64,000 bases of DNA. Source: Thermoproteota archaeon. Its GTDB lineage: Archaea > Korarchaeota > Korarchaeia > Korarchaeales > Korarchaeaceae. The position numbers were made by a program, and so were the translations under genes. The stretch is from positions 62,001 to 126,000 of the forward strand of contig JAOZFI010000036.1 of the NCBI GenBank assembly GCA_027491395.1, written 5' to 3'. The notes beneath the pieces were generated by a model. The model was not told the origin of the DNA and did not search any database. It was given only the letters and a program-made list of their open reading frames with translations. Below, in pieces: positions 1-64,000 of this stretch; the stretch's first letter is position 1, and each line of letters opens with the position of its first letter.

Positions 1-308
1 GACCCTCTCTTCCTGTAGGGCCTGTTCAGGGGAATGGCTATCTTCCTCTCCTCCTCGGACCTAGGTCTCACGATTCCTAGGTAGACCGCGCAACTTATGC
101 AGTAGTACCTAGTCTCGAGCCTCTTGGATATGTAGGCCCCCTGTCTCTCTAAGTCCTTCCCGAGACTTCCACCAACAGGCGACACCCACCTAGTCACCTT
201 AACCGCCTTATCAGCTGGGACCGCTCTCCCACACTGATAGCACTGGACTATCCTCTCGTGGCCCGAACCACCCAGTTTCCTACCTCTGTTTTTCCTCTTC
301 TTAGGCAT
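1..308 (-). CDS. rps26e: Ribosomal protein S26e (C-terminus cut by window edge)
   Basis: Small-subunit ribosomal protein S26e, which binds near the mRNA exit channel and the 3' end of 16S rRNA. The reverse strand reads ATG at 308 followed by MPKKRKNRGRKLGG, then a zinc-type pair VQCYQCGRAVPADKAVKVTR and a second pair in RYYCISCAVYLGIV, the usual S26e pattern. About 102 residues are visible with no stop, so the gene runs off the left edge. S26e is found in eukaryotes and TACK/Asgard archaea but not in Euryarchaeota, which makes it a lineage marker. A TATA-like box lies about 35 bases upstream of the start. Confidence 0.9.
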   Translation of the reverse strand, partial: MPKKRKNRGRKLGGSGHERIVQCYQCGRAVPADKAVKVTRWVSPVGGSLGKDLERQGAYISKRLETRYYCISCAVYLGIVRPRSEEERKIAIPLNRPYRKRG

Positions 309-339
309 ACATTTCCCTAGCGAACTGAGATGATCTGTG

Positions 340-348
340 AAAATAAAG
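340..348 (-). promoter_or_regulatory. TATA box for rps26e
   Basis: On the minus strand CTTTATTTT sits about 35 bases before the S26e ATG, which would place the transcription start about ten bases before the start codon. The 137-base gap between proS and rps26e also holds a 6-bp hairpin at 370-385 (CAACTG/CAGTTG, loop of four) without a clear T tract. I see nothing else in the gap. Confidence 0.45.
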
Positions 349-445
349 GTTTCCTTCTATGCTGTCCAACAACTGCAATCAGTTGGCGAGGGATTTTGGA
401 GGTAAAGAAAGGAAATCATAAGGAGAGGAGACCGGACTTCGGTGA

Positions 446-1885
446 TCAGTAGGATCTTCCTATCCATGCCCTGTGTTTCGCCTCTCTTCCACAGATAACG
501 CACTTCTCCCCCTTGCCCTCAAGTGCGTTTTCCTCGTACCCCAATATACCGTATCCAATCTCTTCCTCTACTTCGTGCCCGCACTCCTCTAGACCGCACC
601 AAGGGAACGACACAATCTTCTCGCCCACGTTTTCTCTGATCTCCTCTACTGTTTTAGCATGCACCGTCCTCTTTTCAAAGTATTCCTTGGCCTGCCTCCT
701 CATCTCCTCCTCTATTTCACCGAGAAGGGGTTCAATTCTGCTCCTGAGGTCTTCGAATGGAACTAGAGACCTCTCCATGGTGTCCCTCCTGAAGAGGGTC
801 AAGGTCCTCTCCTCGTACTCCTTCCTACCCACTTCAATCCTTACGGGTACGCCCTTCATCTCCCACTTGAAGAACTTGTATCCCGGCCTCTCATCGGTAT
901 CATCCAGCTCGACCCTGTAATCACCGACGAGGGCGTTATAGACCTCCTTGGCGTATTCAAGCACCTTATCCTCATACCCCTTCGATGGGATAGGTACCAC
1001 GACGATCTGAATTGGAGCAAGCTTGGGCGGGAGTTTCAATCCCCTATCGTCTCCATGTATGGCTATCAGGGCCGCTAGAGACCTCTCAGATATCCCGAAG
1101 GAGGTGGTATTGACGTTCCTCTTCTCCCCGTTCTCGTCCATGTACTCCAAGCCGTAGGTCCTAGCGAACAGGTCACCGAAGTTTATGGCACTTCCAAGTT
1201 CCAAGGCCTTCCCATCGGGCATTATGGTTATCAAATCGTAGTTGTACTTGGCCCCGGGGAATGTGTCCCAAGGAGTGGTCTTCACCACCACATAGGGGAC
1301 TAGGAGCTCGTCATAGAACTTCTTGTAGATCCACACCTCAAGCTCCACCTGCTTCACCGCATCCTCGTAAGTGGCGTGGAATGTATGCCCCTCCTTGAAG
1401 AACACGATCTCCCTGACCCTCAGCATGGGCCTAGTGGCCTTAGTCTCGTACCTGTACACCGGAACGATCTGGTAGATCCTGAGCGGTAAGTCCTTGTAGC
1501 TCGTTATCCACCTGTTCAGGACTTCGTACATAATGGCCTCGCTGGTTGGCCTTAACGCTAGCTTCTCCTTTATCTCCTGCTTACCCAGTCGGGTTATCCA
1601 GTAAATGGAATCCTCAAAGCCCTTGATGAATCTGAACTCCCTGCTCAAAACTCCCTCCGGCACCACGCCCGGGAAGTACACCCTCCTATGCCCAGTCTGT
1701 CTCATCAGCCTCTCCATGACGTTCATCACGTTCTCCATGAGTTCATAGCCGAAGGGAAGCCATACGTACATCCCCTTGACTGGATATCTCTCATCCAAGA
1801 TTTCCGCCTTGAAAAGGACCTCATCGAACCATCTGGAGAAGTTCTCTCCCTTAGGAGTTAGTTCGAACGCTTCTCTTTCCGACAT
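446..1885 (-). CDS. proS: Prolyl-tRNA synthetase, archaeal/eukaryotic type
   Basis: Cytosolic class II synthetase that charges tRNA-Pro. The 479-residue length and a C-terminal zinc domain ending in tyrosine fit the archaeal/eukaryotic type. Visible landmarks are RPTSE near residue 112, motif 2 at about 145-170 (RYE, then TRP and EGHTFH), and motif 3 with HGDDRGLKLPPKLAPIQ. The zinc-binding cysteines are in WCGLEECGH and CVICGRE near the C-terminus. The bacterial editing insertion is absent. The ATG at 1885 directly precedes the conserved opening, and no better upstream start was found. Confidence 0.97.
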   Translation of the reverse strand: MSEREAFELTPKGENFSRWFDEVLFKAEILDERYPVKGMYVWLPFGYELMENVMNVMERLMRQTGHRRVYFPGVVPEGVLSREFRFIKGFEDSIYWITRLGKQEIKEKLALRPTSEAIMYEVLNRWITSYKDLPLRIYQIVPVYRYETKATRPMLRVREIVFFKEGHTFHATYEDAVKQVELEVWIYKKFYDELLVPYVVVKTTPWDTFPGAKYNYDLITIMPDGKALELGSAINFGDLFARTYGLEYMDENGEKRNVNTTSFGISERSLAALIAIHGDDRGLKLPPKLAPIQIVVVPIPSKGYEDKVLEYAKEVYNALVGDYRVELDDTDERPGYKFFKWEMKGVPVRIEVGRKEYEERTLTLFRRDTMERSLVPFEDLRSRIEPLLGEIEEEMRRQAKEYFEKRTVHAKTVEEIRENVGEKIVSFPWCGLEECGHEVEEEIGYGILGYEENALEGKGEKCVICGREAKHRAWIGRSY

Positions 1886-1923
1886 GTTCCCGCCTCGCCC
1901 TGCTCAACCTTCCGAGTCAGTCC

Positions 1924-2598
1924 CTATCTAAAAACTATGCCGATTGATCTGAGGAAGTCCTCCCTCTCGGATACTCTAAGCACATTGAACCTCATCCCTG
2001 GATTCTCCTCCTCCAACTTCCGCACTAGCTTAAGGTAAATGTTCTCGAAGTCGGGCCCCATTTCCCTCGACTCCGCGAGAGCCAGTAATTCCTCCACGGG
2101 GATCTCAACAAAAGGTGAAACATGACCGAAGACCTCTCTCAAAGCGAGGAATACCCTGCCTTTCAACACAAGGAGGGACGGAGATCCCGTGAAAATGAAC
2201 CTTAGAAGGAGGCCCACGGCGTCATCCAAGAGCAGAGGGAGGACAACTTTGCCTTTACCCTCTTCTCTCTCCTTTAAGAAGGCCAAGACGGCCTTCCACA
2301 AATCCGCGTAGGGCGGTAGTCTTTCCTCCCTGATCGAGACGGGGAATCCAGATTCAATCTCCGAGAAGAGATCCCACAGCAGATCATCTCGCTTGAGCCC
2401 TGACCTGATGAAGACGATATTGTCGTCCCTTCTCAGGAGCTTGTACCTGCTTATAGCCCGCTTAATCCTGCTGAGTAGGGAATCTCTGAGGCAGCGACGG
2501 CATAGTACCTCTCCGGAATACCTCCTGACAATTAGCACGTCGCTAGATCCGCACCTGCTGCACCTGAGAGCATTTTTAGTGAGTGGGGGTCCATCCAT
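1924..2598 (-). CDS. TtuA/Ncs6-like protein with lost PP-loop (probable pseudoenzyme)
   Basis: The 224-residue protein opens like tRNA 2-thiolation enzymes of the TtuA/Ncs6 family: a zinc ribbon with Cys13, Cys16, Cys33 and Cys36 followed by a basic helix (RIKRAISRYKLL). The ATP-binding SGGKDS loop expected near residues 62-72 is instead FIRSGLKRDD, and the TGHNLDDE signature corresponds to LPLLLDDAVG at about 120-129. The protein is also shorter than active family members. It therefore probably does not adenylate tRNA. A regulatory or partner role, as Ncs2/Ctu2 plays beside Ncs6/Ctu1 in eukaryotes, is an inference. Its 5' end nearly touches or overlaps a divergent nucleotidyltransferase gene. 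Confidence 0.55.
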   Translation of the reverse strand: MDGPPLTKNALRCSRCGSSDVLIVRRYSGEVLCRRCLRDSLLSRIKRAISRYKLLRRDDNIVFIRSGLKRDDLLWDLFSEIESGFPVSIREERLPPYADLWKAVLAFLKEREEGKGKVVLPLLLDDAVGLLLRFIFTGSPSLLVLKGRVFLALREVFGHVSPFVEIPVEELLALAESREMGPDFENIYLKLVRKLEEENPGMRFNVLRVSEREDFLRSIGIVFR

Positions 2599-2606
2599 CA
2601 GGTAAG

Positions 2607-3320
2607 GTGCACGCGTTGCTCGATATAAAACCAGAAGCAGAAGTTATCTACGGTCCTGAGAGATGGGGGGTATTAGCTAGGAAGAGGAAGAGAGCGATCG
2701 AGGTGATGGAAGTGCTATACAGCAGGGGAACATCTGCTTATGTCTACGGGAGCGTGGCTCGTGGAGATGTTAGGGAGAGCAGCGACGTAGATGTGATCGT
2801 ACCTAGATACTCGCTCCCCCCCTCTCTCTTAGAAGGGATCTTGACAGATCGTCTAGGGGATCCTGTCTACAGGGAGATAGTTCAAGCCACCCCTAGAAGC
2901 ACTCCCAAGTACCACATTCACTTCGATGGTAATACCACGGTCTCTATACCGATAGGGATACTGAGGAAGAGGGAGGAAGAGTTCTACAAATTCGGCGGAA
3001 GGCTCGATTTAATGGGCCTTAGAAGAGGAAAGAGAGTCCCAGGTGTGAACAAGGAACTGAGATTGATATTCCCGACGGAAAACGGTCACTTGGAGTATCC
3101 TGTGCTCGGATACGAGGAATACGTGGCCAAGGTACTGGGCGTGGATAAGGATGTAGTTGAGGAGAGAGTGAGGGTCCTAACAAAGCGGAAATCCGTCGGT
3201 ACAACGGGTCTCTACCTCAAATACCGCCCGTTACCGGGAGAGAGTTTTGAAGAAGCCGTATCAAAGCTCAAGAAGATGAAGAAAGGGTTCAGGTTGAGAT
3301 TGGCTGAGGATGGAATCTGA
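2607..3320 (+). CDS. Predicted nucleotidyltransferase (DNA polymerase beta fold)
   Basis: Stand-alone nucleotidyltransferase of the archaeal COG2413 type. The catalytic signature is clear: VYGSVARGDVRESSDVDVIV, i.e. GS followed by the DxD metal pair. An N-terminal block containing IYGPERW precedes it, and the C-terminal half is basic (TKRKSVGTTGLYLKYRPLPG). The substrate is unknown. The start is uncertain. GTG 2583 overlaps the divergent TtuA-like gene by 16 bases, whereas GTG 2607 follows a GGTAAG and avoids overlap, so I prefer 2607. The pairing with a degenerate tRNA-thiolation protein may hint at RNA modification, but that is only contextual. Confidence 0.75.
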   Translation: MHALLDIKPEAEVIYGPERWGVLARKRKRAIEVMEVLYSRGTSAYVYGSVARGDVRESSDVDVIVPRYSLPPSLLEGILTDRLGDPVYREIVQATPRSTPKYHIHFDGNTTVSIPIGILRKREEEFYKFGGRLDLMGLRRGKRVPGVNKELRLIFPTENGHLEYPVLGYEEYVAKVLGVDKDVVEERVRVLTKRKSVGTTGLYLKYRPLPGESFEEAVSKLKKMKKGFRLRLAEDGI

Positions 3321-3324
3321 TTGT

Positions 3325-4398
3325 TTACTCTATCTGATACCTAAGTTTCGCAGCAATGCCACCGATGGACAACAACTTCTCGCCGGGCTCGCTCTTCGCA
3401 TCTACTATGTGAAACTCAGCCCTTGTGTCCTCACACATCTCCAATATCCTGAGCACGTCGTCACGCGTCACGGGATCGAAAAGGAGAGAGCTAGCTACCA
3501 AGACCTCATCAGCCGCGCCGAACTGGACGGCTCTCATTACCTCATTCAGCCCGTAAGTAACGAGCCTAGATCCCCTGCCAAGTAGCTCAAATATCTCATC
3601 CACCTCCCTCATGTCCCGCGCCAAGGTTAACTCCTTCACGACTTTCTCAACATCGCCCCGCTTTATCATTTCTAGAATGCCCGAGAAGGTGGAACTGGTG
3701 GCCCCACCTTCTCGAAGCTTCTTCCCGAGCTCTGGATTTCTTTCCTTCACATAGGATGAGAACTTCTCCTTGGTGTACCCAGGTCCTCCCACTACTATAG
3801 CTTGGGGTTTTATCCTAGAATCTATCTCCTCCAATAGGGATGATAGCTCCGCGTAGTATTTCCTCTCTGCATCATCCCTCCTTTTTAGATCTCCTCTCTT
3901 TGACGGGAGGTTGGACCTTACGTAGGCGATCTCCTCAGCCCTATACGCGTTCACCTTTGCAACGGTGGCACCTTCGTCATCTATCGCCACTAATATGACG
4001 TTTCCCTTACTTGAGGACTCTTCTGCTCTCCTCAATATGTCCAGATGAGATCTACTCCACTTCTCCTTCACGACTTTCAATGTGGACCCCTCTGTGACGT
4101 TTAATGTGTGATGCTGACCCTGTATCCCGAACTTCTCCGGACCTACCCTGACTATACCCGTGATCCTCAGCCTAGCGGAGTACTGATCCATCTTGACCTT
4201 CTCCACCTCTAAGGTGATGGTCATTGGGACCCTTTCTCCGCTGTCGGCCCTTATTCCCTCCTGCTTCACTCTCCTAGTAGTCCTCATGGTAACGAGGTCT
4301 CCCGGCTCTAGGATCGAGGAGAGCCAATAGAGATCATCCAAGCTTTCAACTCTCAGTTTGATGAATCCCTTCTTGAGATCCTGCTCTAGGATCTTCAA
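3325..4398 (-). CDS. pelA: Pelota (aPelota/Dom34), ribosome rescue factor
   Basis: Archaeal pelota resembles release factor eRF1 and, with aEF1A/ABCE1, splits stalled ribosomes. The 357-residue protein shows the N-terminal Sm-like domain ([18 protein letters not shown] near residues 32-49), the central domain with [11 protein letters not shown] and [10 protein letters not shown], and a C-terminal L7Ae-like domain with [19 protein letters not shown]. It lacks the GGQ and NIKS motifs of true release factors, as expected. It lies ten bases downstream of dnaG on the same strand, so the two are probably co-transcribed, and it converges with the nucleotidyltransferase gene. Confidence 0.95.
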
Positions 4399-4407
4399 CT
4401 ATGCCAC

Positions 4408-5634
4408 CTACTGTGCTGTATATATCGCTATTCCAGAGGGTCTCCTCACGATATCCCTAGCTACTCCCCCAACTATAGCTCTGACACCCACCTCATAGGC
4501 CTTATCCACTATTCTCTGAGTAACTATCCTGTCATAGACGATGTATCTGACACCGCCGACCTCCGATAGAGCGTTGAGGAGATCGGATGTCGACACTTCC
4601 CTTATCAGTGAGAGGTTGTCGTCCAGTAATAGGACCTTATCGGTGCCCCTGATCCTTGCGTACTGCTCTCTGAACATCTCTGGTATCCTGAGTAGTCTCT
4701 CATCCTCACCTCTCTCATGTCTCTGATGGGATACATGAGGTGCAGCGGATCTTATGACCATAATCCCCCTCTCCTGAGGCGGAGATATTCCGAGCTCCCT
4801 CCTCACCTCATCGGCTGGGATAGCTGAGGAAAGAGCCCTCCTAATCTCTTTAGCTGTCAGTTCCTCGACTACCTTACCTTCTGGAGCTCTGGCTACGTAG
4901 TCTATGTCTGTCTGCTCGAGCAAAGTCCTGAGAACCATTTCACCACCCCTATCCCCATCGACGAAAGCTATAGCTTCCTTCTCCGAGATCAGCTTAACCA
5001 GAGACTTGGGAACTCTCTCCACAGCGCCACCCATCGCTATCACGTTATCGTAACCGTATTTCAGGAGATTCATGACATCAGCCCTACCTTCGACGACTAT
5101 TATCTCCTCAGCGTCTTCAACGCCCCTAGCAGCTGGCAGCTCCTCATCCCCATAGAGTATGAAGTTGGACTTCGCGCTTTCCCTCTGCACGAACTCTATG
5201 AGCTTCCTGAAGCTGTCCTCCCTCTCAACGGACCACTTCTTTAATATTTCAGCGGCCCTCTTGGCTATCTCATTTCGCCTCTCCTCTCTATCGTCGAGTA
5301 TTCTAATCAACTTGAATTTCGCTGGATAGGGACCGACCTTATCAACAGTCTCCATCGCAGCGGCGAGCAACGCAGTTCTGACCTTATCCAGCCCAGAATA
5401 CAGCTCAACGATACCCTTGGACCTATCTCCTTCTCTCCTCATCCTTATGTTTATCCTTCCTATCTTCCCCGTCCTTTGGAGTTCCTTGAGCTCTAACTCA
5501 GGACCGAGTAGACCCTCTAGCTGTCCGAAAATAGCCCCTATCACATCACTAGTCTCTACCACGCCGTTAACTATAACCTCCAATTTGGCAACATACTTAT
5601 GATGGAAAGCATCCCTTCTCGAATTATCTGCCAA
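4408..5634 (-). CDS. dnaG: Archaeal DnaG-type primase
   Basis: Archaeal DnaG carries a Toprim catalytic core and in archaea is an RNA-exosome component with residual primase activity. Landmarks are DVIGAIFGQLEGLLGPELEL near the N-terminus, the Toprim glutamate in IIVVEGRADVMNLL, and the metal-binding pair in AFVDGDRGGE. Length (about 410 residues) is normal. Start choice: ATG 5643 directly abuts a GGGAGG Shine-Dalgarno with no spacing, whereas TTG 5634 lies nine bases after it, so I prefer TTG 5634. Twenty bases upstream of the ATG ends a strongly structured RNA (5661-5744) that may share the transcript. Confidence 0.93.
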   Translation of the reverse strand: MADNSRRDAFHHKYVAKLEVIVNGVVETSDVIGAIFGQLEGLLGPELELKELQRTGKIGRINIRMRREGDRSKGIVELYSGLDKVRTALLAAAMETVDKVGPYPAKFKLIRILDDREERRNEIAKRAAEILKKWSVEREDSFRKLIEFVQRESAKSNFILYGDEELPAARGVEDAEEIIVVEGRADVMNLLKYGYDNVIAMGGAVERVPKSLVKLISEKEAIAFVDGDRGGEMVLRTLLEQTDIDYVARAPEGKVVEELTAKEIRRALSSAIPADEVRRELGISPPQERGIMVIRSAAPHVSHQRHERGEDERLLRIPEMFREQYARIRGTDKVLLLDDNLSLIREVSTSDLLNALSEVGGVRYIVYDRIVTQRIVDKAYEVGVRAIVGGVARDIVRRPSGIAIYTAQ

Positions 5635-5660
5635 GATAATCATCCTCCCAAGTATACGGA

Positions 5661-5744
5661 TGTCCGCCCGCCAACTAATCCCCGTGGGTCACAGGTCAGC
5701 CCACGCTTTCCTCCCTACCCACGGGGTCATGCAGTGGCGGGCGG
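5661..5744 (-). ncRNA. Predicted H/ACA-type guide sRNA
   Basis: On the minus strand a perfect 10-bp stem (CCGCCCGCCA with TGGCGGGCGG) encloses an internal loop (5' side CTGCATGA, 3' side ATTAGT), then a second perfect 10-bp stem (CCCCGTGGGT with ACCCACGGGG). The apical part can fold as a kink-turn: AGG/CCU stem, three-base GAG bulge, tandem G-A pairs with CUGA opposite GGA. ACA follows the outer stem immediately, 16 bases from the base of the upper stem, which matches the 14-16 nt rule for H/ACA guides. By pocket geometry the target would read ACUAAU, U to be modified, N, UCAUGCAG. I could not assign it to an rRNA position. Confidence 0.7.
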
Positions 5745-5765
5745 CTAATATACGACACTTGCCGC

Positions 5766-5774
5766 AAATATAAT
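5766..5774 (-). promoter_or_regulatory. TATA box for the H/ACA RNA and dnaG
   Basis: ATTATATTT on the minus strand is centred about 26 bases before the first stem base of the structured RNA, the usual TATA-to-start spacing in archaea. It supports transcription beginning at the RNA and possibly reading on into dnaG and pelA. Confidence 0.55.
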
Positions 5775-5957
5775 CTCTTCGGTCCACTGGAAATCCCTAG
5801 CACAGAGATGCCTAAAATCCCAGTGAAGAGCACCTAATTTACGTGTCCTTTTCGAGAAGCTCACGCCCTTAACCGCATCTAACTACTCATGAGTGTCCCA
5901 TGGAAAGACCATAAAAGATTAAAATGGAGTGGGGTCCGACCCCATCCGAGGATAGAT

Positions 5958-6161
5958 ATGGGAACAGTGAGGGAGAAGGTAATTAAGAGGACTGCATATA
6001 AGCTCGTTAAGCAGTATCCAGATCTTTGGACCGAGGATTTCGAGCATAACAAGAGAATGCTCTCCCAGATAGCTGAGATAAAGTCCAAAGTCTACAGAAA
6101 CAGGATAGCAGGATATATCACCAGACTGAAGGTCAGAGAGAGGGAAGGAACACTTGTCTGA
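5958..6161 (+). CDS. rps17e: Ribosomal protein S17e
   Basis: Small-subunit protein of archaea and eukaryotes, 67 residues. The sequence MGTVREKVIKRTAYKLVKQY, then NKRMLSQIAEIKSKVYRNRI and AGYITRL, is the family pattern end to end. The reading frame is open back to 5889, but homologues begin at the MGTVR methionine, and GAGGATAG lies seven bases upstream of ATG 5958, so that start is chosen. A small hairpin (GGGGT/ACCCC) sits just before the ribosome site. The gap 5745-5957 otherwise holds A/T-rich promoter sequence and no further gene I can support. Confidence 0.92.
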   Translation: MGTVREKVIKRTAYKLVKQYPDLWTEDFEHNKRMLSQIAEIKSKVYRNRIAGYITRLKVREREGTLV

Positions 6162-6256
6162 TTCTCTCATCTCGTAATGGGCTCTTTTTCGTTCGATTTC
6201 ATCCTTTTCAAGGCTATCCTTTTAGAAGCCAATATGCACTCACGAATCGAGGGGAA

Positions 6257-7636
6257 ATGAAGAGAATACTCTATGAGGATCTAGAGACGGCTCTTAAAGC
6301 TAGAGAGGCCAAGATAGCTGTCTTAGGTCAGGGCTACATAGGCCTTCCCACTTCACTTCTGATGGCAAGGGCGGGATTCACCGTCTACGGCTTCGATGTG
6401 AACAGAAACCTGATAGATGAACTCTCAAGGGGAGAGACCCGCCTCAAACAGGAGAAGGGCATAGCTGAATTGTTAGATGATCTTAAAGAACGCAATTACT
6501 TTCCAACGGAAGATCTAAGTGAACTGTATGAGTCTGACGTGGTTCTAATTGCCGTTCCCACCCCAAAGGGAAGAGATGGGCCTAATCTCAGTATGGTACT
6601 GTCGGCCTTGGAGAGCGCCCTGAAGGTAGTGAGGAGGGGCGGACTCATAGTGATAGAGAGTACACTACCTCCTGGAACGTTCTACGATCTGATAATCCCG
6701 ACAGTAGAATCTAGTGGTCTAGAGGTAGGCAAGGACATCTACCTAGCGTACTGCCCAGAGAGGGCCCTGCCAGGAAAGCTCCTCCAAGAGCTCGTCCAGA
6801 ACTTCAGGATAATCGGTGTTGTTGATGAGAAGTCAGGAATACTAGCTAAGACACTCTATGAATCCTTCGTTGAGGGTGGAATAGAGATAGTAGATCCGCT
6901 CACGGCCGAGATGGTCAAACTGGTGGAGAATTCTTACAGGGATGTGAACATAGCATTCGCCAACGAGGTAGCGAGGATGTGTGAGGTCTTGGGCGTGGAT
7001 GTGAGGAAAGTCAGGGAGCTAGCGAATAAGCACCCTAGGGTAAACATGCTGATTCCGGGGATAGGTGTGGGAGGAAGCTGCCTAACCAAGGACCCGTGGT
7101 TCCTGTTCTGGGCATCGCAGGAGAGGGGTTATCGACCCAATCTGATAAAGAGGGCCAGAGAACTCAACGCTGAGATGCCATTCCATTACGCTGGCATCTT
7201 AGATGAACTCGTGAGACAGCTTAGGGGCGGGAGAAGCGGTGTGATAGCCGTGCTGGGCTCTACATATAAGGGAGATGTTCCCGATCCCAGAGAGTCCCCA
7301 GTAGAGCCCTTCGTGAAGGAACTGGTTAAGAGAGGTCACGCAGTCAAGGTATATGATCCCCTCGTCAGGTCTTCATTCGGCGGCGAGTACGTGCCTGATA
7401 TATCGGAGGCAGTCAAGGATGCCGACTCAATCGCCTTCGTAACCGATCACACTGAGTTCAAAATGCTCGACCTGAGAAAGCTGAGGAAAGCTGTAAAGAA
7501 GGATGGACCGGTGATATTATTCGACGGAAGACTCCTTTTCGAACCAGAAGAGGCTGAGGAAGCTGGTTTCATATATATCTCGGTGGGAAGACCCTATACG
7601 ATCTTGGAGAGATCCCTCGTGACTATAGAGGATTGA
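6257..7636 (+). CDS. wecC: Nucleotide-sugar dehydrogenase (UDP-ManNAc dehydrogenase type)
   Basis: NAD-dependent oxidation of a UDP- or GDP-sugar to the uronic acid for surface glycans or protein glycosylation. The 459-residue protein has the N-terminal Rossmann motif in VLGQGYIGLPTSLL, a central domain with ESTLPPGT, and the catalytic cysteine in IGVGGSCLTKDPW, followed by the C-terminal UDP-binding domain with VLGSTYKGDVPDPRESP. The pattern is closest to WecC-like enzymes, but UDP-glucose or GDP-mannose dehydrogenase cannot be excluded. It stands alone here. A sugar aminotransferase lies at 35 kb. Confidence 0.85.
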   Translation: MKRILYEDLETALKAREAKIAVLGQGYIGLPTSLLMARAGFTVYGFDVNRNLIDELSRGETRLKQEKGIAELLDDLKERNYFPTEDLSELYESDVVLIAVPTPKGRDGPNLSMVLSALESALKVVRRGGLIVIESTLPPGTFYDLIIPTVESSGLEVGKDIYLAYCPERALPGKLLQELVQNFRIIGVVDEKSGILAKTLYESFVEGGIEIVDPLTAEMVKLVENSYRDVNIAFANEVARMCEVLGVDVRKVRELANKHPRVNMLIPGIGVGGSCLTKDPWFLFWASQERGYRPNLIKRARELNAEMPFHYAGILDELVRQLRGGRSGVIAVLGSTYKGDVPDPRESPVEPFVKELVKRGHAVKVYDPLVRSSFGGEYVPDISEAVKDADSIAFVTDHTEFKMLDLRKLRKAVKKDGPVILFDGRLLFEPEEAEEAGFIYISVGRPYTILERSLVTIED

Positions 7637-7667
7637 ATCGAAAATGTAAGAAATTAAGAAATCCGGA

Positions 7668-8759
7668 TCAAGAGATATGGTCTAAAAGGAACGAGGGGAG
7701 TGAGACTATCTTCATGCCTTTCACCTTATTTCTCCCCTCTAGGGCTTCATAGATCATGGAGTAACATGCGACTTCCTCGATAATTACGTAGTCGGCATCC
7801 ATGTTGCCTGCTATGTCAAGCAGCTTAGCTAGCCATCTGTCGAACTTCTCCGGCTCCGCTTGGTAGATGAGCGTGGCACCGCAGTCGCAGCACACCCACT
7901 CCGGGATCTCCAACACATTCGCATTCTTTATGGATCTCAGTATTCTCTTGGATGCGCCATTGCTCCTACACGATGGCACCAAGAACACCTTGTTCTTCTT
8001 ACCCTTCAGGCTCTTAGTCCTTATCTTTCCCTCTTCTAAAGCCTCTTCTATGACAGAGGCCAAGTCCTTCATGCCTAAATCCGTGAACATGTTGGCACAC
8101 AGCGAACATCCAGATACCACGTGTTTCGGGGAGAGGTCAGCTAAGAACCTCCTCAACTCTTCCCTTGACTCCTCAGAACTGTCCTTCTCCCCAATCACGT
8201 ACACGAGCCCTCCACAGCATGGCTCGTTTGTTCCCGCCGGGACTACCCTCTCCGAGATCTTATGGAGGAGCTTGTTAGCTGACAACGCCACTTCGGGTAC
8301 TGTGTGAACCCAGCATCCCGCGAAGAAGAGTAGATCTGCTCCCTTCTCGGGCTGGAAGTCAGGCGGCAGCCATACTCCCTTAGTTATCCTGTCTCCGATC
8401 GGGCTGCCGGTCTTCCTCCTCACGTCTCTCATGCCGACGGTGACTAAAGGGACGTATCCCATGTCTATTAACGCCGATCTGGAACCGACAATCACACCGA
8501 AGACATCTATGCCCACAGGACAGAAGTTACTGCAGAGCCCGCAGTTCATGCAGGTGAACGTGTAGCTGAGGAACTCCTCTGTTAATTCAATCTTTCCATA
8601 GCTTAGCATTGAGAGAAGTTTTATACGAGCCCTTGCGCCTTCTGTCTCCCTAAGACCCTCCACATGGAACATGGGGCAGGGGATGTTGCACGCTCCGCAT
8701 CCAATGCATCTCCCTAGCTCCTTGACAAGCTGCTCCGGGAACTCCACCAAAGGATTCAC
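7668..8759 (-). CDS. Fe-S oxidoreductase subunit, GlcF/HdrB-like
   Basis: Iron-sulfur subunit of a flavin-dependent 2-hydroxyacid dehydrogenase. It has two ferredoxin-type clusters, CIGCGACNIPCP near residues 18-29 and CMNCGLCSNFCPVG near 70-83, then two CCG-type cysteine-rich repeats (NEPCCGGL and EWVCCDCGATL), the GlcF/GlpC/HdrB architecture. Its start overlaps the stop of the FAD subunit by four bases, so they form an operon. Together they should oxidise glycolate, lactate or a similar acid and pass electrons to quinone. The exact substrate is not visible. Confidence 0.85.
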   Translation of the reverse strand: MNPLVEFPEQLVKELGRCIGCGACNIPCPMFHVEGLRETEGARARIKLLSMLSYGKIELTEEFLSYTFTCMNCGLCSNFCPVGIDVFGVIVGSRSALIDMGYVPLVTVGMRDVRRKTGSPIGDRITKGVWLPPDFQPEKGADLLFFAGCWVHTVPEVALSANKLLHKISERVVPAGTNEPCCGGLVYVIGEKDSSEESREELRRFLADLSPKHVVSGCSLCANMFTDLGMKDLASVIEEALEEGKIRTKSLKGKKNKVFLVPSCRSNGASKRILRSIKNANVLEIPEWVCCDCGATLIYQAEPEKFDRWLAKLLDIAGNMDADYVIIEEVACYSMIYEALEGRNKVKGMKIVSLPSFLLDHIS

Positions 8760-10111
8760 CTCTCGATGAGCTTTCCGGGGTTCATGATCCAGTTCGGATC
8801 GAGAGCCTCCTTCACCTTAGAGAATATGGTCACAAACCCCTCATCCATATCTGGGGTTATCCTATTGACTCCGATGCCGGTTCCGAACCCCACAGATCCT
8901 CCCAGTGATACTGTCCTGCCTATGACGTTTTGGGCAGCTTTTTCCGTTCTCTCCACCTCCTTCTCGTTGGTGGGATCGTATAGGAATATGGCCATAACCC
9001 AACCCAAAGGCGGATCGAAGACGGTCACTACAGGGAGCTTCATCCTGGAACCCGTTCTATCTATCTCTTGGACAGCATCCCTGACTAAATGGGGATGAAC
9101 TCTCATGCTCACGACCTTTATCGCAGATTTCCTGCTCTTAGCAATCTCGTATATGCCCTTCCTCCTGATCCATATATCACTCGCATCCTCTAGATCAGCT
9201 TCCTCATGCTGAATCTCCATACTGCCCAATACTTCGCTCAACCTAGAGCTCCACAGATCCACGCAGTCTTCCTTACCCGCCAGCTCTAGATAGGCTATGG
9301 CTTCCGTTCCTCCACCTTCAACCACCTCTCTGTAGTTGTGATACACCTCAAAGCCCATCACGCTCATACCCTCCTTCTCTATAGTGTTCTGGACGGTTAT
9401 AGAATCAGATACATCCGAGAACTCAATTATGAAAGCCCTTCTACTCTCAGGTTTCAAGGGTAGTCTCAGATAGGCGGATGTAAATATCCCGAGGGTCCCT
9501 TCCGATCCCAACATTAGGCCTAGAGTGTTCCACTTACTGGGAGGTCCAGGCTGCTCTACTAAGACTACCTCTCCAGATGGGAGAACCACTTCGACACCTA
9601 TCACTAGGTCCTTCATGGTTCCGTATTTAGCTGAGAGCGGAGAGGCTGCATCTTCGGCTATTAGACCGCCAACGGTGGAAAATCCGGATCCGTCCGGATT
9701 AATAGGCATGAATCTATCGGGAAATACCTTGTTGAGCTCTAAGACTTTTACTCCTGCTTCCACTCTGATGAGACCGCTGAAGTCGTCCCTGTCCAAGATT
9801 CCGTTCATCATTTGCATATCTACAACTATGCCCCCCTCTATGGGTAACGGTCCTGCCACTAAAGATGTCCCTGAGCCCCTAGGAATTACCGGAACGCCGT
9901 ATCTATTGGCAGCCTCCACGATGAACGACACATCCTCTACATCAGACGGCCTAACCACGGCGGATGGGGTCGCATGAATACCAGAAGCATCGTAAGAGTA
10001 GGCAGACCTGTCCAGATCTTCTAGAAGAACCCTATCCTCTCCTAACTGGGAGGCGATCTCCTCCGCCGCTTTAACTGCTGGTTCCTCGGCCATATTTAAC
10101 CCTAAGACCAT
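8756..10111 (-). CDS. glcD: FAD-linked oxidase (GlcD/D-lactate dehydrogenase family)
   Basis: Flavin subunit oxidising a 2-hydroxy acid. The 451-residue protein has the PCMH-type FAD domain (AVVRPSDVEDVSFIVEAANR, VIPRGSGTSLVAG, DGSGFSTVGGLIAEDAASPL) and the C-terminal oxidase domain ending VKEALDPNWIMNPGKL, typical of GlcD and D-lactate dehydrogenases. ATG 10111 is used, and ATG 10093 is a possible shorter start. It leads a two-gene operon with the Fe-S subunit. A phosphoglycolate phosphatase lies nearby at 13.4 kb, which would make glycolate a sensible substrate, but the two are not in one operon. Confidence 0.88.
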   Translation of the reverse strand: MVLGLNMAEEPAVKAAEEIASQLGEDRVLLEDLDRSAYSYDASGIHATPSAVVRPSDVEDVSFIVEAANRYGVPVIPRGSGTSLVAGPLPIEGGIVVDMQMMNGILDRDDFSGLIRVEAGVKVLELNKVFPDRFMPINPDGSGFSTVGGLIAEDAASPLSAKYGTMKDLVIGVEVVLPSGEVVLVEQPGPPSKWNTLGLMLGSEGTLGIFTSAYLRLPLKPESRRAFIIEFSDVSDSITVQNTIEKEGMSVMGFEVYHNYREVVEGGGTEAIAYLELAGKEDCVDLWSSRLSEVLGSMEIQHEEADLEDASDIWIRRKGIYEIAKSRKSAIKVVSMRVHPHLVRDAVQEIDRTGSRMKLPVVTVFDPPLGWVMAIFLYDPTNEKEVERTEKAAQNVIGRTVSLGGSVGFGTGIGVNRITPDMDEGFVTIFSKVKEALDPNWIMNPGKLIER

Positions 10112-10167
10112 GGGGAGCAGGAAAATGTAATAACCTTTCGTAGAGTAGGGGTAATCGGTGGGATCAG

Positions 10168-11268
10168 GTGTTTAGACTTCCACTTGACGGCCTTCACAGG
10201 GAGCTGGGAGCTAAGTTCTTCGAGTTCGCCGGTTGGGAAATGCCAATGAAGTACACGAACTCACTTAAGGAGACGCTCTCGGTCAGAAATTCGGTCGGGA
10301 TATTTGACACATCTCACATGGGGCGTTTCCTGCTCCGGGGACCTCACGCGGTTGACTTCCTCCAGAGAGCCACCTCAAATAACATCAGGATATCTAACGG
10401 GAGGACGAGGTACACCCTAACCCTCAACCCCGAGGGGGGAATAAAGGATGATAATGTGGCCTTCAAGCTTTCGGACGAACTTGTCCTATTCGTTGTGAAC
10501 GCGTCGAACAGGGAGAAGATACTGAAGTGGTTCGAGGGATTGATATCGGAGTGGGGTATGGACGTGGAATTGAGAGATGAGACCTTTAGGACCGTGATGA
10601 TGGCCATCCAAGGACCTAAAGCTAGGGGCCTCGTTCACAACGTATTAGGAAGGACTTTTGACCTAAAGAAGTTCAGGGTAGAAGAGAGTACTCACGAGGG
10701 AGCCAAGTTCATCGTAAGTAGGACAGGTTACACCGGGGAGGATGGCTACGAGATAGTAGCGTGGGATGTTCACTGGGCTGAATCCATCTACAGGGAACTG
10801 GTGGACAAAGGAGCGGTACCTTGCGGGCTGGTCGCGAGGGATATACTCAGGCTCGAGGCCGGGCTAGTTCTCTATGGGAACGACATAGACGAGGGAACGA
10901 ATCCATTTGAAGCAGGTCTGGATTTCGCCGTGAAGCTAGATAAGGAGTTCTTCATAGGTAAAGAAGCTTTGATTAGAGTGAAGGAGGAAGGGATGAAGAG
11001 GAAGAGGGTCGGCCTGCTAAGCGAGACTAGAAACTCCCCAAGAAAGGGGGATAAGATACTCAGGGACGAGGAAGAGGTGGGCGTGGTCACCAGCGGCACC
11101 TTCAGTCCCACATTAGGGAGGGGAATAGGTATGGGATACGTCCCACCTGAGTTATCAAGGGAGGGAGAGGAATTCACTATCAAGGGGGCGAAGGAGTTCA
11201 AGGCGAGGGTTTCTAAAATGCCCTTCTACGACGAAAGTAAGTACGGATGGAGGAGATCCTCTACCTGA
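10168..11268 (+). CDS. gcvT: Aminomethyltransferase (glycine cleavage T protein)
   Basis: Transfers the aminomethyl carbon of glycine to tetrahydrofolate or an archaeal pterin and releases ammonia. The 366 residues match T-protein length. Visible blocks are FAGWEMPMKYTNSLKE, GIFDTSHMGRF, SRTGYTGEDGYEI and the C-terminal VGVVTSGTFSPTLGRGIGM. The start is GTG 10168. No GcvH or GcvP is present in this window. Its 3' end overlaps the convergent rps17 gene by eight bases. Confidence 0.93.
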   Translation: MFRLPLDGLHRELGAKFFEFAGWEMPMKYTNSLKETLSVRNSVGIFDTSHMGRFLLRGPHAVDFLQRATSNNIRISNGRTRYTLTLNPEGGIKDDNVAFKLSDELVLFVVNASNREKILKWFEGLISEWGMDVELRDETFRTVMMAIQGPKARGLVHNVLGRTFDLKKFRVEESTHEGAKFIVSRTGYTGEDGYEIVAWDVHWAESIYRELVDKGAVPCGLVARDILRLEAGLVLYGNDIDEGTNPFEAGLDFAVKLDKEFFIGKEALIRVKEEGMKRKRVGLLSETRNSPRKGDKILRDEEEVGVVTSGTFSPTLGRGIGMGYVPPELSREGEEFTIKGAKEFKARVSKMPFYDESKYGWRRSST

Positions 11269-11593
11269 CCTTCCCCAAGACCACATGACTGACGGTCTTC
11301 GCAAGCCTCCGAGTCTCGGCAATTTTAACGACGTCTCCTTCTTTTATATCGAGACACGGTGGGAGGTGCGCGTGAATCTTGCTCCTCCTCCTCTCGTACC
11401 TCTTGTATTTCGGCCTATAATGAAGGTACTCAACGAGCACGGTCACAGTTCCCGTCATCTTGGTGCTGATAACCCTACCCACCAAGGTCTTCCCCCTGAT
11501 AGATATGCTTCCGTGCCAAGGGCACTTTTCATCGGAGCATTCCCTCTCAGGAGGGATCACATCTCCGATCAGAGCTTCAGATAGTCTCCTCAT
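11261..11593 (-). CDS. rps17: Ribosomal protein S17 (uS17)
   Basis: Primary 16S-binding protein, 110 residues. The archaeal S17 features are the DEKCPWHGSI stretch, GRVISTKMTGTVTVLVEYLH, and HLPPCLDIKEGDVVKIAETR near the C-terminus. Its ATG overlaps the stop of the Rpp29 gene by four bases. In most archaea L14, L24 and S4e follow, but here the cluster stops and runs into the convergent gcvT. Confidence 0.95.
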   Translation of the reverse strand: MRRLSEALIGDVIPPERECSDEKCPWHGSISIRGKTLVGRVISTKMTGTVTVLVEYLHYRPKYKRYERRRSKIHAHLPPCLDIKEGDVVKIAETRRLAKTVSHVVLGKVR

Positions 11594-11853
11594 GATCTTT
11601 TCACCCTTTCCTCAGGTCTTCCCACTACCTTATCACCTAGGACGATGACTCGTTTACCACTGGGCAACCTAAATAAAAACAACCTCTTATCCTTAGGTAC
11701 CCTGACATCACCCTTGGATGTCCTGATCACAAGCATGTTCTTGGTCTCGTAAATGACCTTTCCCTTGATCCCCAGCTCCGGCAGATTGGGTGAGGACAAC
11801 AGTTCCACCTCCAGACCGATAAGCTCGTGATAAAGGATATTGGAGGGTTTTAT
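11590..11853 (-). CDS. rnp1: RNase P protein subunit Rpp29 (no conventional start for the full protein)
   Basis: RNase P subunit (POP4 family) that binds the RNase P RNA and partners Rpp21 in tRNA 5' maturation. It sits between L29 and S17 as in most archaea. The first conventional start in frame is GTG 11808, which gives 72 residues. The frame stays open upstream and encodes KPSNILYHELIGLEVELL, the conserved Rpp29 N-terminal strand, before GTG 11808. The only plausible initiator there is ATA at 11851-11853, shortly after the L29 stop. I therefore extend to 11853 while noting that a non-AUG start is unusual. Confidence 0.75.
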   Translation of the reverse strand: MKPSNILYHELIGLEVELLSSPNLPELGIKGKVIYETKNMLVIRTSKGDVRVPKDKRLFLFRLPSGKRVIVLGDKVVGRPEERVKRS

Positions 11854-11858
11854 GGGAG

Positions 11859-12068
11859 CTATATCCTTATACCCCTCTCCCTAAGAATGGTCAGAATCCT
11901 AGCCTTCTCTCTCCTCAGTTCTCTGTTAAGGTGGATCTTCTCAGCCGCTCCCATTAATCTCTTGGCTTCTAGAAGGAAGAACTCCTTCTCCACCTCTCTC
12001 AACCGCTCTAAGAGCTCCTCGTTAGTCATACCTCTTAGCTCCTCAACCTTCCTCGTTGGCAACCTCAC
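11859..12068 (-). CDS. rpl29: Ribosomal protein L29 (uL29)
   Basis: Large-subunit protein at the exit-tunnel rim, near the SRP docking site. The 69 residues contain the family core EELRGMTNEELLERLREVEK and the basic C-terminus RREKARILTILRERG. The ATG at 12068 lies 26 bases inside the end of rps3, so translation is probably coupled. The order L22-S3-L29-Rpp29-S17 matches the archaeal S10/spc cluster. Confidence 0.93.
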   Translation of the reverse strand: MRLPTRKVEELRGMTNEELLERLREVEKEFFLLEAKRLMGAAEKIHLNRELRREKARILTILRERGIRI

Positions 12069-12933
12069 TCACCCCCTCAGCCTCCTCCGATCCCAGTTCT
12101 GATTCAGACCTCGACTCCGAACTCAACTCAGATGATTCAGATTCCTCAGCAACTGAGCTTTCCTCCGCCTCAACTTCAACAACCTCAGCTTCCTTGACTT
12201 CCTCAGATCCCTCGGAAGACTCCAAGGCCTCCACTAACTCTTCAGGAACTTCGACCTCCACCTCGGTGGTAGACAACTCCTCTCTCTCAGCCTTCATCCT
12301 CTGCCTTATCTCCTCTATGACCTCCTCCTTTATTTTCACCGTATCAGGGCTCTCGACGTCGGGCCTCACTATCCTAACTCTAACACCTATCACCCCTTGG
12401 GGCATAAGCACATGCTTCACCGCATAGTCGACCTTCTCTATCTGATCCTGCCCGCATCTATAGATTACCCCGGCCCTGAACCTCTCTTCCCTAGCCCTCT
12501 GGCTTCCAAATTTGCCTGCGAGCCTTATCTCCACTCCCTTAGCGCCGGCCATCATGACCCTCCTGAGTGCGGAGAAGGCCACCCTCTTGTGCCTCTCTCC
12601 CCTAGCAATCCTCCTGGCTATGTAGCTAGCTACGATCCTCGCGCTCAGGAAGGGTTCGTCCACCTTCTTGGCCTGAATGTAGGGATTAGAGATGCCTAAG
12701 GCCTCTTTTACCATTTCTCCTATCTTTTTGGATGCTCTCCCACCCCTACCAATGATTATTCCGGGACGTTCGACGTAAACCGTAATGATGTCCCTCACAG
12801 GTGTGGAGGAAATGTCCACACCGTGAAAACCAGCCTTCTCAGCTACCTTCTCCATTAACTCATGCAAGGAGTACCTGATAATGCCCTCCTGAACGAACTT
12901 CTTATAGTTAGGCAGGGTCTTCGTGGCGCTCAT
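12043..12933 (-). CDS. rps3: Ribosomal protein S3 (uS3) with acidic C-terminal tail
   Basis: S3 forms part of the mRNA entry channel. The KH domain is clear in ERPGIIIGRGGRASKKIGEM, and the second S3 domain follows with AGKFGSQRAREERFR and VIGVRVRIVRPDV. The protein is long (296 residues). After about residue 225 it carries some 70 residues made almost only of glutamate, serine, valine and alanine. This acidic low-complexity tail goes beyond the usual S3 fold. The start overlaps the L22 stop by four bases. Confidence 0.96.
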   Translation of the reverse strand: MSATKTLPNYKKFVQEGIIRYSLHELMEKVAEKAGFHGVDISSTPVRDIITVYVERPGIIIGRGGRASKKIGEMVKEALGISNPYIQAKKVDEPFLSARIVASYIARRIARGERHKRVAFSALRRVMMAGAKGVEIRLAGKFGSQRAREERFRAGVIYRCGQDQIEKVDYAVKHVLMPQGVIGVRVRIVRPDVESPDTVKIKEEVIEEIRQRMKAEREELSTTEVEVEVPEELVEALESSEGSEEVKEAEVVEVEAEESSVAEESESSELSSESRSESELGSEEAEGVSEVANEEG

Positions 12934-13400
12934 TCTTCCTCCTCCCTCTCCTCAAGCAATATTTCAACATGAACTAACTGCTCCACCTTGGGGGTGGCTC
13001 TACCGTAGGCTCTGGGAAATATTCTCTTCAGTTTGGTTCCGGTCTGAGCAGCCGCATGCTTCACATACAAGCGGTCAGGATCCAAGTCCTTGTTCGTAGC
13101 GTTATGCTCCGCACTCTTGAGTATCTTCTTGACTAGCTTCGCGGCCTTTACGGGATACCTACCAGGTTTCCACCTGTTCAGCTCCCTCCTATGGGGCACC
13201 CCCCTCTTAAACCTCTTGAAGGGCACAGCCCTCTTCAGAGCTATCACATCGTCTAGAATCTGATAAGCTTCAGACAGTTTCTTGCCTCGGATAGCTCTCA
13301 GCAACTCAACCGTCTCCTTGAACGATACCCTCAGGTCTCTCCCTGAGGCCATAGCTTCTCGCTCGCCTTTCGCGCTGTAGGAATATCCCCACGATGGCAA
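12930..13400 (-). CDS. rpl22: Ribosomal protein L22 (uL22)
   Basis: Large-subunit protein lining the exit tunnel, 156 residues in the long archaeal form. Blocks include LRVSFKETVELLRAIRGKKL, KRFKRGVPHRRELNRWKPG and the C-terminal beta-hairpin region with FPRAYGRATPKVEQLVHVEI. The start is TTG 13400, eight bases after a GGAGGT site. It is the first gene of this short ribosomal block. S19, which normally precedes it, is missing. Confidence 0.94.
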   Translation of the reverse strand: MPSWGYSYSAKGEREAMASGRDLRVSFKETVELLRAIRGKKLSEAYQILDDVIALKRAVPFKRFKRGVPHRRELNRWKPGRYPVKAAKLVKKILKSAEHNATNKDLDPDRLYVKHAAAQTGTKLKRIFPRAYGRATPKVEQLVHVEILLEEREEEE

Positions 13401-13437
13401 CCTTCTTTACCTCCCTTCGGTTGGCATAGATCGGGGG

Positions 13438-13447
13438 CGTTTATAAA
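13438..13447 (-). promoter_or_regulatory. TATA box of the L22-S17 block
   Basis: TTTTATAAAC on the minus strand lies about 38-47 bases before the L22 TTG, giving an expected transcription start near 13415-13420. It abuts the ATG of the divergent phosphatase gene, so the two genes share a very compact promoter region. Confidence 0.55.
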
Positions 13448-13448
13448 A

Positions 13449-14156
13449 ATGCTTGAGAAGCTGGACCTCGTAGCTGTCGATGTGGACGGTACCATAACCC
13501 ACGAGGATCCGTACATTCACTTAGGAGCGGTTAAAGCTCTGAGATCTCTGGGGGAGAAGGTACCTATAGCCCTAGTGACGGGTAACCCCTTCCCCATCGC
13601 CTACGCTTTGTCAGTTTACTTGAGACCAAGCTCTCGAGTGATCGGGATAGCCGAAAACGGAGGGGTGGTGTACTTCGAGGGGAAGCACAGGTTACTTGGC
13701 AATCTGGATGTGATGAAAAAAGTGAAAAAATTTATAGAAAATAGTGATTACAGAAAATATATATCTAAAGACTCCGAGTTTAGATACGTTGATTTGGCCT
13801 TGAGGATGGATCCTACGACCCAAGAGAGGCTGATCAAAGATATACTCTCTAGAGGGTTGGATGTGGAAATAACGACCAGCGGCTATGCCCTCCACATAAT
13901 GCCCAAGGGGGTAAACAAGGGAACAGGGCTCCTATCTCTATGCGAGGAGCTTGGTATAGATCCAAGGCATGTGGCGGCTATAGGTGATTCTCACAATGAT
14001 CTGGAGATGTTTTCTGTGGTAGGTCTCTCGATAGCCCTCCCCAATGCCCCAAGAGAGGTCAAAGAAAGAGTAAACGTAGTCGTGGGAGGACCTGGATACG
14101 GATACAGCCTCCCACTTGCTATAAAAGTACTCAGGAACCTCCTTTCTTCTCTCTGA
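13449..14156 (+). CDS. pgp: Phosphoglycolate phosphatase (archaeal HAD type)
   Basis: HAD-superfamily phosphatase of the archaeal TA0175 type, 235 residues. HAD motif I is VAVDVDGTIT near residue 8, motif II is ALVTGNPFP, motif III includes the lysine in PKGVNKGTGL, and motif IV is AAIGDSHNDLEMF. The Cof-type cap lies between motifs II and III. Members dephosphorylate 2-phosphoglycolate, and related sugar phosphates are possible. The coding sequence converges with and overlaps the end of the next minus-strand gene. Confidence 0.85.
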   Translation: MLEKLDLVAVDVDGTITHEDPYIHLGAVKALRSLGEKVPIALVTGNPFPIAYALSVYLRPSSRVIGIAENGGVVYFEGKHRLLGNLDVMKKVKKFIENSDYRKYISKDSEFRYVDLALRMDPTTQERLIKDILSRGLDVEITTSGYALHIMPKGVNKGTGLLSLCEELGIDPRHVAAIGDSHNDLEMFSVVGLSIALPNAPREVKERVNVVVGGPGYGYSLPLAIKVLRNLLSSL

Positions 14157-15105
14157 CTCCCCTCTTAGACTTCTCCATCCTGAACCTCCAGAAGAGATAA
14201 GCTCCAACAATCACCGGCGGGACTACTGCAAGAAGAATGAGCTGAGGAGGTACGTAGGGCTCAGCCTTCTGTATTATGACCACTAGAGATTTACCATTCT
14301 CTTGAAGTTGGGGAACGAACTCCCAAAGGGCATCGTTCCATATGACCACTTTAGGTGCTGGGTTCCCTCCGAGTACTGAGATCTTTAGACTCGTGAAGTT
14401 GACCCATAGGTTGGCAGAGATGTCGTCCGGCAGTGCTGCAGTGAGAGGTGTCAGGTCTATGTAGTAATAACCGCTAGCACTTCTCCTGAGCTCCAATGGA
14501 AGGCTCTCTACCGTGAGATTGTAGTTCACAATTAGGGCACGTGTGGCCGCCTGCTCCTCGGTCTTGAAGGAGAGATGAAGTGACTTTATCTTGTCGCTCT
14601 TCGCCGCGACGGAGGCGACTGAGACGATCCCCGTGTAGTTTATGTGCGGGGTGGACGCGTAAGTTACATTAACGAAGTTCCACCTTATTCCATAGAGGAG
14701 GAGGAACCTGTCCCCATAGAAGAAGCTCATCATAGTGTGAACCGTAGTATTATCGAAGTAACCCGCTGCTTCAGCCTTGGGGAAGAAGTTGGCCCTCCTT
14801 GTAGGGTCTCCTGGCCTAGGAATAGCTATCAGGGTGTAAATCCCCCTAGGCCCAGCATTCGTCATGTTTATGGTGACATTCCCCCTGTAGCTTATCCAGT
14901 TGAGTATGGGAGCCTTGAGGACGTTGGAGAAGTATCTGGTTTCAGGCTCGTGAATCAGCCTGAAGACTTGGGCCTTCATAGTGGCTGAGAGATCCTCATG
15001 TATGAGTATAGTGGCTACTGGCATCGGCCTCACAGCGGAGACGGAGAGGATGGCAGTGCTCAGGAGTAAGATGGCAGTTAGTAGGACTGCAGGGCCCTTT
15101 CTCAT
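14131..15105 (-). CDS. Secreted membrane-anchored protein of unknown function
   Basis: About 324 residues. An N-terminal signal peptide (hydrophobic run AVLLTAILLLSTAILSVSAV) is followed by an extracellular region with many beta-prone segments and several N-glycosylation-like sites (NVTI, NMTN, NVTY). A C-terminal membrane segment, LILLAVVPPVIVGAYLFW, precedes a basic tail (RMEKSKRGVREKK). This is a type I topology with the bulk outside the cell. I do not recognise the family. ATG 15105 follows AAGGTGTCTAGC and is preferred over GTG 15114. Confidence 0.6.
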   Translation of the reverse strand: MRKGPAVLLTAILLLSTAILSVSAVRPMPVATILIHEDLSATMKAQVFRLIHEPETRYFSNVLKAPILNWISYRGNVTINMTNAGPRGIYTLIAIPRPGDPTRRANFFPKAEAAGYFDNTTVHTMMSFFYGDRFLLLYGIRWNFVNVTYASTPHINYTGIVSVASVAAKSDKIKSLHLSFKTEEQAATRALIVNYNLTVESLPLELRRSASGYYYIDLTPLTAALPDDISANLWVNFTSLKISVLGGNPAPKVVIWNDALWEFVPQLQENGKSLVVIIQKAEPYVPPQLILLAVVPPVIVGAYLFWRFRMEKSKRGVREKKGGS

Positions 15106-15148
15106 GCTAGACACCTTTCGCCAAACCGAGATGGTACCCTTTATTTAA

Positions 15149-17665
15149 ATGAAGGTCCTTATGGATGCGCTGGGTATGACGAATAGAAGGGGAATACTCC
15201 TTTCCGTCTTCTACTCAGGTGAGGATAAAGCTGCTGTAATGAAGTTCTACGATCCTGGGAGAGAGGAGGTCTTTCTTGTTAGAGATAATACCGGACATAA
15301 ACCCTATCTGTTAACGGATGCGCCAGCCGATTCTTTAGAGGAAATGCTATCCCCCGGCTTAGCTGCTAGGTTATTCAAGGTCTCTAAGGTGAGGAAGTAC
15401 GACATTCTGAGGGACAAGGAAGTTGAAGTGACGAAGGTAGAGGCCAAGGATCCGCTCGCCATAGGAGGATCTCCTAGAAACATGAGGGAGGAGCTGGCTA
15501 AGAAAGGGTTCAGTGTGTGGGAAGCCAAGATAAAGTACTACGACTGCTACGTGTATGACAGAGGGCTGGTACCCGGTTGCTCTTACGAAGTGGACGAATC
15601 AGGAAATGTGATTAGACTACATGAGGACAGCGAGATCCCCCAGGAGTTCAGGCATTTAGACGAGAGGACTGGGGAGATACTCTCTTCCATGATACCCCTA
15701 TTCGATGAACCTTCTCCACACCTAAAGAGTGTTGCCGTCGATATAGAGGTACTGGCCACTCTAGACAGGATGCCCGATCCCTCGAAGCCGGATAAACCTG
15801 TAGCGGCAGTAGCATTTGTTGATAGTGACGGTCGGAAGGAGGTTCATGTACTGCTGCGGGGCGGAGAGGTGCCAGATACCCTACCCAATGGAGCTCGGCT
15901 GATCAAGTATGAGAACGAGGGTAGGCTGATCCGCTCCGTCCTGGACAGGATCTCACAATACCCACTAGTCTTCACGTATAACGGCGATAACTTCGACATG
16001 CCCTACTTGGCTAGGAGGGCTAGGGAATTGGGAGTGAGGGACTGGCCAGTAAGGTTGGAGAGGGACAGAGCTCTTCTAGACACAGGGATGCATGTAGATC
16101 TCTATAAACTCTTTAGCAACAAGTCAATTCAGGTTTACGTGTTCAACAATAAGTACTTAGGTTACACGTTAGATGAGGTGGCTGAGGCCTTACTCGGTGA
16201 GAGAAAGATTGAACTGGGCACTAGAGACTTTTACTCAGTTAGCGCCAGAGAATTAGCTGAATACTGCCTGCAGGATGCGGAATTGACCTTCAAGCTGGGA
16301 AATATCGGGGAGGGCGAGCTGATCAGGCTACTCTTCCTCCTCTCTAGGATAAGCAAGATGTCCTTGGAGGAGGTATCTAGGCAGGGAGTCTCCTCATGGA
16401 TCAGGAACATGATATTCTTCGAATACAGGAGGAGGAACTGGCTCATACCGGAACAGGATGAGATAAAGGCGGTCAGAGGAGAGAGGACCTACTCCCAAGC
16501 GATAATAAAGGGGAAGAAGTACATGGGGGCCATAGTGCTCGAGCCAGTTCCGGGTGTCCATTTCAATGTGGCGGTGATGGACTTCGCAAGCCTATATCCC
16601 TCCATAATTGGCAGGTGGAAAGTAAGCTTCGAGACGATAAACTGCCCGCACGAGGACTGCAGGGAGAACAGGCCGGTGGAGGAACTGCCCCACTGGATAT
16701 GTAGGAAGGGGCTCGGGATAGTCCCCTACCTCATACAGGCGTTGAGGGACATGAGGGTGAGGAGGTACAAGAAGAGGGCTAAAGAGGAGAAGGACGAGCA
16801 CATGAGAAGATGGTTCGACACAGTTCAGAGGAGCTTGAAGGTCTTCCTTAACGCTAGCTACGGGGTGTTCGGGTATGAGAACTTCCCGCTGTACTCCCCA
16901 CCTGCCGCCGAGACCATCACTGCATTGGCCAGGAAGGCCATGCTCCTATCGATAGAGGAGGCTAAGAAAATGGGCTTGGAGGTCATTTACGGGGACACCG
17001 ATTCTCTATTCATCAAGGGTGCAACTCAAGAGGAAATAGAGCGGTTGGAGGAGGCGGTAGAATCCAAGTTGGGTATAGATCTAGAGCTGGACAAGTGGTA
17101 TCGGTACGTGGTCCTCTCTCGTCTGAAGAAGAACTACTTGGGAGTGACTGTGGACGGAGTAATTGATGTGAAAGGGCTTCTCGGGAAGAAGAGGAACATC
17201 CCACTGTTCGTCAAGAAGGCGTTTGATGAGGTGCTGGAGATACTCAGAAAGGTGGAAACCCCCGACCAGTTCGAGGAAGCCAAGGAGAAGGTAGCTGAGA
17301 CGATAAGATCCTATGTTAAAAGGCTGGAAGCTGGAGAGTTCGATCTGGAGGAGCTGGCCTTCAAGACCATGCTGACTAGGAACTTGAACAGCTACAAGAA
17401 GACCACCCCTCAGCACGTCAAGGTGGCGAGGATGCTTGAGAGCATGGGAAGGAGGGTGGTTGCCGGTCAGGTGATCAGATATGTGAAGGTGAGAGGTAGA
17501 GAAGGTGTGATGCCCCTCGAACTCGCCAAAAAAGCCCAGATAGATAAGGAAAAGTACTTGGAGATAATGAAGACAACATTCGAGCAGATACTTGATTCCC
17601 TAGACATGGACTTCGACGATATAGTGAAGGAGAGGAGATCAACGAGCCTTGAGGAATTCTTCTAA
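15149..17665 (+). CDS. polB: Family B DNA polymerase
   Basis: Replicative-type DNA polymerase with proofreading, 838 residues. Exonuclease motifs are intact: DIE at about 198-200, YNGDNFDMPY, and the Exo III tyrosine and aspartate in YCLQDAEL. Polymerase motifs are DFASLYPSII near residue 477, the motif B region ending NASYGVFGYENFPLY, and YGDTDSLF near 613. The last residues, STSLEEFF, look like a PCNA-interacting PIP box. The 3' end overlaps the convergent gatE by 27 bases. Other archaeal B-type paralogues may exist outside the window, so the subclass is open. Confidence 0.95.
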   Translation: MKVLMDALGMTNRRGILLSVFYSGEDKAAVMKFYDPGREEVFLVRDNTGHKPYLLTDAPADSLEEMLSPGLAARLFKVSKVRKYDILRDKEVEVTKVEAKDPLAIGGSPRNMREELAKKGFSVWEAKIKYYDCYVYDRGLVPGCSYEVDESGNVIRLHEDSEIPQEFRHLDERTGEILSSMIPLFDEPSPHLKSVAVDIEVLATLDRMPDPSKPDKPVAAVAFVDSDGRKEVHVLLRGGEVPDTLPNGARLIKYENEGRLIRSVLDRISQYPLVFTYNGDNFDMPYLARRARELGVRDWPVRLERDRALLDTGMHVDLYKLFSNKSIQVYVFNNKYLGYTLDEVAEALLGERKIELGTRDFYSVSARELAEYCLQDAELTFKLGNIGEGELIRLLFLLSRISKMSLEEVSRQGVSSWIRNMIFFEYRRRNWLIPEQDEIKAVRGERTYSQAIIKGKKYMGAIVLEPVPGVHFNVAVMDFASLYPSIIGRWKVSFETINCPHEDCRENRPVEELPHWICRKGLGIVPYLIQALRDMRVRRYKKRAKEEKDEHMRRWFDTVQRSLKVFLNASYGVFGYENFPLYSPPAAETITALARKAMLLSIEEAKKMGLEVIYGDTDSLFIKGATQEEIERLEEAVESKLGIDLELDKWYRYVVLSRLKKNYLGVTVDGVIDVKGLLGKKRNIPLFVKKAFDEVLEILRKVETPDQFEEAKEKVAETIRSYVKRLEAGEFDLEELAFKTMLTRNLNSYKKTTPQHVKVARMLESMGRRVVAGQVIRYVKVRGREGVMPLELAKKAQIDKEKYLEIMKTTFEQILDSLDMDFDDIVKERRSTSLEEFF

Positions 17666-19534
17666 CTTCTCCTTCACCCTCTTGCTGACTATGGATCCGT
17701 CTATTTTCCCCCTGACCTCCTTCATCACCTCACCCATGACCATGCCGTAAGCCCTCTCTCCCCTCTCCCTCACCTTGGACGAGAGTTTCTCGAGGACCTG
17801 CTCTATCACCTTATCCAACTCATCGACCGACATGCGATGGGTCTTCACGTACTCCTCAGCGCTGGAGTACTCTCCCCTAGAAAGAGACCTCAGCACTTCG
17901 GGCACGGCCTCCTTAGCCAGCGATCCTTCTCCAAGCAACTTGGCTATCTCCTCAAAGTGCTCCTCCCCCAGATTCTCCACGGGTTCGCTCTCTCTCTTCA
18001 AGGACCTGACCATTGAGACGAGCATCGACGCTAGAAATCTAGTAGGCACTCCGTACCTACTCAACCTCTCGAAGAGCTTCACTTTTCCATCATCGAATAT
18101 CTCCCAAGCCAACTCCTCAGTCAGGTCGTATTTCTCCATTAGCTCTCTGACTTGATCCTCCGGCATGGGAGGGAGCTCCTTTATCCTCTCCAGTACGGGC
18201 CTTACGTTCACAGGCATGACATCGGTTTCGGGATACATCCTAGCGGAGCCAGGCATGGGTCTCATGAAGGCGGTGTTTCCGTCTGGGAGGGCTCTTCTAG
18301 TTTCGTTGGGTACTCCCCTGAGAGCTTGCTTTAACCTCTCCCTCACGGAGTCCAGAGCCAGTTTGGCAGCATCCTCCCTCCCCAGAACGAGCACGAAGGA
18401 ATCCCCTTCATCACATCCGAGCAGCTCCCTGACCTCATTCACCTCATCCTTCCCTATCCCATAACCAGGCAGCTCGTCCCCGTGCAGGATGCCCTCGACT
18501 CCACCGAAGACCTTAGCATAATCAGCTAGCTCCTTCCCGAATCTCCTTCCTGGCTGTAGCTCCTTGCCCAATATCCCACTGAAACCCTTAACTTTGATGC
18601 CGTAGACCCTCTCACCCCTAGATAGGGCCTTCGTTATCAACTTCGACTTGGAGGACGAGAAAGCGGAAGTTACATCGACGATGGGGATGTCCAGATCCTC
18701 CTCCTTCACGTCCCTACTCCTCAGCTCATCCCTTATGCTGAGGAGGTTCAGCTGCCTCACAACCTCTCTCCTTATTATCTCCGGGATGAGATCTAGGTCC
18801 TGAACGCCTTTTATCTCCTGCCTGGCGCCGCCCTCTATGGAAACGTTTATGTCCTGCCTGATGGTACCCAACCCCCTCTGAACCTTACCTGTCGCTCTAA
18901 GTATCCTCCCGAGCTTCAATGCCGCCTCTCTGGCCTGTTCGGGGTACATAATATCGGGCTCGGTCGCCAACTCTACCAAGGGGATGCCCAGTCTGTCGAG
19001 CCTGTATTTAGCTCTCTCGGACTTACTTTCAACGATGTAGGCTGACTCCTCCTCCAGACAGAGGGTCGCCATCCTGACCCTGCCCCACTTTGTCTCTATC
19101 CCGCTGCCCTCCCCACCCAGTGCTACTAAAGCGGTCCTCTGGAATCCAGTAGTATTGCTTCCATCGACGACTATCTTCCTCATGACATGGACCTCGTCCA
19201 CGGGCTCCATCCCCAGCATCAGCGCTATGGTCAGGGAGATCTCTAAGGCCTCCTCGTTCATTGGATGGGGTGGCGCCTCGTCAGCCTCCACCTCGCAGGT
19301 GGTGTCGTAGTAGATCCCGTAGAGAAAATCTCTCTTCCTCAACGACTCGAACCTAGCGGCCGGATCTATAGTACCTAACTCGCTGTAAGAGACACTCAGT
19401 CTTCTCCTGATCCACTCATGGGGCTCATCTTCTCTCATTATTGAGGGACAACTGCAGAACAACTTGTGAGTGTCGAGCCTCTGATGGATCTCCAGCCCGA
19501 CCTTGAGACCCACCTTTTCGTAATTGATGTCCAC
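17639..19534 (-). CDS. gatE: Glu-tRNA(Gln) amidotransferase subunit E
   Basis: With GatD it converts misacylated Glu-tRNA(Gln) to Gln-tRNA(Gln) in archaea. The 631-residue protein has the GatB/E kinase-like core (VGLKVGLEIHQRLDTHKLFC, VVDGSNTTGFQRTALVALGG, YRLDRLGIPLVELATEPD, GLGTIRQDINVSIEGGAR), the GAD-type insertion typical of GatE, and a C-terminal YqeY-like tail. The start is GTG 19534 after GGAGGTGATTAC. It lies four bases downstream of gatD. Confidence 0.95.
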   Translation of the reverse strand: MDINYEKVGLKVGLEIHQRLDTHKLFCSCPSIMREDEPHEWIRRRLSVSYSELGTIDPAARFESLRKRDFLYGIYYDTTCEVEADEAPPHPMNEEALEISLTIALMLGMEPVDEVHVMRKIVVDGSNTTGFQRTALVALGGEGSGIETKWGRVRMATLCLEEESAYIVESKSERAKYRLDRLGIPLVELATEPDIMYPEQAREAALKLGRILRATGKVQRGLGTIRQDINVSIEGGARQEIKGVQDLDLIPEIIRREVVRQLNLLSIRDELRSRDVKEEDLDIPIVDVTSAFSSSKSKLITKALSRGERVYGIKVKGFSGILGKELQPGRRFGKELADYAKVFGGVEGILHGDELPGYGIGKDEVNEVRELLGCDEGDSFVLVLGREDAAKLALDSVRERLKQALRGVPNETRRALPDGNTAFMRPMPGSARMYPETDVMPVNVRPVLERIKELPPMPEDQVRELMEKYDLTEELAWEIFDDGKVKLFERLSRYGVPTRFLASMLVSMVRSLKRESEPVENLGEEHFEEIAKLLGEGSLAKEAVPEVLRSLSRGEYSSAEEYVKTHRMSVDELDKVIEQVLEKLSSKVRERGERAYGMVMGEVMKEVRGKIDGSIVSKRVKEKLEEFLKAR

Positions 19535-19538
19535 GTAA

Positions 19539-20867
19539 TCACCTCCAACACGGCGGAAATACGTTTAGTCCTAGGTGAGCGCCCAGCTCCCCGGCGATGT
19601 TCGTCTGCATGATCCTCCTGATCTCCTCTATGTCGCTGGTATGACCTAAAGCGTACATCAGCTTTATCAAAGCTACTTCAGGGAGCATATCCCCTCCAGG
19701 TATCACACCAGCCACCAGGAGACGCCTTCCCGTCTCATACACTTGGAGGTCCACCCTCCCGAATAGGCACTGGGATGTTACGACCACGGGAACTCCGCTG
19801 CCAACTATCTCTCCCACGATAGGGATGAGCCAGCGAGGGACATGGCCCAATCCTGTCCCGGCCATCACTATACCCTTGAACCTCTCACCGGCATACCTAA
19901 GCATGTCCTCCGGCATACCGGGCCACACATGGAGGAGGGCCACATTGGGCTCAAGCCGGTCATCCAGCTCTACCCGGCTCCTTCCCTCTCTTCTGGGGTT
20001 GAACTTGTTGGACAACAACTCAATCTTCTCCCTCGTCACTTTAGCGATTGGAGGCTCGTTTACCGGCTGGAAAGCATCTCTCCTGGAAGTGTGAAGCTTC
20101 CTCGCCTTCACCCCCCTTATCACGAAGGCGTAATCATCGTGTGGGCTCCCGTGCATCACAATGACGGACTCGGCAATGGGTCCTTGCGCCGCCACCCTTG
20201 CAGCAGCTATCAAGTTGAGGATAGCATCAGTGGATGGACGATCTATCGACCTTTGAGAGCCGACCAGAACGACCGGCTTATCTAGGTTATGCAGCATGAA
20301 GGCTAGGGCAGCCGCCGTGAAGTGCATGGTGTCGGTGCCATGGGCTATTATGACACCCTCTGCCCCCCTCCTTAACTCGTCGTAAACAGCTTTGGCGATC
20401 TTCCTCCAATGATCTGGAGTTAAATTTTCGCTGAACTCGGCAAACAGAGGCACATAATCTATGTTAACGATCTCAGCCAGCTCAGGTACTATGTCAAGTA
20501 GCTCCTCTGGCTTCTCGTGAGATATAACCGCCCCCGTAGAATAGTCGACCCTAGAAGTGATGGTTCCCCCGGTCACTATGAGGGGAACGTAGGGTAGATC
20601 CTCCCTGAACCTGAGCGAGGGAACCTCCTTCCTCTGAATGGGCTTTCCCTTCTCCAGAACTTCTATCTCTACGCCATCTAGGTGTATCCCGATGTTGTAT
20701 CCGCTGTCCAGCTTCAGGATCAAATGCTCATCGTCGAAAATCTCCGGTCGAGGTATCACGATTCCCTCATATACCAGACTCCCTTTCCTTATTCTGATCC
20801 GATCGTAGTCTTCCACACCCAGAGAAGAGAGGATACGCTTGGCCTTTCCCCTATAGTGGAGAGTCAT
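19539..20867 (-). CDS. gatD: Glu-tRNA(Gln) amidotransferase subunit D
   Basis: Asparaginase-like subunit that releases ammonia from glutamine or asparagine for GatE. Landmarks are the asparaginase threonine in VTGGTITSRVDY, the second active-site block IIAHGTDTMHFTAAAL, and VVLVGSQRSIDRPS. The small N-terminal beta-barrel of GatD (RGKAKRILSSLGVEDYDRIR) is present. ATG 20867 starts right at the conserved N-terminus and lies about 27 bases after a TTTTTTACTG box, so a leaderless start there is preferred over TTG 20879. Confidence 0.94.
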   Translation of the reverse strand: MTLHYRGKAKRILSSLGVEDYDRIRIRKGSLVYEGIVIPRPEIFDDEHLILKLDSGYNIGIHLDGVEIEVLEKGKPIQRKEVPSLRFREDLPYVPLIVTGGTITSRVDYSTGAVISHEKPEELLDIVPELAEIVNIDYVPLFAEFSENLTPDHWRKIAKAVYDELRRGAEGVIIAHGTDTMHFTAAALAFMLHNLDKPVVLVGSQRSIDRPSTDAILNLIAAARVAAQGPIAESVIVMHGSPHDDYAFVIRGVKARKLHTSRRDAFQPVNEPPIAKVTREKIELLSNKFNPRREGRSRVELDDRLEPNVALLHVWPGMPEDMLRYAGERFKGIVMAGTGLGHVPRWLIPIVGEIVGSGVPVVVTSQCLFGRVDLQVYETGRRLLVAGVIPGGDMLPEVALIKLMYALGHTSDIEEIRRIMQTNIAGELGAHLGLNVFPPCWR

Positions 20868-20912
20868 CGGTCCAGTCAACCGGTTCTACAGTAAAAAAGA
20901 TTGGATGGAGGG

Positions 20913-21323
20913 TCATCCCAGAACAGGTCTGAACTTGTAGGAGTAGGCTATGAGGCCGGATTCACCGCTCACGCGTGTCTTCCTTATTACCATCTCTACC
21001 TCCATTCCTTCCTTGACCTCTTCTGGATGCACATCCGTTAGCTGTGAAAAGACACGCGTACCATCCTCCAGCTCTATTAGGGCTACGACGTACGGGGTGT
21101 AATACTCGTATCCTCTGGGGGCGTTCCAGATTACGGAGTAGTTGATGACCTTACCCCTTCTAGGCAGCGCCACCCTCTCAATGTTCTTGGATCCGCATAC
21201 CGGACATACTCTCTCCTCCGGCAGCGTTTTATGACCGCAATCCTTGCACCTACCACCCTCCAACCTGTACCTAGCCGGGAGTTCCCTCCAATGGGCTGGG
21301 ACACTCTGCCAATATGCCCACAT
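20913..21323 (-). CDS. DUF35 OB-fold zinc protein of the mevalonate-entry complex
   Basis: DUF35 proteins bridge thiolase and HMG-CoA synthase in archaea and share the CoA-binding site that channels acetoacetyl-CoA. The 136 residues show the N-terminal helix with WRELPARYRL, a rubredoxin-like zinc site (CKDCGHKTLPEERVCPVCGS), and an OB-fold (GKVINYSVIWNAPRGYEYYT, YVVALIELEDG). It lies three bases after the thiolase-like gene, which in turn follows HMG-CoA synthase, the same trio seen across archaea. The ATG follows GGGGTGTGATCT. Confidence 0.88.
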   Translation of the reverse strand: MWAYWQSVPAHWRELPARYRLEGGRCKDCGHKTLPEERVCPVCGSKNIERVALPRRGKVINYSVIWNAPRGYEYYTPYVVALIELEDGTRVFSQLTDVHPEEVKEGMEVEMVIRKTRVSGESGLIAYSYKFRPVLG

Positions 21324-21326
21324 AGA

Positions 21327-22460
21327 TCACACCCCCCTCACCAAGTGTACAACCGAATTAGCCCCTAGACCGCCTACACTTAGAACGAGCCCATTCTTTG
21401 CACCAGGAACCTGCCAGCCCTCAGCCCTTTCGGTTATTTGCAGGAAAGCTTCTGCCATCTGGTAGACGCCGGTCGCACCCACGGGATTCCCTCGGGCCTT
21501 CAAACCTCCCTCCGGATTGATGGGAGTGGAACCATCTCTCCGGGCATCTCCACTACTGAAGAGCAACGATGCCTTCCCCCTCTCCGCTAGACCGAGTTCT
21601 TCGACTTCCACGTATCCCATCACACTGGAGTAATCGTGGATCACGTAGAAGTCTGGCTTGAAGTCTTGAGATGCTTTGAGAGCCCTCTTGAAAGCAGCGC
21701 GCACTGAAGGTAACTGAGTCAGATCATTCCTGCGGTATATGGAGATGGTATCAGTCGCCTGACCGGATGAGACTATCTTGACACTGCTTTCTTTACCTAC
21801 GTCCTTGGAAAGTACCACTGCTGCAGCTCCATCACTGATAGGGGCGAGATCCAGCATCGTAACTGGTTCTGCTATTACTGGAGATGATTCATAGCTTTGA
21901 GGCTTCAGTTTAAACCTGAGCTGGGCATGAGGGGTCGTCGACGCGTTCTCATGCATTAGCAGGGGTAAATGGGAGAACTCTTCCTTTGGAACGCCGTACT
22001 TCTTCATGTAGGCCCGCATCATCATGGCATGCATGGATTCCAGTGTCCCCCCAGGGAAGGCCTCGTACTCAGAGTCTATGAAGGTAGAGAGGGCCGATGT
22101 GGAGTCCTCCAGCGATGTGTAGTCGGTCATCTTCTCCACGCCCACCACGAGTACCTTCTCTGCGGTTCCGCTCACCACCAATGACTTGGCGAGTAGTATG
22201 GCGGCTCCCCCCGAGGCCCCAGCGGCCTCCACCTTGACTGCTGGTGTGCCCGCCATTCCCAGATGGGTGGCAACATAGGATGCGAGGTTCTCTTGGGCGT
22301 TTATAACCCCGGAAAGGGCGTTGGCGACGACTATGTAATCCACATCCTCGATTGATGCGTCCTCTAGGGCAGCTAGAGCCGCCTCCACAGCTAGGTGTCT
22401 CAGGGACTTATCCCAATGGTTGCCCACCTGGGTCAAACCCACACCTATCACATAGACCAT
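21327..22460 (-). CDS. Thiolase-like protein lacking the catalytic residues
   Basis: The position and overall sequence are those of the acetoacetyl-CoA thiolase that feeds HMG-CoA synthase, about 377 residues. The nucleophile segment, normally AACASGG, reads VEAAGASGGAA, so Gly81 replaces cysteine (codon GGG at 22218-22220). The GHPVGATG histidine is Asn325 (GNPVGATG, codon AAT at 21486-21488). The C-terminal NIGG-type segment reads VLSVGGLG. Claisen condensation by this protein is therefore doubtful. It may be a structural or CoA-binding partner. ATG 22460 is preceded by GGGGGTGATGCC, which favours it over the longer frame that overlaps the HMG-CoA synthase gene. Confidence 0.8.
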   Translation of the reverse strand: MVYVIGVGLTQVGNHWDKSLRHLAVEAALAALEDASIEDVDYIVVANALSGVINAQENLASYVATHLGMAGTPAVKVEAAGASGGAAILLAKSLVVSGTAEKVLVVGVEKMTDYTSLEDSTSALSTFIDSEYEAFPGGTLESMHAMMMRAYMKKYGVPKEEFSHLPLLMHENASTTPHAQLRFKLKPQSYESSPVIAEPVTMLDLAPISDGAAAVVLSKDVGKESSVKIVSSGQATDTISIYRRNDLTQLPSVRAAFKRALKASQDFKPDFYVIHDYSSVMGYVEVEELGLAERGKASLLFSSGDARRDGSTPINPEGGLKARGNPVGATGVYQMAEAFLQITERAEGWQVPGAKNGLVLSVGGLGANSVVHLVRGV

Positions 22461-22479
22461 GGCATCACCCCCGAGCATC

Positions 22480-23565
22480 TCAGTAGGCACTGAAGTCGTG
22501 GAGCATGCGGATCATCCTCCTGTACCTAGCATAGGTAGTGTAATCGACGTACTCCTTTCTGGAGACGTAATCCATGGTTTTAGGTGCCAATCCTTGGACC
22601 TCCTCTATTCCCTCCTTCACCTCTATGTGGAACGCGTCACTCCCAGCTCCTGAACCGAACGACACGACCAGTATCTTCTGCCCGGGCTTGGCCTGATCCA
22701 AGACAGCCGCTAACCCGACCAAAGCCGATCCGCTATAGGTGTTTCCTATGTAAGGAGTTATTAGACCAGGCTTTATCTTATCCGGTGTGAATCCCAGCCT
22801 TGTCCCCACCCTCAGGGGGAACTTCCCATTCGGCTGGTGGAATATGGCATAATCGTAATCCTCCGGCGCAGTACCCATCAGAGCCATGAGCTCCTTAGCT
22901 GCAGTCGTTATATGCTTGAAGTAAGCTGGCTCTCCCGTGAAAGCCCTCGTGTGAGCCGGGTAGCGTTCATGCTGCCTCCTCCAGAAGTCAGGGGTATCCG
23001 TTACGTGTGAGAGGGAGGCCTCTATCACAGCCACTGACCTGTCCGCCGGTCCTAGGATGTAGGCGGCACCGCCAGCGGAGGCCGTGTACTCCAGCGCATC
23101 CCCTGGAGCGCCCTGAGCCGTGTCCGCTCCGACAGTTAGCCCGTAATCGATCATTCCAGAGCCTATCAGCCCTAAAATTGATTGAATGGCCTCCGTTCCG
23201 GCCTTACAGGCAAACTCATAGTCAGCACCTGTGGTGAGCCTGCCCTCCCCTCCAGCACCAAGGGCGTCGATCAGCATTGTGGCGGTTGTCTTAACCGCGT
23301 AGGGCTTGGACTCTGTCCCAACGTAGACTGCCCTGAGCTTCGACGCATCTATGCGCGCCCGCTTCAACGCATTGATTGACGCCTCATAGGCTATTGTGAA
23401 GGTGTCCTCATCGATGCCTGGAACGCTCTTCTCCTCGACCATGATACCCGCGGCGTACCTGTTCCAGTCGCGCCCCCATCCTCTCGCAAGCTCCTCCGAC
23501 TTGATGCGCCATTTGGGAACGTAAACTCCCCAACCAACTATTCCAACCCTTCTACTCGCTCTCAT
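22480..23565 (-). CDS. Hydroxymethylglutaryl-CoA synthase
   Basis: Condenses acetyl-CoA and acetoacetyl-CoA to HMG-CoA, the first committed step to mevalonate and archaeal isoprenoid lipids. The active-site glutamate is in YVGTESKPYAVK, the cysteine in YEFACKAGTEAIQS and the histidine in IFHQPNGKFPLR, so this member keeps its catalytic set, unlike the thiolase-like neighbour. The 361-residue length is that of archaeal enzymes. The ATG is preceded by AAGGTGATCAT. It heads an operon with the thiolase-like and DUF35 genes. Confidence 0.95.
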   Translation of the reverse strand: MRASRRVGIVGWGVYVPKWRIKSEELARGWGRDWNRYAAGIMVEEKSVPGIDEDTFTIAYEASINALKRARIDASKLRAVYVGTESKPYAVKTTATMLIDALGAGGEGRLTTGADYEFACKAGTEAIQSILGLIGSGMIDYGLTVGADTAQGAPGDALEYTASAGGAAYILGPADRSVAVIEASLSHVTDTPDFWRRQHERYPAHTRAFTGEPAYFKHITTAAKELMALMGTAPEDYDYAIFHQPNGKFPLRVGTRLGFTPDKIKPGLITPYIGNTYSGSALVGLAAVLDQAKPGQKILVVSFGSGAGSDAFHIEVKEGIEEVQGLAPKTMDYVSRKEYVDYTTYARYRRMIRMLHDFSAY

Positions 23566-23640
23566 ATGATCACCTTATCAGCTAGATGGAACATAGCTGC
23601 CTAATCGGGGTCTATAGCTTTGATCAGGAGGCTCCCTCGT

Positions 23641-23696
23641 CGAAATATTAAAAGTTAGTATGTTACGAGCCGGAAATAAACAAGAATTATATAAAC
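23641..23696 (-). promoter_or_regulatory. TATA-like boxes upstream of HMG-CoA synthase
   Basis: Two TATA-like elements on the minus strand precede the gene: GTTTATATAA at 23687-23696 and CTTTTAATATTTCG at 23641-23654. They would give leaders of roughly 100 and 55-60 bases. I cannot tell which one is used. Confidence 0.4.
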
Positions 23697-23711
23697 GGAG
23701 ACATGCGAATT

Positions 23712-23762
23712 CCTACGTTAATCTTGATGTGAGTCGACGACCCTTTCATTAACTAACGTAGG
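23712..23762 (-). repeat. Inverted repeat downstream of the queT-like gene
   Basis: CCTACGTTA and TAACGTAGG form a perfect 9-bp inverted repeat separated by 33 bases, and GTTAAT/ATTAAC can lengthen it. The centre contains GTCGAC. It starts about 25 bases after the queT-like stop. It has no T tract and no C/D or ACA box, so terminator or processing site is only a guess. Confidence 0.4.
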
Positions 23763-23787
23763 AGTGAAGGTAAAAAGAGGAGGTCTG

Positions 23788-24261
23788 TCAGGACACTTGA
23801 CCGCGGTAGACTCTCTCCACCGCCTTCAACAGAGCGAATCCGATCACATCGATGGCTATCACAGACCCTATCAGTATGTAGACAAAGGTTATGATGAAGG
23901 GCTGGTTAAACAGCTGGTACAAGTAGGCTGAGACTATCAGGGAAACAGTGACGGGCATCTGACCTAGAGCGAGTAGGGGTCTGTCCCTCAGCTTCCAAGC
24001 TATAGCTGTAGCGATGAGATTAGCAGCTGAACCTCCTAGGGCATCCACTATCCCGAAGGGCCCGAGCATGTTCGCTATGAAGCAGCCCAAAGTTGTTCCC
24101 AGTATTGCTGGGGGGCCCATTAGCACTGAAAGCGCCAGCAAAGCATCTGCTACCCTCACTTGGACTGCATAGAAAGAGATTGGAGCTAGCACGAGGGTCA
24201 GCACAGCGTATGCAGCCGCTATCACCGTGAGCATGGCGACATCGCTACTCAGGTTCCTCAT
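23788..24261 (-). CDS. queT: QueT-family membrane transporter
   Basis: Multi-pass membrane protein of about 157 residues with roughly five hydrophobic segments, resembling the QueT/DUF988 family of queuosine-precursor transporters and related ECF-type substrate components (VQVRVADALLALSVLMGPPA, GGSAANLIATAIAWKLRDRP). In archaea the cargo could be a deazapurine precursor for archaeosine, but this is an inference. The glycosylase gene upstream runs in the same direction. ATG 24261 lies just after GGGTGAT and is preferred over two upstream in-frame starts. Confidence 0.65.
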   Translation of the reverse strand: MRNLSSDVAMLTVIAAAYAVLTLVLAPISFYAVQVRVADALLALSVLMGPPAILGTTLGCFIANMLGPFGIVDALGGSAANLIATAIAWKLRDRPLLALGQMPVTVSLIVSAYLYQLFNQPFIITFVYILIGSVIAIDVIGFALLKAVERVYRGQVS

Positions 24262-24290
24262 TCCCATCACCCGAACGCGTTTTTACCAGC

Positions 24291-24917
24291 CTATTTAAGA
24301 ACCTTCCCAGTTTCCATGTACCAGAGATAGAGATCGAGTTCTCCGAGAGTTAAGCCCGTTTTCTCGGCTATTTTCCCTAGTATCGATTCTATTTCCAAGT
24401 ACTTCCTTCTCGTAAGGGTCTTAGGTCTCTCTATGATCCCATACCTCACCAGTACATCCACTATGTGGTAGTCGATTATCGCCACATTCTTGTATCCTAT
24501 ATTCCTCAGGAAATGGCTGGCTTCCTTGTATCCTAGACCCCTCACATTCTTGACTAACCACTCTCTGAGACTCCTCTCATCCTTGAAGCTGCTCAGGATG
24601 CCCTTCAACTCGGGTAAGAGCTTTCTGGCCTCAACGATGTACTCAGCTCTGGCCTTGGGGAAGCGGTGACCGAGCTCCCTCAATCTACTCTCCAGTTCTT
24701 CCCTGGGAAGCGTGATGAACCCGTCTCCTATAGCTCTCTGTATCCTTATCCCGCCTTCGGCGCTGTAATTGGCAGTTAAGAGGCAAAAAGCCAGCTCCTT
24801 GAATATCTCCTCCGCACTACTCTTCCCCAGTCGCTCGAACTCCCTCATCCTGATAGCTATGAGCTTAGAGACTTCCTCGCTTCTCAGCCTGTTCACTTCC
24901 CTAATCAGGTCCTCCAT
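24291..24917 (-). CDS. ogg: 8-oxoguanine DNA glycosylase/lyase (Ogg2 type)
   Basis: Base-excision repair enzyme that removes 8-oxoguanine and nicks the strand. The 208-residue protein has the helix-hairpin-helix with the Schiff-base lysine (VRGLGYKEASHFLRNIGY) and the catalytic aspartate in AIIDYHIVDVL. The C-terminus is TGKVLK with a terminal lysine, the residue that reads 8-oxoguanine in Ogg2 enzymes. ATG 24917 is positioned after GGGTGATGG. The gene overlaps the end of the superoxide-reductase-like gene by 17 bases, so an oxidative-damage operon is plausible. Confidence 0.88.
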   Translation of the reverse strand: MEDLIREVNRLRSEEVSKLIAIRMREFERLGKSSAEEIFKELAFCLLTANYSAEGGIRIQRAIGDGFITLPREELESRLRELGHRFPKARAEYIVEARKLLPELKGILSSFKDERSLREWLVKNVRGLGYKEASHFLRNIGYKNVAIIDYHIVDVLVRYGIIERPKTLTRRKYLEIESILGKIAEKTGLTLGELDLYLWYMETGKVLK

Positions 24918-25575
24918 CCCCACTACCATCACCCAGCCTGTACGTCACCACTGCTCCATCCTCGAACTCGTCTATCTCAACTGTTCTCGCCTTCACCCCT
25001 GAATCTACTAGCGCAAGCCTGAAATCCTCGAAGTAGTCGTAGAAACCGCATGTTCTGCAGAAGTTACCCGTAAACTCGACCTTGACGAGATCGCCCCTGA
25101 TTTCCAGCACCACTGCCTTGGCTTCCGGACTTCTAAGCGAGTTGAACCTCTCAATCGCCCGTTCGACAGCCTGCCGAAGGTCTTCACTGGCCTGCCTGAA
25201 GTCAAATTTCCAGATTCCATGCTTAGAGCAGAGGATTCTCACCTCAAAGTCACCTCTAGGTCTATCGAATGTGGTTCCAGGCACTTCGCCCGACAGGTAC
25301 TTCCTTACCCTACCGTCGGCGCTTACTATCTCAATCCAGATTATCCTCGAATCTCGAGTCATTTCATGGGGAGCCACTCCCACCTCCACATAGATCCTCC
25401 CGTCCTCTTCGAATACACCGGGTTCATGCTCTTCGGCGCCGTCATCACCCTCTCCCTTGAACTCCATGGGGACCATTGGCTTGCCATGGCACACGGGAGG
25501 CTCACCTCCCGAGCTAGAGTAGGATTCAACGATCCTCCCGCAGACATCGCACCTGTAGAATTCCTCGCCATCCAT
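24901..25575 (-). CDS. Degenerate desulfoferrodoxin/superoxide reductase fused to a CxxC domain
   Basis: Three parts in 224 residues. Residues 5-35 look like the desulforedoxin module (YRCDVCG, then PPVCHGKPM), with Cys9, Cys12, Cys29 and His30 where a second cysteine is usual. Residues 48-122 match the superoxide reductase fold: His50 (EEHEP), His70 (VAPHEM), and Cys116/His119 (CSKHGIW). The EHH histidine ligand is replaced by Ser76 (RDSR), and the EKH lysine is glutamate. Residues 130-215 form a separate domain with Cys173/Cys176 (TGNFCRTCGFYDYFEDF). Superoxide reduction is uncertain, and a redox or sensing role beside the 8-oxoguanine glycosylase is possible. Confidence 0.65.
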   Translation of the reverse strand: MDGEEFYRCDVCGRIVESYSSSGGEPPVCHGKPMVPMEFKGEGDDGAEEHEPGVFEEDGRIYVEVGVAPHEMTRDSRIIWIEIVSADGRVRKYLSGEVPGTTFDRPRGDFEVRILCSKHGIWKFDFRQASEDLRQAVERAIERFNSLRSPEAKAVVLEIRGDLVKVEFTGNFCRTCGFYDYFEDFRLALVDSGVKARTVEIDEFEDGAVVTYRLGDGSGDGGPD

Positions 25576-25608
25576 CGCCCTTCCTCGAGAACACGGGTAA
25601 ATAAAGGT

Positions 25609-26289
25609 TCAAGGCTGAGGGGTAGGTGTCTTGAAGGGTGAGGAATCTTCGAGCCTCCTCATGGACTTCAGAGCAAACCTCAAAACCAGCAGCGTGAGAG
25701 GGATTCCCAGTAACAGAAACGCACTGGGATCCAAAAACAGGAGGAAATCGTAGGTGCCGTGGAGCAAGATCGGGAATACCAGTGCCCTCGCTAGGCCCTC
25801 TTTATATCCCATCATCTTCGCCCTTCCCAAGTACACCCCCATGACAGCACCATCCAGCGCGTGACTCGGAACCGCCAGCACTGCCCTCACCAAACCCACC
25901 AAGACCCCGCCTTCCAGCACATAGAACAGGTTCTCCAGCGTGGCGAATCCCAAGGAGGAAGCTACAGAGTAAACTACCCCGTCAAAGGGCTCATTAAACT
26001 CTTTCGAGTTGTAGGCCAGCAATAACACCGCTAGGAACTTCATAAGCTCCTCTGGAAATCCTATTCCGAGGTAACTCATGTAGATTAGGAGCGAAATGTC
26101 CCCAGACCTAGGGGATAAGTTGGAAAGTAACACGCCCTCAAAAAGAGCTGCCGGAAAGACGGCCATCACTCCAGCGAGGAATACCTTCTCAACCAGCGAC
26201 AAGGATTCCCTCTCATACCTATCCTTCAGGTAGAAAATCATCAGCAGGAATAATCCTGGAGCCACTGCAAGCACTAACAGATGTAGCAT
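25609..26289 (-). CDS. PrsW-like intramembrane protease
   Basis: Polytopic membrane protein, 226 residues and about seven hydrophobic segments. The PrsW/CAAX-like motifs are present: the EExxK core in FPEELMKFLAVL, FATLEN with its glutamate, a histidine in VPSHALDGAVMG, and HGTYDFLLFLD near the C-terminus. Such proteins cleave membrane-embedded substrates, but no target is evident here. The ATG follows GAGAGGAGGGTC immediately downstream of the C/D box RNA gene. Confidence 0.8.
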   Translation of the reverse strand: MLHLLVLAVAPGLFLLMIFYLKDRYERESLSLVEKVFLAGVMAVFPAALFEGVLLSNLSPRSGDISLLIYMSYLGIGFPEELMKFLAVLLLAYNSKEFNEPFDGVVYSVASSLGFATLENLFYVLEGGVLVGLVRAVLAVPSHALDGAVMGVYLGRAKMMGYKEGLARALVFPILLHGTYDFLLFLDPSAFLLLGIPLTLLVLRFALKSMRRLEDSSPFKTPTPQP

Positions 26290-26306
26290 GACCCTCCTCT
26301 CACTCT

Positions 26307-26368
26307 GGGGGGTCGGGACTCGGCAAAGTCATCACTCGTCAGCCGGTTGATCCTACCTCATTCCCCCG
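26307..26368 (-). ncRNA. C/D box sRNA guiding rRNA 2'-O-methylation
   Basis: On the minus strand a terminal GGGGG/CCCCC stem encloses a degenerate box C (AATGAGG), a 12-nt guide AGGATCAACCGG, box D' CTGA (26339-26342), spacer CGA, box C' GTGATGA (26329-26335), a 12-nt guide CTTTGCCGAGTC, and a degenerate box D CCGA. The first guide is perfectly complementary to CCGGUUGAUCCU at the universally conserved 5' end of archaeal 16S rRNA. By the N+5 rule it would methylate the first U of that segment. The second is complementary over about ten bases to the ACUCGGCAAA segment I recall as conserved in archaeal 23S rRNA. Confidence 0.82.
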
Positions 26369-26388
26369 GGTGTCAGGGTCAATCAACC

Positions 26389-26396
26389 TAATAAAG
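26389..26396 (-). promoter_or_regulatory. TATA box for the C/D box sRNA
   Basis: CTTTATTA on the minus strand is centred about 25 bases before the first base of the sRNA stem, the normal archaeal spacing. It supports an independent transcription unit rather than a leader of the PrsW-like gene. Confidence 0.6.
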
Positions 26397-26456
26397 AGAT
26401 CAACTGTCAGTCCCGTCTCAATTGGCTAGTCAAAAGAGGAGGGTAGGGAGAGATGA

Positions 26457-27329
26457 TCACCCCTTCTTCTCCGCCTTGACCTTGGCAGGGAGGGCCTCAG
26501 CTGGTTTGTGCGGCTTGAAACCGAACTTTCTTTTTATTAAGAGCTTCTTTAAGAGCTGTATTCCTTGAGCAGGATCAACCCCTCTTGGGCAGACGTCTGA
26601 GCAGGAGGCTGCGAAGTGGCAGCGCCAGCACCCGTGCTCGGTATCCACGACGGATATCCTGACATCGAGACCATTGTCTCTGGTGTCGACTATGTACCTG
26701 TACGCCTGAGCTAGGGCTTGGGGTCCTAGGTACTCGTAATCCGTGGCGGCGGTTGGACAGGCGGACAGACAAGCCCCGCACTTTATACAATCGGTGAACT
26801 GGTAATATCTAGCGTATTCATCGACCGTCTGCTTGTAGGGGCCAGTCGGATTGTTCAGCTCGACATCATCGTTCCTTATTATCCAAGGCTTCACAGCCCT
26901 GTGCTTTTCGAAGAAGGATGTGAAATCAGCAGCTAGGTCTCTCTCAACAGGGAAGTTATCCAAGGGTCTCAACTCAACGACATCACCGCTTCCAGCAGCC
27001 TCTAGAACTCTAGTCTGACAGGCCAGCATCTGCTTACCGTTTATCATCATGGCGCACGATCCACAGAGTCCCATCCTGCAGGAGTACCTTAATCCGAGGG
27101 AATGATCCGCCTCCCCTTTTATTATCAGAAGGGCATCTAAGACCGTCATTCCCCTTGAAACTTCCAGTTCATGTTCCTCCCAATATGGAGCGTAGTCCTT
27201 CCTCGGGTTGTATTTGTAGATCCTGAACTTTATCTTCCTTACAGGCTTCCAGAGCTCCTCAGAGGCCTTCATGGTCTCCTCAAGTACCTCGGGCGGAAGA
27301 ACATACTCCTTAGCTTCCTCTGAAGCCAT
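26457..27329 (-). CDS. sdhB: Succinate dehydrogenase/fumarate reductase iron-sulfur subunit
   Basis: Electron-transfer subunit of complex II, 290 residues. The [2Fe-2S] site is CRMGLCGSCAMMINGKQ plus LACQT. The [4Fe-4S] and [3Fe-4S] ligands are in CIKCGACLSACPT and CWRCHFAASCSDVCPRGVDP. There is an N-terminal extension of about 30 residues and a basic C-terminal tail. It is the last gene of the operon sdhA-sdhC-sdhD-sdhB on the minus strand. The ATG follows GGAGGTGATTTT. Confidence 0.96.
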   Translation of the reverse strand: MASEEAKEYVLPPEVLEETMKASEELWKPVRKIKFRIYKYNPRKDYAPYWEEHELEVSRGMTVLDALLIIKGEADHSLGLRYSCRMGLCGSCAMMINGKQMLACQTRVLEAAGSGDVVELRPLDNFPVERDLAADFTSFFEKHRAVKPWIIRNDDVELNNPTGPYKQTVDEYARYYQFTDCIKCGACLSACPTAATDYEYLGPQALAQAYRYIVDTRDNGLDVRISVVDTEHGCWRCHFAASCSDVCPRGVDPAQGIQLLKKLLIKRKFGFKPHKPAEALPAKVKAEKKG

Positions 27330-27341
27330 AAAATCACCTCC

Positions 27342-27662
27342 TCATGCGAACCCAAGCGCGACCATCAGTACCTGCAGGCCCACGGCGTAGGTGACTATGC
27401 CCACTATCAGAATGGCCCAGCTGATCCACTTGGTCCAGCACCTGTCGGGCACCATCTCAATGAGGATTACCCTGACTCCATTAAAGGCGTGATAGAGGAG
27501 GGCAGCTAAGAATATCGCCATGTTACCGAGGTAAAGGACAGGGTTCGCCTTTATGGTTGCGCCTATAACCGGGTCATTGTTCGCGAGCAAGTGTATTAAG
27601 CCAGTAATCACTATTAGGATGGCAGTAACATAGTGAAGGAACATGATAGTGGACTCCCTCAT
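27342..27662 (-). CDS. sdhD: Succinate dehydrogenase membrane subunit D
   Basis: Small heme-b/quinone-binding anchor of complex II, about 106 residues with three membrane helices. Probable heme or quinone-region residues are in FLHYVTAILIVITGLIHLL and LYHAFNGVRVILIEM, mirroring SdhC. The ATG at 27662 is preceded by GGGGTGATTGAC and is preferred over GTG 27671, which overlaps sdhC. Four-subunit complex II with two helical anchors of this type differs from the SdhE-type complexes of Sulfolobales. Confidence 0.85.
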   Translation of the reverse strand: MRESTIMFLHYVTAILIVITGLIHLLANNDPVIGATIKANPVLYLGNMAIFLAALLYHAFNGVRVILIEMVPDRCWTKWISWAILIVGIVTYAVGLQVLMVALGFA

Positions 27663-27667
27663 GTCAA

Positions 27668-28090
27668 TCACCCCATCATCGGCTGAACTACGAGCGCGTA
27701 ATAGGCCCAGATAGCTGCGAGGACGACGAACAGAACCAAGGCAAACACCACCACGTATCTCTGGACTCCTTCTATCGATACCGGTCTCTGAGAGGGTTTC
27801 TTAATTAGAAGAGGCTTTCCTACAGCAAATCCCAGCTCCGCCAATATCAGCCTTATCCCATTGGCCGTGTGGAAGGTTACGATGATGCCGAGAAGGGCAT
27901 CCCACCATAGCCCAGGATGCCATCCCGTACTGTAGAAGTGGGCCAACACGAACAGAACTATTAGGATCCCAGTTATCCTGTGAGCAGCGTAAAGCCATCT
28001 CTCAATCGTATAAACCCTAGCCTTGAACCAGCCGGAAATACCCCTCATGTTTTTCGCATAATACTCCTTAAACTCGCTCTCAGCCTCCAT
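27668..28090 (-). CDS. sdhC: Succinate dehydrogenase membrane subunit C (cytochrome b556)
   Basis: Membrane anchor of complex II, about 140 residues. The pattern HRITGILIVLFVLAHF followed by VTFHTANGIRLILAELG is typical SdhC, with histidines positioned to bind heme b. Three membrane helices are visible. ATG 28090 follows GAGGTGAAGGTT and is preferred over GTG 28099. It lies close behind sdhA and overlaps none of it with this start. Confidence 0.88.
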   Translation of the reverse strand: MEAESEFKEYYAKNMRGISGWFKARVYTIERWLYAAHRITGILIVLFVLAHFYSTGWHPGLWWDALLGIIVTFHTANGIRLILAELGFAVGKPLLIKKPSQRPVSIEGVQRYVVVFALVLFVVLAAIWAYYALVVQPMMG

Positions 28091-28100
28091 AACCTTCACC

Positions 28101-29819
28101 TCAATACTTCCTCTCAGTGGGAGGCCACTTGGTTATCACAACCGGGATATAGCTGAACTGAGGTTCTCCATCGGCTCCCCTGGCTATCATCGTATGCTTG
28201 AGCCAGTTCTCATCATCTCTCTTGGGGTAATCTAGTCTGGTGTGAGCCCCTCTGGTTTCGGTCCTGTTCAGCGCAGCCCTTGCTACGACGTAGGCTATTT
28301 CCAGCATTGCGTCCAGCTCCAGTACGTGTATCAGGTTTATGTTATACTCTCTGTCCTTATCGGCTACATGTCCCTCTCCAAACCTCTGCCTGAGCTCTTT
28401 GAGCTTACTTATTGCCTCCTTCAGGCCTTTCTCGTCCCTGAACACGTAAACGTACTTGCCCATCGTGTCCTGCATCTCTCTCCTTATGTGATAGGGGTTT
28501 TCACCGGTGGACCCTCTGAGCATGCGATCGAATATCCTCTTCTCCTCCTCACTAACCTTGTCCATTGGGACATCTCTCAGACCTACTTTCATGGCGTAAT
28601 CGGCCGCCTGCCTGCCAGTCAGCATACCGTACACTAGGCAATCGGAAGAAGAGTTAGTTCCCAACCTGTTTGCTCCATGGAGGCTCACGCATGCGACCTC
28701 CCCGGCCGCCCACAGCCCTTTGGCTGGAGTGGCCCCGTAAATGTTTGTGTGCACGCCTCCCATGCTGTAGTGTGCAACGGGTCTGACGGGCATCGGCTCC
28801 TCAACTGGGTCGACGCCTGCGAACCTTATAGCCAGCTCCCTTATGTGTGGCAGTCTCTCATCGATCTTATCCTCCCCCAAGTGTCTTAGATCTAAGAGCA
28901 CGTAGTCAAGCCCTCCTGGACCCTTAAACCCTCTACCCTCCAAGATTTCGGTCATTTCCGCCTTGGATACCACGTCCCTAGGTGCCAGCTCCATTCTCTC
29001 AGGAGCGTAGTTCTTCATGAACCTCTCTCCTTTGTTGTTTATCAGGTAGCCTCCCTCTCCTCTAGCAGCCTCCGATATCAGGATGCCAGATGGCACTAAG
29101 CCGGTAGGATGGAACTGGAAGAACTCCATGTCCTTCAGCGATAACCCAGCTCTGTAAGCCATGGCCATCCCATCGGCGGTGGATGAATGCGAGTAGGTAG
29201 TGAACGGGTAGAGCCTACCAGCGCCTCCCGTGGCGAGCACCCCAGCTTTGGCTTTGAAAACGTAGAAATCACCGGTCTTAAGCTCTAGGGCGGTGACTCC
29301 TCTAAATTCGCCGTTCTCGATGATAAGAGAGGTAACGTAGAATTCGTGGTAGAACTTTATGTTATCATACTTCAGGGCCGTATCGTATAAGGTTTGCATC
29401 GCATAAAGCCCGGTCTTATCCGCAGCGAAGCAGGCTCTCGGAAAGCTGTGACCTCCAAACCTTCTTTGAGCTATTCTACCATCGGGCCTCCTGGCCCAGG
29501 GCATCCCCCAATGATCTAGCTGGTAGATCTCTTGGGGAGCCAGCCTGACGAAGAGCTCCACCGCATCTTGGTCGGCTAGCCAGGCTGCGCCCTTTATAGT
29601 GTCGTAAGCGTGCAGATCGTAGCTATCACCCTCATCATGATAGAGGGCCGCACCGGTTCCCCCTGCATATGCAACAGAGTGAGATCTCATCGCATGAACT
29701 TTCGTCAATACAGCTACGTCTAGTTTACCTTCATTCCTCCTAGCAGCTTCAATAGAAGCTCTGAGACCCGCTAAGCCTGATCCGATAACAACTATATCCG
29801 TAGTTACTATCTCAGCCAA
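28101..29819 (-). CDS. sdhA: Succinate dehydrogenase/fumarate reductase flavoprotein
   Basis: Catalytic FAD subunit, 572 residues. The dinucleotide motif is VVIGSGLAGLRASIEAARR. HSVAYAGGTGAAL holds the histidine region for covalent FAD, GAARGEGGYLINNKGERFM and the substrate arginine region in HGANRLGTNSSSDCLVYG follow, and the C-terminal TRGAHTRLDYP is typical. The start is TTG 29819, placed by a strong GGGAGGT site eight bases upstream. The leader before it folds into two hairpins, one covering part of that ribosome site. It heads the sdhACDB operon and is divergent from the Rieske/cytochrome b genes. Confidence 0.96.
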   Translation of the reverse strand: MAEIVTTDIVVIGSGLAGLRASIEAARRNEGKLDVAVLTKVHAMRSHSVAYAGGTGAALYHDEGDSYDLHAYDTIKGAAWLADQDAVELFVRLAPQEIYQLDHWGMPWARRPDGRIAQRRFGGHSFPRACFAADKTGLYAMQTLYDTALKYDNIKFYHEFYVTSLIIENGEFRGVTALELKTGDFYVFKAKAGVLATGGAGRLYPFTTYSHSSTADGMAMAYRAGLSLKDMEFFQFHPTGLVPSGILISEAARGEGGYLINNKGERFMKNYAPERMELAPRDVVSKAEMTEILEGRGFKGPGGLDYVLLDLRHLGEDKIDERLPHIRELAIRFAGVDPVEEPMPVRPVAHYSMGGVHTNIYGATPAKGLWAAGEVACVSLHGANRLGTNSSSDCLVYGMLTGRQAADYAMKVGLRDVPMDKVSEEEKRIFDRMLRGSTGENPYHIRREMQDTMGKYVYVFRDEKGLKEAISKLKELRQRFGEGHVADKDREYNINLIHVLELDAMLEIAYVVARAALNRTETRGAHTRLDYPKRDDENWLKHTMIARGADGEPQFSYIPVVITKWPPTERKY

Positions 29820-29826
29820 AATAATT

Positions 29827-29859
29827 ACCTCCCTTTCTTAAGGGACCTCCTAGAGGAGG
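29827..29859 (-). promoter_or_regulatory. Structured leader of sdhA covering its ribosome site
   Basis: On the minus strand the leader forms CCTCC-TCTA-GGAGG (29846-29859) and then TCCCTT-AAGA-AAGGGA (29830-29845), two adjacent perfect hairpins. The second takes up four bases of the GGGAGGT ribosome site (29827-29833). The CCTCC of the first could alternatively pair with that site. This could allow translational control of sdhA. The pairing is visible, the control is an inference. Confidence 0.45.
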
Positions 29860-29882
29860 CGGGTCAATAAGATAAATGTTCC

Positions 29883-29959
29883 CTAGGCTTTTCTCATATA
29901 TAAGCCTTAGACAACGGGGAATATTTGATTAAATATATAACAAGACAATAGTTATATAT
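29883..29959. promoter_or_regulatory. Divergent sdh / Rieske-cytochrome b promoter region with two inverted repeats
   Basis: The sdhA TATA box (CTTATATATG, 29895-29904) overlaps the right arm of AGGCTT-N11-AAGCCT (29885-29907). A second perfect repeat, ATATATAAC-N9-GTTATATAT, lies at 29933-29959 and contains TATA-like sequence on both strands. Further A/T-rich boxes (ATTTTATTTATTTT near 29989) precede the plus-strand genes. The arrangement suits shared regulation of the two divergent operons. Confidence 0.45.
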
Positions 29960-30049
29960 AAGTGAACATCACCAGATAAATAACAGAAATTTTATTTATT
30001 TTTAGGGAACTCAGAGAACGAGGTCTCTCTTGAGAAAGGGTGTGTATCT

Positions 30050-30223
30050 ATGGGGGTGCTGATCTCCGGAATGGTTTCTGGTGCTCAAAGTCTCTTACAG
30101 ACCACATTCAATCAAATAACTCAACTGTGGGTCTTGGCAGGCTTAATAGCTATGTTTGTGATAGGCCTAGTGATCTACACCTGCTATTCTAGGAGCTTAG
30201 GTATACCGGAGGGTGAGGATTGA
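30050..30223 (+). CDS. 57-residue single-span membrane protein upstream of the Rieske gene
   Basis: ATG 30050 opens a 57-codon frame ending at TGA 30221-30223, which overlaps the Rieske ATG (TGATG). It encodes a short N-terminal part with MVSGAQSLLQTTFNQITQ, one membrane helix (WVLAGLIAMFVIGLVIYT) and a short tail with a cysteine (CYSRSLGIPEGED). Tight coupling to the Rieske and cytochrome b genes suggests a small extra subunit of a quinol-oxidising bc complex. I do not recognise a family. Confidence 0.65.
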   Translation: MGVLISGMVSGAQSLLQTTFNQITQLWVLAGLIAMFVIGLVIYTCYSRSLGIPEGED

Positions 30224-30726
30224 TGGTAGATGTGAGTAGGAGGGACTTCATAAAGGGGGGACTGCTAGCCTCCATTGCATTAGCAGCAGCCGCCGCTGGA
30301 GCCCCACTCATTCAGTATCTCACCTCAGAGAGGGTAGTCGTTGGTAAAGTTAGCAGCGGGGAGAAGAGCAAGCTTCCAATGAAGATAACGAATAAGAATG
30401 ATCTTCAACCGGATTCCCAGATACAGTTTATGATGCCCCTCAATCCAGATGGGAGTAGGGGGCAACACCCATCTATTCTAATAAGGCTGAGACCGGATCT
30501 AGCCCAGAAAGCGGGAACGGAATTCAAGGCCTTCAGCGCTATATGCACTCACTTGGGGTGCATAGTCCATCTAGAGCCCGGTGATGATATCTACTGCCCG
30601 TGTCACGCCGGATACTTCGATCCTGTGACCGGTAATGTTCTAGCCGGCCCTCCTAAGAAGCCACTCCCCGAGATAGAGCTGAAGATAGACGAAAATGGTG
30701 ATATTTACGCGGTAGGGTGGAAATGA
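30223..30726 (+). CDS. Rieske [2Fe-2S] protein
   Basis: Iron-sulfur subunit of a cytochrome bc-type complex, about 167 residues. A twin-arginine start (SRRDFIKGG near residue 5) precedes a hydrophobic anchor. The Rieske ligands are in CTHLGC at 108-113 and CPCH at 125-128, and the GPPKKPLP loop follows. It should sit outside the membrane and take electrons from quinol at cytochrome b. ATG 30223 overlaps the upstream stop by one base, and the cytochrome b start overlaps its stop by four, so the three genes are one operon. Confidence 0.95.
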   Translation: MVDVSRRDFIKGGLLASIALAAAAAGAPLIQYLTSERVVVGKVSSGEKSKLPMKITNKNDLQPDSQIQFMMPLNPDGSRGQHPSILIRLRPDLAQKAGTEFKAFSAICTHLGCIVHLEPGDDIYCPCHAGYFDPVTGNVLAGPPKKPLPEIELKIDENGDIYAVGWK

Positions 30727-32141
30727 TGACCAAATGTGGTAAGGAGGAGAAGAGCTGCCTATCGTGGTTGGTTAACTGGTTTATTGACAGGCTCGGGATG
30801 GAGGAATTCACCTCCACCATGGTCTGGAGACACACTCTACATCCAGTCTACAGCCTCGGCGGCCTAACAACCCTCATGTTCATTATTCAGGCGATTACTG
30901 GACTATTGCTCCTCATGTTCTATGTACCAGTGTTCGGAGAGACCAACATGGCCTACGACAGCGTTCTGAGGATAACCGAGGAGGTGGCATACGGTTCGAT
31001 CATAAGAGGGTTGCATTTCTACGGAGCCAACCTGATGGTCCTCATAGCGATACTTCACTTCCTCAGGGTTTACTTCATGGGAAGCTACAAGAAGCCTCAC
31101 GAGGTGACGTACATAATCGGAATGATAACCGGATTGCTAGCGATCGTTACGGGTGTAACTGGCTACTCCCTGAGAATGGACCACGTGGCCGGGGAGGCCA
31201 TAAGGATAGGGAACACCCTAGTTACGGGCATGCCTGGGGGTAAGATGATCGCCCAGATCATATATGGGACGGGAACGTTCGACGAGATAGTCGGCAGGTA
31301 CTTGGCGTTCCACATCATGCTGGCCGGCCTGATATTCCTCCTGATGCTCGTCCACTTCTTCTCGATTCATCAGCATCACGTGTCACCCCCTTACGATGGA
31401 TCTGACCCCGAGCCAGCAGTACCTTTCTTCCCGAATCACATACTGACCGAGGCAGCCGCTGCCTTCGTGGTGATAGGAGCCTTAATAGTTGTATCAGCGG
31501 TGTTCCCGGCAGAGCTAGGTCAGAAGTTCCTTCCAACGAAGGAATTGCCGGTAGGTCAGCCTGAGTGGTACTTAATGGCTGTTTACGCTGGGATAAAGAC
31601 GGGAGTAGATCCGGTTTTCGCTGGCATGGTGGTCCCGGGCATGCTCCTACTGATATTTGTCCTGATGCCTTGGATTGATCCGACCTACAGCAGGCACCCA
31701 AGGAACAGAAGGATAGCCACCATCTACGGCGCTATAATGGTCGGGGAATTCGTGGTCTTCACAGTGTACGGGATGCTTACACCCGGAGAGCAAATCCCCT
31801 TGGTAAACGCGCTGGCCGTCGCGTTCGTTGTAGCATTAATCACCGGGATACCAGCAGCCAGATACACATCCAAGCCCGTTCCCCCGGTTAAGAGGACTCC
31901 GGTGAAGAGGGTCAGGCAAACACCACTCGTCCTAGAATGGGGCAAGTATATATTCCTGATGCTCCTAATAATACAGTTGATCACAACTGTCCTCGGAATC
32001 CAAGCCCATCTCAATGAGATGTACACCTTGGCCGGTTTCTACTTCGGCATATCTGTGATAGCCTTTGGATGGGTCCTATTCGTGGCGAAAGTCATCCTCC
32101 TAGACGTTAAATACATAACGAAGCCTATTCTCTCCTCTTAA
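30723..32141 (+). CDS. Cytochrome b of a bc-type complex
   Basis: Quinol-oxidising diheme cytochrome b, about 472 residues, with the b6-like N-terminal and subunit-IV-like C-terminal parts in one chain. Heme-binding histidines lie in RGLHFYGANLMVLIAILHFL and in LAFHIMLAGL/MLVHFFSIHQHH, and the quinol-site signature is QPEWY. There are about eleven hydrophobic segments. No cytochrome c1, plastocyanin-like acceptor or terminal oxidase is seen nearby, so the electron sink is unknown. The ATG at 30723 overlaps the Rieske stop as ATGA, and an in-frame GTG 30717 is less likely. Confidence 0.95.
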   Translation: MMTKCGKEEKSCLSWLVNWFIDRLGMEEFTSTMVWRHTLHPVYSLGGLTTLMFIIQAITGLLLLMFYVPVFGETNMAYDSVLRITEEVAYGSIIRGLHFYGANLMVLIAILHFLRVYFMGSYKKPHEVTYIIGMITGLLAIVTGVTGYSLRMDHVAGEAIRIGNTLVTGMPGGKMIAQIIYGTGTFDEIVGRYLAFHIMLAGLIFLLMLVHFFSIHQHHVSPPYDGSDPEPAVPFFPNHILTEAAAAFVVIGALIVVSAVFPAELGQKFLPTKELPVGQPEWYLMAVYAGIKTGVDPVFAGMVVPGMLLLIFVLMPWIDPTYSRHPRNRRIATIYGAIMVGEFVVFTVYGMLTPGEQIPLVNALAVAFVVALITGIPAARYTSKPVPPVKRTPVKRVRQTPLVLEWGKYIFLMLLIIQLITTVLGIQAHLNEMYTLAGFYFGISVIAFGWVLFVAKVILLDVKYITKPILSS

Positions 32142-32217
32142 CATTTTTCTTCGCCGCCTCCTTTAGATCGATGTTAGTTCACAAACCCTTTTTACATTGA
32201 AGCCATTACACTTAACG

Positions 32218-33033
32218 ATGAACAGGGACAGCTTGGTGATTGTGGGAGTCGTGCTGATAACTCTCATCGTACTTGGGTCCGCTTACACAGCAGTTTCGAA
32301 GGGTGTAGCTCCCTCCTTGCTGGAAAAAGGAACCCCTAGCGGATCTAAACAGAGCAGCACGAGATCTTCTCAAGCAGCATCGGGAAAGACCGGTACTACT
32401 CAGACAAAGAAGACAGCGACACAGAAAACAACGACTCAGAAGGCACCATTTGACTTCAAGAGCGTATTTCTCAAGAAGACCGAGTTCTCAATCACTTACG
32501 ATTACTACCAAGATATGAAGAAGAAGGGCAATGGCGCCCTCTACGTCAAGGGAGATAATAGGAGAATGGATCTCAAGTTCGTTCAGGGACAGACGGTACT
32601 CATAAACAAAGGAGATTTGACCATATACTGTTTTAAACAAGCTCAAAGCGACTGGCAATGCTTCCAATCGAAAAACAAGGAGTCCATTGAGAAGAAGATG
32701 GGAGGTGGTAAAACAAACGATCCAGTAGAGGAAGGTCAGGAGGAGTTCGACAAACCAGTATACAACGGTACTAGGACCTATGCGGGGAAAACATGCTACT
32801 GCTACTACGTTAGCAAGAGCGCGAAGGAAACCGTGAATGGCGTGGACAAGGCGGGAACTCAGTGGGTGGAGATATGTGTAACTCAGGATGGGATACCGGC
32901 CTACTACCTCTACCTATGGAAATCCTCTGATGGGAAGAACGCTATTAGAACCGAAATAATAGCTAGGACGATATCATATAACGTTCCGGATAGTGTTTTC
33001 AACCCACCCGTTGAACCAACCAGCCTTCCATAA
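32218..33033 (+). CDS. Secreted/anchored protein with Thr/Ser/Lys-rich linker
   Basis: About 271 residues: an N-terminal membrane segment (LVIVGVVLITLIVLGSAYTA), a Ser/Thr/Lys/Gln-rich linker of about 50 residues (for example TGTTQTKKTATQKTTTQ), then a beta-rich domain with GALYVKGDNRRMDLKF and six cysteines that could form disulfides. The fold vaguely recalls LolA/DUF4412-like domains, which I state only as a possibility. A TTTTTACATT box lies about 25 bases before ATG 32218, favouring a leaderless start there rather than TTG 32197. It follows cytochrome b but has its own promoter. Confidence 0.6.
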   Translation: MNRDSLVIVGVVLITLIVLGSAYTAVSKGVAPSLLEKGTPSGSKQSSTRSSQAASGKTGTTQTKKTATQKTTTQKAPFDFKSVFLKKTEFSITYDYYQDMKKKGNGALYVKGDNRRMDLKFVQGQTVLINKGDLTIYCFKQAQSDWQCFQSKNKESIEKKMGGGKTNDPVEEGQEEFDKPVYNGTRTYAGKTCYCYYVSKSAKETVNGVDKAGTQWVEICVTQDGIPAYYLYLWKSSDGKNAIRTEIIARTISYNVPDSVFNPPVEPTSLP

Positions 33034-33154
33034 TTGAACTATTTTTCATAATACATTTTAACACCAAAATTCGAGGTACATCTTTCCAAGAGGGACATTT
33101 CACAGTAATATTTAACTGTTAGAAGACCACTATAATCATGGGGGGTGAAAGGGA

Positions 33155-33418
33155 ATGGCCCACATGAGACTATCGCCCGATTTTGAGCATGTCTACAACG
33201 CCATCATGACTGAGTTGAGGGGTTACATACATGGTTCCGAGTGTCACATGGATAAGATAAAAGAATGGTTGTCTACCTTGCCTCCTGAGGGAGTGAACTC
33301 CCTACTGGAGCAGCTTAGAAGGAATTTGGAGACTTGGAAGAATATTGGTTCCATAACTGAAGAGCAGTATGAGAAGGCCCTCCAGAAACTTGAGGAGATA
33401 AGAGATCTAGCTAAGTAA
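33155..33418 (+). CDS. Small helical protein, unknown function
   Basis: 87 residues, charged and predicted mostly helical (GVNSLLEQLRRNLETWKNIG, QYEKALQKLEEIRDLAK). It contains one cysteine and two histidines near the middle (GSECHMDK). No membrane segment or signal is seen. The ATG follows a GGGGGGTGAAAGGGA ribosome site, which supports translation. A hairpin with a T tract follows its stop, suggesting a single-gene transcript. The family is unknown to me. Confidence 0.55.
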   Translation: MAHMRLSPDFEHVYNAIMTELRGYIHGSECHMDKIKEWLSTLPPEGVNSLLEQLRRNLETWKNIGSITEEQYEKALQKLEEIRDLAK

Positions 33419-33441
33419 CCTACCGACTCACATTATCCTTA

Positions 33442-33485
33442 CCACCTGTGCATACGCACTTGGCAGGTGGGGTTCTAAGTTTTTA
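33442..33485 (+). terminator. Hairpin and T-rich tail after the small helical gene
   Basis: CCACCTG and CAGGTGG pair around an inner GTGC/GCAC stem at 33442-33470, followed by GGTTCTAAGTTTTTATG. It is positioned 24 bases after the stop of the 87-residue gene. The T run also provides the TATA-like element for pyrG. Confidence 0.45.
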
Positions 33486-33510
33486 TGTTAGATCGACTCG
33501 ACCCCAATAC

Positions 33511-35133
33511 GTGGACTTCAAGCTGATCATCGTAACCGGCGGAGTCATAAGCGGACTGGGAAAGGGTGTAATAGCTGCTTCCGTCGGAAAACTCCTCCAA
33601 TCTAGGGGGTTCTCTATCTCCATGATAAAAATAGATCCCTACCTGAACCCGGATCCTGGCACCCTCAATCCTATAGAACACGGGGAGGTCTTCATAACGG
33701 AGGAAGTATGGCACTTCAAACCGGGTCGTGGCGTCGAATTCAAGATAGCCGAGATCGATGAGGACTTCGGTCACTACGAGAGGTTCCTCGACGTGAATAT
33801 GCATCCCTCCAACAACATAACGAGCGGTCAGATAATGCTCAGCGTTATCTTAGGGGAGAGAAAAGGGAGATACTTGGGCCAGACGATAAGGCTGATACCT
33901 CACGTGACCCAAGCTATAAAGGAGAGGATACATGAGGTAGCGAGGAGAGAAGAGCCCGACATACTGATAGTGGAGCTAGGAGGGACTGTAGGAGATTATG
34001 AGGCCATGGCATTCGTTGAGGCGCTCAGACAGCTCAGACTTGAAGTGGGAACTGAGAATTCGGTGCACATCCATGTCACCTACGTCCCCTTTGTTGAGAC
34101 CGTCGGCGAGTTCAAGACGAAGCCAGCCCAGCTCTTCTTCAGGGAAGTGCTGGCTGCTGGCCTCCCACCGGACTTCGTCATAGCGAGGACACAGTCCTCC
34201 CTCCCAGACGCGGTCAAGGCGAAACTTGCATTGTACGCGAGCGTTCCGAGGGATGCTGTGTTTGAGGACCCAGATCTAGACGTAGTTTACGAACTCCCCC
34301 TCTATCTGGAGGAAAGGGGTCTGGGCATGAAGCTGGAGGAGAAACTCGGTATCAAGGGAAAGCCCGACATGGAGGAATGGAGGGGGATAGTGAAGAGGTT
34401 CAAGCGAGGTGAACCCAAGAAAATAGCTATGGTAGGCAAGTACTGGAGGATGTCCGACGTCTACATCTCCATAGTGGAGGCTATCAAACATGCGGGGGCT
34501 GAGTTGGGGATAAAGCCGGAGATACTAGCTGTCGACTCGGAGGAGCTGGAGAGGGGGATCGGGTGGGAACTACTGGAGGAAGCAGATGGAATCCTCTCCA
34601 CTCCGGGTTTCGGCTCTAGAGGAACTGAGGGGATGATCAAGGCTGCGGGATGGGCATTGAAAGAGGGTAAACCGTTTCTAGGCATATGCTTCGGGGCCCA
34701 GCTCGCGACCGTGGCCTTCGCTAGAGAGATCATGGGATGGGATGGAGCGCATTCCACGGAGATAGACCCCAACACCCCTTGGCCTGTCATAGATCTCCTC
34801 CCCGAGCAGAGGCAGGTCGAGGAGGTGGGGGGTACGATGAGGCTCGGTGGTCATGAGGTGATCCTCTTGAAGGGCATACTCAGGAGAGCCTACGGCAGGG
34901 AGAGAGTGATTGAGAGGTTCAGACATAGGTACCACATAATCAGGGAGTTCGCCGAGAGGATGGAGGAGCGGGGGTACAAGATAACGGCCGTAGATACAAG
35001 TGGCAGGATAATAAACGCATTCGAGGTGGAGGGGCACCCCTACTACGTGGGCGTCCAGTTCCACCCGGAGTTCAAATCGAGGCCGGGGAGGCCCAGCCCC
35101 ACCTACAGGTCGTTCTTGGAGTCCTTCAGATAG
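33511..35133 (+). CDS. pyrG: CTP synthase
   Basis: Converts UTP to CTP with glutamine-derived ammonia. The synthetase domain begins KLIIVTGGVISGLGKGVIAA with the Walker-type loop, then KIDPYLNPDPGTLNPIEHGE. The glutaminase domain has the nucleophile in GICFGAQLA and the HxE pair in GVQFHPEF. The frame is open back to 33448, but homologues start just before the glycine loop. GTG 33511 lies about 30 bases after TTTTTATG with no ribosome site, consistent with a leaderless message, giving about 540 residues. It converges with the next gene by eight bases. Confidence 0.93.
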   Translation: MDFKLIIVTGGVISGLGKGVIAASVGKLLQSRGFSISMIKIDPYLNPDPGTLNPIEHGEVFITEEVWHFKPGRGVEFKIAEIDEDFGHYERFLDVNMHPSNNITSGQIMLSVILGERKGRYLGQTIRLIPHVTQAIKERIHEVARREEPDILIVELGGTVGDYEAMAFVEALRQLRLEVGTENSVHIHVTYVPFVETVGEFKTKPAQLFFREVLAAGLPPDFVIARTQSSLPDAVKAKLALYASVPRDAVFEDPDLDVVYELPLYLEERGLGMKLEEKLGIKGKPDMEEWRGIVKRFKRGEPKKIAMVGKYWRMSDVYISIVEAIKHAGAELGIKPEILAVDSEELERGIGWELLEEADGILSTPGFGSRGTEGMIKAAGWALKEGKPFLGICFGAQLATVAFAREIMGWDGAHSTEIDPNTPWPVIDLLPEQRQVEEVGGTMRLGGHEVILLKGILRRAYGRERVIERFRHRYHIIREFAERMEERGYKITAVDTSGRIINAFEVEGHPYYVGVQFHPEFKSRPGRPSPTYRSFLESFR

Positions 35134-36256
35134 AGCTCAATACCGCTTTAACCTCTTTAATCACCCTGTCAACCTCCTCATCCTTCATACAGTGGAATAT
35201 AGGTAGATAAAGCACCTCCTTCGTCAGCCTCTCTGCATTGGGAGTTTCCACGTTGGAGTAATCCACTCCCCCGAAGAGGACGTGCAGGTAGTTATATTCC
35301 CTCTCAGAGAGCCTAGACATGACTGGTTGCCTCTGGAGAGGCATTGGATACGCAGGTCTAGCTAGCACACCTCTTTCCCTGAGCATCCTCACGACTTCAT
35401 CCCTCTTCGATCCTACCCTTATAGGATAGAGGTGCCAAACTGGTTCGGCCCACTCCGCGCTTACCGGCGTCTCTACTATCCCAGAGAGTTCCTCTGTATA
35501 TCTGGAGGCAATCTCTCTCCTCCTATAATTGAATTCATCCAGTTTTCGCAGCTGAACTAGGCCTATTGCTGCACTCATCTCGGTCATCCTGTAATTGAAA
35601 CCCACGTAGTGATGCTCGTATTTCGAGACTTGGCCTTGGTCCCTTATGGCCTTGGCCCTCTGATACACGTACTCGTCATCTGTGGTTATGATTCCCCCCT
35701 CCCCCGTTGTCATGTTCTTGGTGGGATAGAAACTGAAGGCACCGGCCTCCCCTATGCTCCCCACCTTCCTCCCCTTGTAGAGGGCCCCGTGTGCTTGGGC
35801 GGCATCCTCCAACAGGAACACCTCTCTATCCCCTACAACTTCTCTGATCGAATCTAGATCAGCAGGATGACCGTGGATATGGACAGGAATGACTGCCCTG
35901 ACTTTCGGGGTGAGCTTCCTTCTCAGATCTTCAGGGTCCATTGTTCCCGTCCTAGGATCCACATCAACGAATACGGGTTTTGCCCCACTGAGTATCACAG
36001 AAGAGGCTGTCGCATAGAAGGTGTAGCTGGGAACAGCCACCTCATCTCCCGGACCTATTCCAAGTGAGATTAGAGCTACATGCAGGGCGGCGGTTCCGTT
36101 CGATACCGCCACAGCGTATTTGCTACCGACGTAGGATGCGAATTCGTTCTCGAACTCCTCAACCAGCTTGCCCTGAGCTAGCATTCCTGACCTGAGCACT
36201 TCGGCAACTCGGCTTATCTCTTCCTCCCCTATACAAGGCCTCGCTATAGGTATCAT
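35126..36256 (-). CDS. DegT/DnrJ/EryC1 family sugar aminotransferase
   Basis: PLP-dependent aminotransferase acting on nucleotide-linked keto-sugars, 376 residues. The PLP lysine is in SFYPTKNMTTGEGG, the phosphate-binding NGTAALHVAL is near residue 58, and the aspartate region is LLEDAAQAHGA. Perosamine- or 4-amino-sugar synthases are the closest in style (YVGFNYRMTEMSAAIGLVQL). It probably feeds surface glycans together with enzymes outside the window. The ATG is preceded by GGTGTTTCC. Confidence 0.88.
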   Translation of the reverse strand: MIPIARPCIGEEEISRVAEVLRSGMLAQGKLVEEFENEFASYVGSKYAVAVSNGTAALHVALISLGIGPGDEVAVPSYTFYATASSVILSGAKPVFVDVDPRTGTMDPEDLRRKLTPKVRAVIPVHIHGHPADLDSIREVVGDREVFLLEDAAQAHGALYKGRKVGSIGEAGAFSFYPTKNMTTGEGGIITTDDEYVYQRAKAIRDQGQVSKYEHHYVGFNYRMTEMSAAIGLVQLRKLDEFNYRRREIASRYTEELSGIVETPVSAEWAEPVWHLYPIRVGSKRDEVVRMLRERGVLARPAYPMPLQRQPVMSRLSEREYNYLHVLFGGVDYSNVETPNAERLTKEVLYLPIFHCMKDEEVDRVIKEVKAVLSSI

Positions 36257-36301
36257 GGAAACACCTTCGGCTTATAGCCTCGACTCGAAAAACATAAGGG
36301 T

Positions 36302-37477
36302 ATGCTGCTAACGCTAGGGGTCACGATACCGGGATTGGATCCCTTCCTAGGTGAGGAGGTAAGGGAGCTACTGGGTAGAGGTGTCAGGGGAGTGGTACCT
36401 GGTAAAGTGGAGTTTATGGCTACTCCTGAGGAGATCTTGAGGCTGAACTATACCTCCAGAACCGCGATCAGGTTCCTGATACTGGTAAGTAAGGAAATAC
36501 TCGATCCCATAGATCTGGAATCACTGAAGAAGGCTGCCTCCTCGGTTGAGTGGTCCTCCCTCTTCAGTCCTTCCTATACGTTTGCAGTGAGAGCCGAGAG
36601 AGTGGGTTACCACAATTTCACCAGCGTGAATGTGGCAGCCATCGTGGGAGAAGCCGTAGTGGAGCACTTCTCCTCTCTGGGCACTAGAATAAGGGCAAAC
36701 CTAAAGAGGCCTGATGTAGTGATCAGAGCCTACGTGAGCGGAAATATCTTCCTTCTAGGATTGGATACAACTGGGGAAAGTCTTCACAAACGAGGATACA
36801 GGGTGTTCGAACACAGGACATCCCTCAATCCCGTGATAGCCTACTCACTGGTCAAGCTCAGTGGCTGGCTCGATTCTCTGCCCTCTGACCCAAGCTCGGT
36901 TCTAGTAGATCCGATGTGCGGTGGTGGGACGATTCCCATCGAGGGAGTGTTGGCTGCTTTGAGGATACCTCCCGGGAGGTGGAGGAGAAGTTACCCTGTG
37001 GATCATCTCTTCCCCTTCCAAGGCATCTCTCAGGAGGAGATATTCAATCGGGAAGATTCGTACATTGTAGATAAGGATCTGAACGTCTTATGCTCCGACA
37101 TAAGCCCAAAAAGCATAAGGGGGGCCATGGAGAACGCCAAGTCGGCTGGCGTCTACGACAAAATAGAGTTCGATGTGAGGGATGCGAGCGAGCTGATCTC
37201 CCTGAGTAGAATAAGCTCCGTAGCTACAGATCCACCCTATGAGTTAAGGACTGGGAGGAACAGGAGAATAGACGAGACCTTCCATAGAATGGCCTTCGCC
37301 CTCGAGGAGAAGCTCGAGCATAGGTTCTCAGCCATATGCGCTGGCCCGGCCCTTCCTAAACTAATGACAGCCATGCGAAACCTCAAGCTGGTGTTCAACA
37401 GGAGGATTCTCTATGGCGGGATCGAGGCCAGGTTGCTAGCCTACGAGAGGAGGGGCACCCGACAGGAAGGCCACTAA
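36302..37477 (+). CDS. THUMP-domain RNA methyltransferase (Trm14/RlmL-like)
   Basis: S-adenosylmethionine-dependent guanine-N2 methyltransferase of tRNA, most like archaeal Trm14 (m2G6). The 391 residues contain an N-terminal ferredoxin-like plus THUMP region (SPSYTFAVRAERVGYHNFTS, VVIRAYVSGNIFLLGLDTTG) and a Rossmann methylase with VDPMCGGGTIPIEGVLAA, DISPKSIRGAMENAKSAG and the catalytic DPPYE. Trm11-type or 23S-specific enzymes are alternatives. The 3' end overlaps the convergent membrane-protein gene by 42 bases. Confidence 0.82.
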   Translation: MLLTLGVTIPGLDPFLGEEVRELLGRGVRGVVPGKVEFMATPEEILRLNYTSRTAIRFLILVSKEILDPIDLESLKKAASSVEWSSLFSPSYTFAVRAERVGYHNFTSVNVAAIVGEAVVEHFSSLGTRIRANLKRPDVVIRAYVSGNIFLLGLDTTGESLHKRGYRVFEHRTSLNPVIAYSLVKLSGWLDSLPSDPSSVLVDPMCGGGTIPIEGVLAALRIPPGRWRRSYPVDHLFPFQGISQEEIFNREDSYIVDKDLNVLCSDISPKSIRGAMENAKSAGVYDKIEFDVRDASELISLSRISSVATDPPYELRTGRNRRIDETFHRMAFALEEKLEHRFSAICAGPALPKLMTAMRNLKLVFNRRILYGGIEARLLAYERRGTRQEGH

Positions 37478-38074
37478 AGAACTCACAATAGGGACTGCTA
37501 TGTTGTCCTCGCCTCCGTATAACTCCACCACCGAGGAGGAGATAGCTACCAATCCTGCAAGGAAGGGATCCCCAGTCAAGCCCACTAGCAAGGCTAGATA
37601 AGAGATGAGACCTGCAGCCGTACCCTCCAAGGTCCCATCAGCCATCGGGATCTTGATTCTGCCCACTGATATTCCCACCATCGAGGAAAGTCCGTCAGTT
37701 AATATGAGGGCGAATATGCCGTAGGAGGCAAGTGATCCGAAAAGGAAGTAGGAAGAAGAGACGCCAATTAATCCAGATAAGGCACCAAGCCAACCAGCTC
37801 TCCTCTCGTAGTCCCTCTCAACGAGGCTCACCAACCTGTTGAATGATTCGAGGACTATCTCCATTCCCTTAGGCTGAGGAATCTGCATTCCCGCCCTGAG
37901 CCACTGTGGGAGGCCCTTCACCTGAACCGAGTAGATCCAGCCGCCGACAGCGAGGGCCGCAGCATATACAAGTTTAGGATCTATCAGATCCTCAACCATC
38001 ATCGGGGCGAGGAGGATAGAGGAGAACAGGATGTGGATCGCTTTCCTGAGCAACTCATTCCTCTTGGAATTCAC
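37436..38074 (-). CDS. Dolichol-kinase-like membrane protein (copy 2)
   Basis: Polytopic protein of about 212 residues from the CTP-dependent polyprenol/dolichol kinase and phosphatidate cytidylyltransferase clan. Motifs are RKAIHILFSS, ILTDGLSSMVGISVGR and VELYGGEDNIAVPIVSSL. It shares all three with the upstream neighbour. The start is GTG 38074, overlapping the upstream TAG as TAGTG. The reading frame is open further upstream, but that part lies inside the previous gene. It probably phosphorylates a polyprenol or lipid carrier. Confidence 0.75.
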   Translation of the reverse strand: MNSKRNELLRKAIHILFSSILLAPMMVEDLIDPKLVYAAALAVGGWIYSVQVKGLPQWLRAGMQIPQPKGMEIVLESFNRLVSLVERDYERRAGWLGALSGLIGVSSSYFLFGSLASYGIFALILTDGLSSMVGISVGRIKIPMADGTLEGTAAGLISYLALLVGLTGDPFLAGLVAISSSVVELYGGEDNIAVPIVSSLVAFLSGAPPLVG

Positions 38075-38760
38075 TACCAATGGACATCCCCCAGTACCAT
38101 CACCACGGCCGATACTATCGGCACCGTAAGATTGTCGTCTACCCTCGGCCACCTCTCTACCATAGTGGCCACAATAGCGGCTATAGCACCAATGTATCCC
38201 TTGTAAAAGAATCCTATCGGCAGAGAGACGAGAAGCATGGCCACACTACCCGCAGCCCCTTTACTCCACCTCTTGTAGACGATGTTTCTGACTATGCCAG
38301 TCACCCCATCGCCCACCGACATGAACAGCGCTGCAGCAATGCCCGCGCTCAGGTCTACGTACCATAGCCCCACTATAACTAATGTCCATGTGATGCAGAA
38401 GTAGACCTCTCCTAGGTTGCCCTCCACTTGGAACCAGTCAAACTTCTCTCCCTTTAGCCTGGGAAGCAGAGTTAGCACAATCATCCCGACACCGCCTATA
38501 AGCGGTATCGCCGGAGACTTGAAGAGGTAGGGTGTCAGAACAGCCACTAGCCCGCCGGATAGTATGTGTATAACCTTCCTAGCTACATAGAGGTTCTGCC
38601 ACTCGGCCACCTTTTTGGATATCCAGAACACCACTACAGAAATCCAGACGACCAAGACGAACAACCAGAGAATCTCGTCAATGCTGGGACTCCAATACCA
38701 AAGAGCTATGACCGACACGAGTAGCAATGTCAGCAGTATGATGGGGATCTCTGCTCTCAT
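38074..38760 (-). CDS. Dolichol-kinase-like membrane protein (copy 1)
   Basis: Polytopic protein of about 228 residues with seven or more hydrophobic segments. Motifs of the dolichol kinase clan are VARKVIHILSGG, FMSVGDGVTGIVRN and VERWPRVDDNLTVPIVSAV. It forms a tandem pair with the next gene, joined by a TAGTG stop-start overlap. The second copy may be a partner subunit or have a different lipid substrate. ATG 38760 is preferred over TTG 38766. Confidence 0.75.
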   Translation of the reverse strand: MRAEIPIILLTLLLVSVIALWYWSPSIDEILWLFVLVVWISVVVFWISKKVAEWQNLYVARKVIHILSGGLVAVLTPYLFKSPAIPLIGGVGMIVLTLLPRLKGEKFDWFQVEGNLGEVYFCITWTLVIVGLWYVDLSAGIAAALFMSVGDGVTGIVRNIVYKRWSKGAAGSVAMLLVSLPIGFFYKGYIGAIAAIVATMVERWPRVDDNLTVPIVSAVVMVLGDVHW

Positions 38761-38817
38761 ACACAAGGGTCCGATTGACGCTATACTATAAAGTCCCCGC
38801 CGATCGGTCTATCTAGA

Positions 38818-38898
38818 GGGGGTCAGGGGAGGACCACTTCATCATCGCCTCCGGGGAGCTCAAAAGGGTAAGGTAAGCCGGCCGGCCCTCATCCCCCC
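38818..38898 (-). ncRNA. Possible C/D box sRNA
   Basis: On the minus strand a perfect box C' (ATGATGA, 38839-38845), a 12-nt guide AGTGGTCCTCCC and a perfect box D (CTGA, 38823-38826) are followed by CCCCC. A GGGGG with GATGAGG lies at the 5' end, as in the sRNA at 26.3 kb, and could close the terminal stem. The D' side is weak (TTGA, then a 14-base spacer able to form a hairpin). The guide would target GGGAGGACCACU, which I cannot place on an rRNA. The same G run can also pair with a nearby CCCCC, so the fold is ambiguous. Confidence 0.4.
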
Positions 38899-38955
38899 AG
38901 TTGAGGGGGCCCTCTTAATGTAATCTTTATCGCTTGAAAGTAAGTGTGATGTACC

Positions 38956-39336
38956 ATGGCTGAGGAGAACCTCCCACCAAGTCTGAGGGATGTGCTTGAG
39001 AAGCTCGACAGAGGAGAGAAAGTGAGCGATAAGGAGTTATCTAATGCCTTCGCTGAGCTCAGAAGAGATTTCTTCAAAGTAGGAGAAGTTCTACTTTCTG
39101 AGAGATTATCCCTATATGAGATGATCAGGCTGGGCATAGAGATGGCGGACGAGGACCTCTTTCTCGCATGTGATGAGCACGATTCCCTGAGGAGGATCGT
39201 CTACAAGGTCGTGAGGATGATGAGCGGGGAGAGTTTAGAGAAGGCATCTAAGGAGATACTCTCCAAGGACTTAGAGAGGACCCTCTTGGGTGCGTTCATA
39301 ATGAGGAGATTGGGTGGTCGGGGCGGGGGGACTTGA
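38956..39336 (+). CDS. Small helical protein overlapping tRNA-Tyr
   Basis: 126 residues, mostly helical and charged (SLRDVLEKLDRGEKVSDKEL, SLYEMIRLGIEMADEDL). No membrane segment or recognised domain. Its last seven codons lie antisense to the 3' end of the tRNA-Tyr gene (39315-39336), so the terminal RRLGGRGGGT is dictated by the tRNA acceptor and T-arm sequence. The gene may have been extended into the tRNA after loss of an earlier stop. The start ATG 38956 follows a TATA-like ATCTTTATC at about 38921. Confidence 0.55.
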   Translation: MAEENLPPSLRDVLEKLDRGEKVSDKELSNAFAELRRDFFKVGEVLLSERLSLYEMIRLGIEMADEDLFLACDEHDSLRRIVYKVVRMMSGESLEKASKEILSKDLERTLLGAFIMRRLGGRGGGT

Positions 39337-39434
39337 ACCCCCGACCTGCCGGTATCTGTGAGAGCGGGCCGCTGACGGAGCGCCGCCCGGCGCCCTCTAC
39401 AGCCGGCCGCTCTGCCAGGCTGAGCTACGCCCCG
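39315..39434 (-). tRNA. tRNA-Tyr (GTA) with a 43-nt intron and encoded CCA
   Basis: On the minus strand the acceptor is CGGGGCG/CGCCCCG with the C1-G72 pair diagnostic of archaeal tRNA-Tyr, discriminator A and encoded CCA (39315-39317). D arm, anticodon stem GCCGG/CCGGC with loop CTGTAGA (anticodon GTA), and T arm GGGGGTTCAAGTCCCCC follow. An intron at 39354-39396 lies between positions 37 and 38. CTGT pairs with ACAG and is flanked by three-base bulges AGA and ATA, a standard bulge-helix-bulge splice site. A TTAATATAG box lies about 27 bases upstream. Confidence 0.96.
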
Positions 39435-39491
39435 CCATCTAGATGAGTGCAACCCCTCTATATTAATTTTACAGTCCGAGCCGCGCGACAG

Positions 39492-40013
39492 TCACGACAA
39501 CTCTCCGAGGGAGGCCTCTATGTCCATCTGAGCTGCCACCTTCTGGAAGGTCTCGAAGTCCTCATTGCTCCACGCGACCAGCACTACCTCCTTCAGACTC
39601 GATTTAAGGACCTCCTCCAGAATTATCCTCACCGCCACCTCCACGGGCACTCCTCCGACTCCCGCTCCCATGGCTGGAAAAGCTAGACTCTCCAAGCCCA
39701 GTTCCTCCGCCTTCTTGAGAGCAGCCCTAACGGCTTTCCTCACGAACTCGGGATTACTCTTCCCTCCGGGGGACTCCACCGTGGGCGCGTGTATGATATA
39801 TTTGGCCTTGAGCTTTCCGGCTGAAGTTTCCACAGCGTCTCCTATCCTTATGGGAGCTTTTTTAAGGGCCTCCTCTTGTATCTCCTCGCCACCCTTTCTC
39901 CTTATCGCGCCGGCAACGCCTCCACCCATGATAAGCTGGACATTGGCTGGATTCACCAGAGCGTCCACCTCGACTTCGGTGATGTCACCGCGCACGATCA
40001 TTATCCTCGGCAT
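39492..40013 (-). CDS. Macrodomain protein (ADP-ribose/O-acetyl-ADP-ribose hydrolase type)
   Basis: About 173 residues forming a single macrodomain. Signature blocks are VDALVNPANVQLIMGGGVAG, YIIHAPTVESPGGKSN and LAFPAMGAGVGGVPVE. Such proteins remove ADP-ribose or hydrolyse O-acetyl-ADP-ribose. ATG 40013 is preceded by GGGGGTGATCTA and is preferred over ATG 40028. A Trm112-like gene and a HAD phosphatase lie upstream on the same strand. Confidence 0.88.
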   Translation of the reverse strand: MPRIMIVRGDITEVEVDALVNPANVQLIMGGGVAGAIRRKGGEEIQEEALKKAPIRIGDAVETSAGKLKAKYIIHAPTVESPGGKSNPEFVRKAVRAALKKAEELGLESLAFPAMGAGVGGVPVEVAVRIILEEVLKSSLKEVVLVAWSNEDFETFQKVAAQMDIEASLGELS

Positions 40014-40049
40014 TAGATCACCCCCCATGTAATCAGGAGAATGGAGAAT

Positions 40050-40343
40050 TTAGAGATTGAGCTCCTCGGGCCTTAGCATCCGTGGAACACCCGCTTCTAT
40101 CGGATATTCTGCACCACAGTTCTCGCAGACTAGCTTGCCAGTTACCACTTCCCTACTCATGCACTCCATGCATAGGGAGGGGTCGCTTGGTTCTCCTCCC
40201 GAGAAAGCACACCACTTCTCGCAGAGGGGTTTCTCTGGTTTACTGGGCAATCCCTCCACCGCTTCTTCCCTTTCAATAACCAACTTCAAGGGAAAGTGAT
40301 GGCATTCCGGGCACGCCAAGAGATCCAGCAGCCTCCTCCTCAA
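40050..40343 (-). CDS. Trm112-like zinc protein
   Basis: 97 residues. The opening RRRLLDLLACPECHHFPLKL and the closing LVCENCGAEYPIEAGVPRML are the Trm112/YcaR pattern, with two CxxC knuckles. A central insertion holds extra cysteines (CEKWCAF, CMECM). Trm112 stabilises and activates several tRNA, rRNA and release-factor methyltransferases. Its start overlaps the stop of the HAD gene by four bases. Confidence 0.8.
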   Translation of the reverse strand: MRRRLLDLLACPECHHFPLKLVIEREEAVEGLPSKPEKPLCEKWCAFSGGEPSDPSLCMECMSREVVTGKLVCENCGAEYPIEAGVPRMLRPEELNL

Positions 40344-41029
40344 ACGATCACCTTCAAGAGGTTAGGTAACTCTCTCAAGCTTTTAATCATGCCATCCGCC
40401 TCGGGTCTCTGGACATCCTCCCTTATGACCCATATCGTCCTCATACCGACCTTCTTAGCACCTTCGATGTCTTCATAGGGGGAATCCCCGATCATCACGG
40501 CTTCCTCGGGTCGGGCACCCATCACCTCCAGTGCGCGCATGAATATCTCCCTAGCCGGCTTCCTAACCCCGACCATGTGAGATGAAACTATCACTTGGAA
40601 GAGGTCGAGTAGACCATCCTTCCTCAACCTCTCCACCACCATGTCGTGGTAGGGTGTGTTAGATACTACCGCCAACTCGTACTTCGAGGACAGCTTATCC
40701 AATGTCTCTTTAGCTCCCGGTTTCAGGGTGGTCAAATCCAGCATCGGCGATGCGTAAGCCTTCAGATGCTCATCCTCTACATTCTCGACATCCAAGAAAC
40801 TTAAGAAGGACTCCAGCTCTAAGGTAGCAGGTATTTCAATGCAACTGGTTCTCCTCCTATTATCGAAGGCGTTAAAGAGTCTCCTGTAGAAATTGAAGGC
40901 CCTCTCCTCAACGCCCGGATCCTCTATGCCCTCCACCTTCAAGATGTTCCTGACCCTATACCGGTAGTAGAGGTCCAAGTCCGGAGGATCGATGATGGTC
41001 CTCCAGAAGTCGAAGAGGAGGTAAAGCAT
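40340..41029 (-). CDS. HAD-superfamily hydrolase
   Basis: Phosphatase-like protein of 229 residues. Motif I reads LLFDFWRTIID, so the nucleophile aspartate is present but the usual second aspartate (DxD) is tryptophan. Motif II is VVSNTPYHD and motif IV is VMIGDSPYEDIEGAKKVGM. A helical cap lies between motifs I and II. The missing second aspartate might weaken phosphatase activity, as in haloacid-dehalogenase-like members. It is the first gene of an operon with the Trm112-like gene. Confidence 0.8.
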   Translation of the reverse strand: MLYLLFDFWRTIIDPPDLDLYYRYRVRNILKVEGIEDPGVEERAFNFYRRLFNAFDNRRRTSCIEIPATLELESFLSFLDVENVEDEHLKAYASPMLDLTTLKPGAKETLDKLSSKYELAVVSNTPYHDMVVERLRKDGLLDLFQVIVSSHMVGVRKPAREIFMRALEVMGARPEEAVMIGDSPYEDIEGAKKVGMRTIWVIREDVQRPEADGMIKSLRELPNLLKVIV

Positions 41030-41077
41030 ATTACTTCGAGAGAGCGGAGGATAATAACTTGGCGGCGAGGTGTTCGG

Positions 41078-41338
41078 ATGTCAGATCACAAGTACGAATT
41101 GCAGGTAGTGAAACTACAGAGAGCAATGAGGGTCCCTAAGGACTACAAGGAGAAACTGAAGGAGCTGTACGGTAATAAAGTGATATCCAAATTCTCCAAG
41201 GATGCGGTGGACTGCCCAGTGCGGGGCGAGAGGGTGAGCTTTCTCATATGCATGGGATGTCCCAACTACGTTAGGAGGTTCAAGGGGTACGTTCACTGTA
41301 AGGGAGAACCTCTCGACGAAGAACTAGTAGAGCGATGA
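41078..41338 (+). CDS. Small four-cysteine protein, unknown function
   Basis: 86 residues. The N-terminal half is basic and helical (RVPKDYKEKLKELYG). The C-terminal half carries cysteines in DCPVRGE, ICMGCPNYV and VHCKGE, which could bind zinc or an iron-sulfur cluster. The ATG is preceded by GAGGTGTTCGG. It converges with, and overlaps by 59 bases, the membrane-bound HTH regulator gene. I do not recognise the family. Confidence 0.6.
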   Translation: MSDHKYELQVVKLQRAMRVPKDYKEKLKELYGNKVISKFSKDAVDCPVRGERVSFLICMGCPNYVRRFKGYVHCKGEPLDEELVER

Positions 41339-41951
41339 GAAGGGCTGTGAGAATCGATGCGGCCAAGGCGAGCATCAGGGGAGTCATCCAATCCGCCTCC
41401 GTACTGCCTTGTGGTCTCCTAACTTCAACTTCAGGCGCTCCGCCTTTCTCAGCTTCAGCCGGTGTTTCCGGGTAGAGGGGTACTGCAACAGTGGTGGTCC
41501 TCTCCTCCGCCGGCATAACGGCTGGTCTCGGCCTCATGAGATACCAAGGCATGCCCACTATGAATATGGCCACGAGCACGCTGATCACGAGGCTTTTCAC
41601 CAGTATCTCCTTGGGAGGAAGTGTTCTTCCCAGAACGCTTCTCAGACAACTCTCTTTGTCCTTCCTAGTCGTGGGAACGACCAAGAAGGCAGATGAAGAT
41701 AGGGTGTAGAGGGTCTTCCTGCCTCTCCTCCCAGCCATCGTTCCTACGACTCTTATGACACCCGCTTCCAAGAGCTTATCGACATGAAAAACTATGGTGG
41801 TAAGTGGCTGGTTCAGCTCCTTGGCCAGATCATTGGGACTCTTGGGATACTCCCTGAGTGAGGAGATGATTCTCCTTCCAAGGTCATTAGCTATCTCTTG
41901 CCCGAAGAGCCTAACCCTATCATCATCCAGAGTGAATATCTCCCAGTCCAT
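41280..41951 (-). CDS. Membrane-anchored HTH transcriptional regulator
   Basis: 223 residues. The N-terminal winged helix is ArsR-like (PNDLAKELNQPLTTIVFHVD, KLLEAGVIRVVG, GRKTLYTL). Two membrane helices follow, ILVKSLVISVLVAIFIVGMP and MLALAASILTALLIALLVL, with an outside loop rich in Pro, Glu, Ala and Thr between them. The regulator therefore sits at the membrane with its DNA-binding head inside. A stress or envelope signal is plausible, but its target genes are unknown. Confidence 0.75.
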   Translation of the reverse strand: MDWEIFTLDDDRVRLFGQEIANDLGRRIISSLREYPKSPNDLAKELNQPLTTIVFHVDKLLEAGVIRVVGTMAGRRGRKTLYTLSSSAFLVVPTTRKDKESCLRSVLGRTLPPKEILVKSLVISVLVAIFIVGMPWYLMRPRPAVMPAEERTTTVAVPLYPETPAEAEKGGAPEVEVRRPQGSTEADWMTPLMLALAASILTALLIALLVLRREVLPYSERTP

Positions 41952-41996
41952 CCAAGCAGGTGAGAGAGGACCTGATATAAATTGATGAGTTAATGT

Positions 41997-42650
41997 TCAA
42001 TACGCGCCGAACCTTTTCCACTCTATAAGAATGTCCGCAGCTTCCGAGAGGCTGTCAGCCACGTGGTCAGCTAAGGACCTTATAACCTCCGATCTGGGCC
42101 TGAACGCGATCTTCTTTCCTATCTCCATGCGGAAGACCGATAGATCGCTCTCACCATCTCCCACAAAGGCCACCCTGCGGAGAGGGACACCGAACCCCCT
42201 CGCCACATCCGTGAGCTCCTCAGACTTCCTCTCTGGATCCAGCTCCCTCAGGATCCCAAGTACCCTACCGTCTACTATCCTCAGCTTGGCAGATCTGCAG
42301 AAGTCCATCCTGAGCATATTGCAGAGCCTCTCGGCAATCACATCGAGACCAGAGCTTATGAGCCCTACCACAAATCTCTCCTCCTTAAGCCTCCCCACCG
42401 CCTCCTCCGCATCCTCAACGGGCCTCAGATTCTCCACTTCCTTCAGCACGATGGAAAAATCCCTCTCCTTCCATAGAGAGACATCCAGTTCGGCCCACTT
42501 CCTGTAGTCGATCTCGCCACTCTCATACATCCTCCTATATCTGGAGGCGACCTCTTCAGTACCCAGAAGCTTGTGTACGAACTCCCATGAGCTGTTTATA
42601 GGGAGGAGAGTCCCGTCCATATCGAATGCTACCAAGTAGGCCTCACTCAA
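41997..42650 (-). CDS. HAD phosphatase, phosphoserine-phosphatase-like
   Basis: 217 residues with HAD motif I VAFDMDGTLLPIN, motif II in VGLISSGLDVIAERL, and motif IV VAFVGDGESDLSVFRM. The C1 cap and overall layout are those of SerB-like phosphatases. Phosphoserine is a possible substrate but not shown. The start is TTG 42650 following GGGAGGTGATAAGCG. It overlaps the end of the upstream small gene by eight bases. Confidence 0.82.
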   Translation of the reverse strand: MSEAYLVAFDMDGTLLPINSSWEFVHKLLGTEEVASRYRRMYESGEIDYRKWAELDVSLWKERDFSIVLKEVENLRPVEDAEEAVGRLKEERFVVGLISSGLDVIAERLCNMLRMDFCRSAKLRIVDGRVLGILRELDPERKSEELTDVARGFGVPLRRVAFVGDGESDLSVFRMEIGKKIAFRPRSEVIRSLADHVADSLSEAADILIEWKRFGAY

Positions 42651-42924
42651 CGCTTATCACCTCCCTTATCAGGGAGACTGGCACTAGGAGGAAATCCCCC
42701 TCGACCCTGCAACCCCTCCACTCGAATCCCTCGATGTGGTCCATCAACCTGTCATCTCTACTCTCACGCTCATAGTATCTGAATATCGCTTTGATCTCTA
42801 TCCTAACGATCTCTTGGTCTCCTGCGTTGGAGAGTATTCTGGGACCGTGCACTTTCAGGTACCTCTTCAACGCATCGATCACGCGCTCCCTTCCCATCGG
42901 CACCACCTTATTTACGTGGACCAT
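42643..42924 (-). CDS. Small conserved-looking protein, unknown function
   Basis: 93 residues. The sequence alternates a helical N-terminal part (RERVIDALKRYLKVHGPRIL), a central beta-rich part (IVRIEIKAIFRYYERES) and a C-terminal part (GDFLLVPVSLIREVISVE). No motif is recognised. ATG 42897 after AAGGTGGTGCCG is an alternative start and would avoid crowding the divergent dys promoter. It is coupled to the downstream HAD phosphatase. Confidence 0.55.
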   Translation of the reverse strand: MVHVNKVVPMGRERVIDALKRYLKVHGPRILSNAGDQEIVRIEIKAIFRYYERESRDDRLMDHIEGFEWRGCRVEGDFLLVPVSLIREVISVE

Positions 42925-42942
42925 CCCATTTGCTCGATAGGT

Positions 42943-43905
42943 ATGAGGAGGGTCGAGGATATTACCCTGCGCCCTGGAATGACCGCCTCGGATATCATCG
43001 GGGAGATGGAGAAGGCCGGCGGTTTCACCGCCAAATTCGTGGCAGAGGGAGTCAGCATCCTAGAGAGGATGGTGAGGGATCCGGAGTCGGTGAACTTCCT
43101 CTCCTTCCCAGCAGACATTGTCTCCACAGGAGTGAGGGGGATACTGGTCGACATGCTAAGGAGGAACCTGTTCGACGTTGTGATAACTACGGGGGGCACG
43201 ATAGACCACGACATCGCTAGGTGCTTCGCTGACTACTATCACGGGAGCTTCGACGCCGACGACTCCGAACTATATGAGAGGAGGATACACAGGCTGGGGA
43301 ACGTGTTCATACCCTTCGACAATTACGGACCCGTGGTGGAGAGGTTCGTGAGGGAAGAGGTACCGAAGGTCTTGGGGGAGTCTGGAAGGAGGATATCTCC
43401 CAGCGAGCTACTCCATAGTCTGGGCGAGAAAATGTGCCCCAAATCCATCCTGAGGACGGCTTACGAGGCTAAAGCCCCAATATTCTCCCCAGGCCTCTTG
43501 GACTCGTCGTTCGGTACAGCTTTAAGCTTCCTATCCCAAGAATCGGACTTCCATCTAGACTTCATCAGGGACGTGCTGAAACTGGCGGACCTTTCCTTCA
43601 CCATGAAGGTGAGTGGAGCCCTAGTCTTGGGGGGCGGGATATCCAAGCACCACACAATATGGTGGAACCAGTTCAAAGGAGGACTCGACTACGTCGTGTA
43701 CCTGACCACTGCAGTGGAGTGGGACGGGAGTCTCAGCGGGGCGAGGGAGAGGGAGGCCATAAGCTGGGGTAAGGTCTCCAAGAGGGCGGTGAGGACATTC
43801 ATACCCGGAGAAGTGTCTGCTCTCCTCCCGCTCATGTATGCGGCGCTTCTCGACAGGATCAGCGACTTCCAGAGGGAAGGGAGACAATTAATCGGGAAGC
43901 TTTAA
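42943..43905 (+). CDS. dys: Deoxyhypusine synthase
   Basis: Transfers the aminobutyl group of spermidine to a lysine of aIF5A. The 320-residue protein has the active-site lysine in LVLGGGISKHHTIWWNQFKG, and the NAD-binding VITTGGTIDHDIARC. The frame is open back to 42736, but homologues begin near MRRVEDITLRPGMTASDII. ATG 42943 lies about 33 bases after CCTTATTTAC, suggesting a short or absent leader. Confidence 0.95.
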   Translation: MRRVEDITLRPGMTASDIIGEMEKAGGFTAKFVAEGVSILERMVRDPESVNFLSFPADIVSTGVRGILVDMLRRNLFDVVITTGGTIDHDIARCFADYYHGSFDADDSELYERRIHRLGNVFIPFDNYGPVVERFVREEVPKVLGESGRRISPSELLHSLGEKMCPKSILRTAYEAKAPIFSPGLLDSSFGTALSFLSQESDFHLDFIRDVLKLADLSFTMKVSGALVLGGGISKHHTIWWNQFKGGLDYVVYLTTAVEWDGSLSGAREREAISWGKVSKRAVRTFIPGEVSALLPLMYAALLDRISDFQREGRQLIGKL

Positions 43906-43947
43906 AACGGGGTAGCTCTGGGTTGGTCCCGTGAGGAGGGTGGTGCA

Positions 43948-45084
43948 TTGAACCAAGAGCTGGGAATAAAGCTCATGCAGACCAATCAGAGTGACTGGTT
44001 CTCATGGATCTTCTTCCTGATATTCATCACCATCATGCAGTTCTACGCTAGTAAGCTCCAGGCCCAACTATGGATCAACGAGATCAGGAAAGCCTTGGCC
44101 AAGCTCGAGGAATACACTAACGACGCTACCAAGAAATTCGTTGAAGAGGCATCCAAGTACGGCCGTCCGAAGGAGGAGGTGGAATCTCTCTTCAAGAGAA
44201 TCAAGGGGTTCTTCGTGATACAGCCTGTCACTCTAGACCCATTTGGCGCCGTCAAGAGGCTGGAGCACCTACTAGAGAGCTCCAAAGATCATCTCAACAA
44301 ATTCATGGTCGAGATAGCCCCCAAAGCCGACGAGTGGAAGAGATCCAACCTGAGAGATCAGATGTCCGGCGTCTTGGCCCTTGACATGATATACAGGATT
44401 GTCCGTCACTACTTCATACTAGGGAGGAGAACCCAGAACCTCATATACATCGCCCAGATCCAGATGCTGCTCCCTGAGATCCTTAGGATAGCCAAGGCCT
44501 ACTGGAAGGCGGGCGAGGCCTTCAGGAGGGGCATTCCTATAGGAGACAGCATCGGTCCGATGGTGGCTTTGAGGCTCATGAACGGAGTAGAGCCCAAGGA
44601 GGTGGCCGAGAATATAGTCGGAGCGGAGGTGGACATAGAGGGAAGGAGAACTTTTATCATAAAGGCGAAGGGTCCGGGATCGGAGGTAGGGAGGCCCGGA
44701 GTGGCCATCGAGAGGATAGTCGAGAGCAGGGAGGGTAATGTCTCCCTCATCATCATGATAGACGCGGCCGCCAAGTTGGAGGGCGAGCCGACAGCTGAGG
44801 TGGTCGAGGGAATAGGGGCGGCGATAGGGGATCCAGGACCCGAGAAGCTGAGGATAGAGGAGGTCGCCACAAAGTACAAGATACCACTGCACGCCATAGC
44901 CATTAAGGAGGATCCGCTCGACGCCATAACCTCCATGAGAGAGGAGATAGCCAAGTCGGTGGATGAGGTCATAGAGAGGGTTAAAATGGCGATAAGATCG
45001 AAGACCCTCCCGGGAGACTTCGTGCTCATAGCGGGGATAGGGAACACTGTGGGGGTTGGCAACACGATGGGAGGTGCCTCATGA
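43948..45084 (+). CDS. DUF1512 archaeal membrane protein
   Basis: 378 residues with one N-terminal membrane segment (WFSWIFFLIFITIMQFYA) and a large soluble part. The soluble part has a helical region (to about residue 190) followed by an alpha/beta domain with IIMIDAAAKLEGEPTAEVVE, AIGDPGPEKL and a glycine-rich end (IAGIGNTVGVGNTMGG). This matches the archaea-wide DUF1512 family of unknown function. Its TTG start follows GAGGAGGGTGGTGCA. The stop abuts the next gene (TGA then ATG), so the pair is an operon. Confidence 0.75.
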   Translation: MNQELGIKLMQTNQSDWFSWIFFLIFITIMQFYASKLQAQLWINEIRKALAKLEEYTNDATKKFVEEASKYGRPKEEVESLFKRIKGFFVIQPVTLDPFGAVKRLEHLLESSKDHLNKFMVEIAPKADEWKRSNLRDQMSGVLALDMIYRIVRHYFILGRRTQNLIYIAQIQMLLPEILRIAKAYWKAGEAFRRGIPIGDSIGPMVALRLMNGVEPKEVAENIVGAEVDIEGRRTFIIKAKGPGSEVGRPGVAIERIVESREGNVSLIIMIDAAAKLEGEPTAEVVEGIGAAIGDPGPEKLRIEEVATKYKIPLHAIAIKEDPLDAITSMREEIAKSVDEVIERVKMAIRSKTLPGDFVLIAGIGNTVGVGNTMGGAS

Positions 45085-45516
45085 ATGTCCTCCAACAACT
45101 CCAACAAGAAGGGAGCTCCGACAGGGTTCTACCTATTCTGGATAGCATCAATGGTAGGTATAGTGCTTATCTCGGTTCTCTTCTTTTACATGGGATTCTC
45201 CTCGCTTCAGGAAGGGAACACAAATGATGCGATCCTGAATATAGTGATGGGAGTAGCTGGCATGGGTATAGCCGTTAAGGTCGCTTACGACATGGCCAAA
45301 GCAAGGCTCGCCTATCAGGAGGAGCACCAGGAGATCTTCACCGAGTTGCACTGCACGAATTGCGGGAGGAAGATGCTAAGGACATTCAAGGAGGGGGACT
45401 TCGTCGGGAAGCTCTCTACCGACGATAAGTGTCCCAAATGCGGCTCTTCTATGCTCATAGTCTCGATATTCGCCAAAACTCCCAAGCAAAAGGCTAAAGA
45501 GAAGGCCTTACAATGA
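45085..45516 (+). CDS. Membrane protein with C-terminal zinc ribbon
   Basis: 143 residues: two membrane helices (YLFWIASMVGIVLISVLFFY and AILNIVMGVAGMGIAVKVAY), then a cytoplasmic zinc ribbon with CTNCGRKML and CPKCGSSML and a basic tail. It immediately follows the DUF1512 gene without a gap, implying a joint membrane complex. The function is unknown. Confidence 0.7.
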   Translation: MSSNNSNKKGAPTGFYLFWIASMVGIVLISVLFFYMGFSSLQEGNTNDAILNIVMGVAGMGIAVKVAYDMAKARLAYQEEHQEIFTELHCTNCGRKMLRTFKEGDFVGKLSTDDKCPKCGSSMLIVSIFAKTPKQKAKEKALQ

Positions 45517-45529
45517 GCGGTGACCGGCT

Positions 45530-46006
45530 TTGAAGAAGACTAAAATCCATGTGGTGCCCTGCGTGGTGATATTTAATAGAGAGGGCAAGGTACTGCTGCT
45601 CAAGCGGGCTAGAAGCAAGAGAAACGGTGGTAGATGGGAGATACCGGGCGGCAGCCTTAGGTACGGTGAGTCGCCGAGACGAGGTGCCTTAAGGGAGCTG
45701 AGAGAGGAGACGGGCTTCAAACTAACCCCTTTGGACCTCAGACCCGTGGACACGTTCGGGGTCATATATCCGGAGATGAGGGTAGAGTTCATAATTCCGC
45801 TGTACACGGCCGTCGTCGACAACGGGGTGGATCCCGTGATAAGGCCAGAGGAGCACGACGACTGGGGTTGGTTCACCATAGAACAGATAAAAGAGATGGA
45901 ATTGAGAGACGAGACCATGAAGGGAGCCTACTTAATGGTTAAGGCAGCCAAAAAGTTGATCGACTCTCTAAACGAAGAGAAAATGGGGGGAAGTGTGTCT
46001 GGCTGA
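45530..46006 (+). CDS. Nudix hydrolase
   Basis: 158 residues. The Nudix box is complete: GGSLRYGESPRRGALRELRE followed by ETGF. An aromatic DWGWFTIEQI lies downstream. MutT-like cleaning of oxidised nucleotides or hydrolysis of another nucleoside diphosphate is likely, and the substrate is open. The start is TTG 45530 after GAGCGGTGACC. It is close behind the DUF1512 pair and may share its transcript. Confidence 0.88.
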   Translation: MKKTKIHVVPCVVIFNREGKVLLLKRARSKRNGGRWEIPGGSLRYGESPRRGALRELREETGFKLTPLDLRPVDTFGVIYPEMRVEFIIPLYTAVVDNGVDPVIRPEEHDDWGWFTIEQIKEMELRDETMKGAYLMVKAAKKLIDSLNEEKMGGSVSG

Positions 46007-46015
46007 TTTCAGATC

Positions 46016-47191
46016 TCAGGAGACCTCCACGCCCAGCCTGCTCACGGGCCACCTCCTTATCATGGCCATCATGACTTCCATTCCCTTCCAGCCTACCTCT
46101 TCCTTGGAGATGGCGCTGAACCCGAGCACTCTCTTCGTGTTCTTCTCGTAGACGAGGTAGGCGTGGTCGCCCCAACCGTTTCCGCTGAGATACACCCTGT
46201 CAGCCTCAAACCCCTCATTCTCAGCCTCAACACTCGTCAGCCCAACCGAGGCCATGTGGACTCCGCCGAAGAAGACATCCTTCTGGAACCTAGGCACCCT
46301 ATAAGCTGCCTTGAACCCCGTGAGCGCTTTAGCCGCGTTAAGGGCCATTATGCTAGCGGCGGTGCCTATCCCCATGTATATGGGCTTATTTGTTAATATG
46401 TCTATGACGGTCGCGTTGTCCCCGACGGCGAATATGTTGGGATCCGAGGTCCTCCCCTGCTGATCTGTCTTTATGACCCAACCGTCTAGGAGCTCTAGGC
46501 CCGCCTCCTTGGCCAACGTTATCTCAGGGCTTACACCCGTGGCCACGAAGGTCATCTCCGAGCTAACCTCCTTGTCCTCATCCACTATGACTTTGCAATC
46601 CCTCACCTCCTTGGGTTTACCGTGGACGAATTCTACACCTTTCTCGGCCAAGAACTCCTCTAGTTTGGCGGATAGCTCAGGCTCCAAGCTCCTCCTGATG
46701 AGCCTCGACCTCACTATGACCTTGGGTTTGGCTCCGATGGCTCTAGCAGCGTCTGCTACATGGAGAGCCACGAAGCTAGCGCCGATTATTGCCACCTCAT
46801 TCGGCTTCTCATCTATCAGCCTCTGAACGTCCCCCAATCTCCTGAAAACGGCGCAATTCTCCCCTCCCTTCAGTCTCGAGGGGATGGTAGGGTTCGAGCC
46901 AGTGGCCAATACGAGGTAGTCGTACGGAATGGTCTTACCATCTGAGAGGACGACTTCCTTCTGCTCCCTCCTTATCTTGGTTACCCTGTCCAAAATTATC
47001 TCTACGTCCTTGGACTCCAAGTGCCTAGTGCTCACCCAGAGGTCCATCCCCTGCGTGACTAGCCTCAGCTTGTGTCTCACGTATGGTCTCTCATCACCGA
47101 TAACAGTGATCTTAGCGTCCGGAACCTGCTCGGCAACATGCCAAGCGGAGCCTAGTCCTCCCAGCCCAAATCCGACGACAACAACCTTCAC
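46016..47191 (-). CDS. FAD/NAD(P)-dependent oxidoreductase without redox cysteine
   Basis: 391 residues of the pyridine-nucleotide-disulfide oxidoreductase clan. The FAD motif is VVVGFGLGGLGSAWHVAEQV, the NAD-binding fold EVAIIGASFVALHVADAARA, and the second FAD motif NIFAVGDNATVIDI. The active cysteine seen near residue 43 of CoA-disulfide reductases and NADH oxidases is absent (RPYVRHKLRLV), so a rubredoxin/ferredoxin reductase or quinone reductase activity is likelier. The start is GTG 47191. Confidence 0.8.
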   Translation of the reverse strand: MKVVVVGFGLGGLGSAWHVAEQVPDAKITVIGDERPYVRHKLRLVTQGMDLWVSTRHLESKDVEIILDRVTKIRREQKEVVLSDGKTIPYDYLVLATGSNPTIPSRLKGGENCAVFRRLGDVQRLIDEKPNEVAIIGASFVALHVADAARAIGAKPKVIVRSRLIRRSLEPELSAKLEEFLAEKGVEFVHGKPKEVRDCKVIVDEDKEVSSEMTFVATGVSPEITLAKEAGLELLDGWVIKTDQQGRTSDPNIFAVGDNATVIDILTNKPIYMGIGTAASIMALNAAKALTGFKAAYRVPRFQKDVFFGGVHMASVGLTSVEAENEGFEADRVYLSGNGWGDHAYLVYEKNTKRVLGFSAISKEEVGWKGMEVMMAMIRRWPVSRLGVEVS

Positions 47192-47247
47192 TCAGAACAC
47201 CGCGCAGGGTGGGGGAGGGTAATTGAAAAAGTTAAACGAAAGGTCCC

Positions 47248-48552
47248 TCAACAGAAGATCACGGACTCCCTTCCGAACATCTTTGCACTTAACCATAGGA
47301 ATACAATTAGATAGAGGATCGAAGCGATGAGGGAAGTTGCTATCGCTCCTAGATCTCCAGGGTTTACTATCATATCCCTGGCGAACATTGCGAGGCTGGA
47401 TATGGGTAAGACCCTCAGTACGGGGTGAAAGGACTGAGGAGCGTAGGGGATGGCGACCATAGGCACCACCAGTATCAGGGTGAGGAAACCTACGTACTGT
47501 TGTGCCTCCTTGAAGGTCTTGGCGAAGGAGGCGGCGGTTATCATGACCGCATTCCCAGTCAATCCACCCAAGGCTACCGTGATCAGGATCCCCAAGGTGA
47601 GGTAGAGGAGCCTCGATGGTTCCATCAGCTGCGGCACGGATCCGGCTGCTAATGACTCACTCATCGATGTGATGGCGAATCCAACCCCTATCAAAGCGGA
47701 GAATAGGGTTGCTAAACCGCTTATCAGGGATAACAGGGTAAGAGCACCGAACTTTCCCAGCAGGAGCTGCCCTCTACTGACAGGATTGGTGAAGAGGGCT
47801 TCCAAGGTCTTCCTCTCCCTCTCGCCTGCTATCATGTCTATAGCGAATGTGCCGGCACCCGTTATCGCGATTAGCCCCACCATCATGGGGAGGACCATGG
47901 CCGTTACCACCTCTCCGGTGGTGGCCCCCTCCCCCGTGCTTGTGACCTGAACCGCCACGGAGACTATCGGCTTTATGTACTCCTCGGACAGGTTTATGGC
48001 CTCGAGCCTTCTCCTCAACACCTCCTCGGAGTATTCGCTCACTACCCTCTGGACCACCCCCATAGCCACGGAGGATCTGGCTCCATAGGGATCGTAGTAG
48101 TAGATCAATCTACCCGTCTTCCCGGAGCTGAGGTTCTCGTAGAACCCCTCAGGGATATCAACGATGAGATCAACATCTCCACTCAGCACTAGGCCAGTAT
48201 AGTTACCTCCATCCGTGACGATCGAAACCAGAGCTTCCGATGAATTCTCTAAGGCTTCAATCTCCTTAGCGAGGTCCATTCCACGGGGATCCTCCACGAC
48301 CACCATGATCTTCGGGGGAATTGTCTTGGGGCTCAGCATGAGGGTGGGGAGGGATATTACCAGGGGCATGAGGATCATGGGGAGGAGTACCACATTCAGC
48401 ATGGTCCTCCTATCCCTAAATGCCTCCAATACCTCCTTCCATGCCACAACCAACCAAGGCTTTGGAGGGAGGGAATAACCCTTCTGTCCGAATCCCTTAG
48501 AGATCTTTACTACACCGGAGGATCCCTTAAACAGCTTTCTCAATGACCTCAC
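47248..48552 (-). CDS. ABC-2 type permease (NatB-like)
   Basis: 434 residues. A cytoplasmic start is followed by one membrane helix (LNVVLLPMILMPLVISL), a large outside domain (about residues 75-210) and five further helices, the layout of NatB-type exporters. GERERKTLEALFTNPVSRGQ is the usual coupling loop. It overlaps the ATPase gene by 26 bases and so is coupled to it. Sodium export, antibiotic or lipid export are possible, and the cargo is unknown. Confidence 0.85.
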   Translation of the reverse strand: MRSLRKLFKGSSGVVKISKGFGQKGYSLPPKPWLVVAWKEVLEAFRDRRTMLNVVLLPMILMPLVISLPTLMLSPKTIPPKIMVVVEDPRGMDLAKEIEALENSSEALVSIVTDGGNYTGLVLSGDVDLIVDIPEGFYENLSSGKTGRLIYYYDPYGARSSVAMGVVQRVVSEYSEEVLRRRLEAINLSEEYIKPIVSVAVQVTSTGEGATTGEVVTAMVLPMMVGLIAITGAGTFAIDMIAGERERKTLEALFTNPVSRGQLLLGKFGALTLLSLISGLATLFSALIGVGFAITSMSESLAAGSVPQLMEPSRLLYLTLGILITVALGGLTGNAVMITAASFAKTFKEAQQYVGFLTLILVVPMVAIPYAPQSFHPVLRVLPISSLAMFARDMIVNPGDLGAIATSLIASILYLIVFLWLSAKMFGRESVIFC

Positions 48553-49270
48553 CCCTCACTAGCCTCACGAATATATCTTCGAACTCCCTCTTCCCGGCGA
48601 TCCTTCTCAGATCCTCCTTGCTACCCTCGTACCTCAATGTCCCCTCACTGATGATTGCTATACGATCACAGAGCCTCTCCACCTCCCACATATTGTGCGT
48701 GGAGAGTATGACAGTCTTCCCGGATATGGCGTACTCCTCTATCATCTTCCTTATCTCTCGAGCGCTCATCACGTCCACACCCAGCGTGGGCTCGTCCAGC
48801 AGGAGAACGGGAGGTTCATCAAGAATGGCTCTAGCGAACGCTAGTTTCTGTTTCTGTCCTCTAGACAGCTTATCAGCTACCACAAACCTCTTCTCAGTGA
48901 GGTTCAGGATATCAAGGAGTTCCTTTATCCTCTTCCGGAGCCTTTCCTCATCCATTCCTCTCAGTTTACCGAAGTACACCAAGTTCTCCTCAGCTGTCAG
49001 TCTGGGATAAACTCCGGTATCCTCCGGGAGCACGCCCATCTTTCTCTTAGCCTCTATGGGATTCTCCCTTACATCCACCCCCATCACCTTCGCCGTCCCG
49101 TACGTGGGCTTCAGAACCCCGTAGATCATTCTCAGCGTCGTGGTCTTACCGGCCCCGTTAGGTCCCAGCAATCCGAATATGGTCCCTTCCTCCACCCTGA
49201 AACTGAGTTTCCTGACCGCCAAGAGATCACCGAAGGCCTTAGTCAAAGATATAGCTTCGACCGCGACCAT
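48527..49270 (-). CDS. ABC transporter ATPase (NatA-like)
   Basis: About 247 residues. The Walker A is GLLGPNGAGKTTTLRM, the signature LSRGQKQKLAFARAI, Walker B PPVLLLDEPTLGVD, with the switch histidine in ILSTHNMWE. It pairs with the downstream NatB-like permease. A TATATAAAC box lies about 20 bases before ATG 49270, so the message has a very short leader. A secreted anchored protein is divergent on the other side. Confidence 0.92.
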   Translation of the reverse strand: MVAVEAISLTKAFGDLLAVRKLSFRVEEGTIFGLLGPNGAGKTTTLRMIYGVLKPTYGTAKVMGVDVRENPIEAKRKMGVLPEDTGVYPRLTAEENLVYFGKLRGMDEERLRKRIKELLDILNLTEKRFVVADKLSRGQKQKLAFARAILDEPPVLLLDEPTLGVDVMSAREIRKMIEEYAISGKTVILSTHNMWEVERLCDRIAIISEGTLRYEGSKEDLRRIAGKREFEDIFVRLVRGEVIEKAV

Positions 49271-49311
49271 CAACACACCCCGTTTATATATTCAAGCTGC
49301 GAGAACCCCTG

Positions 49312-50526
49312 ATGAAGTACACGGCCGCTGCATCGCTTATAATAATGGTGATGCTGCTAGCGATACCTTCCCCACGACCCACACAAGCTCAGATAGCATT
49401 GCTTGGCGTATCGGACACCGAAGTGGTCGCTGGCGGTTTCTTCTATGCCTTCATAAACGTGACATCCCCCGGGACTAAGCCCATAGTCGAGTTCAAACTG
49501 TCCATCTCGGCTCCATCCAGCTGGAAGGTCGAACCCTATGGGGCCAGCGGGATAAACGCGGAGGGTAACAAGATAGATGTAAGGTGGGATGGAAACACAG
49601 CCGTTTATCAGGGGGACGGTGCTACTACGGCTCATGTGGCCTTCATAGTCCAAGTCCCCCTCCAAGACATGGAGGTCAGCAGGACCATATCGGCCCGGGG
49701 GTACCTCCTAGTTAAGGAGGGAAAGCACCTCGTCAAGTACGCGGTGACGGGTAGTAAGCAGATCTATGTCCACAAGTGGGAGCCAATGGTGTTCTTGAAC
49801 CTCAGCAGGACAGAGGTAGTGCCACCCTCTATAATAATCGCTAATGTGACCGTCCTCACTGGACCGCCCCTGTACCCCACGGCCATGAGGAACGTCGTGG
49901 TCAAGGTGGAGGACAGCATCTCAGGTCTTTTATACAACGAAACCGTCGAGTACTGGAGCTATCACAGGGCACTATTCGCCAGAATACCGATAAAGATACC
50001 TATGGATGCTCCCGGGGGACAGCAGAAGATATCAGTGACCGTTGATTACGAGGTTGCTGGCAGGAGGCTGAGAACCTATGTGGATTACCCATACAAAGTG
50101 ATAAAGCCCTCAAGCGTTAAAATAGAGAGGATAGAGGTCCCTGAAGAGGTTAAACTGGGACAGCCGTTCAAGCTCAACGCTACTGTCGTAAATCCATCCT
50201 CGTTCAAGGCCTTGGATGTGGAACTACATGTCAAGTTCTTGGGTAAACACGAGGTTGCCAAGATAGGGGATCTGGGTCCGGGGAACTTCTCATTCATCAG
50301 CATACCTCTGAGGGCGGATAGGGAGGGGAACCATTCCGCAATGGTCTGGGTCGCTTGGGTCCAAGAATATCCCAAGGAGTTGAGGAGGTCTAACGAGACG
50401 AGTCAGGTAATTTATATAGTGAGAGAGGAGCCACCATACTGGATCGCGGTTCCCATTTTACTTCTGGTGATCATGATTGCGGCAGTTAAGTACATTGCTA
50501 GGAGAAGAGGAGCTGGAGAACCTTAA
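49312..50526 (+). CDS. Secreted, C-terminally anchored beta-sandwich protein
   Basis: 404 residues. A signal peptide (SLIIMVMLLAIPSPRPTQAQ) is followed by several immunoglobulin-like or CARDB-type beta domains (for example EVVAGGFFYAFINVTSPGTK and EVKLGQPFKLNATVVNPSSF), then a membrane helix (WIAVPILLLVIMIAAVKYIA) and a short basic tail. It is divergent from the NatAB-like exporter and may act with it outside the cell, as a similar protein does at 57.6 kb. The exact role is unknown. Confidence 0.65.
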   Translation: MKYTAAASLIIMVMLLAIPSPRPTQAQIALLGVSDTEVVAGGFFYAFINVTSPGTKPIVEFKLSISAPSSWKVEPYGASGINAEGNKIDVRWDGNTAVYQGDGATTAHVAFIVQVPLQDMEVSRTISARGYLLVKEGKHLVKYAVTGSKQIYVHKWEPMVFLNLSRTEVVPPSIIIANVTVLTGPPLYPTAMRNVVVKVEDSISGLLYNETVEYWSYHRALFARIPIKIPMDAPGGQQKISVTVDYEVAGRRLRTYVDYPYKVIKPSSVKIERIEVPEEVKLGQPFKLNATVVNPSSFKALDVELHVKFLGKHEVAKIGDLGPGNFSFISIPLRADREGNHSAMVWVAWVQEYPKELRRSNETSQVIYIVREEPPYWIAVPILLLVIMIAAVKYIARRRGAGEP

Positions 50527-51190
50527 GAGTCAGGTAATGAAGGAGAGAGGAAGGGTCCTCCCTCCAAAGAGTAAATGGGAGCTCTTTAGGTTCGAGGTGC
50601 TCGACTACAAGGGAGTGGTCTATTCAAGCGGCAAAGTGGTGTACCACGAGCCCCTCATTCCTCTGATAGAGAGATCGCTGATAGAACGACCCGGGATCGA
50701 GATAGGTTCCGATGAGGCTGGGAAAGGTGAGAGATTCGGTCCCATAGTGGTCGCTGCCGTCGCACTGGACGAGGACGGCAGGAGATTCCTCAGAGCTAGG
50801 GGACTAATGGAGTCGAAGTCCCTATCAAAGCACAGGCTCTTGGAGATCGCTGGTATGGTAGAGGGGAGAGCGCTGGCGTTGAGCTACAAAGTCGTGACTC
50901 CAAATCAACTGATAAGCAGGTGGAGGAAGGGGAAATTGAACGATCTACTGACTGAATGGCACCTACAAGTAGTTTCAGAGGTCTTCGACGAGGTAGAAGC
51001 CTCTAGAATAATTGTAGACTCCTTCGATGAGTCTAGGCTCAGGGAAGCTTTCTCATTCTTCGAGAGTAGAGGGATAGAGGTCTTAATCGAGTCAAGAGCC
51101 GATCTCAAGTATCCATCAGTAGCCGCCGCTAGCGTCTTGGCAAGGAGGATCTATCTAGAAAAGATGGATGAAGGGATAAAGTGGACATGA
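50477..51190 (+). CDS. rnhC: RNase HIII-like ribonuclease
   Basis: Degrades RNA in RNA-DNA hybrids. The N-terminal domain (LEVL-type start, then LFRFEVLDYKGVVYSSGKVV) resembles the TBP-like platform of RNase HIII, and the catalytic core has IEIGSDEAGKGERFGPIVVA, the third carboxylate in IIVDSFDE and the last block RADLKYPSVAAASVLARR. Most archaea encode RNase HII, so an HIII-type enzyme is notable. The start is uncertain: TTG 50477 or TTG 50495, both inside the 3' end of the secreted-protein gene. ATG 50537 would cut the first helix. Confidence 0.78.
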   Translation: MRQLSTLLGEEELENLKSQVMKERGRVLPPKSKWELFRFEVLDYKGVVYSSGKVVYHEPLIPLIERSLIERPGIEIGSDEAGKGERFGPIVVAAVALDEDGRRFLRARGLMESKSLSKHRLLEIAGMVEGRALALSYKVVTPNQLISRWRKGKLNDLLTEWHLQVVSEVFDEVEASRIIVDSFDESRLREAFSFFESRGIEVLIESRADLKYPSVAAASVLARRIYLEKMDEGIKWT

Positions 51191-51691
51191 TCACCCGGGG
51201 AAGGGATGCTTGTAGCCTATCTTTCTCAGAAACTCCATCCTCTCCCTCACATCCTCATCGGATTCCACTCCCGTGGGAGTGCCTCCGTCTATCACTCCTA
51301 GTATCCCCCTGCCATCACCAACATCAGCCACTACAACCTTCAACGGGTTAGCCGTAGCCGCGTAAAGGGTCACTATCTCCGGTAACTGCTTCAGGCGGGG
51401 AAGGACGTTTATAGGCCAAGCTTCCTTCATGATTATAACCAAACAATGGCCCGCGGCTATCTTCTTGGCTCTCTCAACAGCCGCCTCGATCAGTTCTGGA
51501 TCGTTACCCGCCTTCCTTATGAGTCTAGGTCCAGATGACTCGCAGAAAGCGAATCCGAACTTAATACTTGAGCAGGAATCGGCCAAAGCCTCGTAAACGT
51601 CTTCAACGGTTTTAATGAAGTGAGAAGTCGCTATTATGATGTTGGTACCCTCGGGTGGGGTGACATCCACGACCTCCAGCTTCAGATCCAA
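51191..51691 (-). CDS. Adenosine-specific kinase family protein (DUF355)
   Basis: 166 residues with the family blocks IIIATSHFIKTVEDVYEAL, KFGFAFCESSGPRLIRKAGN, GHCLVIIMKEAWPINVLPRL and ATANPLKVVVADVGDGRGIL. Members are called adenosine-specific kinases from structural work, and the physiological role is unsettled. The start is TTG 51691 after GGGGTGATCC. It follows the ArsR-type regulator by four bases, so the pair forms an operon. Confidence 0.85.
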   Translation of the reverse strand: MDLKLEVVDVTPPEGTNIIIATSHFIKTVEDVYEALADSCSSIKFGFAFCESSGPRLIRKAGNDPELIEAAVERAKKIAAGHCLVIIMKEAWPINVLPRLKQLPEIVTLYAATANPLKVVVADVGDGRGILGVIDGGTPTGVESDEDVRERMEFLRKIGYKHPFPG

Positions 51692-51695
51692 GGGA

Positions 51696-52076
51696 TCACC
51701 CCTTCACTATAGACCCTACCTTATTGAATAAATCTAACAGGGCATCCTTTTGGAGCTTGTATACCCTGAACTTACCCTTCACCGTTTCCTTAACTAGACC
51801 AGCTGTTTTGAGGTCGGACAGATGATGGGAGATGAGAGATTGGTCCTTCTCCAGTATATAGGATATCAGGCAGACAGGCATCTCGGACGCCGCCAGCAGT
51901 AATATTATGTCTAACTTTGTTGTATTAGACAAAGCCTTGAAAGCCCAAGCCATCCTTTCCTTGTCCTCCAGCTTCTCCAGATTGTCCAGAGCCCTGTCAA
52001 TCTTCTCTACGTATTCCCTTATGTCCTCTATACATCTTCGGGGGACCCTCTTCAGTACCTCCTCGGCTCTACTCAT
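51696..52076 (-). CDS. ArsR-family transcriptional regulator
   Basis: 126 residues with a winged helix: ALSNTTKLDIILLLAASEMP, ISYILEKDQSLISHHLSDLK (recognition helix) and the wing KGKFRVYKL. A cysteine lies before the recognition helix (MPVCLIS), another near the N-terminus (RRCIED). An N-terminal helix may dimerise. A perfect palindrome, GAACAATTGTTC, lies just upstream, which suggests autoregulation of this gene and the DUF355 gene. Confidence 0.85.
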   Translation of the reverse strand: MSRAEEVLKRVPRRCIEDIREYVEKIDRALDNLEKLEDKERMAWAFKALSNTTKLDIILLLAASEMPVCLISYILEKDQSLISHHLSDLKTAGLVKETVKGKFRVYKLQKDALLDLFNKVGSIVKG

Positions 52077-52090
52077 GATTTAACACCGTT

Positions 52091-52102
52091 GAACAATTGT
52101 TC
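52091..52102. promoter_or_regulatory. Palindromic operator of the ArsR-type gene
   Basis: GAACAATTGTTC is a perfect 12-bp palindrome 15 bases before the regulator ATG. An A/T-rich TATA box (AAAATATATATC on the minus strand, 52110-52122) lies just upstream of it. A bound dimer would cover the transcription start, the arrangement expected for autorepression. Confidence 0.55.
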
Positions 52103-52164
52103 TTTCATTAGATATATATTTTCCCTCGCAATTTTAAAGGACTGTTTGGAGCGACAATGGGAAA

Positions 52165-53259
52165 ATGTGGGACGTTGCCATAGTCGGAGCTGGACCCTCG
52201 GGATCAACTGCGGCTTACCTGCTATCTAAGATGGGTTTCAAGATATTACTATTGGACATGAGGAGCTTTCCCCGATCCAAACCCTGCGGTGGAGGAATAA
52301 CTTTGAAGGCAGCTAGACTGCTCGAGGAACTGGGCCTACCTCTAGAGCCGGTGGAGGCCTTTCACAGGGACGTAGTGGTTGCTGGCTTTGGACGTGAGAT
52401 AACGGTCAGCACTTCGCCGGGCGAGTTCGCCATAGCCTTGGTGAGAAGGGAACTCTTCGATCACCGACTCCTCGAAAGCGCTATAGGGGCGGGAGCCGAA
52501 TTCATCAGGGCCAAAGTGAGCGCCGTCAAGGTATCAGACAGCGGTGTGAAACTGATCGGACCTGGGGAGGAGGCTAGGCTTGTGATTGGAGCTGATGGCG
52601 CGAATTCCGTCGTGGCTCTAACGTCGGGGGTTAGGAGCGGCTGGAGGAGGGAGGATGTGATACTGGCCTTTGAGGGAAACGCCCCCTTGCAGGACAGATT
52701 GATTTTCATGGTAGATGCGGCGCCCTACGGGTACGGCTGGATATTCCCGAGGAGGAAGGACTCCAATGCCGGAGTGGGGGGAATGTCCGAGAAGTCTCGG
52801 GAGATAATGGAGGCCTTCAGGGAATTCTCATCCAGATTCAATGTTAGAATGAACGGATCTTGGATAATACCCGCTGGTGGTCACGGCAAGCCCATCGCGA
52901 AGGATCGTGTGCTTCTAGTCGGTGATGCGGCCGGTCTAGCGGATCCTCTCACCGGAGAAGGGCTCTATTACGCATTTAGAAGCTCGTTGGAGGCAAGTAG
53001 AGCTCTTGAAAGCGAATCTCCGGCCGAAAAGTACAGTGAGAGGATGAAACCGATTCTAGAGGAGTTAAAGGCGAAGAGAAGGGCTGCTCGCTTGATAATG
53101 CCCAGAATGAAGTTCTTCTTCGAGCTGTTCGTCTCATATCCGGAGATAGCTAGGAGATACATGCTCTCATCCATCGGCAAGGTCGAGTTCAGGGATTTCT
53201 GGAGGTGGGCGATCTCAAGAGTGCCCAGAGCCCTCATAAAGAGTAAGCTGGGGATATAA
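52165..53259 (+). CDS. Geranylgeranyl reductase family FAD protein
   Basis: Saturates geranylgeranyl chains of archaeal membrane lipids or a quinone tail. The 364 residues contain the FAD motif VAIVGAGPSGSTAAYLLSKM, the RSKPCGGGITLKAAR motif with its conserved cysteine, and GDAAGLADPLTGEGLYYAF. ATG 52165 is preceded by a weak site and a TATA-rich region. It is divergent from the ArsR-type gene and convergent with nreA. Confidence 0.92.
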   Translation: MWDVAIVGAGPSGSTAAYLLSKMGFKILLLDMRSFPRSKPCGGGITLKAARLLEELGLPLEPVEAFHRDVVVAGFGREITVSTSPGEFAIALVRRELFDHRLLESAIGAGAEFIRAKVSAVKVSDSGVKLIGPGEEARLVIGADGANSVVALTSGVRSGWRREDVILAFEGNAPLQDRLIFMVDAAPYGYGWIFPRRKDSNAGVGGMSEKSREIMEAFREFSSRFNVRMNGSWIIPAGGHGKPIAKDRVLLVGDAAGLADPLTGEGLYYAFRSSLEASRALESESPAEKYSERMKPILEELKAKRRAARLIMPRMKFFFELFVSYPEIARRYMLSSIGKVEFRDFWRWAISRVPRALIKSKLGI

Positions 53260-53262
53260 TTA

Positions 53263-54480
53263 CTAATCCAGAAACCCCTCCAATGAGGTCCACCTCTTCA
53301 CGAATCTCAAAAGCCGAGAACTCCGGAGGATCGGGGTTAGATCGAACCTCACCTTACCCCTGAGGAATCTGAGCGCTTCATCCAGCTCGCCGAACCTCGC
53401 GGGCTCCGAAGAGAGCGCCATCCTCATCCCCTCCCTCACCTGCCAGACCCCCACAGGAGCGTAATACTCCGGTCCCACCTCTCTAATGGCTAGAACTGAT
53501 GCCTGCCTCCTCATTGAGCGTAGCTTCTCCAGAACGGCTATTCTCATGGCATAGTGACCTCCATCCATGTAATCCAAACCCGTGCGGGTGTGCTCCCAGT
53601 TGATCAGTACGTGAGCTTCTCCAGAGAATTGAGTCCACAGACCTCTAGGCAGCCAGGCCTCCACGATCTCCAGAATGTAGGGACCGGGAACGATCAACAC
53701 GAAGTACCTGTTCCCCTCATAACTACTCCGGAAAAGTAGTATGTCCCCAGCGTAAAGAGACATCTGCTCGACGAGCCTCCTCAACCAGTTCCCGACCATG
53801 GAATCCACCGCGGTTATCGCCCACCTCGTGGGAACCAACCTCCTCCCTCCCCGAACACCTAGGGAGCCTAAGGAGAGGACCTTGGAGATGGAATAGACAT
53901 CTACGCCCTTCCCGTAGAGCTCTACGATACCCTCGGCGGCGCTCAGATCCCTGTCGTAAACGCTCCTCTCTATCGGAGTCGGTATCTTCGGCTCTTCAGC
54001 GAGTTTTACCCTTTCTACAGGGGCTGTCGGGCCTAGTGGCGTGAGGAGACCGTCGAAGGAGATCCTAGGAGTCGGAGGTCTCTTAAGCTTGGCCTCCATC
54101 TCGACGGGAACCTCGCTTAGAAGGGCCCATCTGACCTCCTCGACCTGCGGTTCATCCACTCTCCTCACATCCATTCTAAAGTGAGCGTAAACTTGCGAGG
54201 AGAACCTGGAGATCATGTAACTGAGGGACCTCCTTATCCACAGGGCAGGGCGCTCAGGGAGATCCGGCTCTCTTAGAGCTACCATGGGACCTACGGACAC
54301 CTTTGGATATTCCCTCTCACCCACGAGGGCCGAAGGGGGTGAGGGACCCTCCACCAAGTTGGTCTTAGGGACCTTCGCCTGAGACTTGACTCTCTCTAGA
54401 ATGGGGCACTTGGACAGGCCGCATAGCAACCTAGTTCCCTTGCACCTGACGCAAAGGGATGGGTCTATCCTAGAGGGCAC
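53263..54480 (-). CDS. nreA: NreA-like DNA repair protein
   Basis: Archaeal NreA/Nre family, linked to DNA repair through PCNA. The 405 residues begin with a zinc-like site (LCVRCKGTRLLCGLSKCPIL) and then the Nre core (PPSALVGEREYPKVSVGPMV, RKYL-type helices and AHVLINWEHTRTGLDYMDGG). The C-terminus RWTSLEGFLD resembles a PIP box, like the one in the DNA polymerase of this window. The start is GTG 54480. Confidence 0.88.
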   Translation of the reverse strand: MPSRIDPSLCVRCKGTRLLCGLSKCPILERVKSQAKVPKTNLVEGPSPPSALVGEREYPKVSVGPMVALREPDLPERPALWIRRSLSYMISRFSSQVYAHFRMDVRRVDEPQVEEVRWALLSEVPVEMEAKLKRPPTPRISFDGLLTPLGPTAPVERVKLAEEPKIPTPIERSVYDRDLSAAEGIVELYGKGVDVYSISKVLSLGSLGVRGGRRLVPTRWAITAVDSMVGNWLRRLVEQMSLYAGDILLFRSSYEGNRYFVLIVPGPYILEIVEAWLPRGLWTQFSGEAHVLINWEHTRTGLDYMDGGHYAMRIAVLEKLRSMRRQASVLAIREVGPEYYAPVGVWQVREGMRMALSSEPARFGELDEALRFLRGKVRFDLTPILRSSRLLRFVKRWTSLEGFLD

Positions 54481-54503
54481 AAATAAGAGTTACATGGGGG
54501 AAA

Positions 54504-54908
54504 TTAATCGTTGATTTCAACACCTAGCTTAACCCTGTAGACCTTCCCCCTCCCATCCACCCTCTCCACGAACCCTTTCTCCTCGAGGATCCTCAATCTC
54601 TCCGATATTATCCTCCTAGAGGCCGATCCCCTTAGCTTCCTGACCTCCTCCGTGAGCTGGGATATGTTGAGCGGCCCCTTCGTGGCGAGGGCCCTGATTA
54701 TACTCCTATCTATGTCTCCCGTCACCAGCTGGGCCATTCTCTCCACCTTCGCGACGCTTCCCAATATTGAGGCGTACGCCCTCAGGAGTGACTTGTATAC
54801 CTCCAAGCTTCTCAGGTCAGCTTCCGCGGATTCCATCCTGCTCTCGAGCCTGTCGAGCCGCTCTATTATCTTGAACAGCAATTCTTTGATCTCATCGAGC
54901 TCCCCCAT
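54504..54908 (-). CDS. Coiled-coil winged-helix protein
   Basis: About 134 residues. The N-terminal 50 residues form a coiled coil (IIERLDRLESRMESAEADL), and a winged helix follows (GPLNISQLTEEVRKLRGSAS, RRIISERLRILEEKGFVERV, GRGKVYRV). It is probably a DNA-binding regulator that dimerises through the coil. ATG 54908 is placed by GGAGG nine bases upstream. It overlaps the preceding small gene by 43 bases, so translation is coupled. Confidence 0.7.
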   Translation of the reverse strand: MGELDEIKELLFKIIERLDRLESRMESAEADLRSLEVYKSLLRAYASILGSVAKVERMAQLVTGDIDRSIIRALATKGPLNISQLTEEVRKLRGSASRRIISERLRILEEKGFVERVDGRGKVYRVKLGVEIND

Positions 54909-55123
54909 CCTACAACTCCTCCTATATCGGGGACGATTATCTCCAAGAGCTCCCGACATACTCCCTCGCTGAGACCCGATGATCTGAGTTCTTTCAGAGC
55001 CGATCTCCTAGCTAGACTCTTCCTCACCTTATAAGCTCCTAGGAGGTAGAGGACCCTCAGGGCCAGCGGCGACAGCGATCCTATCAGCAATAGAAGCTCT
55101 ATCGCTGCCCTGAGGCGCCTCAA
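54866..55123 (-). CDS. Small protein with N-terminal hydrophobic segment
   Basis: 85 residues. Residues 5-30 are hydrophobic (LRAAIELLLLIGSLSPLALR) and the rest is basic and helical (KVRKSLARRSALKELRSSGL), ending with cysteines (SKNCCSR). It may be a membrane-tethered partner of the winged-helix protein. It overlaps both neighbours, four bases upstream and 43 downstream, so it is the middle gene of a three-gene operon. Unknown family. Confidence 0.55.
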   Translation of the reverse strand: MRRLRAAIELLLLIGSLSPLALRVLYLLGAYKVRKSLARRSALKELRSSGLSEGVCRELLEIIVPDIGGVVGWGSSMRSKNCCSR

Positions 55124-55443
55124 TCCTCTTCCCCTTTCATTACGGACTTGAGCACGGACATCGGGTTGATGAAGTGCTCCTTAGTGAGCTTGAGGGCCAG
55201 ATCCTCAGGTATGCCCTGATCCACGAGCTCCTTGTAGAAGGAAGCTATGGCCCTAGCCCTCTCCCTCGCTCTCTCAGGATTGTAGGTGAGGTCCATTATC
55301 TCCTTAAGGGGTTCAATCAGGCCCTGTAACAGCCCAGGAACTTCGCTCCTAAGGACCGAGAATATCTCCCTGAGCTCCTCTACATCTTCATCGATTGAGA
55401 GTTTCCTCCCCTTTTTCGCAACCTCCTTATCCTCGTCCATCAT
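55120..55443 (-). CDS. Small acidic helical protein
   Basis: 107 residues, helical and charged (SIDEDVEELREIFSVLRSEV, RARERARAIASFYKELVDQG), ending KSVMKGEED. No membrane segment or known motif. It is the first gene of a three-gene operon divergent from the ABC exporter at 55.6 kb. The intergenic region carries repeated GTGA-type elements that could be a shared operator. Confidence 0.6.
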   Translation of the reverse strand: MMDEDKEVAKKGRKLSIDEDVEELREIFSVLRSEVPGLLQGLIEPLKEIMDLTYNPERARERARAIASFYKELVDQGIPEDLALKLTKEHFINPMSVLKSVMKGEED

Positions 55444-55480
55444 CTACCACCAACTCTAATCCCTGATCACGACCTATAAG

Positions 55481-55523
55481 GTGATTGCAAATGTGTGAGC
55501 ACTATGTGATCGCTCACGATCGC
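55481..55523. promoter_or_regulatory. Operator-like repeats between divergent operons
   Basis: GTGATTGC (55481), GTGAGC-N11-GCTCAC (55495-55517) and two GATCGC copies (55509 and 55518) cluster in the 125-base gap. A minus-strand TATA-like CTTATAGG lies next to them and a plus-strand ATTTTATACC near 55547. They are candidates for binding by the nearby winged-helix protein. Confidence 0.4.
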
Positions 55524-55577
55524 TAAGGGTTATTTCAAATTATGTAATTTTATACCTGTGAAGTTCAGGTGACCCTG

Positions 55578-56525
55578 ATGCTCAAGGCCCAAAGATTGGA
55601 AGAGCAGCCAGAGCTGGCAGTGGAAGCTAAGAATCTAACCAAGAGATTCGGCAAATTCGTTGCTGTCGATCACATAAGCTTGGAGATAAGGCGAGGGGAG
55701 AACTTCGGTCTGTTGGGGCCAAACGGGGCCGGGAAGACCACGACCATAAGGATGATAACTGGGGTCATAAAACCTTCAGAGGGCTGCGTGAAGGTCTTTG
55801 GCATAGATGTGGCCAAGGAGAGGAAGAAGGTCCTAAAGTACATAGGGTACATGCCCCAGAAGTTCAGCCTGTACGAAGATCTCACGGTCGAGGAGAACAT
55901 AAGGCTATATGGACGCCTCCAAGGGTTGACCGGATCTCTACTCAAGAATAGAGTTAAGGAACTGCTGGAGAGATTCTATCTCTGGGAATTCAGAAGAAGG
56001 CTCGCCGGAAAGCTCAGTGGGGGAATGAAACAGAGGTTGGCGCTTGCTACAGCGCTCGTACACGACCCGACCCTCCTGATTCTGGACGAGCCCACCGCAG
56101 GAGTTGATCCTCCCCTCAGGCGGAAGTTCTGGGAGCACTTCAGGGAGCTGAACAGGGAGGGCAAGACTATACTCGTGACGACCCACTACATGGACGAAGC
56201 TGAGAACTGCGACAGGCTGGCATTAATGAACAGGGGCAGAATAATCGCGGAAGGTACACCCAGAGAGATAAAGAGGAGGGCTTTGGGAGGGGACCTAGTG
56301 GAAATAGTCTTCGAGGGGGATCTGGACCCGGCTGCCCTTCCAGGGGTCAAGTCGGTCATGGAGGACTCGAGCGAGAGGTACCTCCTAGTAGTGGAGGATG
56401 CTGGGAGGGATCTCCCTAGGATCGTGAAGAAAGCCGAGGAACTGGGAGCTAAGATACTAGTGGCTTCCCCTATGCATGTGAGCTTGGAGGAGGCATTCAT
56501 CAGGTTCATGGGTGAATCCGAATGA
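55578..56525 (+). CDS. ABC transporter ATPase (drug/lipid exporter type)
   Basis: About 315 residues. Walker A NFGLLGPNGAGKTTTIRMIT, signature KLSGGMKQRLALATAL, Walker B PTLLILDEPTAGVD and H-loop ILVTTHYMDEAENCDRLALM are all intact, with a C-terminal extension typical of DrrA/YhiH-like exporters. ATG 55578 follows AGGTGACC at good spacing and is preferred over GTG 55569. The stop overlaps the permease start by four bases. Confidence 0.93.
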   Translation: MLKAQRLEEQPELAVEAKNLTKRFGKFVAVDHISLEIRRGENFGLLGPNGAGKTTTIRMITGVIKPSEGCVKVFGIDVAKERKKVLKYIGYMPQKFSLYEDLTVEENIRLYGRLQGLTGSLLKNRVKELLERFYLWEFRRRLAGKLSGGMKQRLALATALVHDPTLLILDEPTAGVDPPLRRKFWEHFRELNREGKTILVTTHYMDEAENCDRLALMNRGRIIAEGTPREIKRRALGGDLVEIVFEGDLDPAALPGVKSVMEDSSERYLLVVEDAGRDLPRIVKKAEELGAKILVASPMHVSLEEAFIRFMGESE

Positions 56526-57655
56526 TCGAACTTGAGGAGGGAATAAGGAAGGGCCTCAGGATAGTACCGATAGTGGACAAGGAGATAAGGCAGCTTGTTA
56601 GAGATCCCAAGACAATTCTAATGGTCCTGCTGATGCCGATAACGGTTACCATCCTCTTCGGATACGGGTATGGTGGCAAGGGGGCTGGGAAATATCCTAT
56701 AACCGTAGTGAACCTAGATGGGGGAGATGGAGCCTTCAAGTTCATACAGGAGCTCAGAAACTCCAAGATGTTTCAGATAAAAGCCATATACAAGTCCAAG
56801 GGGCAGGGATTTTCTTCCGTGTACTCAGGTGAGGTTTACGCGAGCTTGATAATTCCAGAGACATTCACCGAGGATCTGATGAGGGGCAGGCCTACTAGGG
56901 TGGAACTGTACTACGATGCTAGCAATCCGACCGTGGCTCAGATGATAATGCAGGCCGTCGGGGTGGTCACTCAGCAGTTTCAGGAGTGGGCCGCAGCTCG
57001 GTTCGGTACCTTCGCCATAACCCCCATGTTCTACACGGTTTACGGCCCCGAGATAAAGAAGATAGAGAGCTTCATTCCGACGCTCATGGCGATGATACTG
57101 CAGATGGTCCCAACCAGCCTAATATCGGTCTCAATCTGCAGGGAGAGGGAGAAGGGGACGTTTGAGCAGTTTATCATGACTCCAGTTAGTGTCTTCGACA
57201 TAATATTTGGTAAGCTAGCTGCCTACTTCCTCGCGACAATATCTGATGCCATACTGAGCCTCTTCACGGCTATACTGCTCTTCGATGTGAAGCTTAAGGG
57301 CACCTTCTTGGACATGGTTATAGTGTCCACGGTGTTCCTTCTGAACTCGCTAAGCTTGGGTCTGCTAATATCTGTCTTCTCTAGGAATCAACTTCAGGCC
57401 TATCAGGCGAGCATATTCTCATTCATCATATTCATGCTCTTCAGCGGCGTGTTCATCCCGGTGGATGTCCTCAGTTCGGAGGCGAAGCTGATCTCATCCT
57501 TCGTCCCGATGTACTATTTCGTGTCGGCCTTCAGGAACGTTTCCCTCAAAGGATGGGACTACCTCATGGTCCTAGATCAGCTAACAGTGATTAGCATGTT
57601 CACATTCGCTTTCCTCGCCCTCTCTCTGAGGTTTCTGAGGATGGAGGTGACGTGA
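56522..57655 (+). CDS. ABC-2 type permease
   Basis: 377 residues: one N-terminal helix (TILMVLLMPITVTILFGYG), a large outside domain (about residues 50-170), and five C-terminal helices with the REREKGTFEQFIMTPVS coupling loop. This is the DrrB/YhhJ layout. The upstream ATPase overlaps it by four bases, and the stop TGA overlaps the ATG of the following large secreted protein, so three genes are translationally coupled. Confidence 0.9.
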   Translation: MIELEEGIRKGLRIVPIVDKEIRQLVRDPKTILMVLLMPITVTILFGYGYGGKGAGKYPITVVNLDGGDGAFKFIQELRNSKMFQIKAIYKSKGQGFSSVYSGEVYASLIIPETFTEDLMRGRPTRVELYYDASNPTVAQMIMQAVGVVTQQFQEWAAARFGTFAITPMFYTVYGPEIKKIESFIPTLMAMILQMVPTSLISVSICREREKGTFEQFIMTPVSVFDIIFGKLAAYFLATISDAILSLFTAILLFDVKLKGTFLDMVIVSTVFLLNSLSLGLLISVFSRNQLQAYQASIFSFIIFMLFSGVFIPVDVLSSEAKLISSFVPMYYFVSAFRNVSLKGWDYLMVLDQLTVISMFTFAFLALSLRFLRMEVT

Positions 57656-60153
57656 TGAGGAAGATCGCACCGATAGTCTCGATGATCCTCGTATTGCTCC
57701 CTATCCTCTCAGCTAGTGTGAGCGGATCCCTCTCCTCTTACCTGAAGGTAGAAGATTCGTACTGGAGCGGCCTCCTAGTGTTAGGGGCGACGAATACCTT
57801 CACCGTGGAACTGAAGAGCCTCTACTCCGGATCCATAAGCGGAATTTCCGCCACTTTGACCGTCCACGATATGGCTGGATCTGATTACTCGGGAACCTTC
57901 TCCTACCCCGGCTCCCTCTTCGAAGGGCAAGTGCTGGTCATGGACTTCGGAATATTCGTTCCAGCGAACGCGGATGCGTCCCATTATAGGGCTACCTTGG
58001 AGGTGAGCTTCATGGCGGACGGCACTCCTGAAACGGAGACGTTCGATCTCTACGTGACGATCCAGGGCACCCCTCAAGTGAGGTGCTCCCTCTCCGCCAC
58101 CGCCAAGCCAGGGAGGCCTGCTACCGCCCAACTTACACTTTCCAACAACGGAGATGGCGTCGCTAGGAGGGTAAGGGCCATAATAAACCCTGCATCACCT
58201 AATGTCCAAGTTTCCTCCCCGGTGGAGGCCGGTATCATCGATCCGGGTGGAAGTAAGACGTTTCCCGTCACCATACATGTCGGCGACGCCGCTGATGAGG
58301 CGGTGACCTTGACGGTTACCGTCACTTGGGAATCTCAGGTGGGAGCTGGTGGTCAGTATACATGCACGCAAAATGTGGTAATCTCGGAGATGCCGCCTCG
58401 CGGCCTATTCGTGACCACAAACACCACGACCTTGGAACCGGGCAGGGTAAATAGGATATACCTCTTCGTTGAGAACAGAGGGGAAGATGCATTCAGAGCC
58501 ACGTTAACCGTTCAATCACCCCCGAATACGGCTGTACGTGGGTCTAACAAGGTAGACTTGGGGAACATATCTTCAGGGAATGTAGTGTGCGTTCCCATAG
58601 ACCTCTTCGTGGATCCGTCAATCAGGGGGCCCCTGCAGTTATCGACCAACGTTGAATGGTTTGATTCTGGATCTGAGCGCCACACCAATCCTGCGAACTT
58701 AGGATTTTACGTGGAAACTATCCCGGGGCCCTACCTCGTTGCCTACACGGATAAGAAGGTGCTGACTCCAGGAGAGCAGGATATGGTGAACATAGTCCTG
58801 AGGAACGAAGGGGAGGAAACTGCTAAGTCCGTCAGGGTGAACTTTGTTCCCTCCAAGGATTTGGCGCTTCTATCCCCAAGTGGAGTCGAGGTAGGGGACT
58901 TGGAGCCTGGGAAGGGAGCTGAGATGACTATACTGGTATCCTCGCCGAACGTGAGTTATGGGAGCCTGGCGATGACTCTCCAAATCTCATACATCGATGA
59001 GCATGACAGATCTAGGGAGCAGGTTATACCCCTATCCTTCATAACAGAGAGTCCGGACACCCCTCTGATCTCCGTGTCACCGTTAGATACGGAGCTGACG
59101 GTGGATGAGGTGAGCAGCATCAGGGTGAAGGTAACGAACGAGGGAGGGATAGCTAGAGACTTGGTATTGAAGTTGGCCCTGCCCTCCCCGGAGTTGGGTG
59201 CTATAGTAGGTGAGGACCACGCCTACATAGAGCAGCTCGATCCCGGGGAATCAGTGATAAGAGAATTCTCCGTTTATCTATCGCCTCAAGCATACGGAGC
59301 AGTCCAACTCTTGGTTCACGCAAGCTACGAGGACGAGGCAGGCATTGCTCACAATGATCTGCTCTCATTCGGTGTGAGAGCCGTGGGAAAACCCCAGATA
59401 GAGGTGGCTCATGTATCTACAGCCCCCTCCTCCGTATATCCCGGTGATACCAACGTGAAGCTGGTTGTGGTCCTGACCAATGTAGGCAATTACGTGGCCA
59501 AGGACCTGAGAGTCGTCCTCAAGCCCATCCCCGGTGTGATGAAACCCTCATCTCCGGGAACCGACACGTTCCTCATACCGGCACTGCCACCTAACCAGGC
59601 AATGGATGCTACATTCCTCGTCGATATAGAGGAAAACGCCAAGCCAGGCAGGTACGAAGCCACACTGGTTTCCAAACTCGGGAACACTACCATACCCGTC
59701 CAAATAGATGAGAAGGCGAAGTTCAAGCTGCTCGAGTTCTCCATACCGGGTAGGCCCAAACCTGGAGACAGGGGAGTGAAGCTGACAGTTGTAATAAAGA
59801 ACGAGGCCAGGGTGACGGCTAAAGACGTCGTCCTAGAGGTCATAACTCCTTACTTGGTGGGAACGACGTCCTTGGCGCTGGGAGAGGTACCCTCGAAGTC
59901 CAACGCCTCCGCCATAATGGAAGTGGATATAGATGAGAACGCTCCTGAGAAGGTGCCAGTGGATATCAAGATCTCTTGGAAGCAGGACGGTCGCTCGCTC
60001 TATCAGACAATCCATACGGAGGTGAAACTGGAGGCCACTGGAGGAAAGTGGTGGGGAGGGAACTACTTAAGTCTCATAGCGATATCGATCATAGCAGTCG
60101 GAGTCTTAGCGTCCCTCCCAATGATAAAGAAGCTCATTACAGGAGGTTCTTAG
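57655..60153 (+). CDS. Large secreted, anchored protein with repeated CARDB-like domains
   Basis: 832 residues. A signal peptide (IAPIVSMILVLLPILSASVS) is followed by about six repeated beta-sandwich units, each with a phrase such as LTLSNNGDGVARRVRA, LRNEGEETAKSVRVNF, VTNEGGIARDLVLKLA or LTNVGNYVAKDLRVVL. A C-terminal membrane helix (YLSLIAISIIAVGVLASLPM) and a short tail end the chain. The repeats resemble CARDB/COG1361 domains of archaeal cell surfaces. Its coupling to the ABC exporter suggests an external adaptor or a surface protein exported or assembled by it. Confidence 0.8.
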   Translation: MRKIAPIVSMILVLLPILSASVSGSLSSYLKVEDSYWSGLLVLGATNTFTVELKSLYSGSISGISATLTVHDMAGSDYSGTFSYPGSLFEGQVLVMDFGIFVPANADASHYRATLEVSFMADGTPETETFDLYVTIQGTPQVRCSLSATAKPGRPATAQLTLSNNGDGVARRVRAIINPASPNVQVSSPVEAGIIDPGGSKTFPVTIHVGDAADEAVTLTVTVTWESQVGAGGQYTCTQNVVISEMPPRGLFVTTNTTTLEPGRVNRIYLFVENRGEDAFRATLTVQSPPNTAVRGSNKVDLGNISSGNVVCVPIDLFVDPSIRGPLQLSTNVEWFDSGSERHTNPANLGFYVETIPGPYLVAYTDKKVLTPGEQDMVNIVLRNEGEETAKSVRVNFVPSKDLALLSPSGVEVGDLEPGKGAEMTILVSSPNVSYGSLAMTLQISYIDEHDRSREQVIPLSFITESPDTPLISVSPLDTELTVDEVSSIRVKVTNEGGIARDLVLKLALPSPELGAIVGEDHAYIEQLDPGESVIREFSVYLSPQAYGAVQLLVHASYEDEAGIAHNDLLSFGVRAVGKPQIEVAHVSTAPSSVYPGDTNVKLVVVLTNVGNYVAKDLRVVLKPIPGVMKPSSPGTDTFLIPALPPNQAMDATFLVDIEENAKPGRYEATLVSKLGNTTIPVQIDEKAKFKLLEFSIPGRPKPGDRGVKLTVVIKNEARVTAKDVVLEVITPYLVGTTSLALGEVPSKSNASAIMEVDIDENAPEKVPVDIKISWKQDGRSLYQTIHTEVKLEATGGKWWGGNYLSLIAISIIAVGVLASLPMIKKLITGGS

Positions 60154-61576
60154 CCCTCCCGAACTCCACGAGAGCCTTCATGGCTCTCACAGCTCTTTCT
60201 GACTCAGGGTATGCTGGTATGCCCTCCCTCTCGAAGAGCTCCCTGAACTCCCTCGCGTACTGAGATGACCCCACATCCATAGCCACCACCGGCTTGTCGT
60301 ACTCCCTAGCCAATCTGGCCAGTTTGCTGGGAAGCTCTGCACTCACGCCGGGAACGTGGTGGAGCGCGAGGACTATAATCCCATCCACGTTCTCGTCTTC
60401 CAGCAGGATCTTCATCGATTCAACGAATGAATCGTCAGTCGCGCTTCCCGTGAGATCCACTGGATTACCTGTGGCAGCTATAGGAGGTATTATCCTCCTC
60501 TCTTTGAGCTCTTGGAACTTCCTCTGACTCTCTTCAGTTAAATTGGACAGCCTGAGACCTAGCGCTTCCGTCTCATCGGCGGCCATAACCCCCACCCCAC
60601 CCCCATCGGTGAGTATTGCTATCCTGTCACCCTTCGCGGGCGGCTGCATCACGAGGGCCTTAGCGGCGTCGAACAGTTCCTCCATATCCCTGACCCTTAT
60701 CACTCCCGCTTGCTTGAACGCCGCGTCGTAGACGGAATCGCTTCCAGCCATCGCGGCGGTGTGGGAACTGGCGGCCCTGGCTCCGGCGCTGGTCCTCCCA
60801 GCTTTGAAGACCACGATGGGTTTCTCTCTAGTTATCTCCTTGGCTAGCTCGAGGAATTCCCTTCCCCTATCAATGGATTCGGCGTAGATGAGTATGACCT
60901 TGGTCTCTTCATCGTCTTTCAGGTACTCCAGCACATCCACCTCGTCCACATCGAGCTTGTTCCCGTAGCTCACGAACTTGGCCAGCCCTATACCCTCTCC
61001 ATGCATGTAGTCCAAGCAAGCGACCCCGAAGGCGCCTGACTGGGTGCTGAGGGATATGTTCCCCGGCTTGGGCCTAGGGGACGAGGTGTACTTCCTCCCT
61101 AAGAATTCCTTCTCGACCGGTAGGAACATGGTGTCCACGCCCGTGGAGGGGACCACCACTCCCACGCAGTTCGGTCCAATAACCCTCATCCTGTATCTCT
61201 CCTTGATGCTCTCAAGCATCTTCTGGAGCTCCACCCCCTCCCCTCCCACCTCGGCGAATCCCCCGCTTATCACTATGACATTCTTTATGCCCTTCTTCCC
61301 GCATTCCTCCATAGCTGGTGGGGTATATTTGGCGGGAGTTACCAAGACGGCTAGGTCGGGGGTCTCGGGAATATCCAACACCGATTTGTATGTGGGAACC
61401 CCCAGAATCATCTCATCAGATTTCGGATTGACCGCGAAGAGCTTGCCCTTGTAGATCCCTCTTTGAGAATTCTCCACCATGATCCTCAGCAGCTCGTATC
61501 CTATCTTACCAGGAGTCCTCGATGCTCCCACGATCACCATTGATTTCGGGTTGAAGAAGCTCTCTATCGAAGACAC
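60137..61576 (-). CDS. Acyl-CoA synthetase (ADP-forming), alpha-type subunit
   Basis: Makes ATP from acetyl- or acyl-CoA, a classic archaeal energy step. The 479 residues hold the CoA-binding domain (MVIVGASRTPGKIGYELLRI), the ligase-CoA domain with GPNCVGVVVPSTGVDTMFLP, and the phosphohistidine in AASSHTAAMAGSD. The ATP-grasp beta part is absent and must be a separate subunit elsewhere. The start is GTG 61576, and a TCTTTATTATG box lies upstream. Its 3' end overlaps the convergent secreted-protein gene by 17 bases. Confidence 0.9.
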   Translation of the reverse strand: MSSIESFFNPKSMVIVGASRTPGKIGYELLRIMVENSQRGIYKGKLFAVNPKSDEMILGVPTYKSVLDIPETPDLAVLVTPAKYTPPAMEECGKKGIKNVIVISGGFAEVGGEGVELQKMLESIKERYRMRVIGPNCVGVVVPSTGVDTMFLPVEKEFLGRKYTSSPRPKPGNISLSTQSGAFGVACLDYMHGEGIGLAKFVSYGNKLDVDEVDVLEYLKDDEETKVILIYAESIDRGREFLELAKEITREKPIVVFKAGRTSAGARAASSHTAAMAGSDSVYDAAFKQAGVIRVRDMEELFDAAKALVMQPPAKGDRIAILTDGGGVGVMAADETEALGLRLSNLTEESQRKFQELKERRIIPPIAATGNPVDLTGSATDDSFVESMKILLEDENVDGIIVLALHHVPGVSAELPSKLARLAREYDKPVVAMDVGSSQYAREFRELFEREGIPAYPESERAVRAMKALVEFGRAKNLL

Positions 61577-61664
61577 CTTACTCCACCAAGCCTCTCCCTA
61601 GTGTCATAATAAAGAGATTTCACGGCATACTCCTATCGAATGAGAGGATCGAATATACCTGAGA

Positions 61665-61703
61665 TTAAGAAAAAGGAAAGGCCCGGGCGGAAAAAGGGCC
61701 GGG
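61665..61703 (-). terminator. Hairpin and T-rich terminator after the histone gene
   Basis: On the minus strand CCCGG and CCGGG pair around CCCTTTTTCCGC just after the histone stop, and the sequence runs on into CCTTTCCTTTTTCTTAATC, a T-rich tract typical of archaeal termination. Confidence 0.5.
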
Positions 61704-61706
61704 AGC

Positions 61707-61931
61707 TTATGTCTTCCAGACAGCTCTAACAGCCAGCTCGATGTCGTCGCCGGTTACGGTCTTCCTATTGGCATGCTTGGCGAGGCTGACGGCGTGCTTG
61801 CTCACTTCCATGGCAAACTTCTCCATGTAATGCTCCAGCCTCTCAACGGCAGCGTCACTAACCCTCTCAGCACCGGCCTCCCGGATTATCCTCCCGATGG
61901 GAGCTAAAGGTAGATACCTCGTCTTGGGCAT
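61707..61931 (-). CDS. Archaeal histone
   Basis: DNA-wrapping histone-fold protein, 74 residues. The sequence runs RYLPLAPIGRIIREAGAERV, then VERLEHYMEKFAMEVSKHAV and RKTVTGDDIELAVRAV, a full histone fold with the RKTV loop and the TGDD start of helix 3. It has a six-residue N-terminal tail and none at the C-terminus. A TTTTTTATTTAACC box lies about 25 bases before the ATG, and a strong terminator follows, so it is a single-gene unit. Confidence 0.95.
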   Translation of the reverse strand: MPKTRYLPLAPIGRIIREAGAERVSDAAVERLEHYMEKFAMEVSKHAVSLAKHANRKTVTGDDIELAVRAVWKT

Positions 61932-62121
61932 AAGATAAGGGATCTCAGGTTAAATAAAAAATTTCCCCTTCAAAGCTATGAGAGGGCTCTACTCAGGAGA
62001 TTAGCTTATAACTTCGACATCATCATCTTTACATTGAAATCCATTTAATTTAACATCTGGGATCTCAGGAAGTAGGGAAATTACAAGTTCACTTGGAATA
62101 AATGGAGAGGTGTTATTAATT

Positions 62122-62676
62122 ATGGCGAGGAGAGTAAGAATTAGCAAATTGGTATCGCTACTACTGAGGCATAGACCGGACTTAGGTGGATTGTCGCCAG
62201 ATGAGAGAGGGTTTGTCCCGCTCGACGATCTCCTAGACTCTGTAGTTAAAATTATGAGGGAAAAATGCTCTAGGGAAGAGGTCTTGGACGTCATAATGAG
62301 CGACGAGGAGAGGTTCGAGGTAGTGGACGGAATGGTGAGGGCTAGGTATGGCCACAGTTTTACTGTCACATACGATAGGTCCCTACCTCTGGACGAGGTC
62401 CCCGACATACTGTATCACGGGACCACTCTCAGCTCCCTAGGATCAATATTGAGGGAGGGGCTCAAGCCGATGGGTAGGGGATACGTCCACCTCTCTCTCA
62501 CCAAGGAGAGGGCCTTGAAAGTGGCAAAAAGGAGAAAAGGACCTCACGTCATCCTCAGGATAAGGGCTAGAGATCTAGCTAGGTATGTACCGCTGTATAG
62601 ACCATCGCGCCTGACCTTCTTGGTGAAGAGGGTTCCTCCTGAATATATAGAAGTGGAGGAGGTAGTCAGGGGGTAA
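62122..62676 (+). CDS. kptA: RNA 2'-phosphotransferase (KptA/Tpt1)
   Basis: Removes an internal 2'-phosphate from RNA using NAD. The 185 residues show RISKLVSLLLRHRPDLGGLS, the RARYGHSF motif, LYHGTTLSSLGSILREGLKP and HLSLTKERALKVAKRR. The four catalytic Arg-His-Arg-Arg positions are present. ATG 62122 is preceded by GGAGAGGTG nine bases upstream and is preferred over GTG 62110. Archaeal tRNA splicing does not leave a 2'-phosphate, so its substrate is unclear, although an intron-bearing tRNA is in this window. The 198-base gap before it holds promoter sequence and two copies of GGGATCTCAGG. Confidence 0.92.
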   Translation: MARRVRISKLVSLLLRHRPDLGGLSPDERGFVPLDDLLDSVVKIMREKCSREEVLDVIMSDEERFEVVDGMVRARYGHSFTVTYDRSLPLDEVPDILYHGTTLSSLGSILREGLKPMGRGYVHLSLTKERALKVAKRRKGPHVILRIRARDLARYVPLYRPSRLTFLVKRVPPEYIEVEEVVRG

Positions 62677-62677
62677 T

Positions 62678-63547
62678 TTGGATCCGGTCATAATAGTGCA
62701 CGGTGGGGCTTGGGACATACCTCCGGACCTTTTGGAACCCAGCGTTCTCGGTGTGGAGAGGGCAGCCCGTGAGGGATTCAAGTTACTGCAGGAAGGATAT
62801 TCAGCCTTGGATGCTGTTGAGCGAGCGGTTGCAATAATGGAGGACAATCCAACGTTCGATGCAGGTGTAGGATCCGTTCTCAACTTGGAGGGATACGTGG
62901 AGCTGGATGCCATAATAGTGGACGGGGCTTCCCTGAGGTTCGGTTCTGTCGCGGCTGTTAGGCGCATTAAGAACCCTATCTCTTTAGCTAGGGCCATAAT
63001 GGAGGAGATGGAGGAGATGATGTTCGTCTCCGAGGGTGCCGAGAGGGTTGCCTTGGAGTTGGGGTTCGAACTGATAGATCCCGAGGAGCTGATCGTTGAG
63101 AGGGAGCGTGAGGCTTGGAAGAGGAGGATCTCTAGTGTAAGGGGGACCGTCGGTGCCGTCGCTCTGGATACCAATGGCAGGATAGCGGCCGCCACCTCCA
63201 CGGGTGGCGTGCCCCTCAAGAGGCCGGGCAGGGTGGGGGATACTCCACTCATAGGGTGTGGGGCCTACGCCAACGAGCTAGGTGGGGCGAGCTCCACTGG
63301 GCAGGGAGAGCCAATAATGAGGGTAATGCTATCCAAACTCGCTGTGGATTTCTTGGCTAGGGGGCTACACCCCACAGAGGCCGCTCAGAGGTCTCTCTCC
63401 TTCATGGCCGATAGGACGGGAGGTTGGGGTGGCGTAATAGTCCTAGATAACAGAGGGAAGGTGGGATACGCCCACACCTCTAAGAGGATGGCGGTCGCCT
63501 ACTCCATAGACGGGGATGTAGTGGCGAAGATCAGCTCACTTGAGTGA
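62678..63547 (+). CDS. Isoaspartyl peptidase/L-asparaginase (Ntn-hydrolase)
   Basis: Plant-type asparaginase family, 289 residues. The mature beta subunit should start at the threonine of RGTVGAVALDTNGRIAAATS after autocleavage, and GCGAYANELGGASSTGQGE forms the substrate site. The N-terminal IIVHGGAWDIPP is typical. It removes isoaspartyl residues or hydrolyses asparagine. The start is TTG 62678, one base after the kptA stop and behind GGGGGTAAT. The end overlaps the convergent last gene by 17 bases. Confidence 0.9.
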   Translation: MDPVIIVHGGAWDIPPDLLEPSVLGVERAAREGFKLLQEGYSALDAVERAVAIMEDNPTFDAGVGSVLNLEGYVELDAIIVDGASLRFGSVAAVRRIKNPISLARAIMEEMEEMMFVSEGAERVALELGFELIDPEELIVEREREAWKRRISSVRGTVGAVALDTNGRIAAATSTGGVPLKRPGRVGDTPLIGCGAYANELGGASSTGQGEPIMRVMLSKLAVDFLARGLHPTEAAQRSLSFMADRTGGWGGVIVLDNRGKVGYAHTSKRMAVAYSIDGDVVAKISSLE

Positions 63548-64000
63548 GATCAGGGTAGGGATCCCTAACCTCCTCCGGACTTGGAAATTCCCTCACTTCC
63601 CCCTCTGCGACAAACTCCCTCCCCTCCTTCCTGAGCTCGCCGATAATCCTCACGACGAATCCGTGGGATTCCATGAGATCCTTGAGGAAACCTAAAGGTA
63701 AGTTGCCCGGGATGGCGGCCAGCACCACGCCTGAGCTTGAGGCAGCCATGGGATCAAACCCCCTCTCCCGACCCAGCCTTAGGAGCTCCGGCGGAAAGGG
63801 AATGAGGTCCCTGTTCACGGTGAAGCCGAGCTCAGCAGCATCTGCAAAGTCATTCAGGAGTCTTATAAGCCCGCCCTCCGCTCCATCCTTCATACCGTTT
63901 ACCCTCGAGAATAGAACAAGGTCTCTAGCTGAATCCACGGCAGTTAACATCCATCTAGCTCTCTTCCATCTCTCCACAGTCCTCTTGCCGAACCTCTCCT
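63531..64000 (-). CDS. AIR-synthase-related protein (5' end outside the window)
   Basis: The frame is open to the right edge, so only the C-terminal 156 residues are visible. They show the C-terminal domain of the PurM/HypE/ThiL superfamily: VNGMKDGAEGGLIRLLNDFA, a histidine-free helix, and DPMAASSSGVVLAAIPGN. GTG 63977 is in frame but upstream codons (ERFGKRTV) continue the domain, so it is not the real start. The activity cannot be fixed from this part. HypE-like or other ATP-dependent enzymes of the family are candidates. Confidence 0.75.
   Translation of the reverse strand, partial: ERFGKRTVERWKRARWMLTAVDSARDLVLFSRVNGMKDGAEGGLIRLLNDFADAAELGFTVNRDLIPFPPELLRLGRERGFDPMAASSSGVVLAAIPGNLPLGFLKDLMESHGFVVRIIGELRKEGREFVAEGEVREFPSPEEVRDPYPDLTQVS

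Follow-up and report, generated by a model that had tools for sequence, protein, structure and literature searches.

The window, the whole 64,000-nucleotide stretch of DNA analysed, carries on its minus strand (26367-26308) a C/D box sRNA that is complete, has a pair of 12-nt guides and is approximately 60 nt long as read from the sequence. Its neighbours are an sdhB-like gene on one side and a PrsW protease gene on the other, and the features of the locus are as follows.

26457 to 27329, minus strand: sdhB-like gene (iron-sulfur subunit, Pfam Fer2_3), upstream of the sRNA and beside it in 13 of 20 loci tested
26389 to 26395, minus strand: TATA-like TTTATTA, recognised by sequence only, centred 25 nt upstream of the first G of the stem (presumed RNA 5' end)
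26363 to 26367, minus strand: 5' arm of the terminal stem, GGGGG, pairing with 26308-26312
26355 to 26361, minus strand: box C, ATGAGGT (RNA AUGAGGU), forming a k-turn with box D in which 3b.3n is G-C
26343 to 26354, minus strand: D' guide AGGATCAACCGG (RNA AGGAUCAACCGG), 12/12 Watson-Crick to the 16S 5' end CCGGUUGAUCCU; retained in 18 of the 29 genomes from the phylum
26339 to 26342, minus strand: box D', CTGA (RNA CUGA), almost invariant among relatives
26336 to 26338, minus strand: spacer CGA, 3 nt, between D' and C'
26329 to 26335, minus strand: box C', GTGATGA (RNA GUGAUGA), canonical, from sequence and alignment
26317 to 26328, minus strand: D guide CTTTGCCGAGTC (RNA CUUUGCCGAGUC), complementary to 23S ACUCGGCAAA with 10 contiguous Watson-Crick pairs; the most conserved stretch
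26313 to 26316, minus strand: box D, CCGA, with its second base (C) paired to G5 of box C
26308 to 26312, minus strand: 3' arm of the terminal stem, CCCCC, pairing with the GGGGG arm
25609 to 26289, minus strand: PrsW-family protease gene (Pfam PF13367), starting 18 nt after the stem; present in 7 of 20 loci, those of the closest relatives only

Box D', the spacer, box C', the pair of 12-nt guides and the closing stem named in the original prediction were all read directly on this strand, with a single A (26362) between the GGGGG arm and box C. The frame given there for box C, AATGAGG, was one base off; with box C taken as AUGAGGU, the D' and D guides are each exactly 12 nt. Relative to the consensus boxes RUGAUGA and CUGA, D' and C' are canonical while C agrees at 5 of 7 positions and D at 3 of 4. 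The proposed TATA-like box was found where the sRNA would require it; TTTATTAG is kept at this position in the closest relatives, with AT-rich TTTATT-like stretches in others. A scan for bacterial-type promoters and terminators returned nothing, such elements not being expected in an archaeon. The element is a candidate minus-strand transcript of about 60 nt.

A search of both strands of the 64 kb for the order C, guide, D', spacer, C', guide, D returned this one candidate, and none was returned from 30 first-order Markov shuffles. An Rfam scan of the window matched no C/D family, and the Rfam sR14 covariance model gave no match above its gathering score in the window or at loci L001 and L012. 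Plain folding of the sRNA was no better than that of shuffled sequence (z = 0.12), as expected of an RNA whose k-turns depend on L7Ae. A protein-coding reading was rejected, as no ORF of at least 90 aa lies over the sRNA in the window and few do in relatives. Elsewhere in the window, a tRNA gene (39318-39434, minus strand) is, at 117 nt, long enough to contain an intron.

Genes for fibrillarin (E=3e-87) and a Nop domain protein, Nop5 (E=3e-65), are adjacent in one operon of the source MAG (G000). Identity of the element as a C/D box sRNA, as first proposed, is supported by these genes together with conservation and covariation, all of which, like the anatomy and the guide-target complementarity, were established by computation. 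At least one other C/D sRNA-like match was noted in the source genome (L151, G000:C43:24576-24644) beside a tRNA gene, with C box AUGAUGU, D box CUGA and a G-rich/C-rich terminal stem.

The outer C and D boxes, first described as degenerate, are not so, their changed bases covarying (G-C, A-U, G-U) in 14 of 14 relatives. In the 14-sequence alignment, the 3b.3n pair (C-box position 5 with D-box position 2) is G-C in eight sequences, A-U in five and G-U, still a standard pair, in one; it is never unpaired, and a standard pair is present in all 14. The GA of box C and the GA of box D are invariant in every sequence. The outer boxes of G019, a genome of the same family, are AUGAUGA and CUGA, with U.U at 3b.3n; this canonical form and the covarying pairs of the other sequences indicate that the Korarchaeal outer k-turn has exchanged the common U.U for a Watson-Crick pair, which in the window RNA would be G-C. 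In the 5-bp terminal stem, compensatory changes at the third pair from the box give G-C, C-G or A-U across relatives. Covariation over the whole structure was 0.270 compared with 0.118 in shuffles, with none of 500 shuffles reaching 0.270, and was also above that of all slid versions, although the shuffle control ignores relatedness of the sequences and a handful of independent events is probably behind the signal. A k-turn with G-C at 3b.3n, as in the U4 k-turn, folds upon L7Ae binding and not with ions alone (PMC5061560). In boxes, 12-nt guides and N+5 rule the window RNA resembles the archaeal dual-guide C/D sRNAs presented by Dennis et al. (2015, PMC4644070), and it differs from those described there in the Watson-Crick 3b.3n pair of its outer k-turn. 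Strict scans for RUGAUGA and CUGA will miss Korarchaeal C/D RNAs of this form.

No rRNA genes were found with SSU or LSU models in the source MAG (62 contigs, 98% complete) and targets were therefore taken from the rRNA of relatives. Among these, G008 is approximately 99% identical over the sRNA locus and its partial 16S and 23S both contain the target sequences. All Korarchaeal 16S genes with the start read begin GAGACCGGUUGAUCCUGCCGG, and in every sister genome for which the start was read the D' guide is perfectly complementary to the 5' end of 16S, CCGGTTGATCCT, so that the exact complementarity first claimed held at 12 of 12 Watson-Crick pairs. The N+5 nucleotide for this guide aligns to E. 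coli U13. The ten-base match proposed between the D guide and 23S was likewise recovered as 10 contiguous Watson-Crick pairs with AACUCGGCAAAU in four full-length 23S genes of relatives; the footprint of the guide is 1666-1677 (E. coli numbering) and its N+5 nucleotide, a C, corresponds to E. coli 1670. From E. coli numbering we take position 1670 to be in 23S helix 61, and positions 902, 820 and 564-570 of 16S to be in h27, h25 and h19. Helix 61 is named as a methylation hotspot by Dennis et al. (2015, PMC4644070), and given this placement site 1670 falls within a hotspot so named. The guide criterion given in the same paper is at least 9 consecutive Watson-Crick pairs covering N+5 (PMC4644070), which both window guides exceed with 12 and 10 pairs to sister rRNAs, N+5 included. 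Both N+5 positions, U13 and C1670, are thus predicted sites of methylation.

Of 29 genomes of the phylum, 23 have a family member by covariance model at E<=0.001; a DNA search recovered the RNA from 17 of 41 relatives, including one in another phylum. The canonical boxes of G019 are accompanied by both guides. In G003, G015 and G018, otherwise fairly complete relatives, the D' guide has been replaced while the D guide stays, and in G017 the 16S guide is kept and coupled to a different D guide; the two guides therefore turn over separately, and the replacements in three relatives indicate that the 16S site is not indispensable. Wherever the 16S guide is retained, so is the N+5 pair. The D' guide ends in CCGC at L012 and L013 and in CCAC at L009 and L140, as compared with CCGG; these mismatches are confined to the 1-2 positions beside box D', so that 9 or more pairs remain, the N+5 pair among them. 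Approximately 1 kb from an intact sRNA, second copies with damaged boxes and guides were noted at L152 (G020:C4:135273-135342) and L153 (G016:C9:41179-41248) and are apparently decaying duplicates.

Across 20 loci the sRNA is intergenic in most despite changing neighbours. From the occurrence of sdhB at 13 of these loci and of PrsW at only 7, the RNA is not tied to PrsW. In G009, two contigs (L005/L102, L018/L068) share the upstream part of the same sRNA locus and differ downstream in the presence or absence of PrsW, an arrangement that reflects either a strain mixture or a recent insertion or deletion 3' of the sRNA.

The same 16S guide was found in other archaea by an exact pattern search (box C core, then GGATCAACCGG-CTGA) of 84,980 species genomes. 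Among the 62 matches, a complete second box pair was in place in 39 of 43 from archaea and in 0 of 19 from bacteria. Guide and CTGA together occur in 30 of 394 archaeal genomes, compared with 0 for a reversed control pattern. A reading of the sRNA as a random match was rejected from these two contrasts and from the Markov shuffles. Hosts of the 16S guide include Thermococcales, Desulfurococcales, Thermogladius, Culexarchaeia/Methanomethylicota, Wolframiiraptor and one Sulfolobales MAG; Thermococcales and Korarchaeia have it as the D' guide, and most crenarchaeal and Culexarchaeial forms as the D guide. Its occurrence in unrelated phyla, with different partners, means that the 16S guide is not unique to Korarchaeia. 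The 16S 5' end, at first regarded as an odd target, is accordingly that of C/D sRNAs from several archaeal groups, Rfam sR14 among them.

Matches to sR14 (RF01145, Pyrococcus/Thermococcus) come from three of the named Thermococcales loci and from two Pyrococcus-like genomes; like the window RNA, sR14 has a D' guide, GGAUCAACCGG-CUGA, complementary to the 16S 5' end. The 16S-guiding half is thus of a kind already catalogued, although a statement of the 16S target of sR14 was not found in the literature covered, and an earlier listing of the 16S 5' site may exist. The second guide of sR14 differs from that of the window RNA, being directed to 16S at approximately 820 in Pyrococcus and to 23S at approximately 442, or to no clear target, in Thermococcus, as opposed to 23S 1670. 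The Korarchaeal RNA belongs to a family distinct from any Rfam model, the C/D kind itself being familiar.

With 9-10 Watson-Crick pairs taken as a convincing partner target, and helix names assigned here from E. coli numbering, partner guides pair with 16S 899-908 (h27) in Culexarchaeia, 16S 816-827 (h25) in Wolframiiraptor, where the pairing of Pyrococcus sR14 is similar, 16S 564-575 (h19 region) in Desulfurococcales and Thermogladius, 23S 1670 in Korarchaeia and 23S 442 in Thermococcus. No convincing rRNA target was found for the partner guides of some Thermococcus, Sulfolobales and other loci. Since about 7% of random guides score at least 9.5 against one 16S and one 23S, single partner matches are not decisive; recurrence of central-domain core sites across lineages, noticed post hoc, is suggestive. 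At L089, L090, L096, L100 and L110 (Culexarchaeia/Methanomethylicota), the D' guide is directed to h27 and the D guide to the 16S 5' end. At L052 and L082 (Wolframiiraptor) and at L165 (Pyrococcus-like), the 5'-end guide is coupled to the guide for 16S ~820 in opposite positions, and this coupling, found in two groups distant from one another, is possibly convergent. The 16S hotspots named in the main text of Dennis et al. (2015, PMC4644070) are h3, h18 and h27, with none at the 5' end, and the supplement of that paper may list more.

Taken together, the window RNA is very probably a functional dual-guide archaeal C/D box sRNA directing methylation at 16S and 23S. We infer its transcription, RNP assembly, methylation and chaperoning from sequence. 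The sRNA would assemble with L7Ae, Nop5 and fibrillarin, the D' guide would pair with the first nucleotides of pre-16S and direct 2'-O-methylation of the U that corresponds to E. coli U13, and the D guide would pair with 23S and direct methylation of the C that corresponds to E. coli 1670. A candidate extension of the D' duplex to 15 bp into box C (GGU with GCC, one G.U) was set aside because these box C bases are required by the k-turn. While bound to 16S, the sRNA would also have to prevent helix 1 from closing and the 5' strand of the central pseudoknot from pairing, and for this reason a folding-chaperone side effect is likely.

Such an effect recalls U3 snoRNA, which like the window RNA pairs with the 5' end of SSU rRNA (h1 and the 5' side of the pseudoknot). 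Box A/A' of U3 pairs with 18S nt 6-22, an interaction mutually exclusive with the central pseudoknot (PMC4340053), and the box A' and A regions bind 18S H1 and H27 (PMC9196750). According to reviews, neither U3 nor any RNA resembling it is known from archaea (PMC8339473, PMC3608112). Unlike the window RNA, U3 guides no methylation and has 5'-ETS pairing elements and dedicated proteins. The second contact of U3, h27 on the 3' side of the pseudoknot, is found only in the Culexarchaeial RNA, the two guides of which together correspond to both 18S contacts of U3; the window RNA lacks it, its D guide being directed to 23S 1666-1677. Even with this second contact in 23S, the window RNA may, by analogy, act in a U3-like manner on the 16S 5' segment.

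That the sRNA is mainly a chaperone of this sort, delaying formation of helix 1 and the central pseudoknot, with U13 methylation secondary or absent, is an alternative reading that we regard as unlikely, although less so than the others considered here. The 16S segment bound is that of the U3 box A/A' site (PMC4340053), and U3 also pairs with both H1 and H27 (PMC9196750). At 85 C, the predicted energy of the guide-16S duplex was -6.0 kcal/mol compared with -0.2 kcal/mol for the h1 hairpin. Partner guides elsewhere are directed to what we take to be h27 (902), h25 (820) and h19 (564-570). Furthermore, a model of the P. abyssi 30S subunit at 3.2 A has Am373 and Cm1376 besides acetylated sites and no Um at the 5' end (PMC7005279), and a Pyrococcus-like genome carries sR14 with the same 16S guide. 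The lack of a modelled Um, which also counts against methylation of the 16S site, could be due to resolution, to incomplete modification or to a role other than methylation, and a methyl group not modelled at 3.2 A is weak evidence. Against a primarily chaperoning role, the second guide in the window lineage has its target in 23S and not on the 3' side of the pseudoknot, three relatives have swapped out the 16S guide and the N+5 pair is kept wherever this guide is kept, as for methylation guides.

A different possibility is that only the 23S guide matters and that the 16S guide, retained through shared ancestry, is drifting. This would fit the greater conservation of the D guide and its retention in G018, G003 and G015 with differing D' guides, but appears improbable given that 18 of 29 genomes of the phylum keep the 16S guide, that G017 couples it to another D guide and that unrelated phyla have it in either guide position; persistence and recurrence in both positions point to selection on the 16S target. 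If, instead of an independent RNA, the element were an L7Ae-responsive k-turn in the PrsW 5' UTR, a stem ending 18 nt before the PrsW start codon on the same strand would be accounted for, but this reading is most implausible with PrsW downstream at only 7 of 20 homologous loci, rRNA-matching guides conserved beyond the k-turn and a TATA-like box placed for the sRNA itself.

As a dual methylation guide, the window RNA is well supported and of an ordinary type; its description is new for the Korarchaeal lineage, and its k-turn has one unusual feature. A broader proposal, which we regard as speculative and rather unlikely, is that in archaea the function of U3 is served by C/D sRNAs directed to the 16S 5' end, which would keep helix 1 and the 5' strand of the pseudoknot open while in several lineages their partner guides would hold h27 (Culexarchaeia), h25 (Wolframiiraptor, Pyrococcus) or h19 (Desulfurococcales/Thermogladius), the Korarchaeal version coupling the 16S 5' end to 23S. 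With this target, the existence of an archaeal counterpart of U3 can be tested directly. The conserved Korarchaeal RNA and the RNAs with the same guide elsewhere provide named candidates with which to ask whether the folding role of U3 grew from a methylation guide.
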